64,000 bases of DNA from Paludisphaera borealis (lineage in GTDB: Bacteria; Planctomycetota; Planctomycetia; Isosphaerales; Isosphaeraceae), in the NCBI RefSeq assembly GCF_001956985.1, contig NZ_CP019082.1, forward strand, positions 4,650,001 through 4,714,000, given 5' to 3'. A model generated the notes under the pieces. The model had not been told where the DNA came from, did no database searches, and saw only the letters and a program-made list of their open reading frames with translations. This document shows, in pieces, positions 1-64,000 of this stretch (positions are counted from its first letter, which is position 1; each line of letters opens with the position of its first letter). A program made the position numbers and the translations under genes.

Positions 1-800
1 CGGCCGCGCGGGAGATCCAGCTCGCCCTCCTGCCCAGGAGTCGTCCCACGATCCCGGGCTACACGTTCTGGGAGTGCTACCGCCCGGCGCAGGAGGTCGG
101 CGGCGACCTCTACGACTATATCGCCGTCGAGGATTTCGAACCGGGCGACTCGGACCCCGGCCGCGTCCACGTCACCGACCCCGATCGCGATGCGGACGGC
201 GTCCGCTGGTGCGTGACGCTGGGCGACGTCGCCGGGCACGGCATGCCCGCGGCGATCCTCATGGCCCGGATCTGCCCGGAGGCGCGGCTGCTCGTCCGGG
301 CCGGCTACGCGCCGACCGACGTCCTGGCTCAGGTCAACCGGCACTACTATGAATCGGGCCTTCAGAATCGGTTCGTGACGATGGTGCTCGCCGAGATCGA
401 CCCCCGCGCGCACCGGCTGAAGGTCGCCAACTCCGGCCATCCCAGCCCACTGGTCCGACGCGCCGCCGGCCGCGTGGAGGAACTCGAATGCCCCGGCGCG
501 GGACCCCCGCTGGGCGTGGTCCGCGACGCCTCCTACGAGTCGGCCGGCTTCGACCTCGCGCCCGGCGACGTCGTCGTCCTGTTCTCCGACGGCGTCAGCG
601 ACGCGGTGAACCTCCGCAACCAGTCGTTCGGCGTGGCTCGACTCAAGGCGCTGGTCGGCCAGACCACCGGGGGCGCCGCGGAAGTCGGCGAGGCGATCCT
701 CGCGATCGTCCGCGATCATATGATTGGGCGTTCCCAGCTCGACGACCTCACCATCGTCTGCTTCGGCCGCGACGCGCTGGAGCCGGCCCCGGGGGCGTGA
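1..800 (+). CDS. RsbU/SpoIIE-type PP2C serine phosphatase, C-terminal part
   Basis: The gene enters from the left edge; the first complete codon is at 3 and the frame stays open to the TGA at 798-800. The visible part starts with AAREIQLALLPRSRP, followed by EVGGDLYDY and LGDVAGHGMPAAILMA, which are the N-terminal and metal-binding signatures of the SpoIIE/RsbU branch of PP2C phosphatases. LFSDGVSDAVN and LDDLTIVCF near the end are the late acidic motifs. Proteins of this family dephosphorylate anti-anti-sigma factors in partner-switching pathways. The sensor domain that would lie upstream is outside the window, so the input signal is unknown. It is convergent with the NlpC/P60 gene, 13 bases away. 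Confidence 0.9.
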   Translation, partial: AAREIQLALLPRSRPTIPGYTFWECYRPAQEVGGDLYDYIAVEDFEPGDSDPGRVHVTDPDRDADGVRWCVTLGDVAGHGMPAAILMARICPEARLLVRAGYAPTDVLAQVNRHYYESGLQNRFVTMVLAEIDPRAHRLKVANSGHPSPLVRRAAGRVEELECPGAGPPLGVVRDASYESAGFDLAPGDVVVLFSDGVSDAVNLRNQSFGVARLKALVGQTTGGAAEVGEAILAIVRDHMIGRSQLDDLTIVCFGRDALEPAPGA

Positions 801-813
801 GTCTTCGTCGCGG

Positions 814-1731
814 TCACGGCCTTTCCTCGAAGAGACGGTGCGCATGGCTGGCGCGACGGTTGTACCAGGACGATTTGCGATACGGCCGAAGCTGGACGCC
901 GCAGGGGATCGGCCGGCCGTCGTCGTCGTTCACGCCGCCGCCGTGGCTGTCGATCACCAGCGGAACGCCCGACGGCGATCGGCCGATCGGTCCGACCCAG
1001 ATCACGACGTGGCTGACGTGCGGGTCGCGCTCGTGGCGGATGTATACGAGATCCCCGGTCCGCAAGGTCTTGATCCGCTCGTCGTAGCTCTCGGGAAGTT
1101 CGACGCGATGGACGCGGATCTCCCTGCCGTGATTCCCTTCCAGCGCGTGTTCGAGCGTCGCCTGGCGACCGACGTCGCTGTTCAGGTGGATGCCGAAGCC
1201 CTGGTTGTAGACGAAGCTCGTGAAGTTGCTGCAATCGAAGCCCTTGCCATTGCCGCCGGCGCAGGTGTGAGTCCAGGGCCAGCTCGCGGGTGGGTTCCAG
1301 TCGGGCAGGTGATGGTGCTGATAAGCGTAGCCGAGGAACCGGATCGCCTCGGCGATCACGCGCTCGCGCTTCCAGTCGACCGACCGGCGGTCGAGGCCGG
1401 GAAGGGGAGGATACGTCCTCGGCTCCGGACCCCAGCCGTGAAACCGCCTCTCCACGCCCTTCGAATACCACTCGGAATGCGGGATCGACGCCTCCAGCCG
1501 CGGGTCGCCGCGCTCGGTCGACAGCAGGTCGTCGATCAGGTCCGGGATCGGATGGCGGAACTCGACGCCGTAACTTCCACTCGAGGCGGCCGGCTGAGCT
1601 TGCGCTCTGGCCTGCCAGTCGACGCCGGGTATCGACACGCCGCAGAAAACCCCAGCCGTCGCCAGCAGCGTCGCCGCGAGCGGGAACGCTCCGGTCGAGA
1701 ACCGGGGGTGGGAGGGGGAGGGCATGGTCAT
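814..1731 (-). CDS. Secreted NlpC/P60-family cysteine hydrolase
   Basis: A protein of about 305 residues with a hydrophobic N-terminal segment after the ATG at 1731 (a TTG-started longer form is open to 1779), so probably exported. The catalytic signature is visible: FDCSNFTSFVYN gives the nucleophilic Cys, VSHVVIWVG the His, and SHGGG a possible third polar residue. NlpC/P60 enzymes cut peptide bonds in peptidoglycan stem peptides; the exact bond here cannot be read. The long stretch between the signal and the Cys (about 130 residues, with a WPWTHTCAGGNGKG loop) is not a domain I recognise. No strong Shine-Dalgarno is seen before 1731 or 1725, so the start is tentative. Confidence 0.8.
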   Translation of the reverse strand: MTMPSPSHPRFSTGAFPLAATLLATAGVFCGVSIPGVDWQARAQAQPAASSGSYGVEFRHPIPDLIDDLLSTERGDPRLEASIPHSEWYSKGVERRFHGWGPEPRTYPPLPGLDRRSVDWKRERVIAEAIRFLGYAYQHHHLPDWNPPASWPWTHTCAGGNGKGFDCSNFTSFVYNQGFGIHLNSDVGRQATLEHALEGNHGREIRVHRVELPESYDERIKTLRTGDLVYIRHERDPHVSHVVIWVGPIGRSPSGVPLVIDSHGGGVNDDDGRPIPCGVQLRPYRKSSWYNRRASHAHRLFEERP

Positions 1732-1755
1732 CGAGGTCGGCCCTGTTCGCGAGAA

Positions 1756-1785
1756 GGATCGTTGAGGCGTTGATCTCAACGATCC
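1756..1785 (-). terminator. Perfect 11-bp hairpin between the HAF-repeat gene and the NlpC/P60 gene
   Basis: GGATCGTTGAG at 1756-1766 and CTCAACGATCC at 1775-1785 form a perfect inverted repeat with an 8-base loop. It lies downstream of the HAF-repeat gene stop and just upstream of the NlpC/P60 start. There is only a weak T-run on the minus strand, so it could equally be an operator or an attenuating hairpin. Confidence 0.4.
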
Positions 1786-1813
1786 TAGTACGCGAATTCG
1801 ACCTGGGCCCTCG

Positions 1814-2887
1814 TCACGGCGTCTTTTCAGGCTTCGTGGCTTCCTCTTCTTCTTTTTCGAAGACGCCGGCGATTTGACCGGCGTCGTTGATGGCGGTGGC
1901 GGAGACGAAGTACGGTCCGCCTTCGTCCAGGATGCGGAGCCGGCCCGCTTCGTAGACGAACGCGTTGGGGCCGACCTTCGAGCCGTGTGGGCCGTCGATC
2001 TGGCCGACGACGACGCCCGCGTTGTTCACGGCGTTGGCCATCGAGTGCTCATAGCCCTGGGGTTTGTGGAGCTGCTTCACGCCCTCCTCGGGGGTCCAGA
2101 CGACGGCGTGGGTGCGGCCCTGGGGGTCTTCGCGACGGCCGACGACCATGCCCGCGTTGTTGACGCCGCGAGGGATCAGCCCATTGGGCTCGTCCGAGAG
2201 CGTCTCGTGCCTCCAGACGCCCGGGGCGGTCTCGGTCCAGAGGGTCGGAAGCCCCTTCTGGACGGCCGCGAGCCGCTTGCCGTCGTCGCTGATCGCCAGG
2301 ACGTTCGAGCCCAGAGCGTCGGCGTCGGGGACGATCACGGTCTTCCAGCTCTCGCCTTCGCCCTCGCCGACGCGCTCCCACAGGCAGCCGCGGAGGCGGT
2401 AGTTGCCGACCGAAAGGCCGCTGATCCGGCGGCCGTCGCGGCTGATCCCGGTCGCGAACGAGGCGGTGTCGCCCTCGGGCGCGCCAAGGCCCCGGATTCC
2501 CCTTTGCCGGTCCCAGACGTACGCCTGGTTGCGGAGGTTGACGAACACGTTGGGCGGCGCGGGCTTGCTGACGCGGCCGACGACCACGCCGTCGTCGCTG
2601 AGCGCGGCCGGGAAGTTCGCCGTATAGCCTTTCAGGAGCGGCAGGGGGGTGATCTCCGTCCCCCTGGCGTAGATCGGCGCTTCGTAAAGGATGTCGGGGT
2701 TGCCGTTCTCGGGCATCCACTGGAAGCCGACGATCTGACCATGGGTGTTGATCCCGGTCGCCTCGATCGCCTCGCGCTTGGGGGTGACGATCGAGTAGGG
2801 CTTGACCTTGGCCGGCTCTTCGGCGGCTACGGTCCCCAGCAGGCTCAGGCCGACGACGATCGCGTAACGGATCGGGTGCATCATCAT
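1814..2887 (-). CDS. Secreted HAF-repeat protein
   Basis: A 357-residue protein with a signal peptide (MMMHPIRYAIVVGLSLLG, then AAEEP). The body is built of degenerate repeats of the form INxxGQIVGF, each about 45-60 residues apart: INTHGQIVGF, LSDDGVVVGRV, ISRDGRRISGL, VNNAGMVVGR, VNNAGVVVGQ, INDAGQIAGV. This is the HAF extracellular repeat, which probably folds as a beta-propeller; no enzymatic role is established for it. The start at 2887 is supported by AGGAGG eight bases upstream. The protein ends in an acidic Lys/Glu tail (EKEEEEATKPEK). Confidence 0.8.
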   Translation of the reverse strand: MMMHPIRYAIVVGLSLLGTVAAEEPAKVKPYSIVTPKREAIEATGINTHGQIVGFQWMPENGNPDILYEAPIYARGTEITPLPLLKGYTANFPAALSDDGVVVGRVSKPAPPNVFVNLRNQAYVWDRQRGIRGLGAPEGDTASFATGISRDGRRISGLSVGNYRLRGCLWERVGEGEGESWKTVIVPDADALGSNVLAISDDGKRLAAVQKGLPTLWTETAPGVWRHETLSDEPNGLIPRGVNNAGMVVGRREDPQGRTHAVVWTPEEGVKQLHKPQGYEHSMANAVNNAGVVVGQIDGPHGSKVGPNAFVYEAGRLRILDEGGPYFVSATAINDAGQIAGVFEKEEEEATKPEKTP

Positions 2888-2981
2888 TCGAGGTTCCTCC
2901 TGTTTGAGAGGGTACTACGATACCGCGTCGGTCGTGAAGGGAAAGCGGCCGACCGCCGCGATTCGGGGCGGAATTCCGCCG

Positions 2982-5900
2982 TCAATCGCGGTTGCGACGG
3001 TCGCCCAGCCGCGGGAGCTGGGGGCCGGGGGCGAGCTTGACGCTGGGCTGGGGCTGGGTGAGGGTCCCCTTGATGTGGACGCTCATGAGCTGGCCGGTGG
3101 CTCCGCGGAGCAAATCGGTGAAGATGGGGACTTCGAACCGGCCGCGGCCGTAGACCGGTTCGAGCCGGAGGTCGAGGTTGTCGAGCGGGTCGCGGGTCCC
3201 CTTGCCCTGGAGGCTGAACGCGGGGCCGGTGAGCTTGATCGAGTTAAAGGTCGTGAACCCGTTGACGATCTGGAATTCCAGGTCGGCCGAATCGAACAGG
3301 GCCGTCTTGTCGCCGCCTCGCGGCGAGGCGCCGGGGGAGAGCGTCTCGTTGATCCCCCTGAAAAACCGGAGCATGACGGGAAGCTTGCCGATGTCCCCCT
3401 CCCTGATGCTCCCTTTGCCATTGCCCTGCATGCTGCGGATGTCGGAGCCCAGGCCGTTGAATTCGACCGCCGCGTTGACGACGCCGCTGAACGACTGGCG
3501 GCCCGGGAGGCTGCGCGCGTACTCCTGGAGGTCGGCTGCGGTGAGGCTGAGCGACGTCTTGTAGCGGGGGGTGTCGTCGAGCGTGATCTCGCCACTGCCG
3601 AACAGCTCGCCGCCGAGCAGCTTGCCGCGGAGGCTCTTGAGCCGCGCCACGCCCCCCTGCACGTCGATCGGGCCTTCGAGCTGGGTGATCTGGAGGCCGG
3701 CGAAGCTGACGCTCCCAAGGTCCATGATCCCGTGGACTTCGAGCTTCTCGCCGTTGGACTTGCCCGAGACGTCCTTGAGCGAGCCCTGGATGTGCTTGAG
3801 CGGGATTCCCGCCTCGATCGAGTTGTTGATGAAGAAGACGTGCGTGTGGTCCCAACTGCAGAAGGCCAGGTCGTCGGGGCGGCCCGACCAGCCGATCTGG
3901 AGGTTGCCCCGGGCGGTGAACGGATGGCCGTCGTCGAGTCGGTGGGCGAACTGGGCCATCAGAGAGGGCATGATCCGCCGGAGGTCGGAATCGAGCCGTA
4001 TCCCCTGGACCCAAAGGTCGCTGACGGCCAGGTCGAACTGGCCGCTGTCCTTGACTTCGACCTGGCCCTCGGCGAACTGGACCGGGGTGCCGTGGAAGCG
4101 GAAGTTGACGTCCCGCATCGCCACCTTGCCGTTGACGAACTCGAACTGGCCCATCGCGTTGTCCATCCGCAGCTCGATTTTCTGGCCGGGTTCGACGCCT
4201 GGCTCGGCGGTTTTGGGCACGACCAGCCGGATGCCCGACTCGGGCCGGGGCGAGATGGTGATCCGGGTGTTGTCGGGGGTGTGAGGCTGGATGTGGACCT
4301 CGGCCGTCACGTCGCTGGAGCCCGACGGGTTGATGATCGCCCACGACTTCTGCCAGGCCGCTTGCAGCGACTTGCGGAGGTCGTCGTTGAACGGCAGGTT
4401 GGCGGCGGCGATATCGAGGTCGATCTTGAGCGGCGGATCGCCGTTGGGCAGGTCGGGGCCGGGCAGCTTCTCGATCCTCCCCGCGCCGGTGATGAGCGCC
4501 TGGCCGTTCCGCCCCACCATCTTCGAGAACACCCAGAGGTCGGGGTGGATTTCGAGCCGGCCCGAGAGGTTTCGCACGGTGTACGGCAGCTCGTCCCAGG
4601 TGATCTCGCACCGCCCGTTGAGGTCGAGCACGGCGTCGACGGCGATCTGACCCTCGGGGTTGACGTTGGGGCCGACCAGCGGCTTGCGGAAGATGTGGGC
4701 CTTCCCCTTGACCGCGCCGGCGGGATTGAACCGGTCGACCCAGGGGCGAACCTCCGGGGGCAAGGCGCCGAGGAAGGCCTTGTCGATGGGGACCGACTCG
4801 GCCTCGATGTCGAGCTTCACCACGGCGTCGGGACCCGGGTCGTCGATCGTCCCGGTCATCCGCGCCGGCTTGTCGCCGACGGGGCCCTGGAGGTCGACCG
4901 TGAGCTGTCGCTTCTCGAGCTTCAGGGTTCCGTTGAGGTTCTTGAGCGGGTAGGGAAAGTGACGGTAGACCGCCGCGACGTCCCGGCAGTGGAAAGTCGC
5001 CCCCACGCCGATCGGCCCCCCCGGCGTCCTTCGAAGCAGGGCGACCAGGGCGTCGACCCGCCCTTCGGGTTTGAAGACGTCCCACAGCTCCAGGTACTCC
5101 GGCGGGGTCCGGTCCTTGACGCGCTGGTCCAGCTCCAAGCCGAGGACGTCGACCTGGAGGTCGAGCGGGGCCGTCTCGGGGTCGCCGACGCCCATCGTCC
5201 CCTTGGCGCGAACCGTCGTTGAGCCGTTGCCCCCCTCGGCGTAGTCGATGGTCAAGACGCCGTTCTTGACGCCGACCTTGGCCGACAGGCGGTTGATCGG
5301 GAACGGCAGCTTGGGGCATTCGCAGACCCCGTTGTGCAGCAGCGCCTGGACGTCGTAGTCGAGCTTGGGCTTGGTCGTCTCGCCGGGTCGGTACGCCAGC
5401 TTCTTCAGCTCGAAGTCGATCTCGCCGCTCTTGAGGGCCATCGCGTCGAACGACGGGCCGAACTCGGCGGGAAGCCGTCGCCGCACGGTGTCGGAGAGCG
5501 TCAGGCCGTACAGCCCTCCCTTCACGTCGGCGTCGCCGGCGACCGCGTCGATGGTTCCTTCGAGCGAGAGCCGGCTGAACATATCGCCTTTCGCCGATCC
5601 GTCGAGCCGCAGTTGCGTGGCGTTGACAGCCTTCACGTTCAGCGTGACGTCGCGGAGGATCGCCGAGGCGACGTCGCGCGGGGCTTTCGGCTGGGCGTCG
5701 CCGACGGCGGCCGGCGGACCCGAGCCCTCTTCCTCATCGCCGACGAGTTCGATCTTGCCGTTGAGGATGACGACCGGCGGCGGGTTCTCGATGACCGTGA
5801 CCGGCCAGGGGTTCGCCAGCAGGTCCTGGACGTTCCACACCCCGCTCTTGCGGCGGCGGAGCCGCAGCGTCGGGTGGCTGACGGAGACCTCGGTGACTTC

Positions 5901-6224
5901 GTGCCGCCCATTGAGGAGCTGGGTGGCGTCGAAGCGGACCTGGAGCCAGGGGATCTCAAGCGTCGTGAACGACTGGCCGTCGATCATCTGTCGGACGTGG
6001 ACGTTGCGGACGACCATCTTACCGTGGAGCAGCCGGGACTCGACCTTGCCGATGTCGACGATCGCGTTGGGCAGGAACGGGATCAGCTTTTGCTTGATGA
6101 TCCGGGACACGGTGTCGCTGTCGGTGACGAACGCGTAGGCGATCCAGGTCGCGGCGGCCGTGAGCGAAGCGCCCAGGATCACGCTCCAGATCAGGAATTT
6201 CAACACGCGCCGACCGAATCGCAT
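2982..6224 (-). CDS. Large AsmA-like membrane-anchored protein
   Basis: A 1080-residue protein with one N-terminal transmembrane helix (FLIWSVILGASLTAAATWIA, about residues 10-30) followed by a long, beta-rich periplasmic region. The opening after the helix (VDIGKVESRLLHGKMVVRNV, then LRRRKSGVWNVQDLL) and the C-terminal part (LSLTAADLQEYARSLPGRQ, then GDIGKLPVMLRFFRGIN and FNSIKLTGPAFSLQGKGT) match the AsmA/TamB-type architecture, including the AsmA-like C-terminal module. Such proteins span the space between inner and outer membrane and are implicated in phospholipid transport or outer-membrane assembly. That fits a diderm planctomycete, but the cargo is inferred. It sits between the HAF gene and a GT39 gene, all on the minus strand, with 63-95-base gaps. 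Confidence 0.75.
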   Translation of the reverse strand: MRFGRRVLKFLIWSVILGASLTAAATWIAYAFVTDSDTVSRIIKQKLIPFLPNAIVDIGKVESRLLHGKMVVRNVHVRQMIDGQSFTTLEIPWLQVRFDATQLLNGRHEVTEVSVSHPTLRLRRRKSGVWNVQDLLANPWPVTVIENPPPVVILNGKIELVGDEEEGSGPPAAVGDAQPKAPRDVASAILRDVTLNVKAVNATQLRLDGSAKGDMFSRLSLEGTIDAVAGDADVKGGLYGLTLSDTVRRRLPAEFGPSFDAMALKSGEIDFELKKLAYRPGETTKPKLDYDVQALLHNGVCECPKLPFPINRLSAKVGVKNGVLTIDYAEGGNGSTTVRAKGTMGVGDPETAPLDLQVDVLGLELDQRVKDRTPPEYLELWDVFKPEGRVDALVALLRRTPGGPIGVGATFHCRDVAAVYRHFPYPLKNLNGTLKLEKRQLTVDLQGPVGDKPARMTGTIDDPGPDAVVKLDIEAESVPIDKAFLGALPPEVRPWVDRFNPAGAVKGKAHIFRKPLVGPNVNPEGQIAVDAVLDLNGRCEITWDELPYTVRNLSGRLEIHPDLWVFSKMVGRNGQALITGAGRIEKLPGPDLPNGDPPLKIDLDIAAANLPFNDDLRKSLQAAWQKSWAIINPSGSSDVTAEVHIQPHTPDNTRITISPRPESGIRLVVPKTAEPGVEPGQKIELRMDNAMGQFEFVNGKVAMRDVNFRFHGTPVQFAEGQVEVKDSGQFDLAVSDLWVQGIRLDSDLRRIMPSLMAQFAHRLDDGHPFTARGNLQIGWSGRPDDLAFCSWDHTHVFFINNSIEAGIPLKHIQGSLKDVSGKSNGEKLEVHGIMDLGSVSFAGLQITQLEGPIDVQGGVARLKSLRGKLLGGELFGSGEITLDDTPRYKTSLSLTAADLQEYARSLPGRQSFSGVVNAAVEFNGLGSDIRSMQGNGKGSIREGDIGKLPVMLRFFRGINETLSPGASPRGGDKTALFDSADLEFQIVNGFTTFNSIKLTGPAFSLQGKGTRDPLDNLDLRLEPVYGRGRFEVPIFTDLLRGATGQLMSVHIKGTLTQPQPSVKLAPGPQLPRLGDRRNRD

Positions 6225-6287
6225 GCCGCGCCTCCCCCTTCTCGTCCGCCTTCACGCCCCGGAAATCGTTCGTAAAGAATCTTATGA

Positions 6288-7604
6288 TTATGCGACTGCC
6301 GTCAAGCGCGGCGGCCGGACCATCCCGACGCACCGGACCAGGCCGACCGCCGCCAGGCCCATCGCCGGGACCTCGCCGGGCGTCCGGTACCGCATCGAGC
6401 TGGCGAAGATCATGTGCAGTCCGCTGAAATAAAGGATCGGCCCGGCCAGCAAGATCCAGGCCCGCGGATCGGCCCTCAGGGTCCACAGACCGAAGGCGAT
6501 CAGCCCGAGCAGCGGGATCATCACGACCGCGCTCGCGACCGTCGCCAGCGGCGAGCGGGCCCCCTCGGCGTTGGGCCAGGGGCTCCAGTACCGCGCCAGC
6601 TTCACCAGGGCCAGCTCCACCGCCCGCCGGGGCTCGGCCCGGACGAACGCCTTCGCCCGCCGCGTCAGCTCGGCGTCCTGGTCGCGCTCGTCCATCGGCC
6701 AGACGTCGGGATCGGCCAGGAATCGCATGTCGCTTGCCCCGTTGGCTTTAGGGTTGAGGCCGTCGTAGAGGCTCGCCCCCATCCAGAGGGCCGTGGGGAC
6801 GAACTGCCCGTAGATCGTCGCGTTGCGATACCACCAGGGACCCATCATCGCCGCGAAGCCGGCCGCCGCGATCACGACGCCCCGGACCGCCGGGCCGATC
6901 GACCGTCCCGCGAACCACCGCCAGACCAGCCACGCGCCGAGCATCGCCGGGACGAACAGGACCCACGACGGCCGCGTCAGCACCGCCGCCCCACTGGCGC
7001 ACCCGACCGCCAGGGCCGCCCCGATCGCCGTCCGGCCGCCCGACTCCCGATCCCAGAGCACCGCCATCCCCCACAGCGAGACCAGCATCAAGGGGACGAA
7101 GACCGCCTCGGAGAGCAGCACCGCCGACATCAAGATCATGTACGGATGGACCGCCGTCAGCCCCGCGGCGATCGCCGGGCCCTTCGATTCCGTCCCCAGC
7201 ACCGACCGGGTCAGCCGATGCACCAGCCAGACGGTCAGGGCGCCTAGCACCGCCTGCGCCAGCCGGGCGGCGATGGGACGGTCGCCGGCGATGAATTGGC
7301 AGCTGGCCAAAAAAAGCGGGTAGCCGGGGGTCCGGAGGGCGAAGTGGGGGATGTCGCCCCATTCGACGATCTGGTAAAGCTCGCCCTGGCGAATCGTCTG
7401 GGCCAGCTTCCAGTAGTAGTCGGCGTCCGGGAAGACGCAGACCCCGGGCCGGCCGGTCCGCTGGACGTACCACTCGACCGCGTCGGCCGCCACGATCCGC
7501 AAAAATAAGCCGACCTCGACCGCCAGCAGCAGCCACCCCGGCCGCGATGAACCGGCGTGGGCGGATTGCGGTGGTTGTGGGGATTGGGGGGGTGGTTTAG
7601 ACAT
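6288..7604 (-). CDS. GT39/PMT-type membrane glycosyltransferase-like protein
   Basis: A polytopic membrane protein of about 438 residues. After a Pro/Gln-rich cytoplasmic start, the first helix (GWLLLAVEVGLFLRIVAADA) is followed by FPDADYYWKLAQTI, holding the acidic pair typical of the first periplasmic loop of PMT/ArnT-type GT-C enzymes, then FALRTPGYPLFLA. About eight further hydrophobic helices follow. These enzymes transfer sugars from polyprenyl-phosphate donors on the outer face of the inner membrane; donor and acceptor here are unknown. A second relative lies at 50008-51813. The ATG at 7604 is chosen; a GTG-started form is open from 7616. Confidence 0.75.
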   Translation of the reverse strand: MSKPPPQSPQPPQSAHAGSSRPGWLLLAVEVGLFLRIVAADAVEWYVQRTGRPGVCVFPDADYYWKLAQTIRQGELYQIVEWGDIPHFALRTPGYPLFLASCQFIAGDRPIAARLAQAVLGALTVWLVHRLTRSVLGTESKGPAIAAGLTAVHPYMILMSAVLLSEAVFVPLMLVSLWGMAVLWDRESGGRTAIGAALAVGCASGAAVLTRPSWVLFVPAMLGAWLVWRWFAGRSIGPAVRGVVIAAAGFAAMMGPWWYRNATIYGQFVPTALWMGASLYDGLNPKANGASDMRFLADPDVWPMDERDQDAELTRRAKAFVRAEPRRAVELALVKLARYWSPWPNAEGARSPLATVASAVVMIPLLGLIAFGLWTLRADPRAWILLAGPILYFSGLHMIFASSMRYRTPGEVPAMGLAAVGLVRCVGMVRPPRLTAVA

Positions 7605-7720
7605 GCGGCCGCTCACTCACGAGACGTGGAAGGACCCCATCCGTCGGGCCTGGCCGTGTTCAAGGCCGGGATCGTAAGCCAATCCGCCCCGACCGTCAAC
7701 CGGAACGCCCGAGCCCGGAA

Positions 7721-8257
7721 ATTGGGTTCGATCGCGCGCCGCAATCGAAGCTGATTTCGCGCTTAAGGCCTGAATTTGCAAAATGTTGCGGGGTTGATCG
7801 CGATTGGCTTCGATCGGCCGAAAAGAGCCCGTGCGAGCGAGCCTCGGCCCGCCCTCTCGGGACCCGAAACCGAAGCCGCGCCACCCATGCCGGACCTCGG
7901 ACCTCCCGGATCGAGCGCGGCTCTGACAATTGGGTTCGATCGCGCGCCGCGAAGGAATCCGGTGCTGTTCGTAAGTCTCGATACTGCAGAAGGTTGCAGG
8001 TTTGAGTTCGGTTGGCTTCGATCGCGCGGTTTTCCATCGCCCCGTCGGTGCGGGCGTCTCCAGGTGGCTGGGGAGGTGCAAAGCGACGCCCCAGGCGCGG
8101 ACGCCACAACCCGTCTCCAGGGCGTTCAGCCCCAGCCCCTCAGCCGGTTCGCTGGCGGATTGGGTCCGTTCGCGCGCGAAGACCGACCGGAGGTCGGCTG
8201 TTACGCCGTTCACCTAGCGGGTTGATCGACGCTGGCCGATTGGCTTCGATCGCGCGG
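7721..8257 (-). repeat. Three degenerate copies of a ~100-bp repeat in a gene-free stretch
   Basis: No gene is supported between 7605 and 8371. Three copies of a paired motif are present. ATTGGGTTCGATCGCGCG occurs at 7721, 7929 and (with changes) 8159. GATTGGCTTCGATCGCGCG or a close variant follows 79-82 bases later at 7802, 8011 and 8238. Copy-to-copy distances are 208 and 230 bases. On the minus strand the unit would translate as IEANRxQ...LQ...ARDRTQ, but the copies are in different frames and no single ORF runs through them, so I treat this as a non-coding or relic repeat. Confidence 0.7.
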
Positions 8258-8371
8258 AAAAGCGCTCTCTGTCGCTCAACTAACGTCCGAATTGACAAAG
8301 ACCGAAGGGCGTCGAGAGACTCCCCCAACTTAATGTACTCCGGGCTGGCACGATTGTTTGAGGTGGAGAGG

Positions 8372-8745
8372 CTACTTCGGCGATTCGTGCCGTTCGATCG
8401 GCCCAAAGCCGAAATCGGTTTTGCCGTCCAGCGTGCCGCCGTCGTCCAGGCCGTCGCTGCCGACGGAATAGACCTTCCAGCCGTCCGGCGGTTTCTTGAC
8501 GTGCAAGGGCTCACCGTTGAACGGATCGATCGTCGCTTCCGCCGGCAGGTCGAGGTTGTTGATGTCCGGTGCATGATCGTCTCCGCCCTCGCGGGCTTGA
8601 ATGGCGTTGAGGACGAGGAGCGAGCGGAACAACGCGCGGCTGCGTTCGGCCGCCTGCCTGGTGCTGACCAGTGACGGGTCGAGGAGCGTGACGAGAGGGC
8701 GCAAAGGATTCGGCAGGCACCCGCGAGATGAGTCCGAATACTTCC
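8372..8745 (-). pseudogene. C-terminal remnant of a planctomycete hypothetical protein
   Basis: The last ~120 codons of a minus-strand frame, ending at 8372, look like real protein: AAERSRALFRSLLVLNAIQ, LPAEATIDPFNGEPLHVKK and VYSVGSDGLDDGGTLDGK. The 'DPFxGxPLxxxxxxxGxxxYSxGxDGxDDGG' ending is a recurring C-terminal signature of large planctomycete membrane or secreted proteins. The frame extends to 8866, but the upstream part has no recognisable content and no Shine-Dalgarno, and it abuts the sigma-factor fragment in another frame. I read it as the surviving tail of a gene whose body was deleted. Confidence 0.5.
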
Positions 8746-8814
8746 GGGAAACCGCCTCTGAGTAGGGCCTCGACGTGCTCTGCACGTGGTGATCGAAGAG
8801 ATCCAGAAAGCGGA

Positions 8815-9009
8815 TCATGACGTCGTTCGTGAAGACCTGCGGTGGCCAGAAGCCGGATCCGAACAAGTCTCCTGCAACACGTCGTCGGCGTCGGCCCGCG
8901 TCCCCAGCCGGACGACCAGAAAATGGTGGACCCGATCGGCGCAGGCGTCGTACAGCTCGGCGAACGCCTCCTGGTCACCGCGAGCCAACCGTTCCGCTCG
9001 TTCGTCCAT
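8815..9009 (-). pseudogene. N-terminal fragment of an ECF sigma factor
   Basis: From the ATG at 9009 the protein reads MDERAERLARGDQEAFAELY and then RLGTRADADDVLQET, which is sigma-70 region 2 up to the conserved DADDVLQET core-binding helix. The next residues (CSDPASGHRR) no longer resemble a sigma factor and the frame stops at 8815. Region 4 is absent. ECF sigma factors are about 180 residues, so about two thirds is missing. It is probably non-functional, broken by a deletion or frameshift that joined it to the remnant at 8372-8745. Confidence 0.6.
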
Positions 9010-9220
9010 CGCCGCTCCGCATCGATTCACCCGCCTTGGCCGTCGCGTCTGCAGTAAAGACCTTCCAGGATGGCGGATTTATTGGAGGTCCATTCGGCGG
9101 TTACGGGATTTGCTTCGCTTCGCCTCGGTTTACGCCGTAGCGAGCTTTGCCCGTCAATCCTTAACAGCGGTGCGCCTAATTGCTTAAGGCGTTGGCGCGG
9201 CCGTTCCGCTCGACGACTGT

Positions 9221-10636
9221 TCAGGCTTTCTGTTCCCACCTCAACCCCAGCCGGCGGGTGGTTCGCTCCGTCGTCTTGACGCGGTCGGCGATGCGGTGGG
9301 GGACGACCCAGAGGATGCCGGATTGGTCGCAAAGCAGGGGGACCGCGCGGCGGTGCGATGGCGGCACGCGGCAGGCACGGAGCAGGTTGCGGAGGGGGAC
9401 GCGGCGGCCCGACATGCCGAGCGGGGCGAACAGGTCGCCGGGGGCGGGGGGGCGGACGATCAGGGGGAAGACGACGCGGTCGAAGTCGATCGTCTCGTCG
9501 TATGACGATGCGTTATTGACGATTTCGGCCGTGAGCCGGCCGCCGGCCCAGGCGACGTCGACGGCGCCGGGGGCTTCGAGGGCGACGGGAGAGATCGAGT
9601 CGAGGGGGGCGGGCTCGCGATCGCGTTCCAGGAGGATCACGTCGGCGTCGACCCGCAGCGCGACACCTTCGCCGATGTGGATGACGCTCGGGCGGCCTTC
9701 CTTGATGCGTTCGGCGATGCGCTGCCAGCGGCCGGCGGTCATGGCCATCTCGGGCCATCCGACGGCGAGCCAGGCGCGGCGGACGATTTCGGCGATCACG
9801 AAGGGCGAGTGCGCGACGAGGGCGCGGCGGTCGAGGACGATCCGGTCCGGATCGATCGAGCGGACGGCGGCGGATTCGATCGGGCGAATGAGCGAGTCGA
9901 GGGCCTCGCGTTCGGCGGCGGCGAGGGTGCCGAGGCGTCCCAGGGCCGCGACGATTTGCGGGTTGTACTCGGCGGCAAGCCGGGGAAGCAGCTCGTGGCG
10001 GATTCGGGCGCGGGTGTGGGAGACGTCGTCGTTGGTGGGGTCTTCGCGACAGGTCTGGTTCAGGCGGACCAGCTCGTCGCGGATCTCTCGGCGGGTGACG
10101 TCGAGCAGCGGGCGGACGAGGGCGACGGCCGGCCCCAGCGCGCGGCGGGGGGGGATTCCGGCCAGGCCGCGCGGGCCCGAGCCCCGGAGGATGCGGTGAA
10201 TGATCGTCTCGGCCTGGTCGTCGCGCGTGTGGCCGACCGCCACGAAGGATGCGCCCCGGGCCTTGGCGATCTCTCGAAGCCACGCGTACCGCGCGGTCCG
10301 GGCGTCGACTTCGAAGTGCCCGGCGCGGGTCGGCCGCCAGTTGCCGAGGTCGAACGGCAGGCCGAGCGATCCGGCCAGATCCTCGACGAACCGGGCGTCG
10401 TCGCGGGCCTGTTCGCCGCGCACGCCGTGGTCGAGGTGGGCGACGGAGAGCCGCAGGTTCAGCTCGGGCGCGAGCCGATGGAGTACACGGAGCAGGCAGA
10501 CGCTGTCGCCGCCGCCGGAGACCGCGACGACCCAATCGGCCCCGGCGCTCGATTCGAGCCAGCCCGCGATCCGTCGCCGCACGGGTTCCAGCCACGCCGG
10601 ACGCCCGGTATCATCAAACGCTCGATCCTCCGGCAT
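9221..10636 (-). CDS. tilS: tRNA(Ile)-lysidine synthase TilS
   Basis: A protein of about 471 residues. The PP-loop SGGGDS (in VVAVSGGGDSVCLLRVLH) binds ATP, followed by VAHLDHGVRG and VGHTRDDQAETIIHR, both diagnostic for TilS. The C-terminal part (FAPLGMSGRRVPLRNLLRAC) matches the substrate-binding domain seen in the long TilS form. The enzyme adds lysine to C34 of the AUA-decoding tRNA-Ile in the cytoplasm and is normally essential. GGGAGGGG six bases upstream supports the ATG at 10636 rather than the GTG at 10642. It is divergent from the methyltransferase at 10689, with a 52-base shared promoter region. Confidence 0.93.
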   Translation of the reverse strand: MPEDRAFDDTGRPAWLEPVRRRIAGWLESSAGADWVVAVSGGGDSVCLLRVLHRLAPELNLRLSVAHLDHGVRGEQARDDARFVEDLAGSLGLPFDLGNWRPTRAGHFEVDARTARYAWLREIAKARGASFVAVGHTRDDQAETIIHRILRGSGPRGLAGIPPRRALGPAVALVRPLLDVTRREIRDELVRLNQTCREDPTNDDVSHTRARIRHELLPRLAAEYNPQIVAALGRLGTLAAAEREALDSLIRPIESAAVRSIDPDRIVLDRRALVAHSPFVIAEIVRRAWLAVGWPEMAMTAGRWQRIAERIKEGRPSVIHIGEGVALRVDADVILLERDREPAPLDSISPVALEAPGAVDVAWAGGRLTAEIVNNASSYDETIDFDRVVFPLIVRPPAPGDLFAPLGMSGRRVPLRNLLRACRVPPSHRRAVPLLCDQSGILWVVPHRIADRVKTTERTTRRLGLRWEQKA

Positions 10637-10688
10637 GCACACCCCTCCCGCAGAATACCAGAATCGGCGACGAACCGTTGAGAGCGCG

Positions 10689-11642
10689 ATGCCTGAACCC
10701 GCTTTGAACCCGGAGTTGATCGGCCTGCTGCGATGCCCGCGATCGGGGGCGAGCCTGCGCGTCGAATCCGACGAGTTGGTCTCGGCCGACGGGAGTTGCC
10801 GCTATCCCATCCGCCAGGGCGTCCCCCGGCTGGCCGGCGAGGCGTACGCGGAGAGCTTCGGCCGGCAGTGGAACCGCTACGACGTGGCCCGGACCGAGGA
10901 AGACGAGGCGACCTTCGAAGCCAAGACGGGCGTCCATCCCCGCGACCTCGCTGGCCGCCTGGTCCTCGACGCCGGTTGCGGCGGAGGCCGGTACGCGCGG
11001 CTGGTCGGAAGCCACGGCGCGAAGGTGCTCGGCGTCGATCTGAGCACGGCCGTCGACAAGGCTTCCGCGCTCTGCGCTGAGCTTCCCAACGTCCAGATCG
11101 CTCAGGCCGATCTACTCGATCTGCCGGTGGCCGAGGCGGCCTTCGACCTCGTTTTCTCGATCGGCGTCCTTCACCATACGCCCGACCCGCGCCGGGCGTT
11201 CGCTCAGATCGCCAAGCGGGTCAAGCCCGGCGGCCGGCTATCGGTCTGGCTCTACCGCAAGAACACGCCGCCTCAGGAATGGCTCAACTCGAGCATCCGC
11301 GCCGTAACGACCCGGACGCCGGCGCGCGTCCTCGAACCGCTCTGCGCGGGCCTGGGCGTGCTCGGAAGCGTGCCGGTCGTGAACCGGACCCTGAACAAGC
11401 TCGCCAACTTCTCCGCCCATCCCGACTGGACCCTGCGCGTCTGCGACAACTTCGACTGGTGGGCGCCGAAATACCAGTCGCATCACACGGTCGCCGAGCT
11501 GTCCTCATGGTTCGCCGCCGAGGGCTTCGAGGAGATCGCCGAGTTGCCGCCGGAGAAGTCGGGCGGCCTCTACCGATGGGTTTATGAGCACGACCTGATC
11601 ATCGGCAGCGGCGTGAACGTGACGGGCGTGAGGCGCGGGTGA
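10689..11642 (+). CDS. Trm112-like / class I SAM-dependent methyltransferase
   Basis: A 317-residue protein. Residues 10-55 (LIGLLRCPRSGASLRV, then YPIRQGVPRL) form a Trm112/YcaR-like module, though its metal-binding cysteines are mostly lost. Next comes a class I methyltransferase domain: motif I VLDAGCGGGRYARLVG, motif II VLGVDLS, and motif IV/post-I FSIGVLHHTPDPRRAF and VKPGGRLSVWLY. The C-terminal part (ADNFDWWAPKY-like stretch, EGFEEIAEL) follows the pattern of sugar- or quinone-type O/C-methyltransferases. The substrate is unknown. The start at 10689 is chosen because the module begins there; longer open frames upstream are antisense to tilS. Confidence 0.8.
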   Translation: MPEPALNPELIGLLRCPRSGASLRVESDELVSADGSCRYPIRQGVPRLAGEAYAESFGRQWNRYDVARTEEDEATFEAKTGVHPRDLAGRLVLDAGCGGGRYARLVGSHGAKVLGVDLSTAVDKASALCAELPNVQIAQADLLDLPVAEAAFDLVFSIGVLHHTPDPRRAFAQIAKRVKPGGRLSVWLYRKNTPPQEWLNSSIRAVTTRTPARVLEPLCAGLGVLGSVPVVNRTLNKLANFSAHPDWTLRVCDNFDWWAPKYQSHHTVAELSSWFAAEGFEEIAELPPEKSGGLYRWVYEHDLIIGSGVNVTGVRRG

Positions 11643-11672
11643 GGCGCCCTGGAGGAAGGGCGTGGGTCGGTT

Positions 11673-12668
11673 TCATGACGCCAAGGCGAGCACGAAGCTC
11701 AGGCCGACGGCGAGGAGATAGGCGACGGGGTAGAGCACCCGCAGGGGCCTCTGGATCTTGAGGGCCGATGGGACCGAGCCCGCCGCGACGGACCGATGGA
11801 CCACGGCCACGCCAATCGTCGCGGCCGTCGCGGACAGGAAGCCGATCATCGCGTGCCGGTCGATCATGGTGAGGTAAGCGACTTTGGGCACGGCGAAGTC
11901 GACCGAATAGCCGAACGCCAGCATTGCGATCAGGGTGGCCATGCACGTGCTGATCTGGGGCTGGAGGTTCGTCGGTTCGAACCAGAAGACGAGCGTGGGA
12001 AAGAGGGCGAGCAGGGTCAGCGGCAGCAACACCCTCCAGACGTAGAACGTCGACCGGCGTTTCACGCGCACCAGGTATTCCATGACGGAATACTCGTCGC
12101 CGCCTGGGCGGTACCGGCGCGACTTGATCTGGTAGTTCTGCTTCAGGAGCGACCAGTCGGTGACGAACACGTCGTCGTGCAGGTGCATTGATTCGGGCAG
12201 CGGCGTGAACTGGACTTGCGACTGGTCGCTGGAGAGCGAGAGCCGGACGACCAGGTCCTGGGCGTCGAACGGGAATCTCCGGAGGTCGAGCGGCGTCGAG
12301 AACTTGACGCTGACGATCGATCGGCTCGTGACCCAGCCGTCGGGGGCGACCTCGATCCTGGGATCGCCGTGCGGCTTGGGCGCCTCGGCGGCGTTGTCGA
12401 AGTTGAGTCTGGGGGTCCAGATTTTGCCGTCTCCGGCCCCGTGCGCCAGGCGGGGGTCGCGCCAGCGCAGCTCCAGGTGGGCCGTAACGTCAAAGCTTTC
12501 CTCGCGAGCCGTGATCCGGCCGAAGTCGACGATGTGGAACCCGATGCCGACCTCCACCGGTCGCTCATCCTCGACGGGAGGCGGGTTCGGACCGCCGACG
12601 ATCCAGGCCGAGTCCGCCGCCGCCGAGAGGGAAACCACCCCGGCCGTTATCCACAAGCTCCACATCAT
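11673..12668 (-). CDS. Prokaryotic pentameric ligand-gated ion channel homologue (GLIC/ELIC-like)
   Basis: A 331-residue protein with an N-terminal signal segment, an extracellular beta-sandwich domain and four C-terminal membrane helices. Family hallmarks are visible: LELRWRDPRL, IWTPRLNFDN, and LDLRRFPFDAQDLVVRLSL, where FPFD is the Cys-loop core without its cysteines, as usual in bacteria. M1 is WRVLLPLTLLALFPTLVFW, M2 the pore helix ISTCMATLIAMLAFGYSV, M3 MIGFLSATAATIGVAVVH, M4 the final VLYPVAYLLAVGLSFVLAL. The family forms homopentameric cation or anion channels in the inner membrane, gated by protons or small amines. The ligand here is unknown. It is convergent with the methyltransferase gene and upstream of no obvious partner. 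Confidence 0.85.
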   Translation of the reverse strand: MMWSLWITAGVVSLSAAADSAWIVGGPNPPPVEDERPVEVGIGFHIVDFGRITAREESFDVTAHLELRWRDPRLAHGAGDGKIWTPRLNFDNAAEAPKPHGDPRIEVAPDGWVTSRSIVSVKFSTPLDLRRFPFDAQDLVVRLSLSSDQSQVQFTPLPESMHLHDDVFVTDWSLLKQNYQIKSRRYRPGGDEYSVMEYLVRVKRRSTFYVWRVLLPLTLLALFPTLVFWFEPTNLQPQISTCMATLIAMLAFGYSVDFAVPKVAYLTMIDRHAMIGFLSATAATIGVAVVHRSVAAGSVPSALKIQRPLRVLYPVAYLLAVGLSFVLALAS

Positions 12669-12701
12669 TCCGGACCTCGCTGGTCACGACAACTTGCTCA
12701 C

Positions 12702-13457
12702 TCATGTTTCTTTAGAACACGAACGAGCCCGCGTCACGTGGGACGACGTCCTCAAGGTCGGCCTCCCCGCGGTTGACCAGGAAATCCAGGACTTCTGCTC
12801 TGAAGGTAGCTCCGCGAGGGCATGCCCGCGAGAGGCCCCGACTCCCATTTTCATGAGGTCGGTTGTCGCCACGGCGTCGTGATGGTTTGTATTCGGGGCC
12901 GCGCGACGGCTGGCGATCGCCCCTCGTTCCACCTTGAATTCGACGGCCTTCGAGGTGAGTGTGAGCGGCGTGGGCTCCTGGCGGTCGTCGTAAACGACTT
13001 CCAGCGCGTATTGCTTGCCCGATTCAAGCTGATAGTGGATGGCGACGTCGACCTCCGCTGTCGCGCGATGGGACTTTCCAGGTGCGATGACGATCGGCCT
13101 GTTCCTGTCTCGGCCTCCAGCCGGCGCGAAGGCGTTCCGACACCCCATCCCTTTCGCCGTCAAGGGGGGCGAATTCCCCGCCTCGTCCTTGACGATGATT
13201 TTGTGATTCAAACAGAAACTGCTGTCCCAGATCGTCAGATCCCGTCCGCCCTGATTCTTGTACACGATCTCCGGGATGATCTTCTCGCCGCGCTTGCAGG
13301 TCGTCTTCGGGAGACCGACGAGCAGCAGGCATTCGGCCTTCTTCGGCTTCGCGTCGGTGCCCGACGAGTCAGCCGCCTTCGGTGCATCGTCCGATCCGAA
13401 GGCCGGGAAGGCGTAGAATGCAACGGCGATCGCCAGGCATACGAGGGGACGATGCAT
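12702..13457 (-). CDS. Secreted protein of unknown function with an Ig-like fold pattern
   Basis: A protein of about 251 residues with a signal peptide (RPLVCLAIAVAFYAFPAFG). The central part (LLLVGLPKTTCKRGEKIIP, then VYKNQGGRDLTIWDSSFCLN and HYQLESGKQYALEVVYDD) has the spacing of a beta-sandwich domain like those in planctomycete secreted proteins that describe unequal 'K.GE.I...V..KN.G' strands. The last ~50 residues (EQKSWISWSTAGRPTLRT onward) are low in pattern and Arg/Ser/Thr-rich. No family name can be given. Its 3' end is 33 bases from the ion-channel start on the same strand. Confidence 0.55.
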   Translation of the reverse strand: MHRPLVCLAIAVAFYAFPAFGSDDAPKAADSSGTDAKPKKAECLLLVGLPKTTCKRGEKIIPEIVYKNQGGRDLTIWDSSFCLNHKIIVKDEAGNSPPLTAKGMGCRNAFAPAGGRDRNRPIVIAPGKSHRATAEVDVAIHYQLESGKQYALEVVYDDRQEPTPLTLTSKAVEFKVERGAIASRRAAPNTNHHDAVATTDLMKMGVGASRGHALAELPSEQKSWISWSTAGRPTLRTSSHVTRARSCSKET

Positions 13458-13550
13458 CACGGTTAGCCCTTCGTTCGCAGTCTTACGTGGACCTCGAGAG
13501 CTTAACGTTCGCCGCGCCCTCTTCTTGGGAGGTCGTCCGGTTTCGACGGC

Positions 13551-14480
13551 TTACCCGCGTGGCTTGGAAGGGTGCTGGCCCGTCATCGTCGTCGGGATTC
13601 GGTAAAGGCTTTTGCCGGCCATGATGTAGAGGGTCTTGGAATCGGGGCCGCCGAATTCGACGTTGGCGGGCGGTTCGGGGGTGGGGATGACGCCCTGGAC
13701 CTTGCCGTCGGGGGTGAAGACCCAGACGGCCGCCTTGTCGCGGGTCCCGGCGGTGGCGACGATTCGGCCGTCGGTCGTGACGGTCATGCCGTCGATGCCC
13801 CGGCCGTCGCCGAAGTCGTAAAGCACGCGCGGGTTCGAGGTCGCGCCGGCGGCGTCGAGGTCGACGGCCAGCAGCACCCGGCGCGCGGAACCGTTGTCGG
13901 CGATGTACAGCGTCTTGTCGTCGGGGCTGACAACCAGGCCGTTGGGCTTCTTGGCCGAGGTTTCGAGCCGGGTGACGGCGCCGTCCGGGTCGACCCGGAA
14001 GACGGCCTCGAAGTCCAGCTCGCGGGGCTCGTCGCCGACGTACCGGGGATCGGAGAAGTAGACCCGGCCCTTCGAATCGACGGCGACGTCATTTGGGCTG
14101 TTGAACCGCTTGCCTTGCCAGCGGTCGGCGAGCGTGCGGACCGTGCCGTCGGATTCGGTGATCGAGATCCGCCGATTGCCGCCGGTGTTGGCCCCCTCGG
14201 CGACGATCAGCCGGCCCTTGGGGTCGAAGATCAGGCCGTTGGCCCGCCCGCTCGGCTCGCGGAAGACCGTCGTCTTGCCGGACGACGGGTCGAACCGCAT
14301 GATCCGGTCGCCGATGTCGGAGAACAAAATCGCCCCGTCCGCCGCCAGCGCGCCCCCCTCGGTGAACTCTCCCTCGCCCCAGAGCTTTTCCAACCTGGCC
14401 GACGGCTCGACGACCGGGGTGGCGGCGTCATCGGCGGGGAACGCGGCGAGGATCGCGAGCAGGAACGACGAGACGGTCAT
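13551..14480 (-). CDS. SMP-30/gluconolactonase-like beta-propeller protein, secreted
   Basis: A 309-residue protein with a short signal peptide (MTVSSFLLAILAAFPA). Strand repeats typical of the SMP-30/gluconolactonase/LRE family follow: WGEGEFTEGGALAADGAILF, FREPSGRANGLIFDPKGRL, FNSPNDVAVDSKGRVYFSDP, KKPNGLVVSPDDKTLYIADN and GIDGMTVTTDGRIV. The conserved metal-ligand positions (Glu early, Asn in the NDV and NGL strands, Asp in the DGM strand) are all present. Such enzymes hydrolyse sugar lactones; the substrate is not known. The frame is open further upstream, but that part is a shadow of the DUF1501 gene; the ATG at 14480 lies just after its stop. Confidence 0.8.
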   Translation of the reverse strand: MTVSSFLLAILAAFPADDAATPVVEPSARLEKLWGEGEFTEGGALAADGAILFSDIGDRIMRFDPSSGKTTVFREPSGRANGLIFDPKGRLIVAEGANTGGNRRISITESDGTVRTLADRWQGKRFNSPNDVAVDSKGRVYFSDPRYVGDEPRELDFEAVFRVDPDGAVTRLETSAKKPNGLVVSPDDKTLYIADNGSARRVLLAVDLDAAGATSNPRVLYDFGDGRGIDGMTVTTDGRIVATAGTRDKAAVWVFTPDGKVQGVIPTPEPPANVEFGGPDSKTLYIMAGKSLYRIPTTMTGQHPSKPRG

Positions 14481-14503
14481 GTCGGGGAACTCCGATGGAT
14501 GGA

Positions 14504-15970
14504 TCAGGAAAGGACGTCCTTGACGACGTGGCCGTGGACGTCGGTCAGCCGGCGCTGGGCGCCGTTGTTGTAGAAGGTGAGGGCTTCGTGGTCGAGGCCC
14601 AGCAGGTGGAGGATCGTGGCGTGGAAGTCGTGGACGTCGACGACGTTCTCGACGGCCTGGTAGCCGAAATCGTCGGTCGCGCCGAAGCTGAACCCGCGTT
14701 TGACCCCCGCGCCGGCGAGCCAGGCGGTGAAGCCCTTGGGGTTGTGGTCGCGGCCCTGCGCGCCCTTCTGGAAGGTCGGCATGCGACCGAACTCGGTCGA
14801 CCAGACGACTAGGGTGTCGTCGAGCAGGCCCCGGTTCTTGAGGTCGATCAACAGCGCGGCGGCGGGCTTGTCGAGGATCGGGCCGTGGCGGTCGTAGTCC
14901 GATTTGATCCGCCTGTGGCCGTCCCAGTTCAGGATGCCCTCGCCCATCGCGAACGCGCCGTTGAACACCGTGACGAACCGAACCCCGCGCTCGACGAGGC
15001 GGCGGGCGAGCAGGCAGTTGCGGCCGAAGCCGGCGAGGATCGGGTTGGCGTCGTCGAGCCCGTACAGCGACTTGACCGCCGCGCTCTCGCGCGAGAGGTC
15101 GCCGACCTCGGGGGCGCTGAGCTGCATCCGCGCGGCCAGCTCGTAGGCGGCGATTCGGGCCGACAGCTCGGTGTCGCCGGGGTTGCGCGCGAGGTGCTCG
15201 TCGTTGATCAGCCGGATCAAATCGCGGGTCGCGCGGTCGTCGTCGGGGTTGATCTTCTCGGGCCGGGCGAGGTGGCGGATCGGCCGGTCGGCGTTGAACG
15301 ACGTCCCCTGGTAGACGGCGGGCAAGAAGCCGTTGGTCCAGTTCGCCGGCCCCTGCTGCGGGTCGCCGCGCGGGTCGGGGATCGCCACGTAGGCCGGCAG
15401 GTCCTGGTTGTCGGTCCCGAGCGCGTAGCTGACCCACGCGCCGATGCTCGGAAAGCCTTCGAGCGTGAACCCGGTCGACATGAACATCTCGCCGGGACCG
15501 TGGGTGTTGGTCTTCGAGGTCAGCGAGTGGAAGAAGCACATCTCGTCGGCCAGCTCGGCCAGGTTCGGCAGCAGGTCGGAGACGTACTTGCCCGACTGCC
15601 CGCGCGGCTTGAACTCCCAGGGACTCTTGGCGAGCGCGCCGTTCTCGCCCTGGAAGGTGATCAGCTTGTCCGAGCCCGGCATCGGCTGGCCGTGCCGCTT
15701 GATCAGCTCGGGCTTGTAGTCCCAGGTGTCGAGATGGCTGACGGCCCCGGTGCAGTAGATGTGGATCACCCGCTTGGCCTTGCCCGGAAAGTGCGGCTTC
15801 TTGGGCGCGAGCGGGTTTTTCGATGCGTCCGTCGGCTCGCCGGCCAGCAAGCCTTGCTCGGCTAAAAGCGCGCTCAACGCGATGCCGCCGACTCCCGTCG
15901 CCATGTGCGACAAGAACCCGCGACGATCGAGCAAGTGACGGCCCAGCGGCGCGTTGTGAGGGAAGCTCAT
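14504..15970 (-). CDS. DUF1501 family protein (sulfatase-like fold), Tat-type leader
   Basis: A 488-residue protein starting with [20 protein letters not shown], an RRxFL twin-arginine-like leader usual for this family. Diagnostic motifs follow: [50 protein letters not shown], and [16 protein letters not shown]...[13 protein letters not shown]1501 proteins are hugely expanded in planctomycetes, are related to alkaline phosphatase/sulfatase folds, and often pair with DUF1549/DUF1553 cytochrome-like proteins; no such partner is nearby. The start codon overlaps the stop of the upstream membrane protein (ATGA at 15967-15970), so the two genes are translationally coupled. Confidence 0.9.
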
Positions 15971-16611
15971 GGCGTGGCGTCCTCGGTGTGGGGCAGCGGG
16001 AGAGGCTTGGGGCCACCGGCGTCCAGATCGCGATCCCAGAGCGGGTGGGCCCGCGCGGCAACCTCGGCTAGCTCGGCGATCGCCTGGATCAGGTCGCCGA
16101 ATGTGGCGATCGGGCGAGTGTTTAACATTCGCTCAATTTCATTTTCGTCGACGCCCAGGTTTTTCGCCAGCCTATAGGAAAAGTCCTCGGCGATCCACGG
16201 CTCCAGGTCGGAGAAGTGGAGATCCTCTTCCAGCCGATCGGTCGGCCGCACCCAGTTTCCGCCGAACCTCCCCAGGCTCTCGGAGGCCAGGGAGCGCGTA
16301 GTGTGTACGGTGTTTTTCAACGCCTTCTCGTCGACCTCGCCGGCGCAAGGCAGCAGCTCGATGAACGCGTCGTCCGACAGGGCGGGGCGCCGCTGCAACC
16401 TCCAGAGATCGACTCGGTATCGGGCCGCAGTCGCCGCGACGAGCATGAAGAGAAGGCTCATCGCGGCGAAGCATCCGAGGAACAATCCCATCGTGACACG
16501 ATCCCAGACGTTGCCCGTGTGCGACCAGAACGAGGCCGCGCAGGAGCCCAGGAAGAAGACGATCGCGGCGACGATCAGCCGGCCGGCGACGCGGGATCGT
16601 GCGGGGCTCAT
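15967..16611 (-). CDS. Small membrane protein of unknown function coupled to the DUF1501 gene
   Basis: A 214-residue protein with two N-terminal membrane helices ([17 protein letters not shown] and [20 protein letters not shown]), then a soluble, mainly helical part of about 140 residues (LRFSDLEPW-like region, [20 protein letters not shown]). I do not recognise a family. It overlaps the DUF1501 start by four bases (ATGA), so co-expression is likely. Confidence 0.6.
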
Positions 16612-16637
16612 GATCGGTCTCCTCGATCCGCGTGTCC

Positions 16638-17585
16638 TTACGACCTCGGCCCGCGGTCGCCGGCGGGGTAGGCGCCCCAGCCGAGCTTGTCGCGGAGGGT
16701 GCGATAGAAGCTGTGGCCGGGGAGGCGGACCATGGGGAAGGGGGGATTGCCGCGGCGGATGGTGACCCGGTCGTCGGCCTGGAGCGGGATCTGGACCTGG
16801 CCGTCGATCACGAGGAGCATCGCGACCCCCTCGCCCTGGGGGACCAGCTCGTAGGTCTTATGGCCGCCGTCGACCAGCGGGCGCTGGGTCAGCGTGTGCG
16901 AGCAGAGGGGGGTGATGACGAACATGTGCGCGTTGGGGGGCAGGATCGGCCCGCCGGCCGAGAGGCTGTGCGCGGTCGAGCCGACGGGCGTGGCCACGAT
17001 CAGGCCGTCGCCCCGGTAGCTCATCACGCTCTCGCCGTCGATCGACAGGCCGATCTCGACGATCCGGAAGTACGGCGCGGCGCGGATCACGGCGTCGTTC
17101 AAGGCGCGGAACTCGCGGGTCGGGCCGCGCGTCGAGGTCACGGTGCAGGCCATCGTCATCAGGTTTTCGATGGTGAACCGGCGCTCGGACAGGTCGGCCA
17201 GATGCAGGCAGAAGGTGGCGGGCGTGAGGTCGGCGAGGAAGCCGAGGCGGCCGGCGTTGACGCCGACCACGGGGATCGGAGAGACCCCCATCCGCCGGAC
17301 CGTGTGCAGCACGGTGCCGTCGCCGCCGACCACCACCGCGAGGTCGGCCGGCAGGCTGGAGAGGTCGGAGTCGGCCGAGAGGTCGACGCCGGCCAGCGCG
17401 ACGCCGCCGCAGGCCTCGATCTCACGGGTCAGCACCTCGACCTGCGTCCGCACCTCGTCGCGCGTGCCGTTGCCCAGGATCATGAGCCGCAGCGGCAAGG
17501 CCAACGAATGCGAGACGAACTCGGCGAGGGCCTTCTCCATCGGAATCTCCAGCCCGGGGCCGACTTCGTCGGCGACGTCGCTCAT
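16638..17585 (-). CDS. nadK: NAD kinase
   Basis: A 315-residue protein with the invariant GGDGT motif (VVVGGDGTVLHTVRRM), NAGRLGFLADL, and the second conserved block DGLIVATPVGSTAHSLSAGG. These define the ATP-NAD kinase family, which makes NADP from NAD in the cytoplasm. It follows dxs by four bases on the same strand and so belongs to the ispA-dxs-nadK operon. The link makes sense because the isoprenoid pathway consumes NADPH. The length is usual for the family. Confidence 0.95.
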   Translation of the reverse strand: MSDVADEVGPGLEIPMEKALAEFVSHSLALPLRLMILGNGTRDEVRTQVEVLTREIEACGGVALAGVDLSADSDLSSLPADLAVVVGGDGTVLHTVRRMGVSPIPVVGVNAGRLGFLADLTPATFCLHLADLSERRFTIENLMTMACTVTSTRGPTREFRALNDAVIRAAPYFRIVEIGLSIDGESVMSYRGDGLIVATPVGSTAHSLSAGGPILPPNAHMFVITPLCSHTLTQRPLVDGGHKTYELVPQGEGVAMLLVIDGQVQIPLQADDRVTIRRGNPPFPMVRLPGHSFYRTLRDKLGWGAYPAGDRGPRS

Positions 17586-17589
17586 GGCT

Positions 17590-19569
17590 TCATCCGCGAC
17601 CCGCCGGGGCGGGCGCGACGCCGTTCTGGCGCGCGGTCGTGGGATCGGGTTCGGGCCCCAGGTCGGTGAAGTCGAGGCCGACGGCGCGAGCCAGTTCGAG
17701 CGCGGCGCGGGTGACGCCGTCGACGTCGAGGCCGACCTCGGCGAGCTGCTCGTCGCGTTCGGCGTGGAGGATGAACCGGTCGGGCAGGCCGAGCCGGCGG
17801 ACGTGGGCGGTGGGGAGCCCGGCGTCGTTGGCGGCTTCGAGCACGGCCGAGCCGAAGCCGCCGGGCAGGCAGCCCTCCTCGACCGTCAGCACGAACGCGG
17901 CCTCCTCGATCGCCTTGCAGATCGTCCGGCTGTCCAGCGGCTTGATGAACCGGGCGTTGATCACGCCGACTTGCAGGCCGTACCGCTTATGGAGCCGTTC
18001 GGCGGCTTGCAGGCAGGCGCCGAGCTGGGCGCCGCAGGCCACGATCATGCCGTCGGTCTCCCAGTCGATGATCTCGGCCTGGCCCAGCTCGATCGGCTGG
18101 ACCTCGCGCTCGACGGCGTGGAGGTTGGCCCGGGGGTAGCGGATCGCCGTCGGCGAAGTGTGCGCGAGCGCGAAGTCGAGCATCGGGCCGACGTCGCGCT
18201 GATCGCCGGGGGCCATCACGACCATGTTCGGGAAGATCCGCAGCGAGGCGATGTCGTAGCTGCCGTGATGGGTCGGACCGTCGGCGCCGACGAGCCCCGC
18301 GCGGTCGAGGCAGAAGACGACCGGCAGGTTCTGGAGCGCGACCTCCTGGAAGATCTGGTCGTACGCCCGCTGGAGGAACGTGCTGTAGATGTCGACGACC
18401 GGCCGGGCGCCGGCCTTGGCCATCCCCGCCGCCAGGGCGACGGCGTGGCTCTCGCAGATGCCGACGTCGAAGAACTGCTTCGGGAACGACGTGCGGAGCT
18501 TCTGGAGCTTGTTGCCCTCGCACATGGCGGCGGTCAAAACCACCACCCGCGAGTCGTCTCGGCAGACGTCGAACAAGGCCGCGCTGACGGCGTCGGTGTA
18601 GGTCTGGCTGGTCGAGATCTTGAGCGGGACGATCCCGTCCTCGGCCTTCATGAACGGCGCGGGGGCGTGGAACTTGACCGGGTCTTTGACGGCCGGCTCG
18701 AAGCCGTGGCCCTTGTTGGTCAGGACGTGGAGCAGGATCGGCCCTTCCATCGCCTTGACCTTCTCAAGGTACGTGCGGACCGACTTGAGGTCGTGGCCGT
18801 CGATCGGGCCGAGGTAGGTGAACCCCAGCTCCTCGAAGAGCATCCCGTGGTGGAGCGAGGCCTTGACGGCGTCCTTGAACTGCTGGAGCCAGCGATCGGC
18901 CGTCTCGCCGACCAGGGGGATCGTCGGCAGGACCGATCGGACCCGCTTGTTCCAGTCGTTGTAGGTCGTCGACATCCGCGCCCGGTCGAGCGCGTTGGCG
19001 ATGCCGCCGACGGGGGGGCAGATCGACATCTTGTTGTCGTTGAGGATCACCAGCAGCTTGGATTGCGAGCCGCCGGCGTGGTTGAACGCCTCGAAGACGA
19101 TGCCCGACGGCAGCGCGCCGTCGCCGATCACCGCGACCGAGTGGCGGTCGGGCCGACCCATGATCTCGTCGCCGAGCTTCAGGCCCAACGCCGTCGAAGG
19201 CGCGCAGCCGGCGTGGCCGGTCATGAACAGGTCGAAGGGGCTCTCGGCCGGGTTGGGGTAGCCCATCAGGCCCCCCTTGGTCCGGATCGTGTGCAGCTCC
19301 TCGGCCCGCCCGGTGATCAGTTTGTGAGGGTAGATCTGGTGGCCCGTGTCCCAGATCAGGCGGTCCTCGGTGAAGTCGAAGGTCAGGTGGAGCGCCAGGC
19401 ACAGCTCGACCACGCCGAGGTTGCTGGCGAAGTGCGCGGCCCGTCGTCCCACCACGCCGATCAGTTCGCCGCGCATCTCGTCGGCGAGCTGGTCGAGCTC
19501 CTTGTCGGACAGCTTCTTGAGGTCTTCCGGAGCGCCGATCCGGGCCAGAAGCGAATCGGGGCTGAGCAT
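17590..19569 (-). CDS. dxs: 1-deoxy-D-xylulose-5-phosphate synthase
   Basis: A 659-residue thiamine-diphosphate enzyme making DXP from pyruvate and glyceraldehyde 3-phosphate, the first step of the MEP isoprenoid pathway. Diagnostic parts are IWDTGHQIYPHKLITGR, MTGHAGCAPSTALGLKLG, the ThDP motif VAVIGDGALPSG...LNDNKMSI, and YSTFLQRAYDQIFQEVALQN with DRAGLVGADGPTHHG in the pyrimidine domain. The start at 19569 overlaps the ispA stop by one base (TAATG), a classical coupling arrangement. Longer open frames upstream are ispA in another frame. Confidence 0.96.
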   Translation of the reverse strand: MLSPDSLLARIGAPEDLKKLSDKELDQLADEMRGELIGVVGRRAAHFASNLGVVELCLALHLTFDFTEDRLIWDTGHQIYPHKLITGRAEELHTIRTKGGLMGYPNPAESPFDLFMTGHAGCAPSTALGLKLGDEIMGRPDRHSVAVIGDGALPSGIVFEAFNHAGGSQSKLLVILNDNKMSICPPVGGIANALDRARMSTTYNDWNKRVRSVLPTIPLVGETADRWLQQFKDAVKASLHHGMLFEELGFTYLGPIDGHDLKSVRTYLEKVKAMEGPILLHVLTNKGHGFEPAVKDPVKFHAPAPFMKAEDGIVPLKISTSQTYTDAVSAALFDVCRDDSRVVVLTAAMCEGNKLQKLRTSFPKQFFDVGICESHAVALAAGMAKAGARPVVDIYSTFLQRAYDQIFQEVALQNLPVVFCLDRAGLVGADGPTHHGSYDIASLRIFPNMVVMAPGDQRDVGPMLDFALAHTSPTAIRYPRANLHAVEREVQPIELGQAEIIDWETDGMIVACGAQLGACLQAAERLHKRYGLQVGVINARFIKPLDSRTICKAIEEAAFVLTVEEGCLPGGFGSAVLEAANDAGLPTAHVRRLGLPDRFILHAERDEQLAEVGLDVDGVTRAALELARAVGLDFTDLGPEPDPTTARQNGVAPAPAGRG

Positions 19570-20510
19570 TAAGAATCCCTTTCCAAAAGTGCCAGCGCCA
19601 GGTCGCGGAGGCGTTCGCCCCGCGCTTCGAGTGGAGCCAGCGCGGCGACCGCCTCGTGGGCGAGCTGCCGGGCCCTCGTCCGACTTCCCTCGACCCCCAG
19701 GAACCGGGGGTACGTCCATTTCCCGTGTCCGGAGTCTTTCCCAACCCGCTTGCCGAGCTTGGTTTCGTCGCCTTCCACATCGAGCAGGTCGTCGATGATC
19801 TGGAACGCCAGGCCGACCGCCTTGCCGTATCGCTCCAACGCCTCGCGATGCGAATCCGAGGCCCGCGCGATCGCGGCGCCCATCTGCAACGGGGCCTTCA
19901 AAAGCGCGCCGGTCTTGCGGCGGTGGATCGCCTCGAGTTCGGCCAGCGAGCCCTCCTCGTGCTGATCGAGCGCCCGATGCTCGGCCTGGAGGTCGGCCAT
20001 CTGGCCGCCGACCATGCCGTCGGGGCCCGACGCCTCGGCCAAGATCCGGACGCAGGCCAGGGCCGACGAGTCCGGCGAGACCCCCTTGGCGATCAACTCG
20101 AAGGCCAACGTCAAAAGACCGTCGCCCGCCAGGATCGCCGTGGCCTCGTCGTACGCCTTGTGGCAGGTCGGCCGACCACGTCTCAGGTCGTCGTCGTCCA
20201 TCGCCGGCAGGTCGTCGTGGATCAACGAGTACGTATGCACCAGCTCCAGCGCGCAGGCCGCGGGAATCGCCGCTTCCCAGCTCCCCCCGCATGCCTCGGC
20301 CGCCATCAGGCAAAGGACCGGCCGCAGCCGCTTGCCTCCGCCTAGCACACTGTAGCGCATCGCCGAGGCCAGGCGCTCGGGACGCCCCGCCGACGGGTCG
20401 GCCTCGGGACGCGGCAAGTACGCCGCCAGCGCGTCCTCCACCCGGCGACGTTGCAAGTCGAGGTGCTCGCCGAGAGTCGACGCGGTCAGGGGTTCTGAAC
20501 AGCTCGTCAT
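19569..20510 (-). CDS. ispA: Farnesyl/geranylgeranyl diphosphate synthase
   Basis: A short-chain polyprenyl synthase of about 313 residues. The first Asp-rich motif is SLIHDDLPAMDDDDLRRG and the second is FQIIDDLLDVEGD; GGGKRLRPVLC and GGQMADLQAE are also in place. The residues before the first Asp-rich motif resemble the IspA type, but chain length cannot be fixed by eye. The ATG at 20510 gives the usual family length; an upstream start at 20648 would add 46 unconserved residues. First gene of the ispA-dxs-nadK operon. Confidence 0.92.
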   Translation of the reverse strand: MTSCSEPLTASTLGEHLDLQRRRVEDALAAYLPRPEADPSAGRPERLASAMRYSVLGGGKRLRPVLCLMAAEACGGSWEAAIPAACALELVHTYSLIHDDLPAMDDDDLRRGRPTCHKAYDEATAILAGDGLLTLAFELIAKGVSPDSSALACVRILAEASGPDGMVGGQMADLQAEHRALDQHEEGSLAELEAIHRRKTGALLKAPLQMGAAIARASDSHREALERYGKAVGLAFQIIDDLLDVEGDETKLGKRVGKDSGHGKWTYPRFLGVEGSRTRARQLAHEAVAALAPLEARGERLRDLALALLERDS

Positions 20511-20624
20511 AGGAGAAGTTGTTACACCGCTAGGCAAGAACACTCGGGCTTGGACGATCCGCCAAGCATGACGACCACCCCGGAGGCTTCCATCCCCCAA
20601 CACCCGGTGCTCGTTGCTATTGTT

Positions 20625-20645
20625 GACATTCCCCCCCAGAATGTC
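20625..20645. promoter_or_regulatory. Perfect 7-7-7 palindrome in the ispA/miaE intergenic region
   Basis: GACATTC at 20625-20631 and GAATGTC at 20639-20645 face each other across seven bases, mainly C. The site lies 115 bases upstream of the ispA start in the 362-base gap between the divergent ispA and miaE genes. It has the size of a dimeric repressor operator, but no regulator is identified. Nothing else was recognised in 20511-20872. Confidence 0.3.
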
Positions 20646-20872
20646 CACATGACTGCCCCCAAAACTTTGTCACGCAAAGCTGCGGCGGCCGCCCGGCCTT
20701 AACCGTTTGCCGTGAAGCACGATAGAATGGAGAGGATGCGCAAAGGTTGCGGCGATTCCGAGCTTTCTAGGGGACGTGACCAGGGGCGTTTTCGGTCCGA
20801 CGCCTCATGCATCCCGCGATGTGACGGACTTGGGTTGGGGCTGATTTCGGCCGTCTTTTCCGTGGATAATCC

Positions 20873-21490
20873 ATGACTCAGGTCTTATGCCTTGACGACT
20901 TGCCGCTGATTTTGCGAACGCCCGACGCCTGGGCGGAGGCGGCGCTCCGGGAGCCGTTGGCCCTTCTGAACGACCACGCGTACCTCGAAAAGAAGGCCGC
21001 GGCCAACGCGCTCGAGCTGTTGAACCGATGGCCCGAGCCCGCGTATCCGGACGCCTGGACGAGCACGCTGGCGGCCATCGCCAACGATGAGACCGCGCAC
21101 CTGAATTCGGTGGTCCGCCTGCTGGCGAGGCGCGGAGGGCGGCTTGAACGGACGCATCGCAACCCGTACGCCAACGCGCTGCGGAACCTCGTCCGCAAGG
21201 GCGAGGGCTCTTACGAGCTGGTCGACCGTTTATTGATCTCGGCCCTGATCGAAGCCCGCTCGTGCGAGCGGTTCGTGCTTCTCGCCCGTTGCAGCCGCGA
21301 CCGCGAACTGGCGCGGTTCTATCAGCGTCTGGGCTCGTCGGAGCTGGGCCATTACCACGTCTTCCTGGTCCTGGCCGGCCACGTCCTCCCTCAAGCCGAA
21401 GTCGAAGCCCGCTGGCGCGACCTGCTCGCAGCCGAATCAACGATCCTCGCCGCCCAGTCGCCAGGGCCGAGGATGCACAGCGGGTTTTAG
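20873..21490 (+). CDS. miaE: tRNA-(ms2io6A37) hydroxylase MiaE
   Basis: A 205-residue diiron protein that hydroxylates the isopentenyl group of ms2i6A at tRNA position 37. The four-helix diiron ligands are visible in order: LNDHAYLEKKAAANALELL, ANDETAHLNSVVRLLARRGG, ALIEARSCERFVLLA and LGSSELGHYHVFLVLA. The length is that of the family. The stop codon TAG (21488-21490) is formed by the left end of the MITE-like element that follows. Confidence 0.92.
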   Translation: MTQVLCLDDLPLILRTPDAWAEAALREPLALLNDHAYLEKKAAANALELLNRWPEPAYPDAWTSTLAAIANDETAHLNSVVRLLARRGGRLERTHRNPYANALRNLVRKGEGSYELVDRLLISALIEARSCERFVLLARCSRDRELARFYQRLGSSELGHYHVFLVLAGHVLPQAEVEARWRDLLAAESTILAAQSPGPRMHSGF

Positions 21491-21658
21491 AGCGGTTCAC
21501 CTTTGAGTTGCGCACAGCCGGGTTATCCGGAAGACCGCATTACTTTAGGGGCGTCCCTTGTGGGCGCCCGAATTGCGGGGGTCGCCGCAGTCGCCGACGC
21601 CGATCGGGCGCCCACAAGGGACGCCCCTACGTGCGCAACCCAGACGCAAACCGCTCTA
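21488..21658. mobile_element. 171-bp MITE-like inverted-repeat element abutting miaE
   Basis: The outer ends 21488-21515 and 21631-21658 form a 28-bp imperfect terminal inverted repeat: TAGAGCGGTT outside and GTTGCGCAC inside match perfectly. An inner perfect 25-bp inverted repeat lies at 21546-21570 and 21605-21629 (TAGGGGCGTCCCTTG...). The element has no ORF of its own. TA at both tips is compatible with the TA target duplication of IS630/Tc1-type elements, but that parentage is an inference. Outside it, 21659-21795 holds nothing recognisable except the antitoxin ribosome-binding site. Confidence 0.7.
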
Positions 21659-21795
21659 GCTGGGCGGGAGGAGAATAATGAATAATCACGGCTGGAGAGC
21701 CGTCTTGATCGTGGCCTATGGATAAGGCAGGGGGGCGTGTCCGGATGCGCACCTGCCTCTCGACGTGTGATTTCGATCCGAATGGAGGGGTCGAT

Positions 21796-22064
21796 ATGCC
21801 TCCTCAAGTGCCACAGCAAAAGATCCCGTTCCGGATTCTTCGCGAGGCGATGCTCAAGGCTCGAAGAATCACTAGCATGCTCCAGCTCAAGTGCCACAGC
21901 AAAAGATCCCGTTCCGGATTCTTCGCGAGGCGATGCTCAAGGCTCGAAGAATCACTAGCATGCTCCAGGGCACGATGAGCCTGGAAGGCCAACGGCTCGA
22001 TAAGCAGACTCTTCGCGAGATGACCAAGCGGTCCGCTCGCGACTTCCTCGCGCTTCGTCGTTGA
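21796..22064 (+). pseudogene. Short Fic-antitoxin-like gene split by an 83-bp tandem duplication
   Basis: With one repeat copy removed, the frame from the ATG at 21796 (GGAGGGG six bases upstream) reads through to the TGA at 22062-22064 as a 62-codon gene. It ends ...MLQGTMSLEGQRLDKQTLREM. TMSLEG matches the (S/T)xxxEG inhibitory motif by which VbhA-type antitoxins block Fic AMP-transferases, and the gene sits 18 bases before a Fic gene. Because 83 is not divisible by three, the duplication sends the ATG-started frame to a stop at 21978. The motif-bearing part could still be made from the GTG at 21891 or the ATG at 21933. Confidence 0.6.
21803..21968 (+). repeat. Perfect 83-bp tandem duplication inside the antitoxin gene
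   Basis: Bases 21803-21885 (starting CTCAAGTGCCACAGC and ending CATGCTCCAG) are repeated without visible change at 21886-21968. Identity of the copies points to a recent event or an assembly artefact. Confidence 0.9.
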
Positions 22065-22082
22065 CAGAGTGAGCGGCCGATC

Positions 22083-22693
22083 ATGGCAAAGGTGATTTTT
22101 GAAGATCTGCTTCCCGGCGAAACTCCAATCGACGACATCTCCGGGCTCAAGGTGGAAGGTATTTCCACCCGAGCCCAGTTGAGTGTCTTGGAGAGCGAGA
22201 ACATACGGAAGGCCCTGTTCCAATACTTCGAGGCGACTCGCGCCATCGCCGGATTCGACCTGGAATGGGCGAAGACATTGCATCAAGAAATGTTTGGCGA
22301 TGTGTGGAGTTGGGCCGGCCGCTTTCGCCGGTGCGATCTCAATCTGGGATGTGCGTGGTCTCAAATTCAGGAAAGAACATATAACCTGTTCGACGACCTG
22401 CGATTGTGGGAAGAACAGGGGCGGGATTTGATTGAACAGGCTTCAGACCTTCACCACCGGTCCGTGCAGATTCTCCTTTCATCAATGGGAACGGCCGTTG
22501 GGCTCGCATGTTGACCAACATCTGGCTCATGGTGCATGGCAGCCCGGACGTCGCTTGGCCGGAGCAATCGATTGGTTCAACCAGCCCCGCGCGCAAGGAT
22601 TACCTCGACGCCTGGAAAGCCGCCGACCTTGGGGATCTTGATCCGCTCGTCCACATGCATCGAGCGAATCTTCGGAAGATCCAGTCCAGGTGA
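22083..22693 (+). pseudogene. Frameshifted Fic-domain protein of the 'mobile mystery protein B' type
   Basis: The first 130 codons (LLPGETPIDDISGLKVEG, HQEMFGDVWSWAGRFRRCDL, LHHRSVQI) and, in another frame, PFINGNGRWARMLTNIWL to IQSR at 22693 together make one protein of about 203 residues. It matches the mobile mystery protein B branch of Fic proteins. The active-site motif should read HPFxNGNGR. The codon expected to be His is only two bases (CT at 22473-22474), so one base is missing exactly at the catalytic His. As written, translation leaves the frame there and stops at 22514. Fic enzymes transfer AMP to target proteins; this copy should be inactive. Confidence 0.8.
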
Positions 22694-22883
22694 ACCGGCC
22701 ATGACTCTTCCGCACGAGTCCGGAATTCGATCCCGGATCTCCCCCTGAATCCATTCCACGCAGTGCCGACGGAATCGGTTCCGTCGCCTTGACGGCCGGT
22801 GGACGCGATTCGTCATCCTTTCCGAATCCGCATGAGTCCATGCGAAAAATGCGGTTCCTTCCTCCGGAATTACTGTACAGGCG

Positions 22884-22911
22884 TTGACAAAAAGTCGATT
22901 CCTGGTTTACT
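22884..22911 (+). promoter_or_regulatory. Possible sigma-70 promoter before the VOC gene
   Basis: TTGACA at 22884-22889 is a perfect -35 box; TTTACT at 22906-22911 is a modest -10 box 16 bases further on. It lies about 70 bases upstream of the VOC start, in a gap (22694-22980) that otherwise shows nothing. Confidence 0.4.
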
Positions 22912-22980
22912 CACGGAGTCGGCGTGAATCCTGTTCATGTGGACAGGGTGAGCCGGCGTCGTTTCGACGGGAGGAATACC

Positions 22981-23457
22981 ATGGTGAAGGCGATTCCGGA
23001 CGGGTATCACGCGATCACTCCGCACCTGGTGATCAAGGGGGCTTCCGAGGCGATCGAGTTCTACAAGAAGGCGTTCGGCGCGGAGGAAATCAGCCGGATG
23101 CCGTTCCCGAGCCCGGACGGGCAGGTGAAGATCGGGCACGCCGAACTCCAGATCGGCGACTCGAAGTTGTTCCTTGCGGACGAGTTTCCCGACTACGGCG
23201 CGACGGGCCCGAACGGGCATTCGCCCGTGACGATCCACCTGTACGTGACCGACGCCGACGCCACGTATAACAAGGCCGTCGAGGCGGGCGCAACCGCGAC
23301 CATGCCGCCGGTCGACGCGTTCTGGGGCGACCGCTACGGCAAGCTGGTCGACCCGTTCGGGCACCACTGGTCGATCTCCACCCACAAGGAAGACCCGACG
23401 CCCGAGCAGATGCAGGAGCGGATGGCCGCCATGATGAAAGAGCAGCCCTGCGGGTAA
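22981..23457 (+). CDS. VOC-superfamily (glyoxalase/PhnB-like) protein
   Basis: A 158-residue protein: AITPHLVIKGASEAIEFYKK, FPSPDGQVKIGHAELQIGDS, YVTDADATYNKAVEAGATA and FWGDRYGKLVDPFGHHWSIS are the standard segments of the PhnB-like branch of the vicinal-oxygen-chelate superfamily. Members bind small molecules or metals; the substrate is not predictable. GGAGG eight bases upstream fixes the start at 22981. It is the last gene of the plus-strand group inserted between ispA and xseB. Confidence 0.85.
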   Translation: MVKAIPDGYHAITPHLVIKGASEAIEFYKKAFGAEEISRMPFPSPDGQVKIGHAELQIGDSKLFLADEFPDYGATGPNGHSPVTIHLYVTDADATYNKAVEAGATATMPPVDAFWGDRYGKLVDPFGHHWSISTHKEDPTPEQMQERMAAMMKEQPCG

Positions 23458-23549
23458 AGCTCGCGTTGCCGACGAACGATCTCGCCGATCATGGACCGAC
23501 GCCCGGGAGAAGCCACATCTCCCTCGCGTCGGTCCTGGCGTTTTCCGGC

Positions 23550-23969
23550 TCAGAAGGGCGGATCGAAGCGATCGTATTCCGGCTCGGCCTGGACATCGGG
23601 CTTGGCCTGGATTTCCGGTTCGGGCGCCGGCTCGGGTTTGGCGACGCGACGGCGACGGGCCGGCTTGGGGACCTCCTCGCTGTCGGCTTTTGGCTTGGGT
23701 TTGGACGCGACGGCGGTGTCGACGAGGGTCGCGGCGGCGTCGAACGGGATCGTGACGGCCTCGCCGTCGTCGTTGACGCCGGTCAGGATCGTCACCGATC
23801 GCTCGGCGCGTTCGAGCAGGCCGTAGCAGCGGCCCAGCAGCGCGACGCCTTGTTCGTACTTGGCCAGGGCCGACGACAGCTCGGGCTCGCCGCGCTGGAG
23901 GGCGTCGACGATCTGTTCGAGCTGTTCGAGGGCGGCTTCGAAGCGGATTTCCGGTTCGTCGTCGGGCAT
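23550..23969 (-). CDS. xseB: Exodeoxyribonuclease VII small subunit, with a long C-terminal tail
   Basis: Residues 8-65 (FEAALEQLEQIVDALQRGE, ALAKYEQGVALLGRCYGLLE) are the two-helix XseB domain, which with XseA forms the nuclease that degrades single-stranded DNA to oligonucleotides. XseB is normally about 80 residues; this one has 139, with a Lys/Pro/Glu-rich, probably disordered tail (PKPARRRRVAKPEPAPEPE). Its partner xseA lies on the same strand 12 kb upstream, past three giant-protein genes. Confidence 0.88.
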   Translation of the reverse strand: MPDDEPEIRFEAALEQLEQIVDALQRGEPELSSALAKYEQGVALLGRCYGLLERAERSVTILTGVNDDGEAVTIPFDAAATLVDTAVASKPKPKADSEEVPKPARRRRVAKPEPAPEPEIQAKPDVQAEPEYDRFDPPF

Positions 23970-24096
23970 GGGCGGGGCGTCGCAGAAGTAGAGGGAGGGA
24001 CGGGCCGAAGCGGCCTTCGGGGCCGCCCGTCCCCCACCTTATCCGCTTCCGGCCGTCGGGCCAAGAGTAGCCGTCCGGCCGGTTTGACGGTCTTCG

Positions 24097-27000
24097 TCAG
24101 CGGGCCGCCCTCGCCGGCGGCGCGTGGACGACCTTGACCGGCACCTTCCGGACGGGAGGCGTGCGAACGGGCGGCGTCTTGACGACCTTGACCGGCTTCT
24201 TGACGGGGGTCTTGGCGGGCTTGCCGGGACCGACGACGGTCTGGGGGGCGAAGACGGTGTTGTGGATCGAGTCGAGCCGCGCGATGAAGTCGCCGCCGCC
24301 CGCGTTGTTGCCGGACGGGAACGTGCCGTAGAACTCGCCGTCGAGCGCGTTGCCGGCCAGGTCTTGCACGCCTCCGAGAGCGGTGGGGCTCGCCGAGGTG
24401 ATCTTGAGCTGGTAGATGCCGCCGCGGATCGGCGTGCCGCCGTTGATCAGGACGGTCGCCTCCTGGGGGCCCGTGGTCGTGCCGGGGGTCGTGGCGATCG
24501 GTCCCAGAAGCCAACGCGCCGGGGGCTTGTAGCCTCGGACGATCGACGAGACGAACGCGAAGTTGTAGTTGCTCGGGTCTTGCACGGTCGTCAGGTTCAG
24601 GCCCGATCCCGCGTTGGCCGCGCCGCCGTAATCCTGGTAGGTCACCGTCACGTAACCGCTCTTGGGCGTGAAGACCGTGTTGACCACCTTGGGGCCGACG
24701 GTGTCGATCAACAGCGTCTGCGGCAGGACGTTCGTGACGACGTTCGAGGCGTCGAAGTGGTCGGAGGCGTAGATTGTGATGGTGTAGGCGCCGTTGGCGA
24801 GCGCGGCGGTGGAGGTGACGCTCCAGGCGCCGGAGTTGTCAGACTGCGTGGCGCCCAGCAGGATCGGCGTTCCGGACGTGGGCGTGGCGACGACCGCGAT
24901 GGAGGCGCCCGGCGAGTCGGTGAGGCCGAAGTAGTTGGGCTGGGTGACGTTGGTGATCCCGTCGGTGCTCGACGCGCCGGAGTCGCTGGCCGGGTTGAGC
25001 TGGCCGGTGACGGTGCGGAGCGGGACGTCGAGGATCGTCGCGGTCGACACGGCGATCGCCTGGGCGCCGGGAGGGCTCTGGGCCACGACCGGGGCTGTGA
25101 CGGCGGTCGGCGGCTTGGTGACGAGCACGGTCACGGGGTACGAGCCGAGGTTGGCGTACGTGTGGTCGCCGAAGACGTTGTAGACGACGCCGCCGGCGGT
25201 CCCGGTGGCGGTGATCTGGGTCGCGACCGTGGGGGCCGAGCCGTCTCCCCAGTAGATCAAGGCGGTGTAGCCCGAGGGGGGCAGATTGGTGCCCGAGTCG
25301 GTGAACGCGGCGATCTGGACGCCGCCGGGAGTCGAGGCGAGCGGGGCCGTCGCCCGGCCGACGAGCGGGATGCCCAGCGCGCTCAAGGGGGCCGCCGCGA
25401 CCACGGCCGTCGAGGGGATCGGGTTGGGGACCGAATTGGCCGCGCCGCCCGTACTGATGTTGATCGTCACGCCGCCGACGGTGGTCGTCGTGCTCGTTCC
25501 CCCCTGGCGGGTGAGCGTGACGTTGACGGGGTACGAGGTGGCCGCCGCGGCGTAGGAGTGGCCGCCGAGGATTTCATAAGTCCCTGTGACGCCCGTGGGC
25601 ACGATCACCCCGCCCGTGGCCGGCGTGCCGTCGCCCCAATCGATCGAAGCGTAGTAGTTGACCGGCCCGCCAGGCGCGGCGTCGGTGAACCGGGCAACGG
25701 TCCGCTGGATGAACGCTTGAGCCTCAGTCGCGTAGACGACGACCGGGATGCCGACCGGCGGCGCGGATGCCTGGCCGAGGTTGATCTCTTCAATGCGGGC
25801 GTAGTTGATGGTCGGCTGGCCCGCGCCGAAGGTGAGAATTCCCGGTGTGGAGTAGTTCACGGTCGGCAGCGTGGAATTGACGGTGAGCGTGTCGACGCCC
25901 GGCCCGCCGTCGATGACGTAGGCCGTGGCCGTGGTGGGCGAGCCGAAGTTGCTGAAGGTGAAGAGATCGTTCCCGGAGCCGCCCCGAACCTGAACGCTCG
26001 AGATCCCGCCTCCCGAATAGTCGACGGGCGAGCCGAGCGGGCCGCCGGTCACCTGGCCGGGGGTGATGACGAAGTTTTGACCCGTGGCGTCGGCCGTGTC
26101 GTCGAGCTGGAGCGTGGCGGTTCCGCCGGTCGACCGGACGGTCACCGGGCCCTGGATGCCGGCGAGACTGCCGCTGCTGCTGAGGGCGATGTCGTTCGAC
26201 GTTCCGGCCCCGGTGTCGACGCTGAGCGCGACGCTCGCCGGCAAGGAGACGACCGCCACGGCGTCGTCGCCGCCGGCGGTGGAGATCGACATGGAGGAGA
26301 GGCCCGCGGCCGGCACGGTCAGGTTCACGGCCACGAGGTCGCCGCCCGATCCGGTGTTGATCGCCACGGACGTCTTGTTGGCGAAGTTGATCAGCTCGAA
26401 GTGGCTCGTTCCGCCGTCGTTGATCTGGGTGGTCTGGACCCCCGAGACGACCGGGCCGTCGGTGACGTGCACCGTCTGGGCGCCGAGCGGCGCGGTGAAG
26501 GTGAACCCGGCGACGGTCAGGGTGTCGGTGATCGGCGTGAGGTTCTCGAAGTCGATCTGGTTGCCGATGGTCACGCCGTTGACCTGTCGGTTGGGGAAGA
26601 CGAGGCTCCCTTTCCCGGCACCCGAGGCGAGGTACGCTTCCTGGGTGAAGGTGCCGTTCTGAAGCACGAGCGCATTCTCGGCCCCCCCCGAAGCAGCGGG
26701 GGGCGAGAACGTGACCCCGGCGCCGTATGGGATGCCGCCGGTGTAGTCCAGGGTCAGCGAATTACCGCCACTCGTGCCCTGAATAGCGAGACCCGCGATC
26801 GAGCCGTTGGGGAACAGCCGCGTGGGAACGTCGGTCACGCCGACCTGGACGTTCGAGCCGACGACCGACAACGTGGTCGCGAGGGCCGTGGGCGCGGTGT
26901 AAAGGCTGTTGAGGTTGATGCTCAGGGTGCTCGTCGAGATCGAGAGCCCCGCGAACGAGTCGGCGAAGTTCGGCTTCACCGACGTGATGTTGATCAGGCC

Positions 27001-27588
27001 GCCGCCGGCCGCCTGGTACGATTCGCGCCCCTTCTGCCCGGTGGCGAGCGTCCCCGCGACGCCCTCGGTGAGGAAGTGGACGACGTCGCCGTCTGCGCCG
27101 CCGCTCAAGGGGTTGGTGAGGGTCACCGCAGCCTTGATCGCCGGCGCGTCGAAGGTGAAGACGTCGTCGCCGGCGCCCGTGCTGATGGTCGTCGGCGCGT
27201 TGGTCGAATGGATCGTCACGGCGTCGTTGAAGGCCGAGCCGTCGCCGATGACGGCGATCTGGCTGAACGAGGCCGCCGGCCCGGTCGCCGTGTGGCCGTC
27301 GCCCGAGAGCGTCCAGCCGCTGGCGCCGGCGCCCAGAGTGATCGTCTGCGAGGGATCTTGGAACGTGTAGACGTCGCTCGCGTCCACCGAGACCGAGAGG
27401 TCCATCGGACCCCCGATCAAGGCGTACGAGAGCGTCCCTGCCGCGATGTCGAGTGTTGCGGAGGCCGTCAGCAGTGTGCGGTCCTCAAGGATTTCCAGTC
27501 GCGTCGCCCGTCGCCGCCTCGCCCGCAAGGATTGCTGGCGATCGAGGCCGAACCGATTCCGAAAGATCGTACGAATATCCCGATGCAT
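24097..27588 (-). CDS. Giant secreted PKD/Ig-repeat surface protein 1
   Basis: A 1163-residue protein. The basic N-terminus ends in LEILEDRTLLTA, the LEPR-XLL-like motif that opens many planctomycete giant exported proteins. A long beta-rich region follows, then two PKD-like domains (YASIDWGDGTP and ALIYWGDGSAP, each followed by HSY or HTY). Next is an Ig-like repeat (LNPASDSGASSTDGITNVTQ) and a conserved module RGGIYQLKI...DLAGNALDGEFYGTFPSGNN. The end is a Lys/Pro-rich tail (TPPVRTPPVRKVPVKVV). An outer-surface or matrix role is inferred. GGAGAG seven bases upstream supports the start. Paralogue of the next two genes. Confidence 0.75.
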   Translation of the reverse strand: MHRDIRTIFRNRFGLDRQQSLRARRRRATRLEILEDRTLLTASATLDIAAGTLSYALIGGPMDLSVSVDASDVYTFQDPSQTITLGAGASGWTLSGDGHTATGPAASFSQIAVIGDGSAFNDAVTIHSTNAPTTISTGAGDDVFTFDAPAIKAAVTLTNPLSGGADGDVVHFLTEGVAGTLATGQKGRESYQAAGGGLINITSVKPNFADSFAGLSISTSTLSINLNSLYTAPTALATTLSVVGSNVQVGVTDVPTRLFPNGSIAGLAIQGTSGGNSLTLDYTGGIPYGAGVTFSPPAASGGAENALVLQNGTFTQEAYLASGAGKGSLVFPNRQVNGVTIGNQIDFENLTPITDTLTVAGFTFTAPLGAQTVHVTDGPVVSGVQTTQINDGGTSHFELINFANKTSVAINTGSGGDLVAVNLTVPAAGLSSMSISTAGGDDAVAVVSLPASVALSVDTGAGTSNDIALSSSGSLAGIQGPVTVRSTGGTATLQLDDTADATGQNFVITPGQVTGGPLGSPVDYSGGGISSVQVRGGSGNDLFTFSNFGSPTTATAYVIDGGPGVDTLTVNSTLPTVNYSTPGILTFGAGQPTINYARIEEINLGQASAPPVGIPVVVYATEAQAFIQRTVARFTDAAPGGPVNYYASIDWGDGTPATGGVIVPTGVTGTYEILGGHSYAAAATSYPVNVTLTRQGGTSTTTTVGGVTINISTGGAANSVPNPIPSTAVVAAAPLSALGIPLVGRATAPLASTPGGVQIAAFTDSGTNLPPSGYTALIYWGDGSAPTVATQITATGTAGGVVYNVFGDHTYANLGSYPVTVLVTKPPTAVTAPVVAQSPPGAQAIAVSTATILDVPLRTVTGQLNPASDSGASSTDGITNVTQPNYFGLTDSPGASIAVVATPTSGTPILLGATQSDNSGAWSVTSTAALANGAYTITIYASDHFDASNVVTNVLPQTLLIDTVGPKVVNTVFTPKSGYVTVTYQDYGGAANAGSGLNLTTVQDPSNYNFAFVSSIVRGYKPPARWLLGPIATTPGTTTGPQEATVLINGGTPIRGGIYQLKITSASPTALGGVQDLAGNALDGEFYGTFPSGNNAGGGDFIARLDSIHNTVFAPQTVVGPGKPAKTPVKKPVKVVKTPPVRTPPVRKVPVKVVHAPPARAAR

Positions 27589-27664
27589 GAAACTCTCCGA
27601 ACTCGGTGCCGTATTCCACGGGACGAGGACGCGACCGGAAGCGAAATCAGCGCGAAGGACGCTG

Positions 27665-30600
27665 TCAGCGAACGCGGAGAAGCGCTCGCGGAGCGAGCGT
27701 CGACGTCCGCGCGGCCGTCAGCCTCGCGGTTGACAGTCTGACTGCGGCGGCGGCCGTCGGCAACGGTTTGGGATTGCGGGCGATGAATCGATCAACGCCG
27801 CGAACGCCCGGAGGAGTGACCGGGCTGGCCGTTCCCACGGTGGTTTTCGGGGCGTAGATCCGGTGATGCACCGCGTCGAGTTCGGCGACGAAATCGCCGC
27901 CCACGTGGTTGTTGCCCGACGGGAAGAAGCTGTAGAACTCGCCGTCGAGGGCGTTGCCGGCGAGGTCCTGCACGCCGGTCAGGTTGGCCGGATCGACCGA
28001 CCGGACCGTGAACAGGTAGCGGCCGCCCCGGATGCCCCGGCCGTCGTTGATCTTGATCGCGGCGGTCTGGGGGCCGACGGTCGTGCCCGGCTGGACCGCG
28101 ATCCCGCCGACGATCCATTGGACCGGCGGCTTGTAGCCTCGCACCGCCGACTTGATCAACGCGAACCGGTAGTTGTTGGCGTCGACGATCGTGGCGAAGT
28201 TGAGCCCGACGCCGGCGCCGTTCACGCCGCCGAAGTCCTGGAAGGTGGCGATCACCTGGCCGCCGAGGTTGTCGAACACGAGGTCGGTGATCTTGGGCCC
28301 GACCGTGTCGATGACGAGGCTGGGCGTCACGGTCGTCAGCGCGCTGACGGTGTGGCCGGTGGCGTCGTAGGCCTGGGCCTGGATCACGTAGCCGCCGTCG
28401 GCGAGGGCCGAGGTCGACGTGACGCTCCACGCGCCGTTGGCGTCGGCCGTGGTCCGGCCGATCAACATCGGCGCGCCGCCGGTCGGCGTGGCGTAGACGT
28501 AGACGAGCGCCCCGCCCTCACTCGTCGAGCCCTGGAAGTTGGGCTGGGCGACGTTGGTGATTCCGTCGGAGTTCGACGCGCCCGAGTCGGACAGCGGGTT
28601 GAGCTTGCCGCCGAGCGTCAGCGGGTTGTCGTTGACGGTGATCGTGGTGGCCAGGTTCACGGCCGAGCCGTAGGTGTCCTGCACGAAGATGCGGATCGGG
28701 TACGTCCCGACCGCGGTGAGGGGGCCGGCGATCGGGCCGGGGCCCCATGCGACCGGCGGAGCGCCCGCCCGAAGGGCGTCCGTGTACGTGTGCGTGCCGA
28801 CGACGAAGTACGTCCCGCCGATGCCGCCAGGCTGGATGAGCGAGCCGTATGACATCGGCGAGCCGTCGCCCCAGTCGATCGTGACCGTGAAGTCGCCGAC
28901 GTGCGACTTCGGGTTGGCGTCGAAGAACTCGACGAGCCGCTGGCCGGTGATCTGGACCCCTTCGGTGGCCGGGGGGATCGGCAGGATGAGATCCGAGGGG
29001 CTCAGGGGGGCGTCGGCGATGGTGGCGACGCCGGTGGCCGTGGTGATCACCGGGATCGGGTTGTCGTCGGAGACGGTGACCGTCACCACGTAGCTGCCCG
29101 GGGTGGAGTAGACGTGCTGCGGGACCGTGACGGTGTAGCTGTTCGACGTCCCGTTCTGGACGATCGACGAAGCTGGGGCGGGCAGCGGGGCCGAGCCGTC
29201 GCCCCAGTTGATGACGACCGAGTAGTGTCCGGCGGGGTTGGCGTCGGCGGGGTTGACGCCGCCGTGGTCGGTGAACGAGGCCGTGAAGACGTCGAGCGGG
29301 TTGGGCGTGATGTTCTCAAACCCGCTGAACGAGCCCACCGTCAGGCTGATCGACGCGTTGTCGATCACGGCGATGCCGTTCGCCGTGACCGGATCGCTCC
29401 CCGGGGTGTAGAACGTGACGGGCACGCCGTTGATCATCGTTGTGGTCTGGCTGCCGGCGGAGACCACGGTGACGGAGGTTTGCGTCGTCAGCGCGAAGGA
29501 GTCCCCGTAATAGGTGTGCGTTCCCATCACGTAGAAGATCGAGGGATTGGAGGCGTCCTGAACGATCACGCCGGCGCTCGCGGAGCCGTCGCCCCAGTGG
29601 ATCGTCGACGCGAAATCGCCGGCCTTGGCCCCCGGCGCGGCGCTCGTGAAGGTGCCCGCGACGACGTCGACGAGCCGCTGGCCCTGGACGGCGTGGATGG
29701 TCGAGGCCGTGACCACCGGCTGAACGGCGGCCAGGTTGGAGACGTAGAGACGCTCATAATTGACGTAGGTGATCGGTCCGCCCGGCAACGGGGCGCCGGA
29801 GATCACCGTGGAACCGCCCAGGCCGGGCGCGAAGTTGCCGGGGGTGATCGGCAGGCCGCCGGCGTCGATGATCAGATTGTCGTAGCCGAGGCCGCCGTCG
29901 AGGTTCGTCGCGGGGGTGTTGGCGGTCCCCTGGAGGGTGAGATACGCGCGGTCGTTGCCGTTGAGCTGCTTGAGGTTGGTCGTGACGCCCGGCGGCAGCG
30001 CGACGAGCTTGGCCGCGTCCGCACCCTGGTTGGTGGCGACGGTCAGGGTCGAGAGTCCCGCGACGGGCGCGGCGATGCCGTAGTTGACCGTCGTCTCGGT
30101 CTCGCTCGCGCCGTTGCTGACGTTCGCGGTGATGTTCGTCTTGTTCGCCAGGTAGGTGTCGGCGAACGACGAGGGCGTGCCCAGCGACGTGATCAAGAGC
30201 GACTGGACGTTGCCAGTCAGAGCCGAATTCACGCCTTCCTTGATCAGCACGCGACCGTCGGCGTCGGCCGTGTCGTTGAAGATGTAATTGGTCACCGGCA
30301 CAGTGTCGTAGATGCTGTGCGATGACAGGCCGTCGTAGAAGATGGGAGAGGCGGCGTTGGAGAACGTGACGGCACCCGTGCCTGCGCCGGTCACCAGGTG
30401 AAGCTCGGAAGTGACCGGGCCGGTCGGCAGGGCGCCGATGAGGACCAGGTCGCTCGTCGAAACGCCCGCCTCGGCGCCGCCGTGATAGGTGAAGGTCGGC
30501 GCGCCTCCGGCCGACGGCAAGGGATAGCCGTTGCCGACGTTGATCGTGAGGCGGTTGGTCTTGCCCGAGGCGGTAGAGATTGTGAGCGCTTTGACCTGGG

Positions 30601-31693
30601 TGGGATCGTAGAGGAGCGAGCCGCCGGCGCTGAGGCCCGTCAATTGGGCGAGCGTCGACGGCGTGGCCTGGGCGGCCAGGACCCACGAGTCGTCGGTCGT
30701 GCCGTCGTTGTCGTCGACGTCGATGTCGAAGGGATTGGCGGTGTTGGTCGAGAGTGTGACCGCAGAGGCGACGCCTGTCGTGCCGACGAACGTGGTCCCC
30801 ACGTCGACGCGGTTCTGTCCGGCGCCGCCGTGGACGTTCACCGGCACCGAGGCCTGAATCACGACGAAGCTGCTGTCGCCCGAGCCGCCCCAAAGGGCCA
30901 GAGAGCCCGTGGCGCCTGTCTGGTAGACGTTGAACTGGTTCCCGGCCTTGTTCAGGGTCCCGTCGAGAGCCGTCGCGACCCCGTCCGCGGTGCCCCGCAC
31001 CGAGAAGATGTTCGAGCCTCCCGGCGTGCCTTGCGCCTCGACCACGTACAGATTGGAGACCCCCGCGTACGTCAGGCCGCCGAACCCGTTGTCGGCGACC
31101 ACCGTCGTGGGTTTGATCGTATACGAGGTGTTCGCGGTCGATCCGGAGTCGACCAGCGACAACGAGTTGAGCGTCGTGACAGCGGGACCGGTCACCGTGA
31201 TGGGCGCCGAGATCGCTCCCAGGCCGGCGCTGTTGCCGAGGTCGCCCACGATCACCGTCGCGTCGCTCGCAGTCAGGTTGATCGCCGTCGGCACGTTCGA
31301 GCTGAGGACGCTCACCGAGTCCGCCGTGAAGCCGGCGTCGACCGTCAGGCCGGTGATCCCGGTCACCGTCACCGTGGGGGTGCCGGGGTTGGTGATGATC
31401 AGACCGGGTACGTTCGACGCGATGTCGATGTTCTGATCCGACGCGAACGTGTAGACGTTCCCCGAGACCGAAACGTTGAGGTGCTCGGCGACCGCGGCGT
31501 CCGTGTTGTAAGTCAGCAGCGACGCCGCGTCGATGTTGATCGACGCGTTCAGCATCGTCCGGTCTTCCAGACTCTCCAGCCGCCGGAGGCAATCGCGACG
31601 AAGACGAGTCTTCCGTCGTTCGACGCGTTGCTTCGTGGTCACGAGACCCCATTCGATCCAGGGGCGGCTAGGCCGCGTCGTCGCCGAATTCAT
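27665..31693 (-). CDS. Giant secreted PKD/Ig-repeat surface protein 2
   Basis: A 1342-residue paralogue. The N-terminus carries LESLEDRTMLNASINIDA. Three PKD-like domains (TIHWGDGSASAG, VINWGDGSAPLP, TIDWGDGSPMSYG) precede the Ig-like segment LNPLSDSGASNSDGITNVAQ and the shared module DLAGNALDGEFYSFFPSGNN, followed by YAPKTTVGTASPVTPPG. The last 30 residues are Arg/Thr/Ala-rich and unlike protein 1. Over about 240 bases the 3' end is nearly identical in DNA to protein 3. GGGAGA about nine bases before the ATG supports the start. The 76-base gap to protein 1 suggests they may be co-transcribed. Confidence 0.75.
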   Translation of the reverse strand: MNSATTRPSRPWIEWGLVTTKQRVERRKTRLRRDCLRRLESLEDRTMLNASINIDAASLLTYNTDAAVAEHLNVSVSGNVYTFASDQNIDIASNVPGLIITNPGTPTVTVTGITGLTVDAGFTADSVSVLSSNVPTAINLTASDATVIVGDLGNSAGLGAISAPITVTGPAVTTLNSLSLVDSGSTANTSYTIKPTTVVADNGFGGLTYAGVSNLYVVEAQGTPGGSNIFSVRGTADGVATALDGTLNKAGNQFNVYQTGATGSLALWGGSGDSSFVVIQASVPVNVHGGAGQNRVDVGTTFVGTTGVASAVTLSTNTANPFDIDVDDNDGTTDDSWVLAAQATPSTLAQLTGLSAGGSLLYDPTQVKALTISTASGKTNRLTINVGNGYPLPSAGGAPTFTYHGGAEAGVSTSDLVLIGALPTGPVTSELHLVTGAGTGAVTFSNAASPIFYDGLSSHSIYDTVPVTNYIFNDTADADGRVLIKEGVNSALTGNVQSLLITSLGTPSSFADTYLANKTNITANVSNGASETETTVNYGIAAPVAGLSTLTVATNQGADAAKLVALPPGVTTNLKQLNGNDRAYLTLQGTANTPATNLDGGLGYDNLIIDAGGLPITPGNFAPGLGGSTVISGAPLPGGPITYVNYERLYVSNLAAVQPVVTASTIHAVQGQRLVDVVAGTFTSAAPGAKAGDFASTIHWGDGSASAGVIVQDASNPSIFYVMGTHTYYGDSFALTTQTSVTVVSAGSQTTTMINGVPVTFYTPGSDPVTANGIAVIDNASISLTVGSFSGFENITPNPLDVFTASFTDHGGVNPADANPAGHYSVVINWGDGSAPLPAPASSIVQNGTSNSYTVTVPQHVYSTPGSYVVTVTVSDDNPIPVITTATGVATIADAPLSPSDLILPIPPATEGVQITGQRLVEFFDANPKSHVGDFTVTIDWGDGSPMSYGSLIQPGGIGGTYFVVGTHTYTDALRAGAPPVAWGPGPIAGPLTAVGTYPIRIFVQDTYGSAVNLATTITVNDNPLTLGGKLNPLSDSGASNSDGITNVAQPNFQGSTSEGGALVYVYATPTGGAPMLIGRTTADANGAWSVTSTSALADGGYVIQAQAYDATGHTVSALTTVTPSLVIDTVGPKITDLVFDNLGGQVIATFQDFGGVNGAGVGLNFATIVDANNYRFALIKSAVRGYKPPVQWIVGGIAVQPGTTVGPQTAAIKINDGRGIRGGRYLFTVRSVDPANLTGVQDLAGNALDGEFYSFFPSGNNHVGGDFVAELDAVHHRIYAPKTTVGTASPVTPPGVRGVDRFIARNPKPLPTAAAAVRLSTARLTAARTSTLAPRALLRVR

Positions 31694-31876
31694 GACCGCT
31701 TCTCCCAGGGTGTTGAATCTTCGATGGTGTGGAGAGTCCGCTCGTTCAACCGTGGCGATCGCACGCGCTGCGGCCGAGTCGACCGAACAAGTCGCTAATC
31801 AAGGCGGCATTTGAGAGAGCTTGATCACCGCCTGCTTGCGCCTGGGCAAACCAGGAATCTTGATTGCGACTACCCA

Positions 31877-31905
31877 AAATACCTAGACTAGCCAGAGGTG
31901 TGCAA
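31877..31905 (-). promoter_or_regulatory. Possible promoter for giant protein 2
   Basis: On the minus strand TTGCAC (31905-31900) and GTATTT (31882-31877) are separated by 17 bases in an AT-richer part of the 220-base gap between giant proteins 3 and 2. The start codon is about 185 bases further on, so this is tentative. Confidence 0.3.
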
Positions 31906-31913
31906 GCCGGGAG

Positions 31914-34900
31914 TCAACGCAGACTGCTTAGCTTCGCTGTTTTTAAGATTTGGGTTTGTAGCGGATGTGCGACGGCGAACGCTCTTCTGCTGGCCGCGGC
32001 CTTGGGTGACTGCCTGCCGTTGCGACCGATGAATCGGTCGATGCCGCGAGCGCCGGGAGGAGTGACCGGGCTGGCCGTTCCCACGGTGGTTTTCGGGGCG
32101 TAGACCCGGTGATGCACCGCGTCGAGTTCGGCGACGAAATTGCCGCCGACGTGGTTGTTGCCCGACGGGAAGAAGCTGTAGAACTCGCCGTCGAGCGCGT
32201 TGCCGGCGAGGTCCTGCACGCCGGTCAGGTTGGCCGGATCGACCGACTTGACCGTGAACAGGTAGCGGCCGCCTCGCATGCCTCGGCCGCCGTTGATCAG
32301 GATCGTGGCGGTTTGGGGGCCGACGGCGGTCCCCGGCGCGGCCGAGATCCCGGTCGCGAGCCACGGAGCCCCGGGCTTGAAGCCCTTTACTGGCGACTTG
32401 ATGAACGCGAACCGGTAGTTGTTGGCGTCGACGATCGTGGCGAAGTTGAGCCCGACGCCGGTGCCGTTCACGCCCCTGGAGTCCTGGAAGGTGACGAGCA
32501 CCCGGCCGCCGCGGTTGTCGAACACGAGGTTCGTCACCTTGGGGCCGACGGTGTCGATGACGAGGTTCGCGACCACGGTGATGACCGCGCTGGTCGTGTG
32601 ACCGAGGTGGTCGAAGGCCTGGGCGTAAACCGTATAGGAGCCGTCGGGCAAGGCCGTGTCGGAGGTGAAGCTCCAGGCGCCCGCACTGTCAGTGGTGGTC
32701 TGGCCGCCTCCGAAGGGGAGCAGCAAGCCAGCCTCGTTCCTCGACCAGATGTACAGGGAGACTTTCGCTCCTCCTTCACTGACGAAACCCTGAAAGGTCG
32801 GCTGAGACACGTTGGTGATCGCATCGCTGTTGGAGACGCCCGAGTCGCTGGCGGGGTCGAGACGGCCCGAAACGGTGATCGGCCGGTCATTGACGGTGAT
32901 CGTGTTGGCCAGGTTCGCCGCCGACCCGTAGGCGTCCCGAACGGAGATGCGGAGTGGATAAGTCCCCGTGAAGGTGTTCTCGAAGGGTGGGAATATTGCC
33001 GGTACGAGGACGGTGGCTCCCGGTGCAAGAGAGTCGGCATAGGTATGCGTGCCCAAGATCTGTAGGACGGTTCCCGGTCCGCCCGGCTGGATGACCCTTC
33101 CGGCCGATTGCGGCGAGCCGTCGCCCCAGTCGATCGTGACCGTGTAGCTCGCGAGGTCGGGAATGGGATTGAGGTCGGTGAACGAGCCGATCACCTGGTC
33201 CGAGAACAGGACGCCCTCGCTGGCGGCCGGAATCACGGGCTGGACCGGCGAGGCCGTCAGGGGGGCGTCGGCGATGTGCGCGACGCCCGTCGCGGTCGCG
33301 GTGACCGCCGTGGAGCCGACGACGACCGGGCCGTCACTGACGGAGACCGTCACCACGTAGCTGCCCGGTGTGGCATAGACGTGCTGCGGCAAAGTGATGG
33401 TGAAGCTGTTCGAGGTCCCGTTGCGCGCGATCTCCGAGAACGGGATCGGGAAGACGCCCGAGCCGTCTCCCCAGTTGATGCTCGCGGCGTAAAGGCCCGT
33501 GGGATTGACGAAGGCGGGGTTCATTCCCGGGTCGGTGAACGTGGCCGCCACGTATTTCAGCTGGTCCGGCGCAACGTTCTCGAAGCCGCTGAACGAGTTG
33601 ACGACCAGGCTGATCGCCGCGCTGGCCACGACAGCCGTTCCGGACGCCGTGGCTGGCAAGGGCGTGAATGCAACGGGCACGCCGTTGATGAATTGAGTCG
33701 TGGCGGAAGCAGGCGCGAAGACGGTTATCGAGGTGGTCAGCCACGCGGGGGCCTCGTAATAGGTATGCGTGCCCATCACGTAGAAGACAGGAGGATTCGA
33801 GGCGTCCTGGACGATGGCTCCGGCGGAACTAGAACCGTCGCCCCAGTTGATCGTGGAGACGAAGTCGCTCGCCCTGGCCCCTGGCGCGGCGGTATTGAAA
33901 GTGCCGACGATTGTGTCGACCAGGCGCTGGCCCTGCACCGCGTTAATCTTCGCACTCGTCACGCTCGGCGAGAGGGAAGGAAGTCCGTCGATGATCACGG
34001 TCACGCTTTCGTAGCCAGCGTACGATATGCCGGCCCCCGGTACGGTCGCACCCGAGATGATTGTCCATCCGTCCGCGCCGACGGAGAAGTTGCCCGCCGT
34101 CAATCCCACCCCCCGGGCGTCGATCGTCAGAGAGTCGTTCCCTCCGCCGCCGTCGAGCGCCGTCGAGGCCGCTGCGGCGGAACCGGGCAAGTTGACGTAC
34201 GCCAGATCGTCGCCGTCTCCCTGATCGACACGGACAGCCACTCCTGGCAGCGACTGAATCAGCCGGGCCTGATCGCCGCCGTTCCCGCCGGCGAGGATCA
34301 GCGTGGTGATTCCAGCGGCCGCCGCCGAGACTTTGTAGTTGACCGTCGTGATGTAACCCTTCGAGTCGTCGTCGGACTTGACCCTGACGGTTGACTTGTT
34401 CGCGATGTCCGTGGCGAAGAACGCAGGCGACGCACCCAGGGAGGAGATCTGGAGGGTCTGGATGTTCCCCGGTGCGGCTGCGCCGTCGCCCGCCCCGACG
34501 ACGATGGGGATGTCGGGCGCGCCCAGATAGTTGAACGTATAATTGTGCGTTGGGGGCAAGTCGGTGAGGCCGTCCGGCGCGAGTCCAGAGTAATTCACCG
34601 TGGTGTTGAGATTGTTATTGAAATTCGGGAATGCGATCGAGCCCGAGCCGCCACCTGACACAGCATGCGATTCGCTCGGAAAGACACCGGTGGGGGGCGA
34701 TCCCACGAGGATCAGGTCACTCCTGGAATTCGGAGTTCCGCCTCCATCGTAGTTGAAGACCGACGTGCCGCCGACCGGCAACGGGATGCCATGGTCGAAA
34801 TCCAGGGTCAGCGAATTGTCCCTCCCCCTCGCGCTCCAGTAGGTGAGCGTGCGGACCGAGGTCGTACTGAAGGTCAAGAAGCCTCCCTCGCCGCCGAAAT

Positions 34901-35954
34901 GGCTTAGGGTGGCGACCTCGGATGTCTGGCTTGAGCCGGTCAACAGCGAATTCGTTCCGTCGGCTCCGGCCGAGTTGTCGACGAATACGTTGTAGGCGCC
35001 TAATGAGCTGATATTCACGAGGCTACGAATGCCGGACGTCGTCGAATCGGCAGTGAGATTGACGATCGCGCTTTCTTGGCCTCCACCGAGGAAAATGGGA
35101 CTGGAGGCGCTCCGGATGTCGTATGTGCACCAGCCCAATTCGCCGGTCAGATAAAGCGAAGTATCGCCGCCTGTCGTCGCCGTCGTCTCGACGTTGAAGT
35201 GACTGGATCCGCCTTGAGCATAGGAGACGATCGTCGTGACGGCGTCTTCCGGCGTGCTGAGGACGTCGTAACTCGAATTCTCCTCGTATGTGATGGCTGC
35301 GCCGTACAGGTTGAGGCGGTCAATGCCGGAGAAGGTCACTCCCCCAAAACCTCGAGTCGACTCGATGGATTGCGATGTGACGGTGTAGTGCGCACCGAGG
35401 CTCGAACTGCTGTCATAGAGATCGAGACGTGTGTCGACAGCTCCGGTGCCAGCGACGACGGAGAGGGGCGCAGTTAGCTTGGAGAGGCCGTCTCCCGCGA
35501 CGTAGCTGCCGAGGTAGAATGCGCCGTTGTTCGCAAACGATGTTAAATGTGTGGCGACATTCGTGCTTTCGATGAAGCACGCACCGTGCTGACGAATGTT
35601 CACTGTCAAGGTGTTGATTCCCGTCACCTTGACTGTATGCTCTCCATCGCCGGTTGCGGGGAGCCCCGCGGAATTGCCAAGGATGTCGATGTTTAAGTCG
35701 GATGTAAACGTGTAGACGTTGCCCGAGACCGAGACCTTGAGAGTCTCGATGTTCACAGGATCTGTGTTGTAGGTCAGCAACCCTGCGGCGTCGATGTCGA
35801 TCGACGCGTTCAGCATTGTGCGATCTTCCAGGCGCTCCAGTCGCAGGCGACATTCGTCGCGGAGACGGCGCTTGCGGCGCTCGATCGGCTTCGTCGCGTT
35901 CAGAAATCCCCGCTTGAACCAAGGGCCGGTCGGCTGCGTCGTCGCCTTGCTCAT
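31914..35954 (-). CDS. Giant secreted PKD/Ig-repeat surface protein 3
   Basis: About 1346 residues from the ATG at 35954 (MSKATTQPTGPWFKRGF), chosen because the LERLEDRTMLNASIDIDA motif then lies at the same distance as in protein 2; the frame is open to 36149. It has three PKD-like domains (TINWGDGSSSAG, SINWGDGSGVFP, TIDWGDGSPQSAG), the Ig-like LDPASDSGVSNSDAITNVSQ, and the shared module DLAGNALDGEFYSFFPSGNN with YAPKTTVGTASPVTPPG. It is closer to protein 2 than to protein 1. It lies between xseA and xseB and is probably an insertion into that operon. Confidence 0.75.
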   Translation of the reverse strand: MSKATTQPTGPWFKRGFLNATKPIERRKRRLRDECRLRLERLEDRTMLNASIDIDAAGLLTYNTDPVNIETLKVSVSGNVYTFTSDLNIDILGNSAGLPATGDGEHTVKVTGINTLTVNIRQHGACFIESTNVATHLTSFANNGAFYLGSYVAGDGLSKLTAPLSVVAGTGAVDTRLDLYDSSSSLGAHYTVTSQSIESTRGFGGVTFSGIDRLNLYGAAITYEENSSYDVLSTPEDAVTTIVSYAQGGSSHFNVETTATTGGDTSLYLTGELGWCTYDIRSASSPIFLGGGQESAIVNLTADSTTSGIRSLVNISSLGAYNVFVDNSAGADGTNSLLTGSSQTSEVATLSHFGGEGGFLTFSTTSVRTLTYWSARGRDNSLTLDFDHGIPLPVGGTSVFNYDGGGTPNSRSDLILVGSPPTGVFPSESHAVSGGGSGSIAFPNFNNNLNTTVNYSGLAPDGLTDLPPTHNYTFNYLGAPDIPIVVGAGDGAAAPGNIQTLQISSLGASPAFFATDIANKSTVRVKSDDDSKGYITTVNYKVSAAAAGITTLILAGGNGGDQARLIQSLPGVAVRVDQGDGDDLAYVNLPGSAAAASTALDGGGGNDSLTIDARGVGLTAGNFSVGADGWTIISGATVPGAGISYAGYESVTVIIDGLPSLSPSVTSAKINAVQGQRLVDTIVGTFNTAAPGARASDFVSTINWGDGSSSAGAIVQDASNPPVFYVMGTHTYYEAPAWLTTSITVFAPASATTQFINGVPVAFTPLPATASGTAVVASAAISLVVNSFSGFENVAPDQLKYVAATFTDPGMNPAFVNPTGLYAASINWGDGSGVFPIPFSEIARNGTSNSFTITLPQHVYATPGSYVVTVSVSDGPVVVGSTAVTATATGVAHIADAPLTASPVQPVIPAASEGVLFSDQVIGSFTDLNPIPDLASYTVTIDWGDGSPQSAGRVIQPGGPGTVLQILGTHTYADSLAPGATVLVPAIFPPFENTFTGTYPLRISVRDAYGSAANLANTITVNDRPITVSGRLDPASDSGVSNSDAITNVSQPTFQGFVSEGGAKVSLYIWSRNEAGLLLPFGGGQTTTDSAGAWSFTSDTALPDGSYTVYAQAFDHLGHTTSAVITVVANLVIDTVGPKVTNLVFDNRGGRVLVTFQDSRGVNGTGVGLNFATIVDANNYRFAFIKSPVKGFKPGAPWLATGISAAPGTAVGPQTATILINGGRGMRGGRYLFTVKSVDPANLTGVQDLAGNALDGEFYSFFPSGNNHVGGNFVAELDAVHHRVYAPKTTVGTASPVTPPGARGIDRFIGRNGRQSPKAAASRRAFAVAHPLQTQILKTAKLSSLR

Positions 35955-36245
35955 GGGCTGCTGCCTCTGGGTTGTCGGAAAGACCAAGGGTGGAGAGTCG
36001 GCTCGCCGGGCACGCGTCGCCGGGCGCTTTCGAGCGCATCCGCCGATGGATGCGATGAACGGAGATTTGGAAAACAACGGCCCAGGATGGCCAGATTGAC
36101 ACCTTGCCTGCAAGGCTGGATTCAATCCGCCTTTTACGCAGGTTATCACACCGACAATCCCGAGAAGGCCTTGGCAGACCCCATGAAGTGGCAGGTTGGC
36201 GATTTTTAATAGTGGCGGCGAGATAGGAAGGCTGGCGGACTGCGA

Positions 36246-37409
36246 TCAGGAGGCTTCGACGCGGCTGGTGAGGCGGCCGGAGGCGAGCTGGGTGTGGATG
36301 AGGGTGCCGGCGGGGGCCTGGGAGGGGTCGCGGACCAGGGTGCGGCCGTCTTCGGCGAGGGTGAGGCTGTAGCCTCGGGCCAGAACGGCGAGGGGGTTGA
36401 GGGCTTCGAGCGAGGCTTTGAGGCGGTCGAGGCGGTGGCGGCGGCCGTCGAGGTCGTGGCCGATCGCGGTCTTGATGCCCTGGCTGAGGCGGTCGAGGCG
36501 GGCGCGGGCGTCGCGGAGCCGGACTTCGCTGGCGCGATGAAGCGCCTGGGCGAGGCGGTCGAGGTGCATGGCGACCTCGGCGGCGTCGGGGACGACGAGT
36601 TCGCCGGCCTCGCTGGGAGTGAGCGCGCGGCGGTCGGCGGCGAGGTCGGCCAGGGTCACGTCGATCTCGTGGCCGACGGCCGAGACGACCGGCACGCGCG
36701 ACCCGGCGATCGCCCGCACCACGGCCTCGTCGTTGAACGCGCCCAGGTCTTCGGAGCTGCCGCCCCCTCGCGCGACGATCACGACCTCGACCCCCGGCGC
36801 GAGGCCCGCCAGCTCGATCGCGGCGGCGATCTGTTTGCCCGCCCCGACCCCTTGGACGAGCGTGGGCACGATCAATACGTCGGTCCCGTTCCAGCGCCGG
36901 CCGGTGACCTGGAGGAGGTCGCGGACGGCCGCCCCGGTGGGGCTGGTGACGATCGCGATTCGTCGCGGATAGCGGGGCAACGGCCGCTTGCGGTCGGGGT
37001 CGAACAGCCCCTCGGCCGAGAGCCGGGCGACCAGTTGCCGGAACGCCAGCTCCTGGGCGCCGACCCCTTCCGGCTCGATCGCGTCGACGATGATCTGGTA
37101 CTCCCCGCGCGGGGAATACACGGTCAATCGGCCGAGCAGCCGCACGGCCAGGCCGTCGGAGAGGTCGAAAACCAGGCGCTGGGCGGCGCCCTTCCACATC
37201 ACCGCGCGGATGCAGGCGGCGTTGTCCTTGAGGCTGAAATAGATGTGCCCCGACCGGGGCCGCGCGAGGTTCGAGATCTCGCCGCGGACCGCCGTTTGCC
37301 CGAAGTCGGATTCGAGCGTCGCCTTGATCCGCTCGGTCAGCTCGCCGACCGATTCGAACACCGAGTTGTACGGACTCTGGAAGAACTCGAACCCGGAGCT
37401 GCTCGCCAT
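36246..37409 (-). CDS. xseA: Exodeoxyribonuclease VII large subunit
   Basis: A 387-residue protein. The N-terminal OB-fold is visible as VRGEISNLARPRSGHIYFSL, and the catalytic part as RIAIVTSPTGAAVRDLL, VIVARGGGSSEDLGAFNDE and VVSAVGHEIDVTLADLAADR. The C-terminal coiled coil that binds XseB is in LDRLAQALHRASEVRLRDA. Slightly shorter than the common ~440-residue form. It is the most upstream gene of the presumed ancestral xseA-xseB-ispA-dxs-nadK series. Confidence 0.94.
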   Translation of the reverse strand: MASSSGFEFFQSPYNSVFESVGELTERIKATLESDFGQTAVRGEISNLARPRSGHIYFSLKDNAACIRAVMWKGAAQRLVFDLSDGLAVRLLGRLTVYSPRGEYQIIVDAIEPEGVGAQELAFRQLVARLSAEGLFDPDRKRPLPRYPRRIAIVTSPTGAAVRDLLQVTGRRWNGTDVLIVPTLVQGVGAGKQIAAAIELAGLAPGVEVVIVARGGGSSEDLGAFNDEAVVRAIAGSRVPVVSAVGHEIDVTLADLAADRRALTPSEAGELVVPDAAEVAMHLDRLAQALHRASEVRLRDARARLDRLSQGIKTAIGHDLDGRRHRLDRLKASLEALNPLAVLARGYSLTLAEDGRTLVRDPSQAPAGTLIHTQLASGRLTSRVEAS

Positions 37410-37613
37410 GACTTTCCCATCATCGGACGTCGTCGAAGCTCGGCCGTCGTCGATCGCGTCGCGAATCCGGCCGAGTTCGCCACTCTACGTTCTGAAGCCC
37501 TCGCCGTACAGCGCGAGTACGCGCCGCCGCCGCGACCGCGAGTGCGTGATTGCCGCCGGGGTCGCTGGGTGTTAGGGTCGACGGGTGCGGGCGGGCCGAT
37601 GAGGGGAGCCGAA

Positions 37614-39422
37614 ATGCGCGGGAGGCTGCGGTTGCATTCCCAAGAACAGACGAGAGCGGCCGAGGTCGGCGGCCTTCGGGCGCGGGTCGCGCGGCTGGCG
37701 TTGATGGTGCTGGCGGGCGTTTCGGCGTTCCTGGCCTGGCAGCTTGGGCCGACCTCGTTGCGGGTGGCGGCGGGCTGGTTGACCGTCCTGGGCGCGCCGA
37801 TCTTCTTCCTGTCGGTCCTCGAAAAAACGTACCTGATCGCGGCGCCGGGGACGGTCGTCGCGACGTCGGCGTTGGCGTGGCGGGTGGTCGTCCGGAGGAA
37901 GCGGCGGCAGCGCGTCGCGCCGGCGACGGCCCTCGCGCTGCTGGCGGTCGGGGCGACGCTCCTCAGCCTCCTCGCGGCCGAGGCGTCCGCGGGCCTCTGG
38001 CTGGCCTGGGTCCACCGCTCGCCGACGTTGCCGACGACGTTCGCCGCGCCCGAGCCGTCGCCGATCCTGCCCACGCGGTTCGACTCCGAGCCGGGCGGCG
38101 GGGGCGAGATCAAAGTCGTCGTGATCGGCGAATCGAGCGCTATCGGGTTCCCTTTTGAGAAGTGGCTGTCGATCGGAGCCATCGTCGGTTGGCGGCTTCG
38201 CGAGGTCTTCCCGGGGCGCGCGGTTCGGGTCGACGTGCTGGCGCAACCCGGGTCGCGGCTCGTGGCGATGCACCTGAGGCTTGAGACGCTCAGCCGCCGG
38301 CCCGACATCCTGATCATCTACGCCGGGCATAACGAGTTCTACGCGCGGCACTCCTGGGGGCACGAGGTTACGCCCTATTATCTGGACGAGCCGACAGTCG
38401 CGCAGATCCAGACCGTCGGCGCGATCTTCGCCCGCGTCTCGCCGCTCGTCCGGCTGATCGAGGAGACGCTGGAGGAGCGAAAGGTCGCCGCGCCTCCCCC
38501 GCTCAAGGGGCGCCTGCTGATCGACGCGCTATCGCACTCGGTCGAGGAGTCCGCCGATCTGCTGGCCGATTTCCACAGTCGACTGGAGGCGATCGTCGCG
38601 TACTGCGAGCAGATCGGCGCGACGCCCGTGCTGGTCGCCCCTCCCGGCAACGACGCCGGCTATGAGCCCGATCGTTCCGTCCTGCCCCCGGAAACCCCGC
38701 GGGCCCATCGCGAGGCCTTCGCCCAGGATTTCGAGGCGGCCCGTCGGCTCGAAGCGTCCGACCCGGCGTCGAGCACCGATGCTTACCGGGCCCTGGTCGC
38801 CCGCCATCCGGGCTTCGCCGAATCGCACTTCCGCCTGGCGAAGCGGCTCGAAGCCGAGGGCCGCGACGCCGAAGCCTACGAGCACTATGTCGCCGCTCGC
38901 GACCTCGACGGCCACCCGATGCGCTGCCTGACCTCGTTCCAGGACGCTTACCGCGAGATCGCCGCGCGGCGGAAGACGATCCTGGTCGACGGCCAGGCGC
39001 TGTTTCACGCTCGCAACCCGCGCGGCCTGCTCGACGACCACCTGTTCAACGACGCTCAGCATCCGGCCTTCGAGGGACACGTCGCGCTGGCCGAGGCGGT
39101 CCTCGCCGGCCTGAAAGAGCGCAAGGCGCTGGGATGGCCCGAATCGGTCCCTGCGCCGACGATCGATCTGACCGAGTGCGCCTCCCATTTCGGCGTGGCC
39201 GCCGAAGCCTGGAAGGCCGCATGCGGGAGCGCTGCGGGCTTCTATGGTGCGACGGCCTCGCTGCGGTTCGACCCGACCGAGCGCATGGCCAAGCGCGACC
39301 GCTATAACAAGGCGCTCGGCGATTTGATCGAGGGAAAGAAGGCCGAGGATCTGGGCGTCTCCGGACTCGGCCTTCGATCGGTTCGCAAGCCGATGCCGAA
39401 ACCGACGCCGATCAAGCCATGA
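37614..39422 (+). CDS. Membrane-anchored SGNH hydrolase with a TPR segment
   Basis: A 602-residue protein. Residues 20-130 hold three or four membrane helices (LALMVLAGVSAFLAWQL, ALALLAVGATLLSLLAAE). An SGNH/GDSL hydrolase domain follows: block I VVVIGESSAIGF (Ser), block III IIYAGHNEFY (Asn), block V FNDAQHPAFEG (Asp/His). Between blocks III and V, ARHPGFAESHFRLAKRLEAE looks like a tetratricopeptide insertion. Related proteins act as envelope O-acyl esterases or transferases. GGGGAG seven bases before the ATG at 37614 fixes the start; the frame is open far upstream but antisense to xseA. It runs convergently into the LpxL-like gene with an 11-base overlap. Confidence 0.75.
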   Translation: MRGRLRLHSQEQTRAAEVGGLRARVARLALMVLAGVSAFLAWQLGPTSLRVAAGWLTVLGAPIFFLSVLEKTYLIAAPGTVVATSALAWRVVVRRKRRQRVAPATALALLAVGATLLSLLAAEASAGLWLAWVHRSPTLPTTFAAPEPSPILPTRFDSEPGGGGEIKVVVIGESSAIGFPFEKWLSIGAIVGWRLREVFPGRAVRVDVLAQPGSRLVAMHLRLETLSRRPDILIIYAGHNEFYARHSWGHEVTPYYLDEPTVAQIQTVGAIFARVSPLVRLIEETLEERKVAAPPPLKGRLLIDALSHSVEESADLLADFHSRLEAIVAYCEQIGATPVLVAPPGNDAGYEPDRSVLPPETPRAHREAFAQDFEAARRLEASDPASSTDAYRALVARHPGFAESHFRLAKRLEAEGRDAEAYEHYVAARDLDGHPMRCLTSFQDAYREIAARRKTILVDGQALFHARNPRGLLDDHLFNDAQHPAFEGHVALAEAVLAGLKERKALGWPESVPAPTIDLTECASHFGVAAEAWKAACGSAAGFYGATASLRFDPTERMAKRDRYNKALGDLIEGKKAEDLGVSGLGLRSVRKPMPKPTPIKP

Positions 39423-40467
39423 TCGATCCGGCGATGATCGATCCCGCGATGCCGGACCCCTTGCCGACGCGGCGGGCGACCGCCGAGGCGAGGCGGTGAT
39501 GGGCGGCCGGGATCTTCTTCGGCGGCGTAGGCGTCGGAGTTCCGGTCGTGTAGCAGGGCCAGGTCAGGTAGGCGACGGCTTCGGCGGGGGCCGCCGCGAC
39601 CTGGGCTTCAAGCTGGCTCAGATACGCCCCGAGCGCCCGGGCTTGTTCGCCGGAGCGGGTCTGGCCGAAGCGCTGGAACTCCAGGGCGAATCGGCCTCCC
39701 GGTCGATGGGTGCAGAAGACGAAGTAAACCGGGCTTCGCGTGAGGGCGGCCAGCTCGGTCCAGATCGCGAGGAACTGGTGGTCGCGGCCGAGGAGTCGGC
39801 AGTTGCGGGTGTTTGAGCCTTCCCAGACGATGTCGCCGTTGAGGTAGACGATCATGCCGTCGCGGAGGGCCGATCGCGCCTGCAACGTCCGCTCGACGGC
39901 GACCGCCGGGGTCAGGTCCTTGCGGAGGAAGAAGTCGCGCTGGGGATACGGCTCGTCGGTCGCGTCGAACTTGCGTTCGAGGATCGTCGAGACGTGCTTC
40001 GGCCGCTGCACCAGGGCGCGGATCGGCAGATCGTTGCGGAACAGCCAGTGAATCCCCGCGATGTGCGCGCCCAGGTGGCTGCCGACCAGGAGGACCCCCT
40101 TGCCTCGCGTCTGCTCCTCGCGGAAGGCGTCGTAGCCTTCGACGTCGAACCGCCCCAGGACCTCGCGGTCGTCGGGGAGGTCCAGCGCGTAGTCGCGGGC
40201 CGTGAACCGCGCCGCGTTGGCGGCGAGCCCGGTCCAGTCGAGGCGGCGCCGGCCGTTGAGGTCGGCGTCGAGATCGAGCGCGGCGTCGGCGGCGGCGACC
40301 GCCGCTCTCAGCCGGGCGCGACGCCCCGGGCGGACGTACGTCGAGGCTGTCCCCAAGGCGCAGACGATGGCGTCGAAACGGGCCGGCCCCAGGCCGCGCA
40401 GCGCGGGCAGGAGCAGCTCGTAGAAGTGAAACTTCCAGGTGAAGAAGCGGCGCCACAGACTGGTCAC
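39412..40467 (-). CDS. LpxL/HtrB-like acyltransferase, divergent
   Basis: About 351 residues from a GTG at 40467 that overlaps the upstream stop (GTGA). The layout (RRFFTWKFHFYELLLPALRG, then GKGVLLVGSHLGAHIAGIHW, FFLRKDLTPAVAVERTL, DGMIVYLNGDIVWEG, LAALTRSPVYFVFC) follows the lysophospholipid acyltransferase family of lipid A late acyltransferases. The HX4E motif of that family is altered: His is present in GSHLGAHIAG but the residue five later is Ile, not Glu. It is the last gene of the MBOAT-SGNH-adenylation operon and probably acts on an acyl group or lipid in the same pathway. Confidence 0.65.
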   Translation of the reverse strand: MTSLWRRFFTWKFHFYELLLPALRGLGPARFDAIVCALGTASTYVRPGRRARLRAAVAAADAALDLDADLNGRRRLDWTGLAANAARFTARDYALDLPDDREVLGRFDVEGYDAFREEQTRGKGVLLVGSHLGAHIAGIHWLFRNDLPIRALVQRPKHVSTILERKFDATDEPYPQRDFFLRKDLTPAVAVERTLQARSALRDGMIVYLNGDIVWEGSNTRNCRLLGRDHQFLAIWTELAALTRSPVYFVFCTHRPGGRFALEFQRFGQTRSGEQARALGAYLSQLEAQVAAAPAEAVAYLTWPCYTTGTPTPTPPKKIPAAHHRLASAVARRVGKGSGIAGSIIAGSIMA

Positions 40468-42080
40468 GGGGTCGAGCCCTCCTCGGCGGCCATCGCCTTG
40501 AGCTTCTGGTAATCGATCTTGTCGGTCGAGGTCGCCGGCAGGCTGTTCAGGAACGTGATCGTGTCGGGGATCATGTAGTTGGGCAGGTAGACCGAGCAAT
40601 GCCGCTTCATGGCGATCAGCGACTTCTTGGCGTCGGCCTTGAGCGCCACGAACGCCGAGATCGAGACGCCCGAGTCATCGCTCTGGGCGACGACTGCCGC
40701 CCGGTCGACGCCCTCGTTGCGGTAGAGCGCCGATTCGATCTCGCCCAGCTCGATGCGATACCCGCGCTTCTTGACCATGCGGTCGCGGCGGCCGTGGAAC
40801 TGATGGCAGCCGGCGCCGTCGTCGATCACGAGGTCGCCGGTGCGATACCAGCGGCGGCCGTCGTCGGCGACGAAGAACGCGGCGTCGGTCAGCTCGGGCT
40901 GTCCGAAATAGCCGCGCATCACGCCGGCACCGGCGATCACCAGCTCGCCGAGCGTCCCCGGGGGGAGCGTCCGCCCCTCCTCGTCGACCACCCGGCCTTC
41001 CAGAGGCGGGCAGACCGTCCCGATCGGGAACGGTTCCGTCCGGTCGTCGGCGATCGTGTCGGGGATCGGGTGCGCGGTGCAGACGTTGGTCTCGGTCGGC
41101 CCGTAGAGGTTCCAGAACCGCGCCTCGGGCCAGAGCCGTCTCAACCGCCGCAACGGCGCGATCGGGAAGACCTCGCCGGCGAAGAGGACGATCCGAGGCG
41201 CCGGAAAGCCATCGCGGTCGAGCCGGCCGTGCTCGGTCATCATCGCCAGGATCGACGGGGCCGAGTACCAGACGCGAATCCGGCGGGCCTCGATGTAATC
41301 GGCCAGGGCGGCCGGCTCCTTGGCCAGCGATTCGCCGATCAAAACCAGGGTCGCGGCGTTCCGGCACGCGACGTAGAGGTCGAAGATCGAGAGGTCGAAG
41401 TGGAGCGGGGCGTGCGACGAGAACCGGTCGTCGTCGCGCCAGGGCCCCAGCGCGTCCTGGCACCAATCGATAAATGTGAACGCGTTGGCGTGCGTGAGCA
41501 TCACGCCCTTGGGTTTGCCGGTCGAGCCCGACGTGAAGAGGATGTACGCCAGGTCGTCGGCGTCGCGGGGAGGCGGCAGCGGCGAAAGGGCGTCGTCGGC
41601 CATGATCTCGGACCAGAGCGCGTCGCCCGGCGCGAGCGAGTCGATTCCGGCGCCGTCGTCGACGAGGATCAGGCGAGGGGCAGGGCCGTGGAATTCCTGG
41701 GCGTCCCACGCCTGATGGAGCGCGGGGGCGAGCTTGGCGGTGGTCGCCACGGCCTTGACGCCGGCGGCGGCGAAGATGCCGGCGGCGCGGGTCGCGGGGC
41801 CGGTGGGGTCGGCGGGCACGTACGCCGCGCCGGCCTTGAGGATTCCGTGGATCGCGGTCACGGCCTCCAGGCTCTTGGGGAGCCAGAGGCCGATGCGGTC
41901 GCCCCGCTCGGCGCCCCACCGCGACAGCCGGGCCGCGAGCCGGTCGGCTCCGCGATGGAGTTCGGCGAACGTGAGGACGCGGCCGTGCTCGTCCTCGACG
42001 GCCGGGTGGTCGGGCCGCCGATCGGCGGCCGCGTCCAGCAACTGGCTGAGATGGCGTCCATCCATGGGCATGGCGTCCAT
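40464..42080 (-). CDS. Amino-acid-adenylation-domain (DltA-like) AMP ligase
   Basis: A 538-residue ANL-superfamily enzyme with all core motifs: A3 AYILFTSGSTGKPKGVMLTH, A5 FWNLYGPTETNVCTAH, A7 WYRTGDLV, A8 GRRDRMVKKRGYRIELGEIE and A10 SLPATSTDKIDYQKL with the catalytic Lys. It should adenylate a small amino or acyl acid and load it on a thiol carrier. The closest pattern is the D-alanine-activating DltA / NRPS A-domain type. There is no carrier domain at its C-terminus and no carrier gene in the operon. The pocket residues were not assigned, so the substrate is open. Confidence 0.85.
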   Translation of the reverse strand: MDAMPMDGRHLSQLLDAAADRRPDHPAVEDEHGRVLTFAELHRGADRLAARLSRWGAERGDRIGLWLPKSLEAVTAIHGILKAGAAYVPADPTGPATRAAGIFAAAGVKAVATTAKLAPALHQAWDAQEFHGPAPRLILVDDGAGIDSLAPGDALWSEIMADDALSPLPPPRDADDLAYILFTSGSTGKPKGVMLTHANAFTFIDWCQDALGPWRDDDRFSSHAPLHFDLSIFDLYVACRNAATLVLIGESLAKEPAALADYIEARRIRVWYSAPSILAMMTEHGRLDRDGFPAPRIVLFAGEVFPIAPLRRLRRLWPEARFWNLYGPTETNVCTAHPIPDTIADDRTEPFPIGTVCPPLEGRVVDEEGRTLPPGTLGELVIAGAGVMRGYFGQPELTDAAFFVADDGRRWYRTGDLVIDDGAGCHQFHGRRDRMVKKRGYRIELGEIESALYRNEGVDRAAVVAQSDDSGVSISAFVALKADAKKSLIAMKRHCSVYLPNYMIPDTITFLNSLPATSTDKIDYQKLKAMAAEEGSTP

Positions 42081-42119
42081 TCCGCTCGGGAAGGAAAAGG
42101 TGGGGGCGACGAGATCAGA

Positions 42120-43349
42120 TCAGGGCAGGTCGGGGGGGAGCGAGGCTTCGGCGGCGGCCTTGCGGCCGGGGAACAGCAGCTCATACCGCCCCTGGTCGGT
42201 GACCAGGTGGTGGGTGAGCGCCAGGAACAGCCGATGATGGCCCAGCGCGTTGGGGTGATCGTCCCAGGCGGCGATCTCCAGGGTGGCCGGGTCGAGCTCG
42301 TCGAACGTGTCCGAAAGGTCGAAGATCGGCAGGCCGTAACGACCGGCGATGGCCTTCAGCCGGGCCACGGGCTCGGCGCGGACAGTCGCGTCGTCGTCCT
42401 TGCCGACTCTCGGGATCACGATCATCAAGAGCGGAATCCCGGCGGTGCGGCAGTCGCCGGCCAGCGCGCCTACCGTGGAGTCGTACAACTCCCAGTAGTA
42501 GGGCGAAAGCTTGGCCTTGATCCGCTCCTTGTTGACGAGATCGCCCTTCGGGTCGACGTAACGGTCCTGATCGTTGATCCCCGCGCGGGCGATCAGGTCG
42601 TGAAGGAAGCCGTACGTCGGGTCGGACTTGGTGCGGAACATGTCGCAGAGGTGGATTTCCATGAGCCGGACGTCGAGCAACGTCGACGAGAAGATCACCA
42701 GGTCGGGCTTGAACTCGCGCACCTTGCGACGGAACGATTCCAGCCGTTGCAGCGGGCTGTACGCCGCGACCGCGAAGTTGAGCACCTCGAACTTGCGGTC
42801 CGAGGTGAACGCCTGGTGGGCGGCGTGCGCATTCAGCCACGATTCAAGCAGATGGCTGTAGGTGTCTTGAAACTGGACGCCCCAACCCATGTCCATCGAG
42901 GCACCCAGGACGGCGATCCGAAAGGTCTTCGCCGGCTTCTCGACCGTGACCTCCGGGCTGTGCATGCCGTGCGTGTTGGTCAAGAACCGCTGGCCGAAGA
43001 GGATGCTGTCCATCTCGGGGACCAGCTCGAACTGGAGGAAGTCGCTGGTCAGGTGGCGGGCGACGCCGGCGTCGTTGAACCGCATCCAGCCGTTGGGCTT
43101 GCCCATCAGCTTGAGCGTCAGCTCGCCGCGACCGCCCTGGGCCTCGCCGCCGATCAGCCCCTCGTAATAACCGGTGGCGTGGTGGTCGCCGTCGGCCCGA
43201 TTGGGCTGGCTCGAACTCGCCGAGGCCAGCAGCCGCTGGGTGCGAGTCCAGCCCGCGGGCACGGGGATGAAAGTGATCGCCACGAGGATCGCGGCCTGCG
43301 CCATGCCGACGCGGGCCGCGGCGACGGAAGTGGATTGGAAGAGCGCCAT
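42120..43349 (-). CDS. SGNH-fold envelope acyl-transfer protein (AlgJ/DltD-like role)
   Basis: About 409 residues from the ATG at 43349 (AAGGAGCC eight bases before it). A single N-terminal membrane helix (MAQAAILVAITFIPVPAGW) anchors a periplasmic SGNH domain: FRIAVLGASMDMGWGVQF (block I Ser), LVIFSSTLLDVRL, and IAAWDDHPNALGHHRLFLA (block V Asp-His). Paired with an MBOAT protein 17 bases upstream, this is the usual couple in which MBOAT moves an acyl group across the membrane and the SGNH protein places it on a polymer. Confidence 0.75.
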   Translation of the reverse strand: MALFQSTSVAAARVGMAQAAILVAITFIPVPAGWTRTQRLLASASSSQPNRADGDHHATGYYEGLIGGEAQGGRGELTLKLMGKPNGWMRFNDAGVARHLTSDFLQFELVPEMDSILFGQRFLTNTHGMHSPEVTVEKPAKTFRIAVLGASMDMGWGVQFQDTYSHLLESWLNAHAAHQAFTSDRKFEVLNFAVAAYSPLQRLESFRRKVREFKPDLVIFSSTLLDVRLMEIHLCDMFRTKSDPTYGFLHDLIARAGINDQDRYVDPKGDLVNKERIKAKLSPYYWELYDSTVGALAGDCRTAGIPLLMIVIPRVGKDDDATVRAEPVARLKAIAGRYGLPIFDLSDTFDELDPATLEIAAWDDHPNALGHHRLFLALTHHLVTDQGRYELLFPGRKAAAEASLPPDLP

Positions 43350-43366
43350 CGCGAATCGGCTCCTTG

Positions 43367-44791
43367 TCACGATGCGTGGAGGCCGCGGTTCAACAGGTCG
43401 AACCAGGCCGCGAGGCTGGGACTGTTCCAGAGCGACCAGAGCAAAACGATCGTGGCGAACGTCGCCGCGGTCTTGAGCGTCCGCACCGCCAGGGCGCGGA
43501 GGACGACCGACCGCGACTCGGGCTCGGCGTCGCGCCGCCGGGCGACGCGGGCCTTGGACGCGCTTCGCCGGGCGTCGAGCTGGACGTTGACCAGCACCAA
43601 CACTCCCAGCACCGTCCAGAAGACGGCGTCGGGGATCGAGAAGCCCCACGTCCCTCGAAGCCAGAACGACTGGTAGGCGTGCAGAAACCAGGTGGCGACG
43701 AACACCACCGTCGTCGCCGCCGCCAGCGCCGCCGGCTGAGGCCACCGCTTGAGACGGAACACCACCGGATTGAAGACCATGCGGACCATGAAGTCTTTCC
43801 AGTAGATGTTGATCCGTCGCCAGTAGTCGGTGAAGCCCGTCGCCAGCAAGTACCGGTGATGCGTGTCGGGAAGCTGATAGCCGAACAGATGAAGCATCCC
43901 GCAGGCGACGTGGAACTGGCCCGACACCTGGAGATAAACCAGGTAGTTGAACGTCAGGAAGCTCAACAGGCTGAGCGGCCCGTGGACCTGCGACGCCGAG
44001 ATCAAAAGCTCTTGGTCGATCAGCCGGTAGAGGATGAGCTGGACCACGCCTCGGAACATCATCTCCAGGCCCCGACGCTGGATCGCGTGCACGTCGTCGG
44101 CGAAGTACCCCCGCTGCATCGTCCGGTAGTCGACCACCGGGAACAGCATGAAGCAGAAGTTCGGCAGCAGGAAGAAGTAGCCGATCTCGTCGATCAGCTT
44201 CTCCGGCTTCTTCGCGTGTTTCAATTCGTACATGTAGATGATCATGCGGAACATGAACATCGAGCCGAGCACCGGCCAGACGGTCGAGGGGACCATGCGG
44301 AAGAGGGGCTCGGGTCGGCCGCACGACAGGAAGACCGTCAGCGCGGCGAGCAGCCCGGCTCGAAGGTTCCACGAGACCGGCAGCCGGCAGACCCCGATCA
44401 GGACCGCCGACAGGACCATCACGACCGCCAGGACGTCGGGACCGAAGACCCACCCCAGGCCGGCGATCGAGGCCGCCAGGAAGATCGGCTTCTTCCACCG
44501 GAACGGCGCCAGGTAATGGATCGGCAGCGCGGCCGTCGCCAGGATCAGCAGGCACTGGAAGGCGCGGCCTTCCGTCTGGTAGCGCCGGCAGACCGCGAAG
44601 ATGAGGCCCAGGTAGGCGAGGTTCCGCAAGAACGGCACGAGCCGTCGCCGGCAGTTTTCAGGCTCCCCCGCGTACAGGCCTCGCGGCCGACCGGACTCAG
44701 TCGCCGGCGAGGGTTGGACCCCCTCGGGCGCGAGATAGCGGCGGTGCAGCGAGAGCCTCGATTTGACCGGGTCTCCGACGTTCGGCCCCAT
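43367..44791 (-). CDS. MBOAT-family membrane O-acyltransferase
   Basis: A protein of about 474 residues from the ATG at 44791, with about ten membrane helices. MBOAT signatures are FTDYWRRINIYWKDFMVRM and, later, ATWFLHAYQSFWLRGTW, which holds the conserved catalytic His. FNYLVYLQVSGQFHVACGML is the other typical helix. The frame is open to 44893, but the added part is Arg-rich without pattern. First gene of a four-gene operon with SGNH, adenylation and LpxL-like genes; gaps are 17 and 39 bases and a four-base overlap. Confidence 0.82.
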   Translation of the reverse strand: MGPNVGDPVKSRLSLHRRYLAPEGVQPSPATESGRPRGLYAGEPENCRRRLVPFLRNLAYLGLIFAVCRRYQTEGRAFQCLLILATAALPIHYLAPFRWKKPIFLAASIAGLGWVFGPDVLAVVMVLSAVLIGVCRLPVSWNLRAGLLAALTVFLSCGRPEPLFRMVPSTVWPVLGSMFMFRMIIYMYELKHAKKPEKLIDEIGYFFLLPNFCFMLFPVVDYRTMQRGYFADDVHAIQRRGLEMMFRGVVQLILYRLIDQELLISASQVHGPLSLLSFLTFNYLVYLQVSGQFHVACGMLHLFGYQLPDTHHRYLLATGFTDYWRRINIYWKDFMVRMVFNPVVFRLKRWPQPAALAAATTVVFVATWFLHAYQSFWLRGTWGFSIPDAVFWTVLGVLVLVNVQLDARRSASKARVARRRDAEPESRSVVLRALAVRTLKTAATFATIVLLWSLWNSPSLAAWFDLLNRGLHAS

Positions 44792-45053
44792 GGACGGTCC
44801 CTTCCTCGCGGCTCGGCTTCGGGACGCTCTCGCCCTTCGTGGACGAGGAGGAACCCGAAACCGTTCATCCTTGATTGTCGAGCCAACGACCACGCGGTCG
44901 AAACCACGCGACGCTCACGGACGGACTTTGCGGGATCGATCGTCCGATGCGAGGCCGTCGAAGAGGACGGGGGGCCGGTTCATCCTTGAACCGGCAGGTT
45001 CCCCGCGACGGACGCCGTCCCTGGAACGCTTGCAATTTCCTTGGGAATCTCTC

Positions 45054-45082
45054 TTGGAGAAACCTTAAACTTGATTCATAAT
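45054..45082 (+). promoter_or_regulatory. Possible sigma-70 promoter in the 603-base gap before the TIGR03067 gene
   Basis: TTGGAG (45054-45059) and CATAAT (45077-45082) are 17 bases apart in the AT-richest part of the gap 44792-45394. If used, the leader would be about 305 bases. The rest of the gap shows no gene or structure I can support. Confidence 0.3.
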
Positions 45083-45394
45083 TCCGGCGAGCAGCCGGGT
45101 CGCCGCGTCGGTTCGTCGCCGACGATCTGGGCTTTTCGCGATGGATCGCGGGCCACGTCGTCAGTCGTTCGCCGTTCGGTTGAGGGATTTAACCGCGAGA
45201 GGCGAGGCCTGTCAACGCCGACTGGCTTCGGGGATCGGCTTATTAGAATCTTCTCATCTCAGGAAGTCCCGGCGCGTTCGCGGTTCGCGGCTTGCAACGC
45301 CTCGACGGCCGTTCGCGGCCGTGCTAGGCTTGAGCCTTGCGTCGGCCGTCGAGGCCGATCAGGGGGCGTCTTGGCAGACTGGGGGGACTGGATC

Positions 45395-45820
45395 ATGCGG
45401 AAATCGCCGATCGTCGTCGTCCTGTTGATCGCGGGCGCGGCTCTGGGGGCGTCGAGCTTCGCCGACGAGCCCAAGGTCGAGGGGGACCTCAAGTCGCTCC
45501 AGGGCGAGTGGGTCTCGAAGGACAGCCAGGGCGAGAGCTTCTGGACCTTCAAGGGCAACCACCTCTCCATCAAAACTCCGGACCGGGCGTATGAGATCAC
45601 CATCACGCTCGACCCGAAGCAGACCCCCGAGAAGCACATCGATTTCGAGGTCCTCGACGATTCGCCGAACGCCAAGGGGACCAAGGCGGCGGGCATCTAC
45701 AAGCTCGACGGCGAAGAGGTCAAGATCGCCTTCGCCGGTCCCGACGCCGAACGGCCGACCGAGTACAAGACCGACCCCGTCAACTCGTTCGCGTTCGAAC
45801 TCAAGAAAAAGAAGAAGTGA
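45395..45820 (+). CDS. Small secreted TIGR03067-domain protein
   Basis: A 141-residue protein with a signal peptide (VVVLLIAGAALGASSFA). The rest is the TIGR03067 domain: LKSLQGEWVSKDSQGESFWT, ITITLDPKQTPEKHIDF, KGTKAAGIYKLDGEEVKIAF and RPTEY, which recurs many times in planctomycete genomes as small calycin-like secreted proteins. Function is unknown. It ends in a Lys run (ELKKKKK). Confidence 0.85.
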   Translation: MRKSPIVVVLLIAGAALGASSFADEPKVEGDLKSLQGEWVSKDSQGESFWTFKGNHLSIKTPDRAYEITITLDPKQTPEKHIDFEVLDDSPNAKGTKAAGIYKLDGEEVKIAFAGPDAERPTEYKTDPVNSFAFELKKKKK

Positions 45821-45937
45821 CCGCCGCGAGCGTCTCGGGAGATCCGCTCAAGGCTCGGTCCGTCTCGGGCCGATGATGGTCGATACGAGGAACGCTTTTC
45901 TCGTGTCGCACCCTCATCGCCTTTGCGAGCGTCTTCC

Positions 45938-46495
45938 ATGCACACGCCTCGTCGATCGTCTCGCGCAGCGCTTCCGGCCGGGGGCTTGCTCTGGCTTGCG
46001 GCGTCGGCCTTGTTCCTGATCGCGACCGCAAGCGCGCCGGCGACGGCCTCGGAGCCGTCGATCAGCGTCCCGAGCCTCATCCAGATGAGCGGTCCCGAGC
46101 TGGACGCGCTGTATCGCCAGGGGACGTCCGTCGGCCTGCCTCCTGGTCGGGTCCGGGGGACGGCTTTGCTGGCCCCGGGGGCGCGTCGCAACGGTGCGAT
46201 GGCGGCCGGCACGCGGCTGGTCTGGCAGGGGAAGAACATCGACCCGGCCAACGCCGTCGCGACCAACCGCTTCTTCGGCCTGCCCGTCGTCCGGGGCCAA
46301 CTCTACGAAGCCCCGAGCTGGCTCGACGGCGCGCCGGCGCTCATTCTCGACTACAGCAAGACCTCGCGCGTCTACGCCCGCAATCGCGACGAGATCCGCC
46401 AGATCGGCCCAGGCCTGTTCCTCGGCCTGATGTACGGCCGCGCGACGCCGCGGCCGAACCTCAAGATGTACTTCGTACTTCAGGTCGAGCCCTGA
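45938..46495 (+). CDS. Secreted planctomycete-type hypothetical protein
   Basis: About 185 residues from the ATG at 45938, with a signal peptide (GLLWLAASALFLIATASA). The mature part has a compact, well-patterned domain: MSGPELDALYRQGTSVGLPP, RLVWQGKNIDP, FFGLPVVRGQLYEAPSWLDG, LILDYSKTSRVYARNRDEIR and GLFLGLMYGR. The arrangement resembles DUF4334/GXWXG-type calycin-like proteins ('W.GK...G...LDY...RDE...LGL'), but I cannot assign the family. No strong ribosome-binding site is seen. Confidence 0.6.
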   Translation: MHTPRRSSRAALPAGGLLWLAASALFLIATASAPATASEPSISVPSLIQMSGPELDALYRQGTSVGLPPGRVRGTALLAPGARRNGAMAAGTRLVWQGKNIDPANAVATNRFFGLPVVRGQLYEAPSWLDGAPALILDYSKTSRVYARNRDEIRQIGPGLFLGLMYGRATPRPNLKMYFVLQVEP

Positions 46496-46518
46496 GCCGA
46501 AGACGTTCGTAAGGGAAT

Positions 46519-46588
46519 GCACTCGCTGGCGCTTCGGGCTCGTATATGTGAGTTCGCAAATACAAGCCCGAAGCGCCCGCGAGTGCAG
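46519..46588. repeat. 28-bp inverted repeat (hairpin) between convergent genes
   Basis: Arms 46519-46546 (TGCACTCGCTGGCGCTTCGG...) and 46561-46588 pair with two mismatches across a 14-base loop. It lies between the convergent hypothetical and MgtE-like genes, where a bidirectional terminator would be expected, but there is no T-run and the arms are long, so a mobile REP-like palindrome is as likely. Confidence 0.65.
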
Positions 46589-46598
46589 GTTTCGACTG

Positions 46599-47597
46599 TC
46601 ACATCAGGAACAGGGTTGAGAGGCCGAAGTAGAGGAATAGGGTCGTCAGGTCGGCGAACACGAGGGCGACGGGGCCGGCGGCGACCCGGGGGTCGCGCTT
46701 GAACAGGTGGAGGATGAGCGGAAGCGCCATGCCGATCATGGCCGAGGCCGTCATCGTCAGGCTGATCGACAGCAGGATCGTCCAGGCGATGTTCGGCTGT
46801 TGCTTCCAGATCCAGGCGACGAGCCCCACGATCGGGCCGGTGGCGAAGCCCAGCAGCAGACCCGTCCAGAGTTCGCGCCTGAGCGTCCCGAGGATCTGCC
46901 GCCAGCCGACGTTCGGTTCGTGGAGCGTCTGGAGGGCCAGCGAGACCGACTGGATGCCGACGGCCTCGGCGAGCGTCAGCACCACGGGGATGAACAGCGC
47001 CAGGACCACGAGATGGTCGAGCGTCTCCTGGAACGCCCCGGTGAGGAACGCGGCGAGGATGCCGCCGACGATGTTGCAGATGAGCCAGGGGAACCGCTGT
47101 CCGAAGGCCTTCAGCGGCGTCGCCCCGTGCGACCGCAACGCCCGGACGCCGATGAGCTGGAACAGGTCTTCATAGCTGGTGCGCTGGGCGAGGTCGGTGA
47201 TCTCGTCGGTGTAAAGCTCGATGTCGACCACGCCCAGCAGCCGCTTTTGCTCGTCGACGACCGGGAGTGCCAGGAACTTGTGGAAGACGAAGATCTCGCA
47301 CGCGTCCATCACGGTCGCGGTCCGGGGGAGCGTCATCACCTTGCGGATCATCACGTCCGCGAGCTTCTGATCGAGCGGGCTCAAGAGCAGCAGGCGCGTG
47401 GGGACCACGCCCTGGAGGCGGCCGTCGTCGTCGACGACGTAAAAGTAGATGATCCGCCCCCCCTGCTGACGGCTTCGGATCTGTTCGAGGGCCTGGCCGA
47501 TCGTCTGATCAACCTTGAGCGGCGTGACGTCGGTTCGGAGGTGGCGTTCCACCGCGTCGTCGAGGCGCGGCAATCGATGCTTTACGGACGCTGGCAT
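46599..47597 (-). CDS. MgtE-like divalent cation transporter without the MgtE_N domain
   Basis: A 332-residue protein: paired CBS domains at residues ~20-140 (TIGQALEQIRSRQQGG, VMIRKVMTLPRTATVMDACE, ALPVVDEQKRLLGVVDIELY) and then five membrane helices. MgtE features include LALFIPVVLTLAEAVGIQSV and VAAGPVALVFADLTTLFLYF, the latter with the conserved pore Asp. The N-terminal superhelical MgtE_N domain is absent, and the usual GNxGxQ of the second helix is EAVGIQ. It probably moves Mg2+ or a related ion; selectivity is uncertain. AGGAGGTG upstream fixes the start. Confidence 0.75.
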   Translation of the reverse strand: MPASVKHRLPRLDDAVERHLRTDVTPLKVDQTIGQALEQIRSRQQGGRIIYFYVVDDDGRLQGVVPTRLLLLSPLDQKLADVMIRKVMTLPRTATVMDACEIFVFHKFLALPVVDEQKRLLGVVDIELYTDEITDLAQRTSYEDLFQLIGVRALRSHGATPLKAFGQRFPWLICNIVGGILAAFLTGAFQETLDHLVVLALFIPVVLTLAEAVGIQSVSLALQTLHEPNVGWRQILGTLRRELWTGLLLGFATGPIVGLVAWIWKQQPNIAWTILLSISLTMTASAMIGMALPLILHLFKRDPRVAAGPVALVFADLTTLFLYFGLSTLFLM

Positions 47598-47779
47598 ATC
47601 ACCTCCTGGCCCGCACTCCGCCGTGGTCGACGCAGCCTTGCGCCGTTCACGCCCGGACGCGCGTCGATGATATCGCCGACCCGCGGCTTTGGGCAGGCGA
47701 GATCACGGGGAGGCTTGGGAGAGGAGGATGCGCCGGCGCGAGGCGAAACTCCCCGCCGGCGCGTCGCCCTTGAGGGTCG

Positions 47780-48142
47780 TCAGGACGGCGAGCGGACCAC
47801 GACCCGCCTGGGAGACGTGCTCACGACGTAGTAGACTTCTTCGCGGACTGCTTCGCCAGTGGGCGAGCTCATCCAGAGTTCGACCGGGCACGACACGTCG
47901 AGGTCGGCCGCCTTGAGATTCGAGCCGATCTCGAATCGCTCCAGTCGATAGCCCTCCTTCCACCTGGGCTCGGCGACGTAGTCCGCGCCGGAAGGGTCGT
48001 CGACCTTTCGGCCCTGCTTCCAGGCGTCGAGGACCGATCGAAGGATCTCGCCGGCCGGCGACGAGCCGTCGAATCCGGAGTCATTCGAAGTCGCGGCGAG
48101 CACGGCGAGCCGGACCGCGACGAATGAAACGAGCTGTTGCAT
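47780..48142 (-). CDS. Small secreted hypothetical protein
   Basis: A 120-residue frame with a hydrophobic start (MQQLVSFVAVRLAVLAATS) that may be a short signal peptide. The rest (ILRSVLDAWKQGRKVDDPSG, WKEGYRLERFEIGSNL, VELWMSSPTGEAVREEVYYV) is well patterned, with a 'F...L....W..G' helix that recalls small SnoaL/NTF2-like secreted planctomycete proteins. No family is certain. It lies alone between the MgtE-like gene and another hypothetical. Confidence 0.5.
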   Translation of the reverse strand: MQQLVSFVAVRLAVLAATSNDSGFDGSSPAGEILRSVLDAWKQGRKVDDPSGADYVAEPRWKEGYRLERFEIGSNLKAADLDVSCPVELWMSSPTGEAVREEVYYVVSTSPRRVVVRSPS

Positions 48143-48249
48143 GGGCTTGATCCTAGTATGACGAAATAGAAATGCGAATCGGAGCCGACGACTTGCCGCC
48201 GCTTCTTGAAACGTGAATGGTCAGCCATCAAAACTGGCTGTCGCGAACA

Positions 48250-48275
48250 CCCCTTCTCCCTTGAGGGAGAAGGGG
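48250..48275. repeat. Perfect 11-bp hairpin
   Basis: CCCCTTCTCCC (48250-48260) and GGGAGAAGGGG (48265-48275) flank TTGA. It lies between two minus-strand hypothetical genes and has the look of the widespread REP-like or terminator hairpin; there is no T-run on either side. Confidence 0.6.
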
Positions 48276-48367
48276 ATCCGGCGCTGGCCCGTCCGCAACC
48301 CGGCGGCAAACCTCAATCCCGAGCGCGCACACTGGCGGCCCTGGGATCATGGGTTCGATCCAAAGCG

Positions 48368-48817
48368 TCAGACCGTGACCGTCGCCGCCGGGCGTCGAGG
48401 AGGATGGAAGATGGGATCGGCCTGGTGGACGGCCTGGAATTCGGCTTCACCGTGGGGTCGGATCATGGTTCCCGAATCGAGCAGCAAGACCAGTGAAGTC
48501 GCGATCGCCCACTGATCGAAGCCTGGCGAGACTTCGGGGACGGCCGAGAACGGCGTGGCGGGAAGGCCCGAGCAGAAGGCCCCGGTGCAGGGCCGCGGCC
48601 GATCGCCGGGAGCGGGGCCTTGCGGTTCGGGCAGGGCGCCGCCGGCGTCGAGCATCTCCAGGAGGGCGCGGTATGTCGCGGGCGATCGCCGGGGAGCGTG
48701 GCCCGTGGCGCATCCCGCCGCCCGGACATTCGACGAGGAAACGACGCCCACCGTCGCCAGCGCCAACAGCGCCGCGAGCCAACGACCGGCCAGTCGTTTG
48801 GACGTGGATCGTCTCAT
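48368..48817 (-). CDS. Small secreted hypothetical protein
   Basis: A 149-residue frame with a signal peptide (WLAALLALATVGVVSSSNVRA). The mature part has CTGAFCSGLPATPFSAVPE, which resembles the 'CxGxxCSG' stretch of small planctomycete secreted proteins, then FDQWAIATSLVLLLDSGTM. Function is unknown. GGAG about six bases before the ATG supports the start. Confidence 0.5.
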   Translation of the reverse strand: MRRSTSKRLAGRWLAALLALATVGVVSSSNVRAAGCATGHAPRRSPATYRALLEMLDAGGALPEPQGPAPGDRPRPCTGAFCSGLPATPFSAVPEVSPGFDQWAIATSLVLLLDSGTMIRPHGEAEFQAVHQADPIFHPPRRPAATVTV

Positions 48818-49067
48818 CGAACTCCGTCACGGGGACGACAGGATTTTGCCGTATCTCGAACCGGACGCGGGATGGAGCAGCCGCTTGCCGGCACGACCTT
48901 GCGAAAGGCATGTGGAATACAGTATCACCAGCGCGTATGACGATCAAGCGCGTGATCGAGAACGAAGGTTCTAAGGCTCAAAGAGGATGGCCGTTTCGTG
49001 TATACTCAGGCGCGTCCCGTTCGTTGGGAACGCGACGCCGCCTCGAAGCCAGGAGCCAGGACAGGCC

Positions 49068-49913
49068 ATGACTAAGCCGCCCGACGGATTCGCGCAGACT
49101 TACGGCGTTGAATTGCTTTACGAACAGCCGCCGACCATCGTGCGGAGCGAGCTGCTGCAAAGCGTCCGGAAATACTGCCCGAACGCCGAGACGATGGGCG
49201 ACGCCGAGCCGGGCTTGAGCATCTCGTTCTTCCATCCCGATCATCCCGTCGGCCTGGCAGGCGCGGCGATGCCCGCTCAGACGCACGTCTTCGTCACGGA
49301 GGAGCCGTACTCGGTCACGCCCGAGCTTGCGGACGATTTGCGGCAGTCGTGGGGGTTCCCCGACGTGGCCGAGGTGCTGGGGCGTTGCCGGCGAAGCGTG
49401 CTCGTGACCGACATGATGTCCAGCTCGCTCGCTCCCAAGGAGCGGCTCGGGCTGTTTCAGGCCGTCCTGGCCGGCGTGCTCGACGTCGTGCCGGCTCTGG
49501 CGATCCACTGGCGGCCGTCGGCCCACTTCATCAAGGCGGATCAGTACCGCCAGGCGTTCCGCGAGGGGGGCGCGTCGCGGTTCTTCGCCGGCGGGCTCAA
49601 CGTCCGGTTCTTCATGGTCGACGACGCGCCGGGCGAGATGATCATGGACACGCTCGGCCTGGCGGCCCTGGGACTGCCCGACCTTCAGTGCCATTTCCGC
49701 GATCTCGACCCCAACGACGTCGGCACGGTGCTGATGAACTCCGGCTGCTACATCTATGAGGCCGGCGACGTGATCCAGGACGACCACACGATCGAGGGGG
49801 CGACCGTAGGCAGCCGCTGGCGGTGCCAGCACGAGGAATCTCTGGTGTCTCCCCATCGCATGGTCCTCAACCTCGACCCCGGCCCGCCGCACGCGGGCGA
49901 TCGCGGGGACTGA
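49068..49913 (+). CDS. DUF4261-like protein
   Basis: A 281-residue cytoplasmic protein without signal or helices: TYGVELLYEQPPTIVRSELL, HVFVTEEPYSVTPELADDLR, VLVTDMMSSSLAPKERLGLF, ALAIHWRPSAHFIKADQYRQ, DTLGLAALGLPDLQCHFRDL and NSGCYIYEAGDVIQDDHTIE. The order (VTDM... then IHW.PS, then the LGL...D.Q.HF block) matches DUF4261 domains. That family is often associated with type VI immunity or SUKH-like settings; no such system is seen here. The function is unknown. Confidence 0.65.
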   Translation: MTKPPDGFAQTYGVELLYEQPPTIVRSELLQSVRKYCPNAETMGDAEPGLSISFFHPDHPVGLAGAAMPAQTHVFVTEEPYSVTPELADDLRQSWGFPDVAEVLGRCRRSVLVTDMMSSSLAPKERLGLFQAVLAGVLDVVPALAIHWRPSAHFIKADQYRQAFREGGASRFFAGGLNVRFFMVDDAPGEMIMDTLGLAALGLPDLQCHFRDLDPNDVGTVLMNSGCYIYEAGDVIQDDHTIEGATVGSRWRCQHEESLVSPHRMVLNLDPGPPHAGDRGD

Positions 49914-50007
49914 GCCCAGGGCCGGCTCGGATTGCCCGCGCGGGTGTTTTGGGTTAGCCTCCCCCGGCGGTTCCCTTGCCGGGAACGCTCAAGGAGGAGC
50001 GGAACGG

Positions 50008-51813
50008 ATGCCGATCGCGGGCGATACAATAGTCGCGTCGGATGGTGCGCGACGGTGGCTGCCCGAGGCGGCCGTGACGCTGCTGGCCGGCGTCCTGTTC
50101 CTGGGATGCCTGGGCTCGGTCGAGCTTTGGGGCAAGCGCGAGCAGCGGCTGGCCGCCGAGGTGCTCGACACGGTCGTCGACGGCCGCTGGCTGGTCGCGC
50201 GGATCCAGGGGCGGCCGCGCCTGGAGAAGCCTCCTCTCCCGAGGTGGACCGCCGCCGCGCTGGCCGTCGTCTCGGGGCGTTGCGACGAGTGGACCGTCCG
50301 CCTGCCGGGCGCGCTCGCGGCTCTGGGGACCGTCGGCCTGACCTACCTTCTGGGGTGCCGGATCGGCGGTCGATCGCTCGGTCTCTGCGCGGCGATGGTT
50401 CTGTGCACCACCCCCCTGTTCATCAGCGAGTCGCGACAGGCCGGACAGGATGGTCCCCTCGCCCTTTACACGACGCTGGCCCTCTATGCGGCGTACCGCA
50501 TCCTCGAACCCGCGTCGGAAGGCGGCCGGCGCTGGGCGATCGTGTTCCACGTCGCGCTCGGGCTCGGGTTCCTTTGCAAGGGGCCGATGATCCTGATGAT
50601 CGTGGGCGCGACGATTATCCCGTACGCGATGCTGGGCCGTCGGCTCGGGCGGGTCGTTCGCCTGCTGGCCAACCCCTGGGGCGCGTCGGCGTTCCTGGCC
50701 CTGGCGCTTTGCTGGCCCGTTCCGGTGTGGCTCGCCGATCCCAACGCGGTGGGCGTCTGGATCACCGAGATGGGACAGAAGACCGGCGCGTTGCCGATCG
50801 CGCATCGCGAGCGGTCGCACTTCCTGCTGGAGTGGCCGGTCCTGGTTCTGCCCTGGCTGGTCGCCGGACTGTCGGGCGTCATCCTGCCGTTTCGCCGCGA
50901 CCGCGACGACGCGACCGACGAAACGGCGGTCGCCGCCGTGTGGTTTCCCTGGTTCTGGTCGATCGGGACGCTGCTGCTGCTGAGCACCTGGGCGGTGGCG
51001 AAGCCCAACTACTATACGCCCTGCTTGCCGGGCTGGTCGCTGCTGGCGGGCATGGCCTGGCTCCGCCTCGATCGGCTGGCCCTTGATCCCGAGGCGAAAG
51101 GACGGCGTCGAGCGCGTGTGGCGATGCTCCTTCAATGGGGCGTCTGGCTGGCGATCGGCGCGTTGATCCCGGCGATCCCCGGTCGCTGGTTCGCCGACGT
51201 CGCTCCGGGATGGTTCGCGACGGCGGCGGTCGCCCTGACCGCCGCCGCGGTCGCGGGCGCCTGGATCGGCCGCCGAGGCGGCGGCGGCGGCGCGCTCGCG
51301 CTCTTGCCGGTCACGGCCGCGACGGCCCTCGGCGTCGTGATCGGCTACGGCGTCATCGCGCCCGAAGAGAACGCGACGCGCGGGCATCGCGACGTCGCCG
51401 GGCGGATCGATCGGCTGATCCCCGCCGAGATCGACACGCTGTCGTTCTTTCACGAGCTGGACGAAGGGCTCTGGTTCTACCTTCGCGGCCGACGGCTCGC
51501 GCCCGTGCCGGGCAGCCAACCCCGCTACAGCGACAGCTACGACCGACTGGCGACCGCCGACTCGCGGATTCCGCTCGACGGACCGGGCCGGCGGATACCC
51601 GAGTCGCGGAAGATCCTCGCCGACTGGCTCGACCGCCGTTCCGGCGCCGCCGAGTACCTTCTCCTCCGCGACAAGGTCTACAAGCCGCTCGCACCCGATC
51701 TCGACCGGGTCGCCGACCTCGTGTTCCGGGAATCGGGCTCGAAGCGCAATGGACTGATCCTCCTGCGGATCAATCACGCCCCCGACCCGGCCGTCGACCC
51801 CGTGATTCGCTAG
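50008..51813 (+). CDS. GT39/ArnT-type membrane glycosyltransferase
   Basis: A 601-residue polytopic protein. LWGKREQRLAAEVLDTVVDG, RIQGRPRLEKPPLPRWTAAA, RLPGALAALGTVGLTYLLG and SRQAGQDGPLALYTTLALYA are the ArnT/PMT_2 signatures of the first periplasmic loop and helices; FLCKGPMILMIVG follows. Ten or more helices in all, and a C-terminal periplasmic part (SFFHELDEGLWFYLRGRRLA). Such enzymes use polyprenyl-phosphate sugars. AAGGAGGAG before the ATG fixes the start. Confidence 0.85.
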   Translation: MPIAGDTIVASDGARRWLPEAAVTLLAGVLFLGCLGSVELWGKREQRLAAEVLDTVVDGRWLVARIQGRPRLEKPPLPRWTAAALAVVSGRCDEWTVRLPGALAALGTVGLTYLLGCRIGGRSLGLCAAMVLCTTPLFISESRQAGQDGPLALYTTLALYAAYRILEPASEGGRRWAIVFHVALGLGFLCKGPMILMIVGATIIPYAMLGRRLGRVVRLLANPWGASAFLALALCWPVPVWLADPNAVGVWITEMGQKTGALPIAHRERSHFLLEWPVLVLPWLVAGLSGVILPFRRDRDDATDETAVAAVWFPWFWSIGTLLLLSTWAVAKPNYYTPCLPGWSLLAGMAWLRLDRLALDPEAKGRRRARVAMLLQWGVWLAIGALIPAIPGRWFADVAPGWFATAAVALTAAAVAGAWIGRRGGGGGALALLPVTAATALGVVIGYGVIAPEENATRGHRDVAGRIDRLIPAEIDTLSFFHELDEGLWFYLRGRRLAPVPGSQPRYSDSYDRLATADSRIPLDGPGRRIPESRKILADWLDRRSGAAEYLLLRDKVYKPLAPDLDRVADLVFRESGSKRNGLILLRINHAPDPAVDPVIR

Positions 51814-52088
51814 CCTGACCCCCGGTTTGTGCAACTCCTACACGCTCGCCGCGGGTGTCTTTGCGGTTTCGCGAAGAGAATCCGCCACGGGATGCCGTGC
51901 GTATTCAGTGGAGTTTGGGGGTCGGCGAAGATGGATCGCGCGGAAAAGTCGGATTATGCGGAGTGCGCCGTCGCTTCTTTTTGTGCATCTTATCTGTTTT
52001 GCCCGACCCCGACGACCGTCATGATTGTCGACGTAACCTGTTGGTACAAAAGGTGAAGCGGATTCAAGGCCGGTGGCCGGGGCGTCGA

Positions 52089-52306
52089 TACAATAGGTGA
52101 CTCGCTGAGGGAAGCCTCAACCGAGAAGTCGGGAGCACCAAACTTTGGTGGTATCGATCCGAGGGGAGACCGAAAGGTCTCGGGTCCCGGGAAGACCTCG
52201 ACCGAGGGTTCGATGCCATGGACGACCGAACGTAACAGGGACGAGCGAAACGGCCGGCCGGAATCGCCGCCCTCGATCATTAGTCACTCTAGGAGAGTAT
52301 TCTCCC
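52089..52306 (+). promoter_or_regulatory. Promoter and structured leader of the Cys-rich secreted protein gene
   Basis: TACAAT at 52089-52094 is a good -10 box without a clear -35. It would give a ~200-base leader containing ACCAAACTTTGGT (52137-52149), GACCGAAAGGTC, and AGGTCTCGGGTCCCGGGAAGACCT-like symmetrical parts, then AGGAGAG just before the start. No known riboswitch was recognised. The upstream part of this gap (51814-52088) has no gene I can support. Confidence 0.4.
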
Positions 52307-52930
52307 ATGTTGAAGCCCTTGACGTTGAGCCTCAGCCTTGCCGTCGCTCTTGGGTTCTGCAGCGTGAGCATGGCGGGCGGTTTTGATAGTGGCTGTGCGA
52401 CGTGCGGCCTGGCTTCCAGCCAGGGCGGACCGATCGCCAGCGCTCAGGGCCCGATCATCGGCACGAGCTGCGACGGCGGCGACGCCTGTGGCGGCGGCCG
52501 CAAGAAGTGCAATCTGTTCAGCGGCCTCGGCGGCAAGCTGGACGGCCTCCACTGCAAGCTCAAGGGGATTCTTCATCCCCCGGTGACCTACGAGTGGGTC
52601 CTGAAGAAGAAGCACCTGTGGGGCCACAAGAACAGCGGCTGCGACACCTGCGGCCCGGTTGAGTCGGTCTACCCGACCAGCCAGGTTGTTCCTTCGGGCC
52701 AGGGCTATGCGGCTCCTTCCGGCCAGGGCTACGTTGCTCCGACCGGCCAGGGCTACGCCGCTCCGGCCTACGGTGCTGGCCAGCACGCCTACCAGGCGAG
52801 CAAGCCCGCCCCGACGATCGCCTCGGTTCCGGCCGAGATGAGCCCGGCCTTCCCGGGTGAAGAAGCTCCTCCGGCCCCGGAAGTCAAGACCTCCGGCGGA
52901 CTGCTTCTGCCCACCCCCGCCGGCAACTGA
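52307..52930 (+). CDS. Secreted Cys-rich protein with GQGY repeats
   Basis: A 207-residue protein with a signal peptide (TLSLSLAVALGFCSVSMAGG). CATCGLAS, CDGGDACGGGRKKC and CDTCGPVESV provide paired cysteines. The middle part LHCKLKGILHPPVTYEWVLK, then three units of APxGQGYxAP (about residues 138-162), and a Pro-rich tail follow. It is typical of small planctomycete secreted proteins of unknown role, possibly envelope-associated. Terminator directly after it and a leader before it point to single-gene, probably strong expression. Confidence 0.75.
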   Translation: MLKPLTLSLSLAVALGFCSVSMAGGFDSGCATCGLASSQGGPIASAQGPIIGTSCDGGDACGGGRKKCNLFSGLGGKLDGLHCKLKGILHPPVTYEWVLKKKHLWGHKNSGCDTCGPVESVYPTSQVVPSGQGYAAPSGQGYVAPTGQGYAAPAYGAGQHAYQASKPAPTIASVPAEMSPAFPGEEAPPAPEVKTSGGLLLPTPAGN

Positions 52931-52984
52931 GCTAAGCTGATCGACTCTTCCGGTTTCTGAACCGGATCGACTAGCCGACTCGAT

Positions 52985-53032
52985 ACGACGGACCTCGCAA
53001 CGCACCCGCGCTGCGAGGTCCGTCGTCGTTTT
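52985..53032 (+). terminator. Rho-independent terminator
   Basis: A perfect 15-bp stem, ACGACGGACCTCGCA (52985-52999) with its complement at 53012-53026, a 12-base loop, and then CGTTTT. It ends the Cys-rich protein gene and isolates it from the flagellar cluster. Confidence 0.85.
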
Positions 53033-53194
53033 GCGCCCCTCTCGACGAGACGACCCTTGCATCGGCCGCGATTGACAAACCGGGCGGAATGTGGATAACA
53101 CGTTCGCCGCGGGATGCGTCCGGCTCCGTGCGCCCAAGGATGGGCCGCCGGCGCCGCGTTTCGGGCCGCATCAGGGTTGTTCCAGGGAGGGTGG

Positions 53195-54721
53195 ATGTCG
53201 ACCTTCGGACTCGATTTTCCCGGTCTGACGCCGGGACGCCTGCTCTCCTGGCTGCGCGCCCGCCGCAAGGCGCTGGCCGGCCGATCGGCGACGCTTCGGT
53301 GGAGCCTGGTCGCTCTCGCCGTCGGCGGACTCTCGCTGGCCGCCTACCTCGCCGCCTCGGCCGTCGCGCCGGGCGAGCGGTCCTACCTCGGAGCGGGCCG
53401 CCGCTACTCGTCCGACGACGTCCACAAGATCAAGAAGACGCTCGACAAGCTGCGGATCGAGTATCAGATCATCGACGACCGCCGCGTCGCGGTGGCCGCG
53501 AACAATCTCGACGCCGCCGGAGCCGCTGTCGCCAAGCTCGAACTCGGCCCGCGCACGCTTACCGAGATTCGGGACGAGGCCGCCAAGGATCGATCTTGGT
53601 TGGATTCGCCCCGCGACAGGGAAGTTCGCGAGGAGCGCGAGCAGGCTCAGGTTCTCGAATCGCTGATCAACGGCCTGCCCGGCATCGAAGGCTCGTTCGT
53701 CAAGATCACGCGTCCCAAGCAGCGTATCGGGCTTCGGTCGGTCGTTCGCCCCATGGCGTTCGTCCAGTTGGAGACCGAGGGAGGCCGCGAACTGCCGGCC
53801 GGCGTCATCGAGTCGATCACCTCGATCCTCACCGTCGCCGAGCAGGGCCTGACGCCGCACGCGATCACGGTCATGGACCGATCGGGCCGCCCCTACCTCG
53901 ACGCCGGCAATCCGGCCCTCAACGCGCAGTCGTCCACCCGCGCCCGTCAGGAAGACCTGCGCCGGCAGATCCTCGAAAAGCTCGACTGGATCACCGGAAT
54001 CCGGGTCGACGTGAAGCTCGCGGCCGTCGAGCCCGTCGACCAATCGGAGCCGAAGCCGGTCGAGACCAAGACGAGCCCGAACTCCGGTTCGCCTCAACCC
54101 GCGCCGAACATCGCGGTCTCGCTCAACCGGGCGCTCTCGATCGATCCCGACCCGGCCGACGCCGCGTCTCCGGCCGCGAGTCCGACCTCGCCTGTCCCGG
54201 CCGCGCCGAAACTTCGCGGTCGTGTCCTGGTCAACGTGCCGCGGAGCTACTATTACAACGCCAGCTACATGCCGGGCGGTCGCGAACCGTCGCAGGACGA
54301 CCTCCGTGCCCTGATGGGGCGCACCGAGACGCACATTCGCAACGCGGTGGAGCTGGTCGTCCTTGAGAGCCCGGCGGTCGCCTGGGAGCCACCCTCGATC
54401 GAGATGATCCAGGACGAGATGCCCGACCGGATGCCGGCGACGGCCGCCGGCGGCAAGTCGCGCCGGCTGGTCAACGACTGGGCGACGGCCGGAGCCGCGG
54501 GCGCCGCCGCCGCCGCGCTGGTGGCGGTTGGAACCTGGGTCTTCGGCAGCCGACAACCGGTCCGCCGTTCCGAGACGTCTCGGGGCTCGCTGCGCTATCA
54601 CCGGGGCTCGCCCGCGACGCCGCCGCCCACCGAACGGGTTCTCGAATTCGTCCGCCGCAACCCCGAGGCCGCCTTCAGCGTGCTCAACCGATGGACGAGC
54701 CAGGGAGGAGGACGATCATGA
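53195..54721 (+). CDS. fliF: Flagellar MS-ring protein FliF
   Basis: A 508-residue protein from the ATG at 53195 (AGGGAGG before it). The first membrane helix is about residues 38-58 (WSLVALAVGGLSLAAYLAAS), and a second lies near 435-455 (AAGAAAAALVAVGTWVFG). The YscJ/FliF-type ring-building part has SDDVHKIKKTLDKLRIEYQI and SLINGLPGIEGSFVKITRP. The C-terminal VLEFVRRNPEAAFSVLNRW is the FliG-binding tail. FliF forms the membrane ring that houses the export gate. The TGA overlaps the fliG start (ATGA). The middle has a long Pro/Ser-rich linker, and overall similarity looks low. Confidence 0.85.
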   Translation: MSTFGLDFPGLTPGRLLSWLRARRKALAGRSATLRWSLVALAVGGLSLAAYLAASAVAPGERSYLGAGRRYSSDDVHKIKKTLDKLRIEYQIIDDRRVAVAANNLDAAGAAVAKLELGPRTLTEIRDEAAKDRSWLDSPRDREVREEREQAQVLESLINGLPGIEGSFVKITRPKQRIGLRSVVRPMAFVQLETEGGRELPAGVIESITSILTVAEQGLTPHAITVMDRSGRPYLDAGNPALNAQSSTRARQEDLRRQILEKLDWITGIRVDVKLAAVEPVDQSEPKPVETKTSPNSGSPQPAPNIAVSLNRALSIDPDPADAASPAASPTSPVPAAPKLRGRVLVNVPRSYYYNASYMPGGREPSQDDLRALMGRTETHIRNAVELVVLESPAVAWEPPSIEMIQDEMPDRMPATAAGGKSRRLVNDWATAGAAGAAAAALVAVGTWVFGSRQPVRRSETSRGSLRYHRGSPATPPPTERVLEFVRRNPEAAFSVLNRWTSQGGGRS

Positions 54722-55323
54722 ACCAGACGACCCCGCCGCGAACCCGACATACCGCCGAAACGTCGCACGCCGAGGAACGATCGACCGACGACGACCGCGA
54801 CGCCGGCGCTTCGCCCGCGTCGATCTCGCCGCTCCGCAAGGCGGCGATCGTGCTCGTCAGCCTCGAACAGTCGCTCTCCTCGCAGCTCTTGACGCACCTC
54901 GACCGCGAGGCCGTCGAGGCCGTGACCTGGGAGATCGCCCGAATGGACCGCGTCGATCCCGACGAGCAGGCGGTCGTGCTCGAAGAGTTCCTCGGAATGG
55001 GTCTGCGGCGGCTTTGCTTCGTCTTCGACGACCTGCTGCGGATGGACGACCGCGAGGTTCGCGCGGGCTTTCACGCCGACGACTCCGAAGCCTGGGCGCT
55101 CGCCCTGGCCGGCGCCGCCGCTCCCGTGCGGGCCAAGGTCCTCGGCGCGCTGAACGCGTCGGCCTCCCAGGCGCTTCAGCGCCACCTCGAAAACCTCGGG
55201 CCGTTCCGCCTCTCCGACACCGAGGTCGCGCAGGCCGAGATCACCGAACGGTTTCGCGGCCTCTACGATCAGGGGACGCTGGACCTCCCCGACCCCAGCG
55301 GTCGTGAAGAAGTGCTCGTCTGA
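54718..55323 (+). CDS. fliG: Flagellar switch protein FliG, short form
   Basis: Only 201 residues, against about 330 usually. After a Thr/Asp-rich start, LRKAAIVLVSLEQSLSSQLL and EAVEAVTWEIARMDRVDPDE form the FliG N-terminal domain that holds FliF. The rest, FVFDDLLRMDDREVRAGF, AWALALAGAAAPVRAKVLGA and LENLGPFRLSDTEVAQAEI, matches the C-terminal torque domain. The middle domain with the EHPQ motif that contacts FliM is not there. GGAGGAGG before the ATG supports the start; it overlaps fliF by four bases. Confidence 0.75.
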   Translation: MNQTTPPRTRHTAETSHAEERSTDDDRDAGASPASISPLRKAAIVLVSLEQSLSSQLLTHLDREAVEAVTWEIARMDRVDPDEQAVVLEEFLGMGLRRLCFVFDDLLRMDDREVRAGFHADDSEAWALALAGAAAPVRAKVLGALNASASQALQRHLENLGPFRLSDTEVAQAEITERFRGLYDQGTLDLPDPSGREEVLV

Positions 55324-55369
55324 CGACGCCCCGATGAAACCGGCTTCGCGATCCAGGAAGGAACCCCGC

Positions 55370-55912
55370 ATGTCCCACGCCAAGCTTTTGCCCATGCTCG
55401 CCGCGGGACTGCTGGCGGCGTTCGCCCTCGTCGCGTCCCCCGCGCCGGTCGCGGGTCAGGAGCCCTCGGCCGCGGCCGACGAGGCGCCCCGGACGGCTCG
55501 GCCCACTCTCGCGCGTCCGCGACGCGAGGCGTCGACCGTCGCCAAGGGGTCTCAGGGTTGGTGGACGGGAACCGCCGCGATGGTCGTGATCCTGGGCGCT
55601 GCGGGCGTCCTCTGCATCGCCGTGAGACGGCAGGCCGAAGGGGCGACCGGCGGACGGCTGAAGGTCCTGGGACGCGTTAACCTGCCCCCAAAACACGCGG
55701 TCTTCCTCGTCAAAGCCGGCGGGCGAACCCTGCTGATCGGCACCGGACCGCAAGGCGCGCCGTCGCTGCTGGGCGAACTCGACGACGATGACGACGAAGC
55801 TTCCGCGCTCGCTTCGTCCCCCGTCGTCGCTAGGAGCGATTCCGGGATGCGATCGGCGCGGCCGGTTCACGCCGCGCCGCGTATCGACGTGCGGCTGGGA
55901 GACGAATCGTGA
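55370..55912 (+). CDS. fliO: Flagellar export protein FliO-like
   Basis: About 180 residues: a cleavable-looking or anchoring N-terminal helix (LLPMLAAGLLAAFALVASP), a Pro/Ala linker, a second helix (GTAAMVVILGAAGVLCIAV), then GGRLKVLGRVNLPPKHAVFL with VKAGGRTLLIGTGPQGAPSL, the short FliO cytoplasmic domain. FliO assists assembly of the FliP ring. AGGAAGG before the ATG at 55370 supports the start. Its stop overlaps the fliP GTG (GTGA). Confidence 0.8.
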   Translation: MSHAKLLPMLAAGLLAAFALVASPAPVAGQEPSAAADEAPRTARPTLARPRREASTVAKGSQGWWTGTAAMVVILGAAGVLCIAVRRQAEGATGGRLKVLGRVNLPPKHAVFLVKAGGRTLLIGTGPQGAPSLLGELDDDDDEASALASSPVVARSDSGMRSARPVHAAPRIDVRLGDES

Positions 55913-56730
55913 GAAACCTTGCGTCGCTTCGCTCGCCGAGAATCGCCGTCCTCGCGCTCCTGCCGGCGCTGCTTCTGATCGTCCTCGCCGCACCATGCCA
56001 GGCACAGGAAAAGGCGACTGCGACCGCGCCCGGGGGGGCGAACGCGACGCTCATCGAGCCAGGCGACGCGATGCGGACCGTGCAGTCGGTCGTGCTCTTC
56101 GGGTTGGTCTCGCTGGCGCCGGTCGCGCTCTTGATGATCACTCCGTTCGTGCGGATCAACATCGTTCTGGTGTTGCTTCGCCAGGCGCTGGGGAGCCCGC
56201 AGGTACCGGGCAACCAGGTGTTGATGGCGCTGTCGTTGTTGCTGAGCGCGCTGGTGATGCGGCCCGTCGGCGAGCGGGTCTACCACGACGCGGTCGAGCC
56301 CTACATGGCGGGCAAGGCCAACGCGATGGACTCGTGGAACGTGGGCGCGAAACCGATCAAGACGTTCATGGTCGAGCAGATCCTGAGGACGAACCACCAG
56401 GACTATCTCTGGTCGATCTACCAGCACTCGGCCGAGTCGAAAGCCGGGCTGGCCGACCCGGAAGAACCCGATCAGTTCCCGCTCGGCGTGGTCGCGCCAG
56501 CGTTCATCCTGAGTGAGCTGACGACGGCCTTGATGATCGGCTTTTACTTGTATTTGCCGTTCCTGATCATCGACCTGGTGGTGTCGTCGGTGCTGGCGGC
56601 GATGGGGCTTTTCATGCTGCCGCCGACCCTGGTGGCGATGCCCGTGAAGCTGATCGTCTTCGTGCTGATCGACGGCTGGCTGCTGGTGGCCGAGATGCTG
56701 CTTTCCGGCTTCTCGGTCTCGGGCGCTTGA
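55909..56730 (+). CDS. fliP: Flagellar export gate protein FliP
   Basis: A 273-residue protein with a GTG start overlapping fliO and a signal peptide (LALLPALLLIVLAAPCQAQE). FliP signatures: ALLMITPFVRINIVLVLLRQ, PGNQVLMALSLLLSALVM, VVAPAFILSELTTALMIGFY and LPPTLVAMPVKLIVFVLIDG. FliP forms the pentameric core of the export gate with FliQ and FliR. Confidence 0.95.
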   Translation: MRNLASLRSPRIAVLALLPALLLIVLAAPCQAQEKATATAPGGANATLIEPGDAMRTVQSVVLFGLVSLAPVALLMITPFVRINIVLVLLRQALGSPQVPGNQVLMALSLLLSALVMRPVGERVYHDAVEPYMAGKANAMDSWNVGAKPIKTFMVEQILRTNHQDYLWSIYQHSAESKAGLADPEEPDQFPLGVVAPAFILSELTTALMIGFYLYLPFLIIDLVVSSVLAAMGLFMLPPTLVAMPVKLIVFVLIDGWLLVAEMLLSGFSVSGA

Positions 56731-56751
56731 ATTCGAGAAAGGGGTTCGAGC

Positions 56752-57018
56752 GTGGATATCAGTCATGTGACGGATTGGACCCGCGAGGCGCTCCGGATGA
56801 CGCTCTTGCTGGGAGGGCCGCTGCTGGCCTCGGCCCTGCTGGTCGGGCTGATCGTGAACATCCTTCAGACCCTCACGCAGTTGAACGAGCCGGTCGTCGG
56901 TCTGGTGCCCCGGCTGGTGACGGTGATCGCCGTCTTGCTCCTGCTCGTCCCCTGGCTCCTGAGCCGTTGGATGAGCTTCACGGTCGACCTGATCGGCTCG
57001 ATTCCCGACCTGCTTTGA
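56752..57018 (+). CDS. fliQ: Flagellar export gate protein FliQ
   Basis: An 88-residue protein from a GTG at 56752 with two long membrane helices: TLLLGGPLLASALLVGLIVN, then QTLTQLNEP, then VTVIAVLLLLVPWLLSRWM. The ILQTLTQLNEP turn is the FliQ hallmark. It lies 21 bases after fliP. Confidence 0.93.
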   Translation: MDISHVTDWTREALRMTLLLGGPLLASALLVGLIVNILQTLTQLNEPVVGLVPRLVTVIAVLLLLVPWLLSRWMSFTVDLIGSIPDLL

Positions 57019-57056
57019 CTCACAGGTGAGCGGGAGGCGAGAGTCTTCTGTCTTCG

Positions 57057-57812
57057 ATGCAAGGTTCGCCGTTCGACGCCTGGTTCACCGCAAATACGGC
57101 GGTCTGGCTGCTGGTGACGGCCCGGGCGGCCGGCGTCTGCTTCACCGCGCCGGTGCTGGCCGCGCCGGGGCTCGACATGCGGTTTCGGGTCGTCCTGGCG
57201 GTTCTGCTCGGCGCGTGGCTGGCCCCCGTGGTGACGCCCCTGGTCGTGTCGCCCGAATCGGGGCGCGCGATCGTCTGGCTGGTTCTCAACGAACTGTTGA
57301 TCGGCGCTTTGATCGGCTGGTCGGCGTCGCTGATCGTGGCGGCAGCGCGGCAGGCCGGGGACCTTGTGGCCGCGCAGTCGGGGATGTCGACCTCGGCTTT
57401 GTTCGATCCCGATACGGGCGAGGAATTGACCGCGCTCGGTCACTTGTACGGCCTGATCGCGCTGGCGACGTTCCTGGCCGTCGACGGTCCGCTGGTGATG
57501 GCCGAGGCGATGATCGAGAGCTTCAAGACGATCCCGGCGGGTCGGCTCGTCTTCGAGCGGGCCACGGCGGACTTGGTCTTCGGCCAGGCGGCCGACGCCC
57601 TGGCCCTGGCGGTTCGCGCCGCGGCGCCGCCGGCCGTGGCGTTGGCGGCGGCGGGCGTGGCGCTGGGCTGGCTGGGCCGGCTGGCGCCGAGCGTGCCGTT
57701 GATGACGCTCTCGCTGCCGATCCGCGCGGCGCTCGGCGTCTTGCTCGTATCGGCCAGTCTCGCCACGTTGATCGTCTGCCTGACGAACGCCTGGAGCGGC
57801 TGGGGCGTCTGA
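57057..57812 (+). CDS. fliR: Flagellar export gate protein FliR
   Basis: A 251-residue protein with six hydrophobic segments: ARAAGVCFTAPVLAAPGLDM, LNELLIGALIGWSASLIVAA, LVAAQSGMSTSALFDPDTGE, VDGPLVMAEAMIESFKTIP and ALALAVRAAAPPAVALAAAG, in the family order. It completes the FliPQR core. The last part is slightly divergent and short. Confidence 0.93.
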   Translation: MQGSPFDAWFTANTAVWLLVTARAAGVCFTAPVLAAPGLDMRFRVVLAVLLGAWLAPVVTPLVVSPESGRAIVWLVLNELLIGALIGWSASLIVAAARQAGDLVAAQSGMSTSALFDPDTGEELTALGHLYGLIALATFLAVDGPLVMAEAMIESFKTIPAGRLVFERATADLVFGQAADALALAVRAAAPPAVALAAAGVALGWLGRLAPSVPLMTLSLPIRAALGVLLVSASLATLIVCLTNAWSGWGV

Positions 57813-57846
57813 CGGTCGAAGCCGTTCTCTTCGCAGGATCGTGAGC

Positions 57847-58878
57847 ATGTCGGAAGATCGCACTCAGCCCGCCTCCAAACGCCGTCGCCTGCTCGCCCGC
57901 GAGGAGGGGCAGGTCGTTCACAGCCCCGAGCTGACGGCGGCGGTCGGCTGGCTGACGGCCGTCGTGGTGCTGGGCGTCTGGGGGCAGGACCTCGCGGGCG
58001 TCTTGATCGAGCTGGCGCGGGCCCCGCTGGTGCAGCCCCTGGCGTCGTCGAGTGATCCCGTCGAGCTGGCGGGACGGATTCGCGGCGACGTTCTGCGCGT
58101 GGCGGCGCCGTTGGGGATGATCCTCGGCGGCTTTCTCGTGGGCGCGGCGGGTGCTCATCAGGCGCAGGTTCGGGGGCTGTGGGCGCCGGCCTTGATCGCG
58201 CCCGACGTCTCGCGGCTCTGGCGGATCGGCCGGGGAGGGGGGCTTTCGGGCCGGTTCGAGCGGAGCGTCTGGTCGATCGTCAAGGTGGTGATCCTGGCGT
58301 CCGTCGCCTGGTGGGGGATTCGGTCGCAGTGGAGCGCCTTGCAGGGGCTCAGCCTGCTCGATTTCCCGACGGCCGCGCAATCGGCGATGAGCGTGCTGCT
58401 GGGCCCCATACGGGTGCTGGCGGTCTTGATGGTCGTCGTCGGGCTGGTCGATTACGGGCTCCGCTTCGCGCGGTTCGAGTCGATGCTCCGGACGACGCCC
58501 GACGAACAACGCGAGGATCAGAAGGCGGTCGAGGGGGACCCGAGGGTCCGCGCGTCGCGGCGTCGGCTGGTGCAGTCGTGGCGCGACGCGACCCCGGAGC
58601 TGCTCACCGGCGCGACCCTGATTTTGCACGGCGACGCGGGCCTGACGGTCGTGCTGAGCGGCGGTCCGCCGCCGCGGCGGATCGGCGTTCGCGCGGCGGC
58701 CCAGGGGAAGGCGGGGAACTCGCTGCGCCGGGCCGCGAGCCAGGCGCGGATTCCGTCGTGCGAGGCGCCGCAGCTCGCCCTCCGGCTGGCCTCGCAGCCG
58801 AATACGGCGTCGGCCCGGTCGGCGATCGTCGACCCGTTGCTCCTGTCCCAGCTTCGGAGCGTCTGGCCGGCGTCGTGA
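57847..58878 (+). CDS. flhB: FlhB-like export switch protein lacking the NPTH motif
   Basis: About 343 residues. The start SKRRRLLAREEGQVVHSPEL and four membrane helices (residues ~30-215) are FlhB-like, and the linker TPDEQREDQKAVEGDPRVRA is diagnostic. In the cytoplasmic domain the family's NPTH, where the protein cuts itself to switch substrates, is replaced by HGDA (nt 58627-58638, in TLILHGDAGLTVVLSG). The later GNSLRRAASQARIPSCEAPQ keeps the family's helix. So self-cleavage should not occur. Start at 57841 (GTG) is possible. Confidence 0.85.
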   Translation: MSEDRTQPASKRRRLLAREEGQVVHSPELTAAVGWLTAVVVLGVWGQDLAGVLIELARAPLVQPLASSSDPVELAGRIRGDVLRVAAPLGMILGGFLVGAAGAHQAQVRGLWAPALIAPDVSRLWRIGRGGGLSGRFERSVWSIVKVVILASVAWWGIRSQWSALQGLSLLDFPTAAQSAMSVLLGPIRVLAVLMVVVGLVDYGLRFARFESMLRTTPDEQREDQKAVEGDPRVRASRRRLVQSWRDATPELLTGATLILHGDAGLTVVLSGGPPPRRIGVRAAAQGKAGNSLRRAASQARIPSCEAPQLALRLASQPNTASARSAIVDPLLLSQLRSVWPAS

Positions 58879-59176
58879 GCGAACCTCGGAACCCCCCGGC
58901 CGGACGGCTTTCGGACTGGACAGTTTTCGGCGTCGGAAGTAAGGTTCCCGCACACATCACACGGGCCGGCTCCGGCTCGTTTCGAGCAAGCCGGTCGTGG
59001 GGTCTCGCGAGTTCGGGGGGCCCGGTAAGTCAGCGAAGTAGAGGAACTCCCTCGGGAGGTCCGGACGCCCGCGCCTGTCCGAATCAGGACGCCGGCCGGA
59101 CCGACGGCGCGGGGGATCGGGTTTTCGCGTCGTCATCGGGTCCATCGTCATTTTTGGGATTGCTGGAGAGCCACGG
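58879..59176. other. 298-base gap between flhB and flhA
   Basis: No ORF, terminator or known regulatory element was recognised. GCCGGCTCCGGC and similar GC-rich short palindromes are present. GGAGAG about eight bases before 59177 is the flhA ribosome-binding site. The gap breaks the otherwise tight cluster, so flhA may have its own promoter. Confidence 0.5.
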
Positions 59177-61435
59177 ATGCCTCCTTCGACGTCGAATTCC
59201 TTCGCCTCGCTCTCGGGGCGAGCCACGGGCCTGATCCTGCCGATCACGATCGTCGGGGCGGTGCTCGTCTTCGTCGTGCCGATCCCGCCGGCGATCCTCG
59301 ACGTCTTGCTCGCGGGCAACCTGACGCTCGCCGTGCTCGTCCTGCTGACGACCCTGGCGATCCGCACGCCGCAGGAATTCAGCGCCTTTCCGACGATCCT
59401 TTTGACCACCACGCTGACGCGGTTGGTGCTGAACGTCGCCACCACGCGTCTCGTGCTGACGCGGGGCGGCGAGCATCGGCTGGAGGCGGCCGGGCAGGTC
59501 ATTCGATCGTTCGGCGAGTTCGTGGCCGGCGACCAGGTGCTCGTCGGCGTGATCCTGTTCTCGATCCTGGTCGTGATCCAGTTCGTCGTCATCACCCGGG
59601 GCGCCACCCGCATCAGCGAGGTCGCCGCCCGGTTCATGCTCGACGGTCTGCCGGGACGGCAGATGGCCATCGACGCCGACCTTCACGCCGGCCTGATCGA
59701 CCAGCGCCAGGCCCACGCTCGGCGCGAGCAGGTCTACCGTCAGGCCGACTTCTTCGGTGCGATGGACGGCGCCGGCAAGTTCGTCCGCGGCGACGCCGTC
59801 GCGGGCGTCGTCATCCTGATGGTCAACATCTGCGGCGGCCTGTTCCTGGGCGTCGTGAACTACGGCATGAGCCTGGGGGAAGCGGTCGACGTCTTCACGA
59901 AGCTGACCATCGGCGACGGCCTGGTCAGCCAGGTGCCGGCGTTCTTGATCTCGCTGGCCGCCGGCCTGATCGTCACGCGGTCGTCGTCCGAGACCGACAT
60001 CGGCCGCGACGTGGTCGGCCAGCTCACGAGCAAACCCGGCGTGCTCGGCACGTCGGCCGTTTTTCTGGGCCTGCTGGCGTTCACGCCGCTCCCCAAGCTG
60101 CCGCTCTTGACGCTCGCCGCCGCGCTCGGCGGCCGGGCGATCTACCTGAGCACCGGCGGCCGCGGCGAACAGACCGAACATGAGGCCGACTCCGAACCGG
60201 TCGCCTCGTCGAGCAATCGACGGACCGATCGCGGGTCGTCGAGTCGGGGCGACGAGCCGTCGCATCGGCGATCGACCGAGCACGCGGCCTCGCGGCCGAC
60301 CGAATCGACGCCGACCGAGACGCTGCGGGTCACGGCCGACGCTCCTTCCGAAGATATGCAAGACCTGCTGCACGTCGATCTGCTTGAGCTTGAGATCGGC
60401 TACCGGCTGATCAGCCTCGCCGATCCGACCCGGGGCGGGAATCTCCTCGAACGGCTGCGGACCGTGCGCCAGAACGTGGCCCGCGAGCTGGGCCTGATCG
60501 TCCCGCAGGTGCGGATTCACGACGAGATCGGGCTGGCCCCGCATGACTATCGCGTTAAGATCCGGGGCACGATCGTGGGGCAGGGGGTCGCCTACGCCGG
60601 TCGGCTGCTGGCGATCCCGCCGGCGGGGATGACCGAGCCTCCGGAGGGCCGCGAGGCCGTCGACCCGACGACCGGCCAGGCGGCGGTCTGGATTCACGCC
60701 GAGGGGCGCGAAGTGGCCGAGCTGGCGGGCTGCAAGATTCTCGACGCGGCGGCGGTGGTCGCCGCGCACTTCGGCGAGATCGTCCGCAACCACGCCGACG
60801 AGCTGCTGACCCGCGACCAGATCGAACGCCTCCTCGACCGCGTCCGAACCTCGGCGCCCACGCTGGCCGGCGAGGTCGTGCCGGGGTTGTTGCGGCCGGG
60901 CGAGCTTCAGCGGCTGTTGCAGAATTTACTCCGCGAACAGGTGAGCATCCGCGACCTGGAGACGATCCTCGAAACCCTGGCCGTCCACGCCGGCAAGACC
61001 AAGGACATCGCCGCGCTGACAGAGCAGGTGCGCCAGAGCCTGGCGCGACAGATCACCGAAAGCCATCGCTCGGCCGACGGCCGGCTGCGGGTCGTGACGC
61101 TCTCGCAGGCGCTCAACACGCGGCTCTCGGTCGTGGCGGGGCAGGACGATACGCATCCGGCCGAGGCGCTGGGCGACGAGACGGTTCGAAACATCCTCCG
61201 CGCGGCGGCCTCGGCCGTCGGCGCGCTCGTCGACGCGGGCCTGCCGCCGATCGTCTTGACGTCGGCCACGGCCCGCGCGGTGCTCAAGGATCTGACCCGG
61301 GTCGACCTGCCCGGGCTGGTCATCCTGAGCCAGCGGGAAATCCCCCGCGATACACCGGTCGAGGTGCTCGGCACGGTGGTCGAAGAGGCTCCCGAGGAAA
61401 TCGGCGCGTTCACCACGACCGAAGCGTTCGCGTGA
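59177..61435 (+). CDS. flhA: Flagellar export gate protein FlhA
   Basis: A 752-residue protein. FlhA/FHIPEP marks: TRLVLNVATTRLVLTRG, FVVITRGATRISEVAARFML, DADLHAGLIDQRQAHARREQ, ADFFGAMDGAGKFVRGDAVA, and the last helices VPAFLISLAAGLIVTR and LGTSAVFLGLLAFTPLP. The cytoplasmic domain (from about residue 390) has ELEIGYRLISLADPTRGGNL, the IGLAPHDYRVKIRG strand, and LLREQVSIRDLETILETLAV. A ~55-residue Ser/Arg-rich, probably disordered linker joins the two. All essential parts are present. Confidence 0.95.
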   Translation: MPPSTSNSFASLSGRATGLILPITIVGAVLVFVVPIPPAILDVLLAGNLTLAVLVLLTTLAIRTPQEFSAFPTILLTTTLTRLVLNVATTRLVLTRGGEHRLEAAGQVIRSFGEFVAGDQVLVGVILFSILVVIQFVVITRGATRISEVAARFMLDGLPGRQMAIDADLHAGLIDQRQAHARREQVYRQADFFGAMDGAGKFVRGDAVAGVVILMVNICGGLFLGVVNYGMSLGEAVDVFTKLTIGDGLVSQVPAFLISLAAGLIVTRSSSETDIGRDVVGQLTSKPGVLGTSAVFLGLLAFTPLPKLPLLTLAAALGGRAIYLSTGGRGEQTEHEADSEPVASSSNRRTDRGSSSRGDEPSHRRSTEHAASRPTESTPTETLRVTADAPSEDMQDLLHVDLLELEIGYRLISLADPTRGGNLLERLRTVRQNVARELGLIVPQVRIHDEIGLAPHDYRVKIRGTIVGQGVAYAGRLLAIPPAGMTEPPEGREAVDPTTGQAAVWIHAEGREVAELAGCKILDAAAVVAAHFGEIVRNHADELLTRDQIERLLDRVRTSAPTLAGEVVPGLLRPGELQRLLQNLLREQVSIRDLETILETLAVHAGKTKDIAALTEQVRQSLARQITESHRSADGRLRVVTLSQALNTRLSVVAGQDDTHPAEALGDETVRNILRAAASAVGALVDAGLPPIVLTSATARAVLKDLTRVDLPGLVILSQREIPRDTPVEVLGTVVEEAPEEIGAFTTTEAFA

Positions 61436-61479
61436 ACATCACGGGCTGAAGACAAAGACGACGAGGGCGAAAGAGGCGG

Positions 61480-62625
61480 ATGGAGATGTCGATGAACGCG
61501 AGGACGTACCGAGGCAAGACGATGAAGGAGGCGCTGGCGCGGGTGCGGCGGGACCTCGGCGGCGACGCCGTGATCCTCGCGGCCCGCGAGGTTCGCCGCC
61601 GCCGTCTCTTCGGCCTCGGTCCGCGCGGCGGCATCGAGGTCGAGGCGTCGTTGACGATGCCCGCCGACCCGCTCGCCGCGGCCGTCCGAGCGCCGGCGTC
61701 GGCCGTGAGCCGCGCTTCGGCTTCCGCTTCGTCGCCGCCGACCGGCCTGGGTTCGGAGCTGGGGCGGATTCATACGATGGTCGAGACGCTCAGCCGCCAG
61801 GGGAGGCTCGACCACTGGATGCTCGACCTGCCGAGCGAGCTGACGCCGATCTACGGCCGCCTGCTGGAAGCCGACGTGCCGGAGCTGCTGGCCCGCCAAC
61901 TCGTCCGCATGGTCGCCGATGCGGCCACGCCCGAAGACCTGGCGACTCCCGGCGACGCGCTTCGAGCCGTCCGCGAGGCGCTCGAAGACGCGCTGGCGAT
62001 CGCCCCGCCGATCCGGGCGGTGTCGGGGGCGCGGCGGGTCGTCGCGCTCGTTGGACCGACGGGGGTCGGCAAGACGACGACGGCCGCCAAGCTGGCGGCG
62101 CGGTTCAAGTTGCGGCAAGGGCTGCGCGTCGGCCTGCTGACGGTCGACACCTACCGGATCGCGGCCATCGAACAATTGAAGACCTACGCCGACATCATCG
62201 ACCTGCCGCTCGCCGTGGGGAGAGACCCCGAGTCGGCCCGGCAGGCGATCGACGAGCTGGGCGACGTCGACCTCGTGCTGGTCGACACCGCGGGCCGGAG
62301 TCCCAGGGACGAGCCCAAGATCCAAGAGCTGGGCGAGCTGCTGGCCCGGATTCGGCCCGACGAGGTCCATCTGGTGCTGAGCGCGGCGACGTCGCAGCGG
62401 AGCCTTCGAGCCGCCGCCGACCAGTTCGCGCCGGCGCGTCCCGACCGCTTGCTCTTGACCAAGCTCGACGAAGCCGAGAGTCTGGGCGCGCTCGCCGCGA
62501 TCCTCGGGCGGGCGGATCGTCCCGTCAGCTATCTGACGACCGGTCAATCCGTCCCCGACGACATCGAGGAGGCCGACCGAAGCCGGTTGGCCAGGCTGAT
62601 TCTGGGGGAAGAGTCGATCGCGTGA
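61480..62625 (+). CDS. flhF: Flagellar SRP-like GTPase FlhF
   Basis: A 381-residue protein. N-terminal domain: RTYRGKTMKEALARVRRDLG; the NG domain has VALVGPTGVGKTTTAAKLAA (P-loop), VDTYRIAAIEQLKTYADI, DLVLVDTAGRSPRD and LLLTKLDEAESLG. FlhF sets flagellar position and number, together with FlhG. The N-terminal region is shorter than in gammaproteobacteria. The start may be 61480, 61486 or 61492. It is followed after 48 bases by the short DQAxxLR protein. Confidence 0.94.
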   Translation: MEMSMNARTYRGKTMKEALARVRRDLGGDAVILAAREVRRRRLFGLGPRGGIEVEASLTMPADPLAAAVRAPASAVSRASASASSPPTGLGSELGRIHTMVETLSRQGRLDHWMLDLPSELTPIYGRLLEADVPELLARQLVRMVADAATPEDLATPGDALRAVREALEDALAIAPPIRAVSGARRVVALVGPTGVGKTTTAAKLAARFKLRQGLRVGLLTVDTYRIAAIEQLKTYADIIDLPLAVGRDPESARQAIDELGDVDLVLVDTAGRSPRDEPKIQELGELLARIRPDEVHLVLSAATSQRSLRAAADQFAPARPDRLLLTKLDEAESLGALAAILGRADRPVSYLTTGQSVPDDIEEADRSRLARLILGEESIA

Positions 62626-62673
62626 ACCGCGAGCGATCGCGACGCGCGGCGGGTTTCCAGAGGAGGAGGGGCG

Positions 62674-62886
62674 ATGGCGGACCAGGCGGAGAACCTGAGA
62701 CGGCTGGTGCAGGCCCAACGCGACTGGAAGGAGCTGGCGGACGAACCGCCGGCCCCACGCCCGGTCGAGGGGGGCGGCGGCCGTCGAGCTGCCGGCGAAG
62801 TCGCCGACTCGTGGAAACCGTTGCGGAACGCGGGCTCGCTGCTGGGCCTTGGAACACGACGGAAGACCGGCCGGATCGCGAGCTAG
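62674..62886 (+). CDS. 70-residue protein with FlhG-type DQAxxLR motif
   Basis: MADQAENLRRLVQAQRDW opens the protein. DQAxxLR at residues 3-9 is the N-terminal motif by which FlhG (YlxH/FleN) binds FlhF and stimulates its GTPase. In FlhG it precedes a MinD-type ATPase with a KGGVGKT loop; here nothing like that follows, only a Pro/Gly-rich stretch (ADEPPAPRPVEGGGGRR) and a basic end (LGLGTRRKTGRIAS). AGGAGGAGG before the ATG is strong. It occupies the exact slot between flhF and fliA where flhG usually sits. The function as an FlhF activator is inferred. Confidence 0.75.
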   Translation: MADQAENLRRLVQAQRDWKELADEPPAPRPVEGGGGRRAAGEVADSWKPLRNAGSLLGLGTRRKTGRIAS

Positions 62887-62942
62887 GCGGCCGGCGAGGC
62901 ACGGACTTGAATGGTGTGGAAACAAAGCAAGGAGGCGCGGTT

Positions 62943-62972
62943 ATGCTCGGCGGATTATTCGGATTCTTCTGA
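62943..62972 (+). CDS. Possible nine-residue hydrophobic peptide (MLGGLFGFF)
   Basis: AAGGAGG about seven bases before the ATG is one of the best ribosome-binding sites in the window, and the frame ends after nine codons at TGA 62970-62972. It lies 56 bases after the DQAxxLR gene, in a 319-base gap before fliA. It might be a leader or a small membrane peptide, or chance. Confidence 0.35.
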   Translation: MLGGLFGFF

Positions 62973-62982
62973 CGACGAGGTT

Positions 62983-63010
62983 CAAGCTGGTTGGTCGGGT
63001 CGTCCGATAA
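62983..63010 (+). promoter_or_regulatory. Possible sigma-28 promoter before fliA
   Basis: TCCGATAA (63003-63010) is one base off the sigma-28 -10 box GCCGATAA. CAAG (62983-62986) 16 bases earlier is a weak match to TAAA. It lies about 195 bases before fliA, and could let FliA control its own gene. The remainder of the gap 62887-63205 shows nothing else. Confidence 0.35.
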
Positions 63011-63205
63011 AGATTACGGTTCGAGTTCCTTGATAGGTGAGAGGCAAGGGGCGGGGCGCACCGCTCGCGGCGGTCCTGGAAATATCGATTTCAGACCGGG
63101 CGACGGTGAAGTCGGACACATCGCTCGCAGCCGCCGGTAGAGTCATCGTCCGTCCCGGAAGCACATGGATGTGCGTCCTCTCGCGCAGCCGACACGGAGG
63201 TCAGG

Positions 63206-63982
63206 ATGTCAACCAAGGTGGATGTGGATGTAACCGAACTCTGGCGGGAGTTCAAGGAACACCCCACCACGGAAATGCGGAATCAGTTGGTCGAGCGTTA
63301 CTTGGCCCTGGTCAAGTACAACGCCGAGCGCATCTGGCAGCGATTGCCCGAGGGGGTGGATCTCGACGATCTCATCTCCGCGGGAGTCTTCGGCCTGATG
63401 GACGCGATCGACGCCTTCGACTTGACGCGCGGCGTCAAGTTCGAGACCTACTGCGTTCCGCGAATCCGAGGGGCGATGCTCGACGAACTTCGGACCATGG
63501 ACTGGGTACCCCGCCTGGTCCGCTCCAAGGCCACCAAGATGGAAGAGGCCCGCAAGGAGCTCGAAGCCCGGCACGGCCGACCGCCGACCGGACACGAACT
63601 CGCCGAGCGGCTCGGCCTGCCGATGGAAGAGTTCGAGAAGATGGCGTCGGACGCCAACGCCGTGGGGCTCATCAGCCTCAACAAGAAGTGGTACGAGACC
63701 GACAGTTACAAGGACGTCCGCGAGATCGACATTCTCGAGGACAAGAAGGGCGAAGACCCCACCCACAGGCTGCAGCGCAAAGACCTGATGCGGATGGTGA
63801 CCAAGGGGCTCAACCGCAACGAACGTCTTATTATTATTCTGTATTATTATGAAGAGCTGACGATGAAAGAGATCGGCGCCACGCTCGACCTGAGCGAGTC
63901 GCGCGTGTCTCAAATGCACTCGTCGATCATCCAGCGGCTTCAGTCCCAGCTCTCCCAGCGCCGACCCGAATTCGGCACCTGA
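63206..63982 (+). CDS. fliA: Flagellar sigma factor sigma-28 (FliA/WhiG family)
   Basis: A 258-residue sigma factor with regions 2, 3 and 4: RYLALVKYNAERIWQRLPEG, DLDDLISAGVFGLMDAIDAF and VKFETYCVPRIRGAMLDELR (region 2), RPPTGHELAERLGLPMEEFE (3), and ERLIIILYYYEELTMKEIGA with LSESRVSQMHSSIIQRLQSQ (4). It directs transcription of late flagellar genes. CGGAGG before the ATG supports the start. The codons for LIIILYYYEE (63826-63855) are AT-ending, unlike the rest. Confidence 0.93.
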   Translation: MSTKVDVDVTELWREFKEHPTTEMRNQLVERYLALVKYNAERIWQRLPEGVDLDDLISAGVFGLMDAIDAFDLTRGVKFETYCVPRIRGAMLDELRTMDWVPRLVRSKATKMEEARKELEARHGRPPTGHELAERLGLPMEEFEKMASDANAVGLISLNKKWYETDSYKDVREIDILEDKKGEDPTHRLQRKDLMRMVTKGLNRNERLIIILYYYEELTMKEIGATLDLSESRVSQMHSSIIQRLQSQLSQRRPEFGT

Positions 63983-64000
63983 TCGAGTCGCTTTCCACCA

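Follow-up and report, generated by a model that had tools for sequence, protein, structure and literature searches.

Paludisphaera borealis, a member of the Isosphaeraceae, carries between flhF and fliA a gene for a 70-residue protein that is probably a remnant of flhG, namely a stand-alone helix that would activate FlhF in the service of a flagellar export gate without a filament. We refer to it as mini-FlhG. The gene lies in a stretch of 64,000 nucleotides of the forward strand of NZ_CP019082.1, which is referred to as the window. Its relevant features are as follows.

53114..61435, + strand: fliF, a short fliG (210 aa), fliO, fliP, fliQ, fliR, flhB and flhA, i.e., MS-ring and export gate, in the same cluster (Pfam)
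61480..62625, + strand: flhF, the presumed partner, with GTPase motifs intact (TIGR03499, E 1.5e-60; alignment)
62660..62673, + strand: probable ribosome-binding region, GAGGAGGAGGGG plus spacer (sequence)
62674..62886, + strand: mini-FlhG gene, 70 aa (ORF, slot conservation, motif conservation, codon usage, selection test)
62680..62700, + strand: FlhF enhancer-helix motif DQAENLR, codons 3-9 (invariant residues; AlphaFold helix)
62806..62883, + strand: variable tail of mini-FlhG (shuffle test; low pLDDT)
62981..63009, + strand: promoter-like element TTCAAG-N17-CCGATA before fliA (pattern in 32 of 37 family loci)
63206..63982, + strand: fliA/whiG-type sigma factor (TIGR02479, E 2.6e-79)

The translation of the window ORF begins MADQAENLRRLVQAQRDWK, and GAGGAGGAGGGG, just 5' of the ATG, is a strong ribosome-binding sequence. 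GC3 is 0.81 in the mini-FlhG gene, versus 0.89 in flhF and 0.83 in fliA. The original prediction, made from the DNA letters, had recognized in this protein the N-terminal DQAxxLR motif of FlhG, placed in the usual flhG slot and followed by no ATPase domain. That description holds: relatives keep the motif in the same slot, the flanking genes match TIGR03499 upstream and TIGR02479 downstream, and the product yields no ATPase match in either Pfam or NCBIfam. For a MinD/ParA domain in particular, Pfam returned nothing, its best match being a Myb-like domain at E 0.1, below the cut-off of that model, and NCBIfam gave no match at E<=1. A complete flhG elsewhere in the genome, which the prediction had named as a counter-indication, was not found at E<=1e-8 when the 7.65-Mb assembly (three contigs of 7,497,544, 111,833 and 42,519) was searched with the FlhG of a relative. 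The sole match at that threshold is to a protein of 29% identity encoded on contig C2, which has the length of plasmid pPALBO1; that plasmid is reported in excerpts of PMC5352709 to bear a ParA gene. In a single-sequence AlphaFold model, residues 2-22 of mini-FlhG form a helix, with mean pLDDT values of 83 for residues 1-10 and 87 for residues 11-20; for the whole model the mean is 65.8, and little outside the helix is useful. ALK kinase was discarded as a PDB relative of mini-FlhG, its matches reaching only E 0.83-1 and falling outside the helix.

As to the neighbors, the PDB relatives of the flhF product are 8r9r and 2px0/2px3/3syn, of which 3syn is a B. subtilis FlhF entry with the activator helix bound, and the FlhA of the window matches TIGR01398 at E 6.7e-226, just below the cut-off of that model. 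The element before fliA was sought as a pattern of the type YTCAAG-N17-CCGAT[AG], with the spacer also permitted to be 12-18 long and the first C to be replaced by a different base; the element resembles a sigma-28 promoter. A 9-codon frame, MLGGLFGFF (62943-62972), with a good ribosome-binding sequence, lies between mini-FlhG and fliA. On visual comparison, the DNA of this region is alike across genus g1, but a single frame is not preserved.

The distribution of this form was examined in a sample of 45 Isosphaeraceae genomes (family f1). FlhF was found at E<=1e-30 in 41 of them, and in all 41 either the flhF-fliA region or FlhG was inspected. These genomes comprise 15 with a mini-FlhG (59-78 aa), 24 with a full FlhG, one with an intermediate form of 273 aa (G017, in which the switch-motif patterns found nothing) and one with a decayed mini form (G004). 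The M-x-DQAxxLR start is present in 40 of the 41, the decayed form being the exception; that is, the motif is conserved in relatives at the flhF-X-fliA position, as the original prediction had asked. In G027, FlhG and flhF are on different contigs, and in G034 and G015 the locus is interrupted by contig ends. The mini forms fall in five groups: g1+g7, g14, g19, G025 and G020.

In all 15 mini forms, residues D3, Q4, A5, L8 and R9 are invariant, and the codons used for them number 2, 2, 2, 4 and 6, respectively. In five independent pairs, codons 3-9 show 2.0 non-synonymous changes over 80.8 sites versus 8.0 synonymous changes over 24.2 (p 8.6e-5), a ratio of 0.07, and codons 2-20 show 22 over 211.8 versus 31 over 73.2 (Fisher p 1.2e-8). 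Judged by these substitution counts, the enhancer helix is under purifying selection. Conservation outside codons 2-20 is poor; within them, codons 10-19 are also mostly conserved in the g1+g7 clade. Because the same start and motif recur in the same slot of other genomes, because the motif residues are invariant despite varying codons, and because codons 2-20 are under purifying selection, the mini-FlhG ORF is confirmed, at the level of sequence comparison, as a real gene and more than a chance frame.

The C-terminal part was compared with the C-terminal helix of full FlhG using 3000 shuffles for each of the 15 mini forms, counting those that were as good. The helix stands out in G025 (0 shuffles) and in G023 (1). 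Given that 15 tests were made, it is borderline in G011 (11), and it is at most suggestive in G035 (65), G059 (84) and G020 (127); the other nine mini forms show none by this test (>=286 of 3000). Among these nine are the window protein, whose apparent amphipathic-helix remnant is without statistical support (419 of 3000), and G028, which looked similar by eye and failed the test (1986 of 3000). A conserved C-terminal membrane helix was accordingly dropped as a general feature of mini-FlhG; it holds in some forms only.

The history of the two forms was traced on a tree of RpoB, the sole marker, for 40 genomes; G034, G061, G036, G008 and G064 are missing from it, and an additional set of ORFs (r0), possibly antisense, was left out. 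Changes between mini and full FlhG were counted over 36 rows (15 mini, 21 full), with the decayed G004 and other states, four rows in all, set aside. The tree requires five changes (bootstrap 5%-95% range 5-5), of which at least three are forced by well-supported branches. A tree in which the 15 mini rows are constrained together is rejected with p-AU 1e-80, a value to be read knowing that the group was chosen with the tree already in view. Mini groups stand beside lineages with full FlhG: g14 beside g17/g5 (weakly, 87/63), g19 beside g8 (98/92, well supported) and G025 beside G006 (94/99). Because of these five changes on the RpoB tree, we consider that the ATPase domain was probably lost repeatedly while the helix was retained.

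What was lost had apparently already changed. The second lysine of GKGGVGK, in Walker A, is Thr in 25 of 25 Isosphaeraceae FlhG proteins (the 24 full ones and the intermediate). In a wider FlhG set this position is usually Lys, and Thr, Ala or Val also occur there in other planctomycete families. Replacement of the Walker A lysine by Thr is expected to abolish ATP binding. Since full FlhG in this family lacks the lysine, the lost domain is unlikely to have been a functional ATPase limiting flagellar number, and on this point the original prediction, which had described precisely such an ATPase as separated from FlhF activation, has to be revised. Several planctomycete genomes in which the Walker A lysine is replaced or FlhG is shrunken do have flagellin; loss of the lysine is therefore not a mere result of loss of the filament. 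The likely route would thus begin with loss of the lysine in the FlhG of the family, giving a pseudo-ATPase; in that state the domain would become dispensable, and it would then be lost in separate lineages, some of which also kept the C-terminal helix. In family f11, FlhG frames of only 219-243 codons carry DQAxxLR and no normal P-loop (L281, L291 and L289, from G095, G220 and G184).

If the helix acts on FlhF, the two might be expected to degrade together. In G004, the helix of the decayed mini form reads DPAESLG, and its FlhF deviates at 11 of 92 columns that are otherwise invariant, more than any other of the 33 rows (the next has 6 of 98), with DTPGAS in place of DTAGRS. This count leaves out G010, G036, G027, G018 and G032, and G014, G031 and G034 are outside its set. 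In G024, FlhF (L334:4374-5549, - strand) is divergent, matching TIGR03499 at E 9.4e-18 (65 bits, where the cut-off is 174); it lacks the DTYRIAA and DTAGR motifs and is possibly a pseudo-GTPase, and beside it the helix motif was not found. Genome G016 has FlhA and FliA, no FlhF above threshold, and no helix between FlhA and FliA. Thus FlhF and the helix appear degraded together in G004 and G024, and these cases, though few, all point in the expected direction.

Three other explanations have to be weighed. One is that mini-FlhG is a dying pseudogene, in which the first codons of flhG stay open by chance after deletion of the remainder. The variable length and sequence of the tails would fit this, as would the genuine decay in G004 and the statement, in excerpts of PMC5352709, that the family has few flagellar genes and lacks motile swarmers. 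A decaying frame would hardly keep five residues of the motif unchanged throughout the 15 forms, with varying codons, nor give the non-synonymous to synonymous ratio seen in codons 3-9, nor reach the same outcome on several branches. Motif invariance and the substitution test lead us to reject both a chance motif and a pseudogene, the latter being very unlikely. Somewhat less improbable, if still unlikely, is that the helix was retained for a role other than GTPase stimulation, e.g., as a FliG/FliF scaffold or a membrane adaptor. Conservation of codons 10-19 in the g1+g7 clade and of the C-terminal helix in G025 and G023, and perhaps in G011, are in line with such a role. Against it, the invariant residues belong to the motif to which stimulation of FlhF is ascribed (PMC12826062, in excerpts), and the helix decays with FlhF in G004 and is absent beside the broken FlhF of G024.

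The remaining explanation concerns direction: a single old loss might have given rise to the mini form, and full FlhG might then have been regained by transfer in several lineages. Parsimony counts are without direction and so leave room for this. A tree built from the 21 full FlhG sequences, however, has 12 of 18 splits in common with RpoB, so that FlhG mostly tracks RpoB. The conflicting splits have bootstrap values of 23-55 on the FlhG side, except for one inside genus g17 at 99; in the RpoB tree used for this comparison, which was of the quick kind, the splits without an FlhG counterpart include two at SH-aLRT 95 and 88 and one within a genus at 96. Given the low bootstrap of the conflicts, re-gain by transfer is not indicated. 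Moreover, the Thr substitution is common to all 24 full copies, those read beside flhF occupy the same slot, and full-length FlhG, altered P-loops included, is found at 74 of the best 80 FlhF loci listed across bacteria. Specifically, among these best 80 listed, 69 have DQAxxLR and a P-loop in one frame, 5 have DQAxxLR with an altered P-loop, 3 have a MinD-like protein without a motif match, 2 have none (the flank of one of them is just 402 bases long) and 1 is a mini form (L171). An old loss followed by regain is therefore highly improbable, and we prefer loss over regain as the direction suggested by these comparisons.

Loci outside the Isosphaeraceae were also inspected, namely 80 of 112 FlhF matches, hand-picked for spread. 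A DQAxxLR-type motif with a P-loop is found at 36 of these, and at 16 the motif lies in a frame of varied length in which the P-loop pattern is unmatched. At the other 28, the motif pattern is unmatched in the region adjacent to flhF, although 3 of them show QQAxHL[RQ]. Flagellin is encoded in 26 of the 28 genomes without a helix adjoining flhF; flagellated planctomycetes can therefore have FlhF without a neighboring helix, and the helix would not be universally needed. A stand-alone mini form was not convincingly present at any of the 80 loci; in G241, a frame of 58 codons lies 2 kb away from flhF and was taken as chance. A small frame resembling a membrane protein (M[AG]RxYxxxL...) lies between flhF and fliA in G196, G190, G253, G172, G092 and G077 (L290, L266, L276, L264, L280 and L272).

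The original prediction had placed mini-FlhG in a system controlling a polar flagellum. The part of it describing an FlhG derivative with the helix kept and the ATPase gone stands; the flagellum does not, as flagellin was matched in 0 of 45 Isosphaeraceae genomes. In the comparison set, which consists of genomes with FlhF from other families of the class, flagellin is found in 66 of 80. Rod/hook proteins (PF00460) have no match in the P. borealis genome and are matched in 3 of 45 in the family, and the export ATPase FliI is above its curated cut-off in 0 of 45. Matches to FliI below that cut-off occur in 42 of 45, and are probably F-type ATPases, because the same kind arises in control genomes. 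FlhA is present in 42 of 45 genomes and the FliM/N C-terminal domain in 34 of 45, P. borealis included in both cases. Motility in Isosphaera pallida is by gliding. Excerpts of PMC5352709 describe P. borealis PX4T as non-motile spheres and report that described Isosphaeraceae do not make motile swarmer cells, and excerpts of two further species papers describe non-motile cells (PMC12402505, PMC12603096). The former of these two, PMC12402505, reports motility and phototaxis for Isosphaera pallida. Since genes for the MS-ring and export gate occur without flagellin, any function of the helix would be at a flagellar gate and ring that lack a filament. That such a gate acts in secretion is a guess.

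Loss of the MinD-like domain would thus have left the N-terminal enhancer helix, with its DQAxxLR motif, as a small protein of its own beside flhF. This helix would dock on the GTP-bound FlhF homodimer and supply Q4 as a catalytic glutamine, switching FlhF off as the helix does within full FlhG, and the FlhF cycle would serve the export gate and MS-ring rather than a swimming flagellum. We infer translation, FlhF binding, GTPase stimulation and the role at a filament-less gate and MS-ring from the genomic evidence. In model bacteria, the helix is reported to dock on FlhF with a co-catalytic glutamine (PMC12826062; PMC11236974). In Bacillus subtilis, according to excerpts of PMC12327844, FlhG D65A, which does not hydrolyze ATP, leaves hook distribution without discernible change, removal of the membrane sequence lowers puncta by about 10%, and Q8A comes close to the deletion phenotype. 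The natural deletions of the ATPase agree with these mutants, in that the helix would be the part worth keeping.

Mini-FlhG resembles FlhG/YlxH, a MinD-type ATPase with an enhancer helix, in its N-terminal DQAxxLR helix and its slot after flhF; it differs in lacking the ATPase domain and, in the P. borealis form, a significant C-terminal membrane helix. The full FlhG of other Isosphaeraceae has the same helix in the same slot of sister genomes, but keeps the MinD-like domain, with Thr for the Walker A lysine in 24 of 24. Pseudomonad FleN, also of the FlhG family and a neighbor of flhF, is the mirror case, retaining the ATPase and missing DQAxxLR (PMC12713375, in excerpts). Abby and Rocha described incomplete flagellar loci, i.e., replicons with part of the type III core genes, nearly all flagellar in origin (PMC3459982, in excerpts); unlike these, the Isosphaeraceae set is family-wide and includes FlhF and, in part, an FlhG reduced to the enhancer helix. 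According to a 2025 review, flhF is consistently encoded together with flhG (PMC12826062, in excerpts); in searches of the open-licence PMC literature, neither an enhancer helix standing alone nor a planctomycete FlhG turned up.

On the question of what the ATPase of FlhG does beyond carrying the FlhF-activating helix, one family seems to have run the ATPase deletion experiment several times, retaining the helix, and because relatives lost the ATPase several times independently, these repeats suggest that it is the helix that counts. FlhF activation would thereby be separable, and could be tested using a partner only some 20 residues long. With the scales evenly poised, we propose that FlhF and a free activator helix, with no MinD-type ATPase, may form a minimal two-component switch of the SRP-type GTPase kind, controlling assembly or placement of a filament-less export gate that is kept, for secretion or another task, across a family not known to swim. 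Taken together, the finding points to a conserved filament-less flagellar export gate in such planctomycetes.
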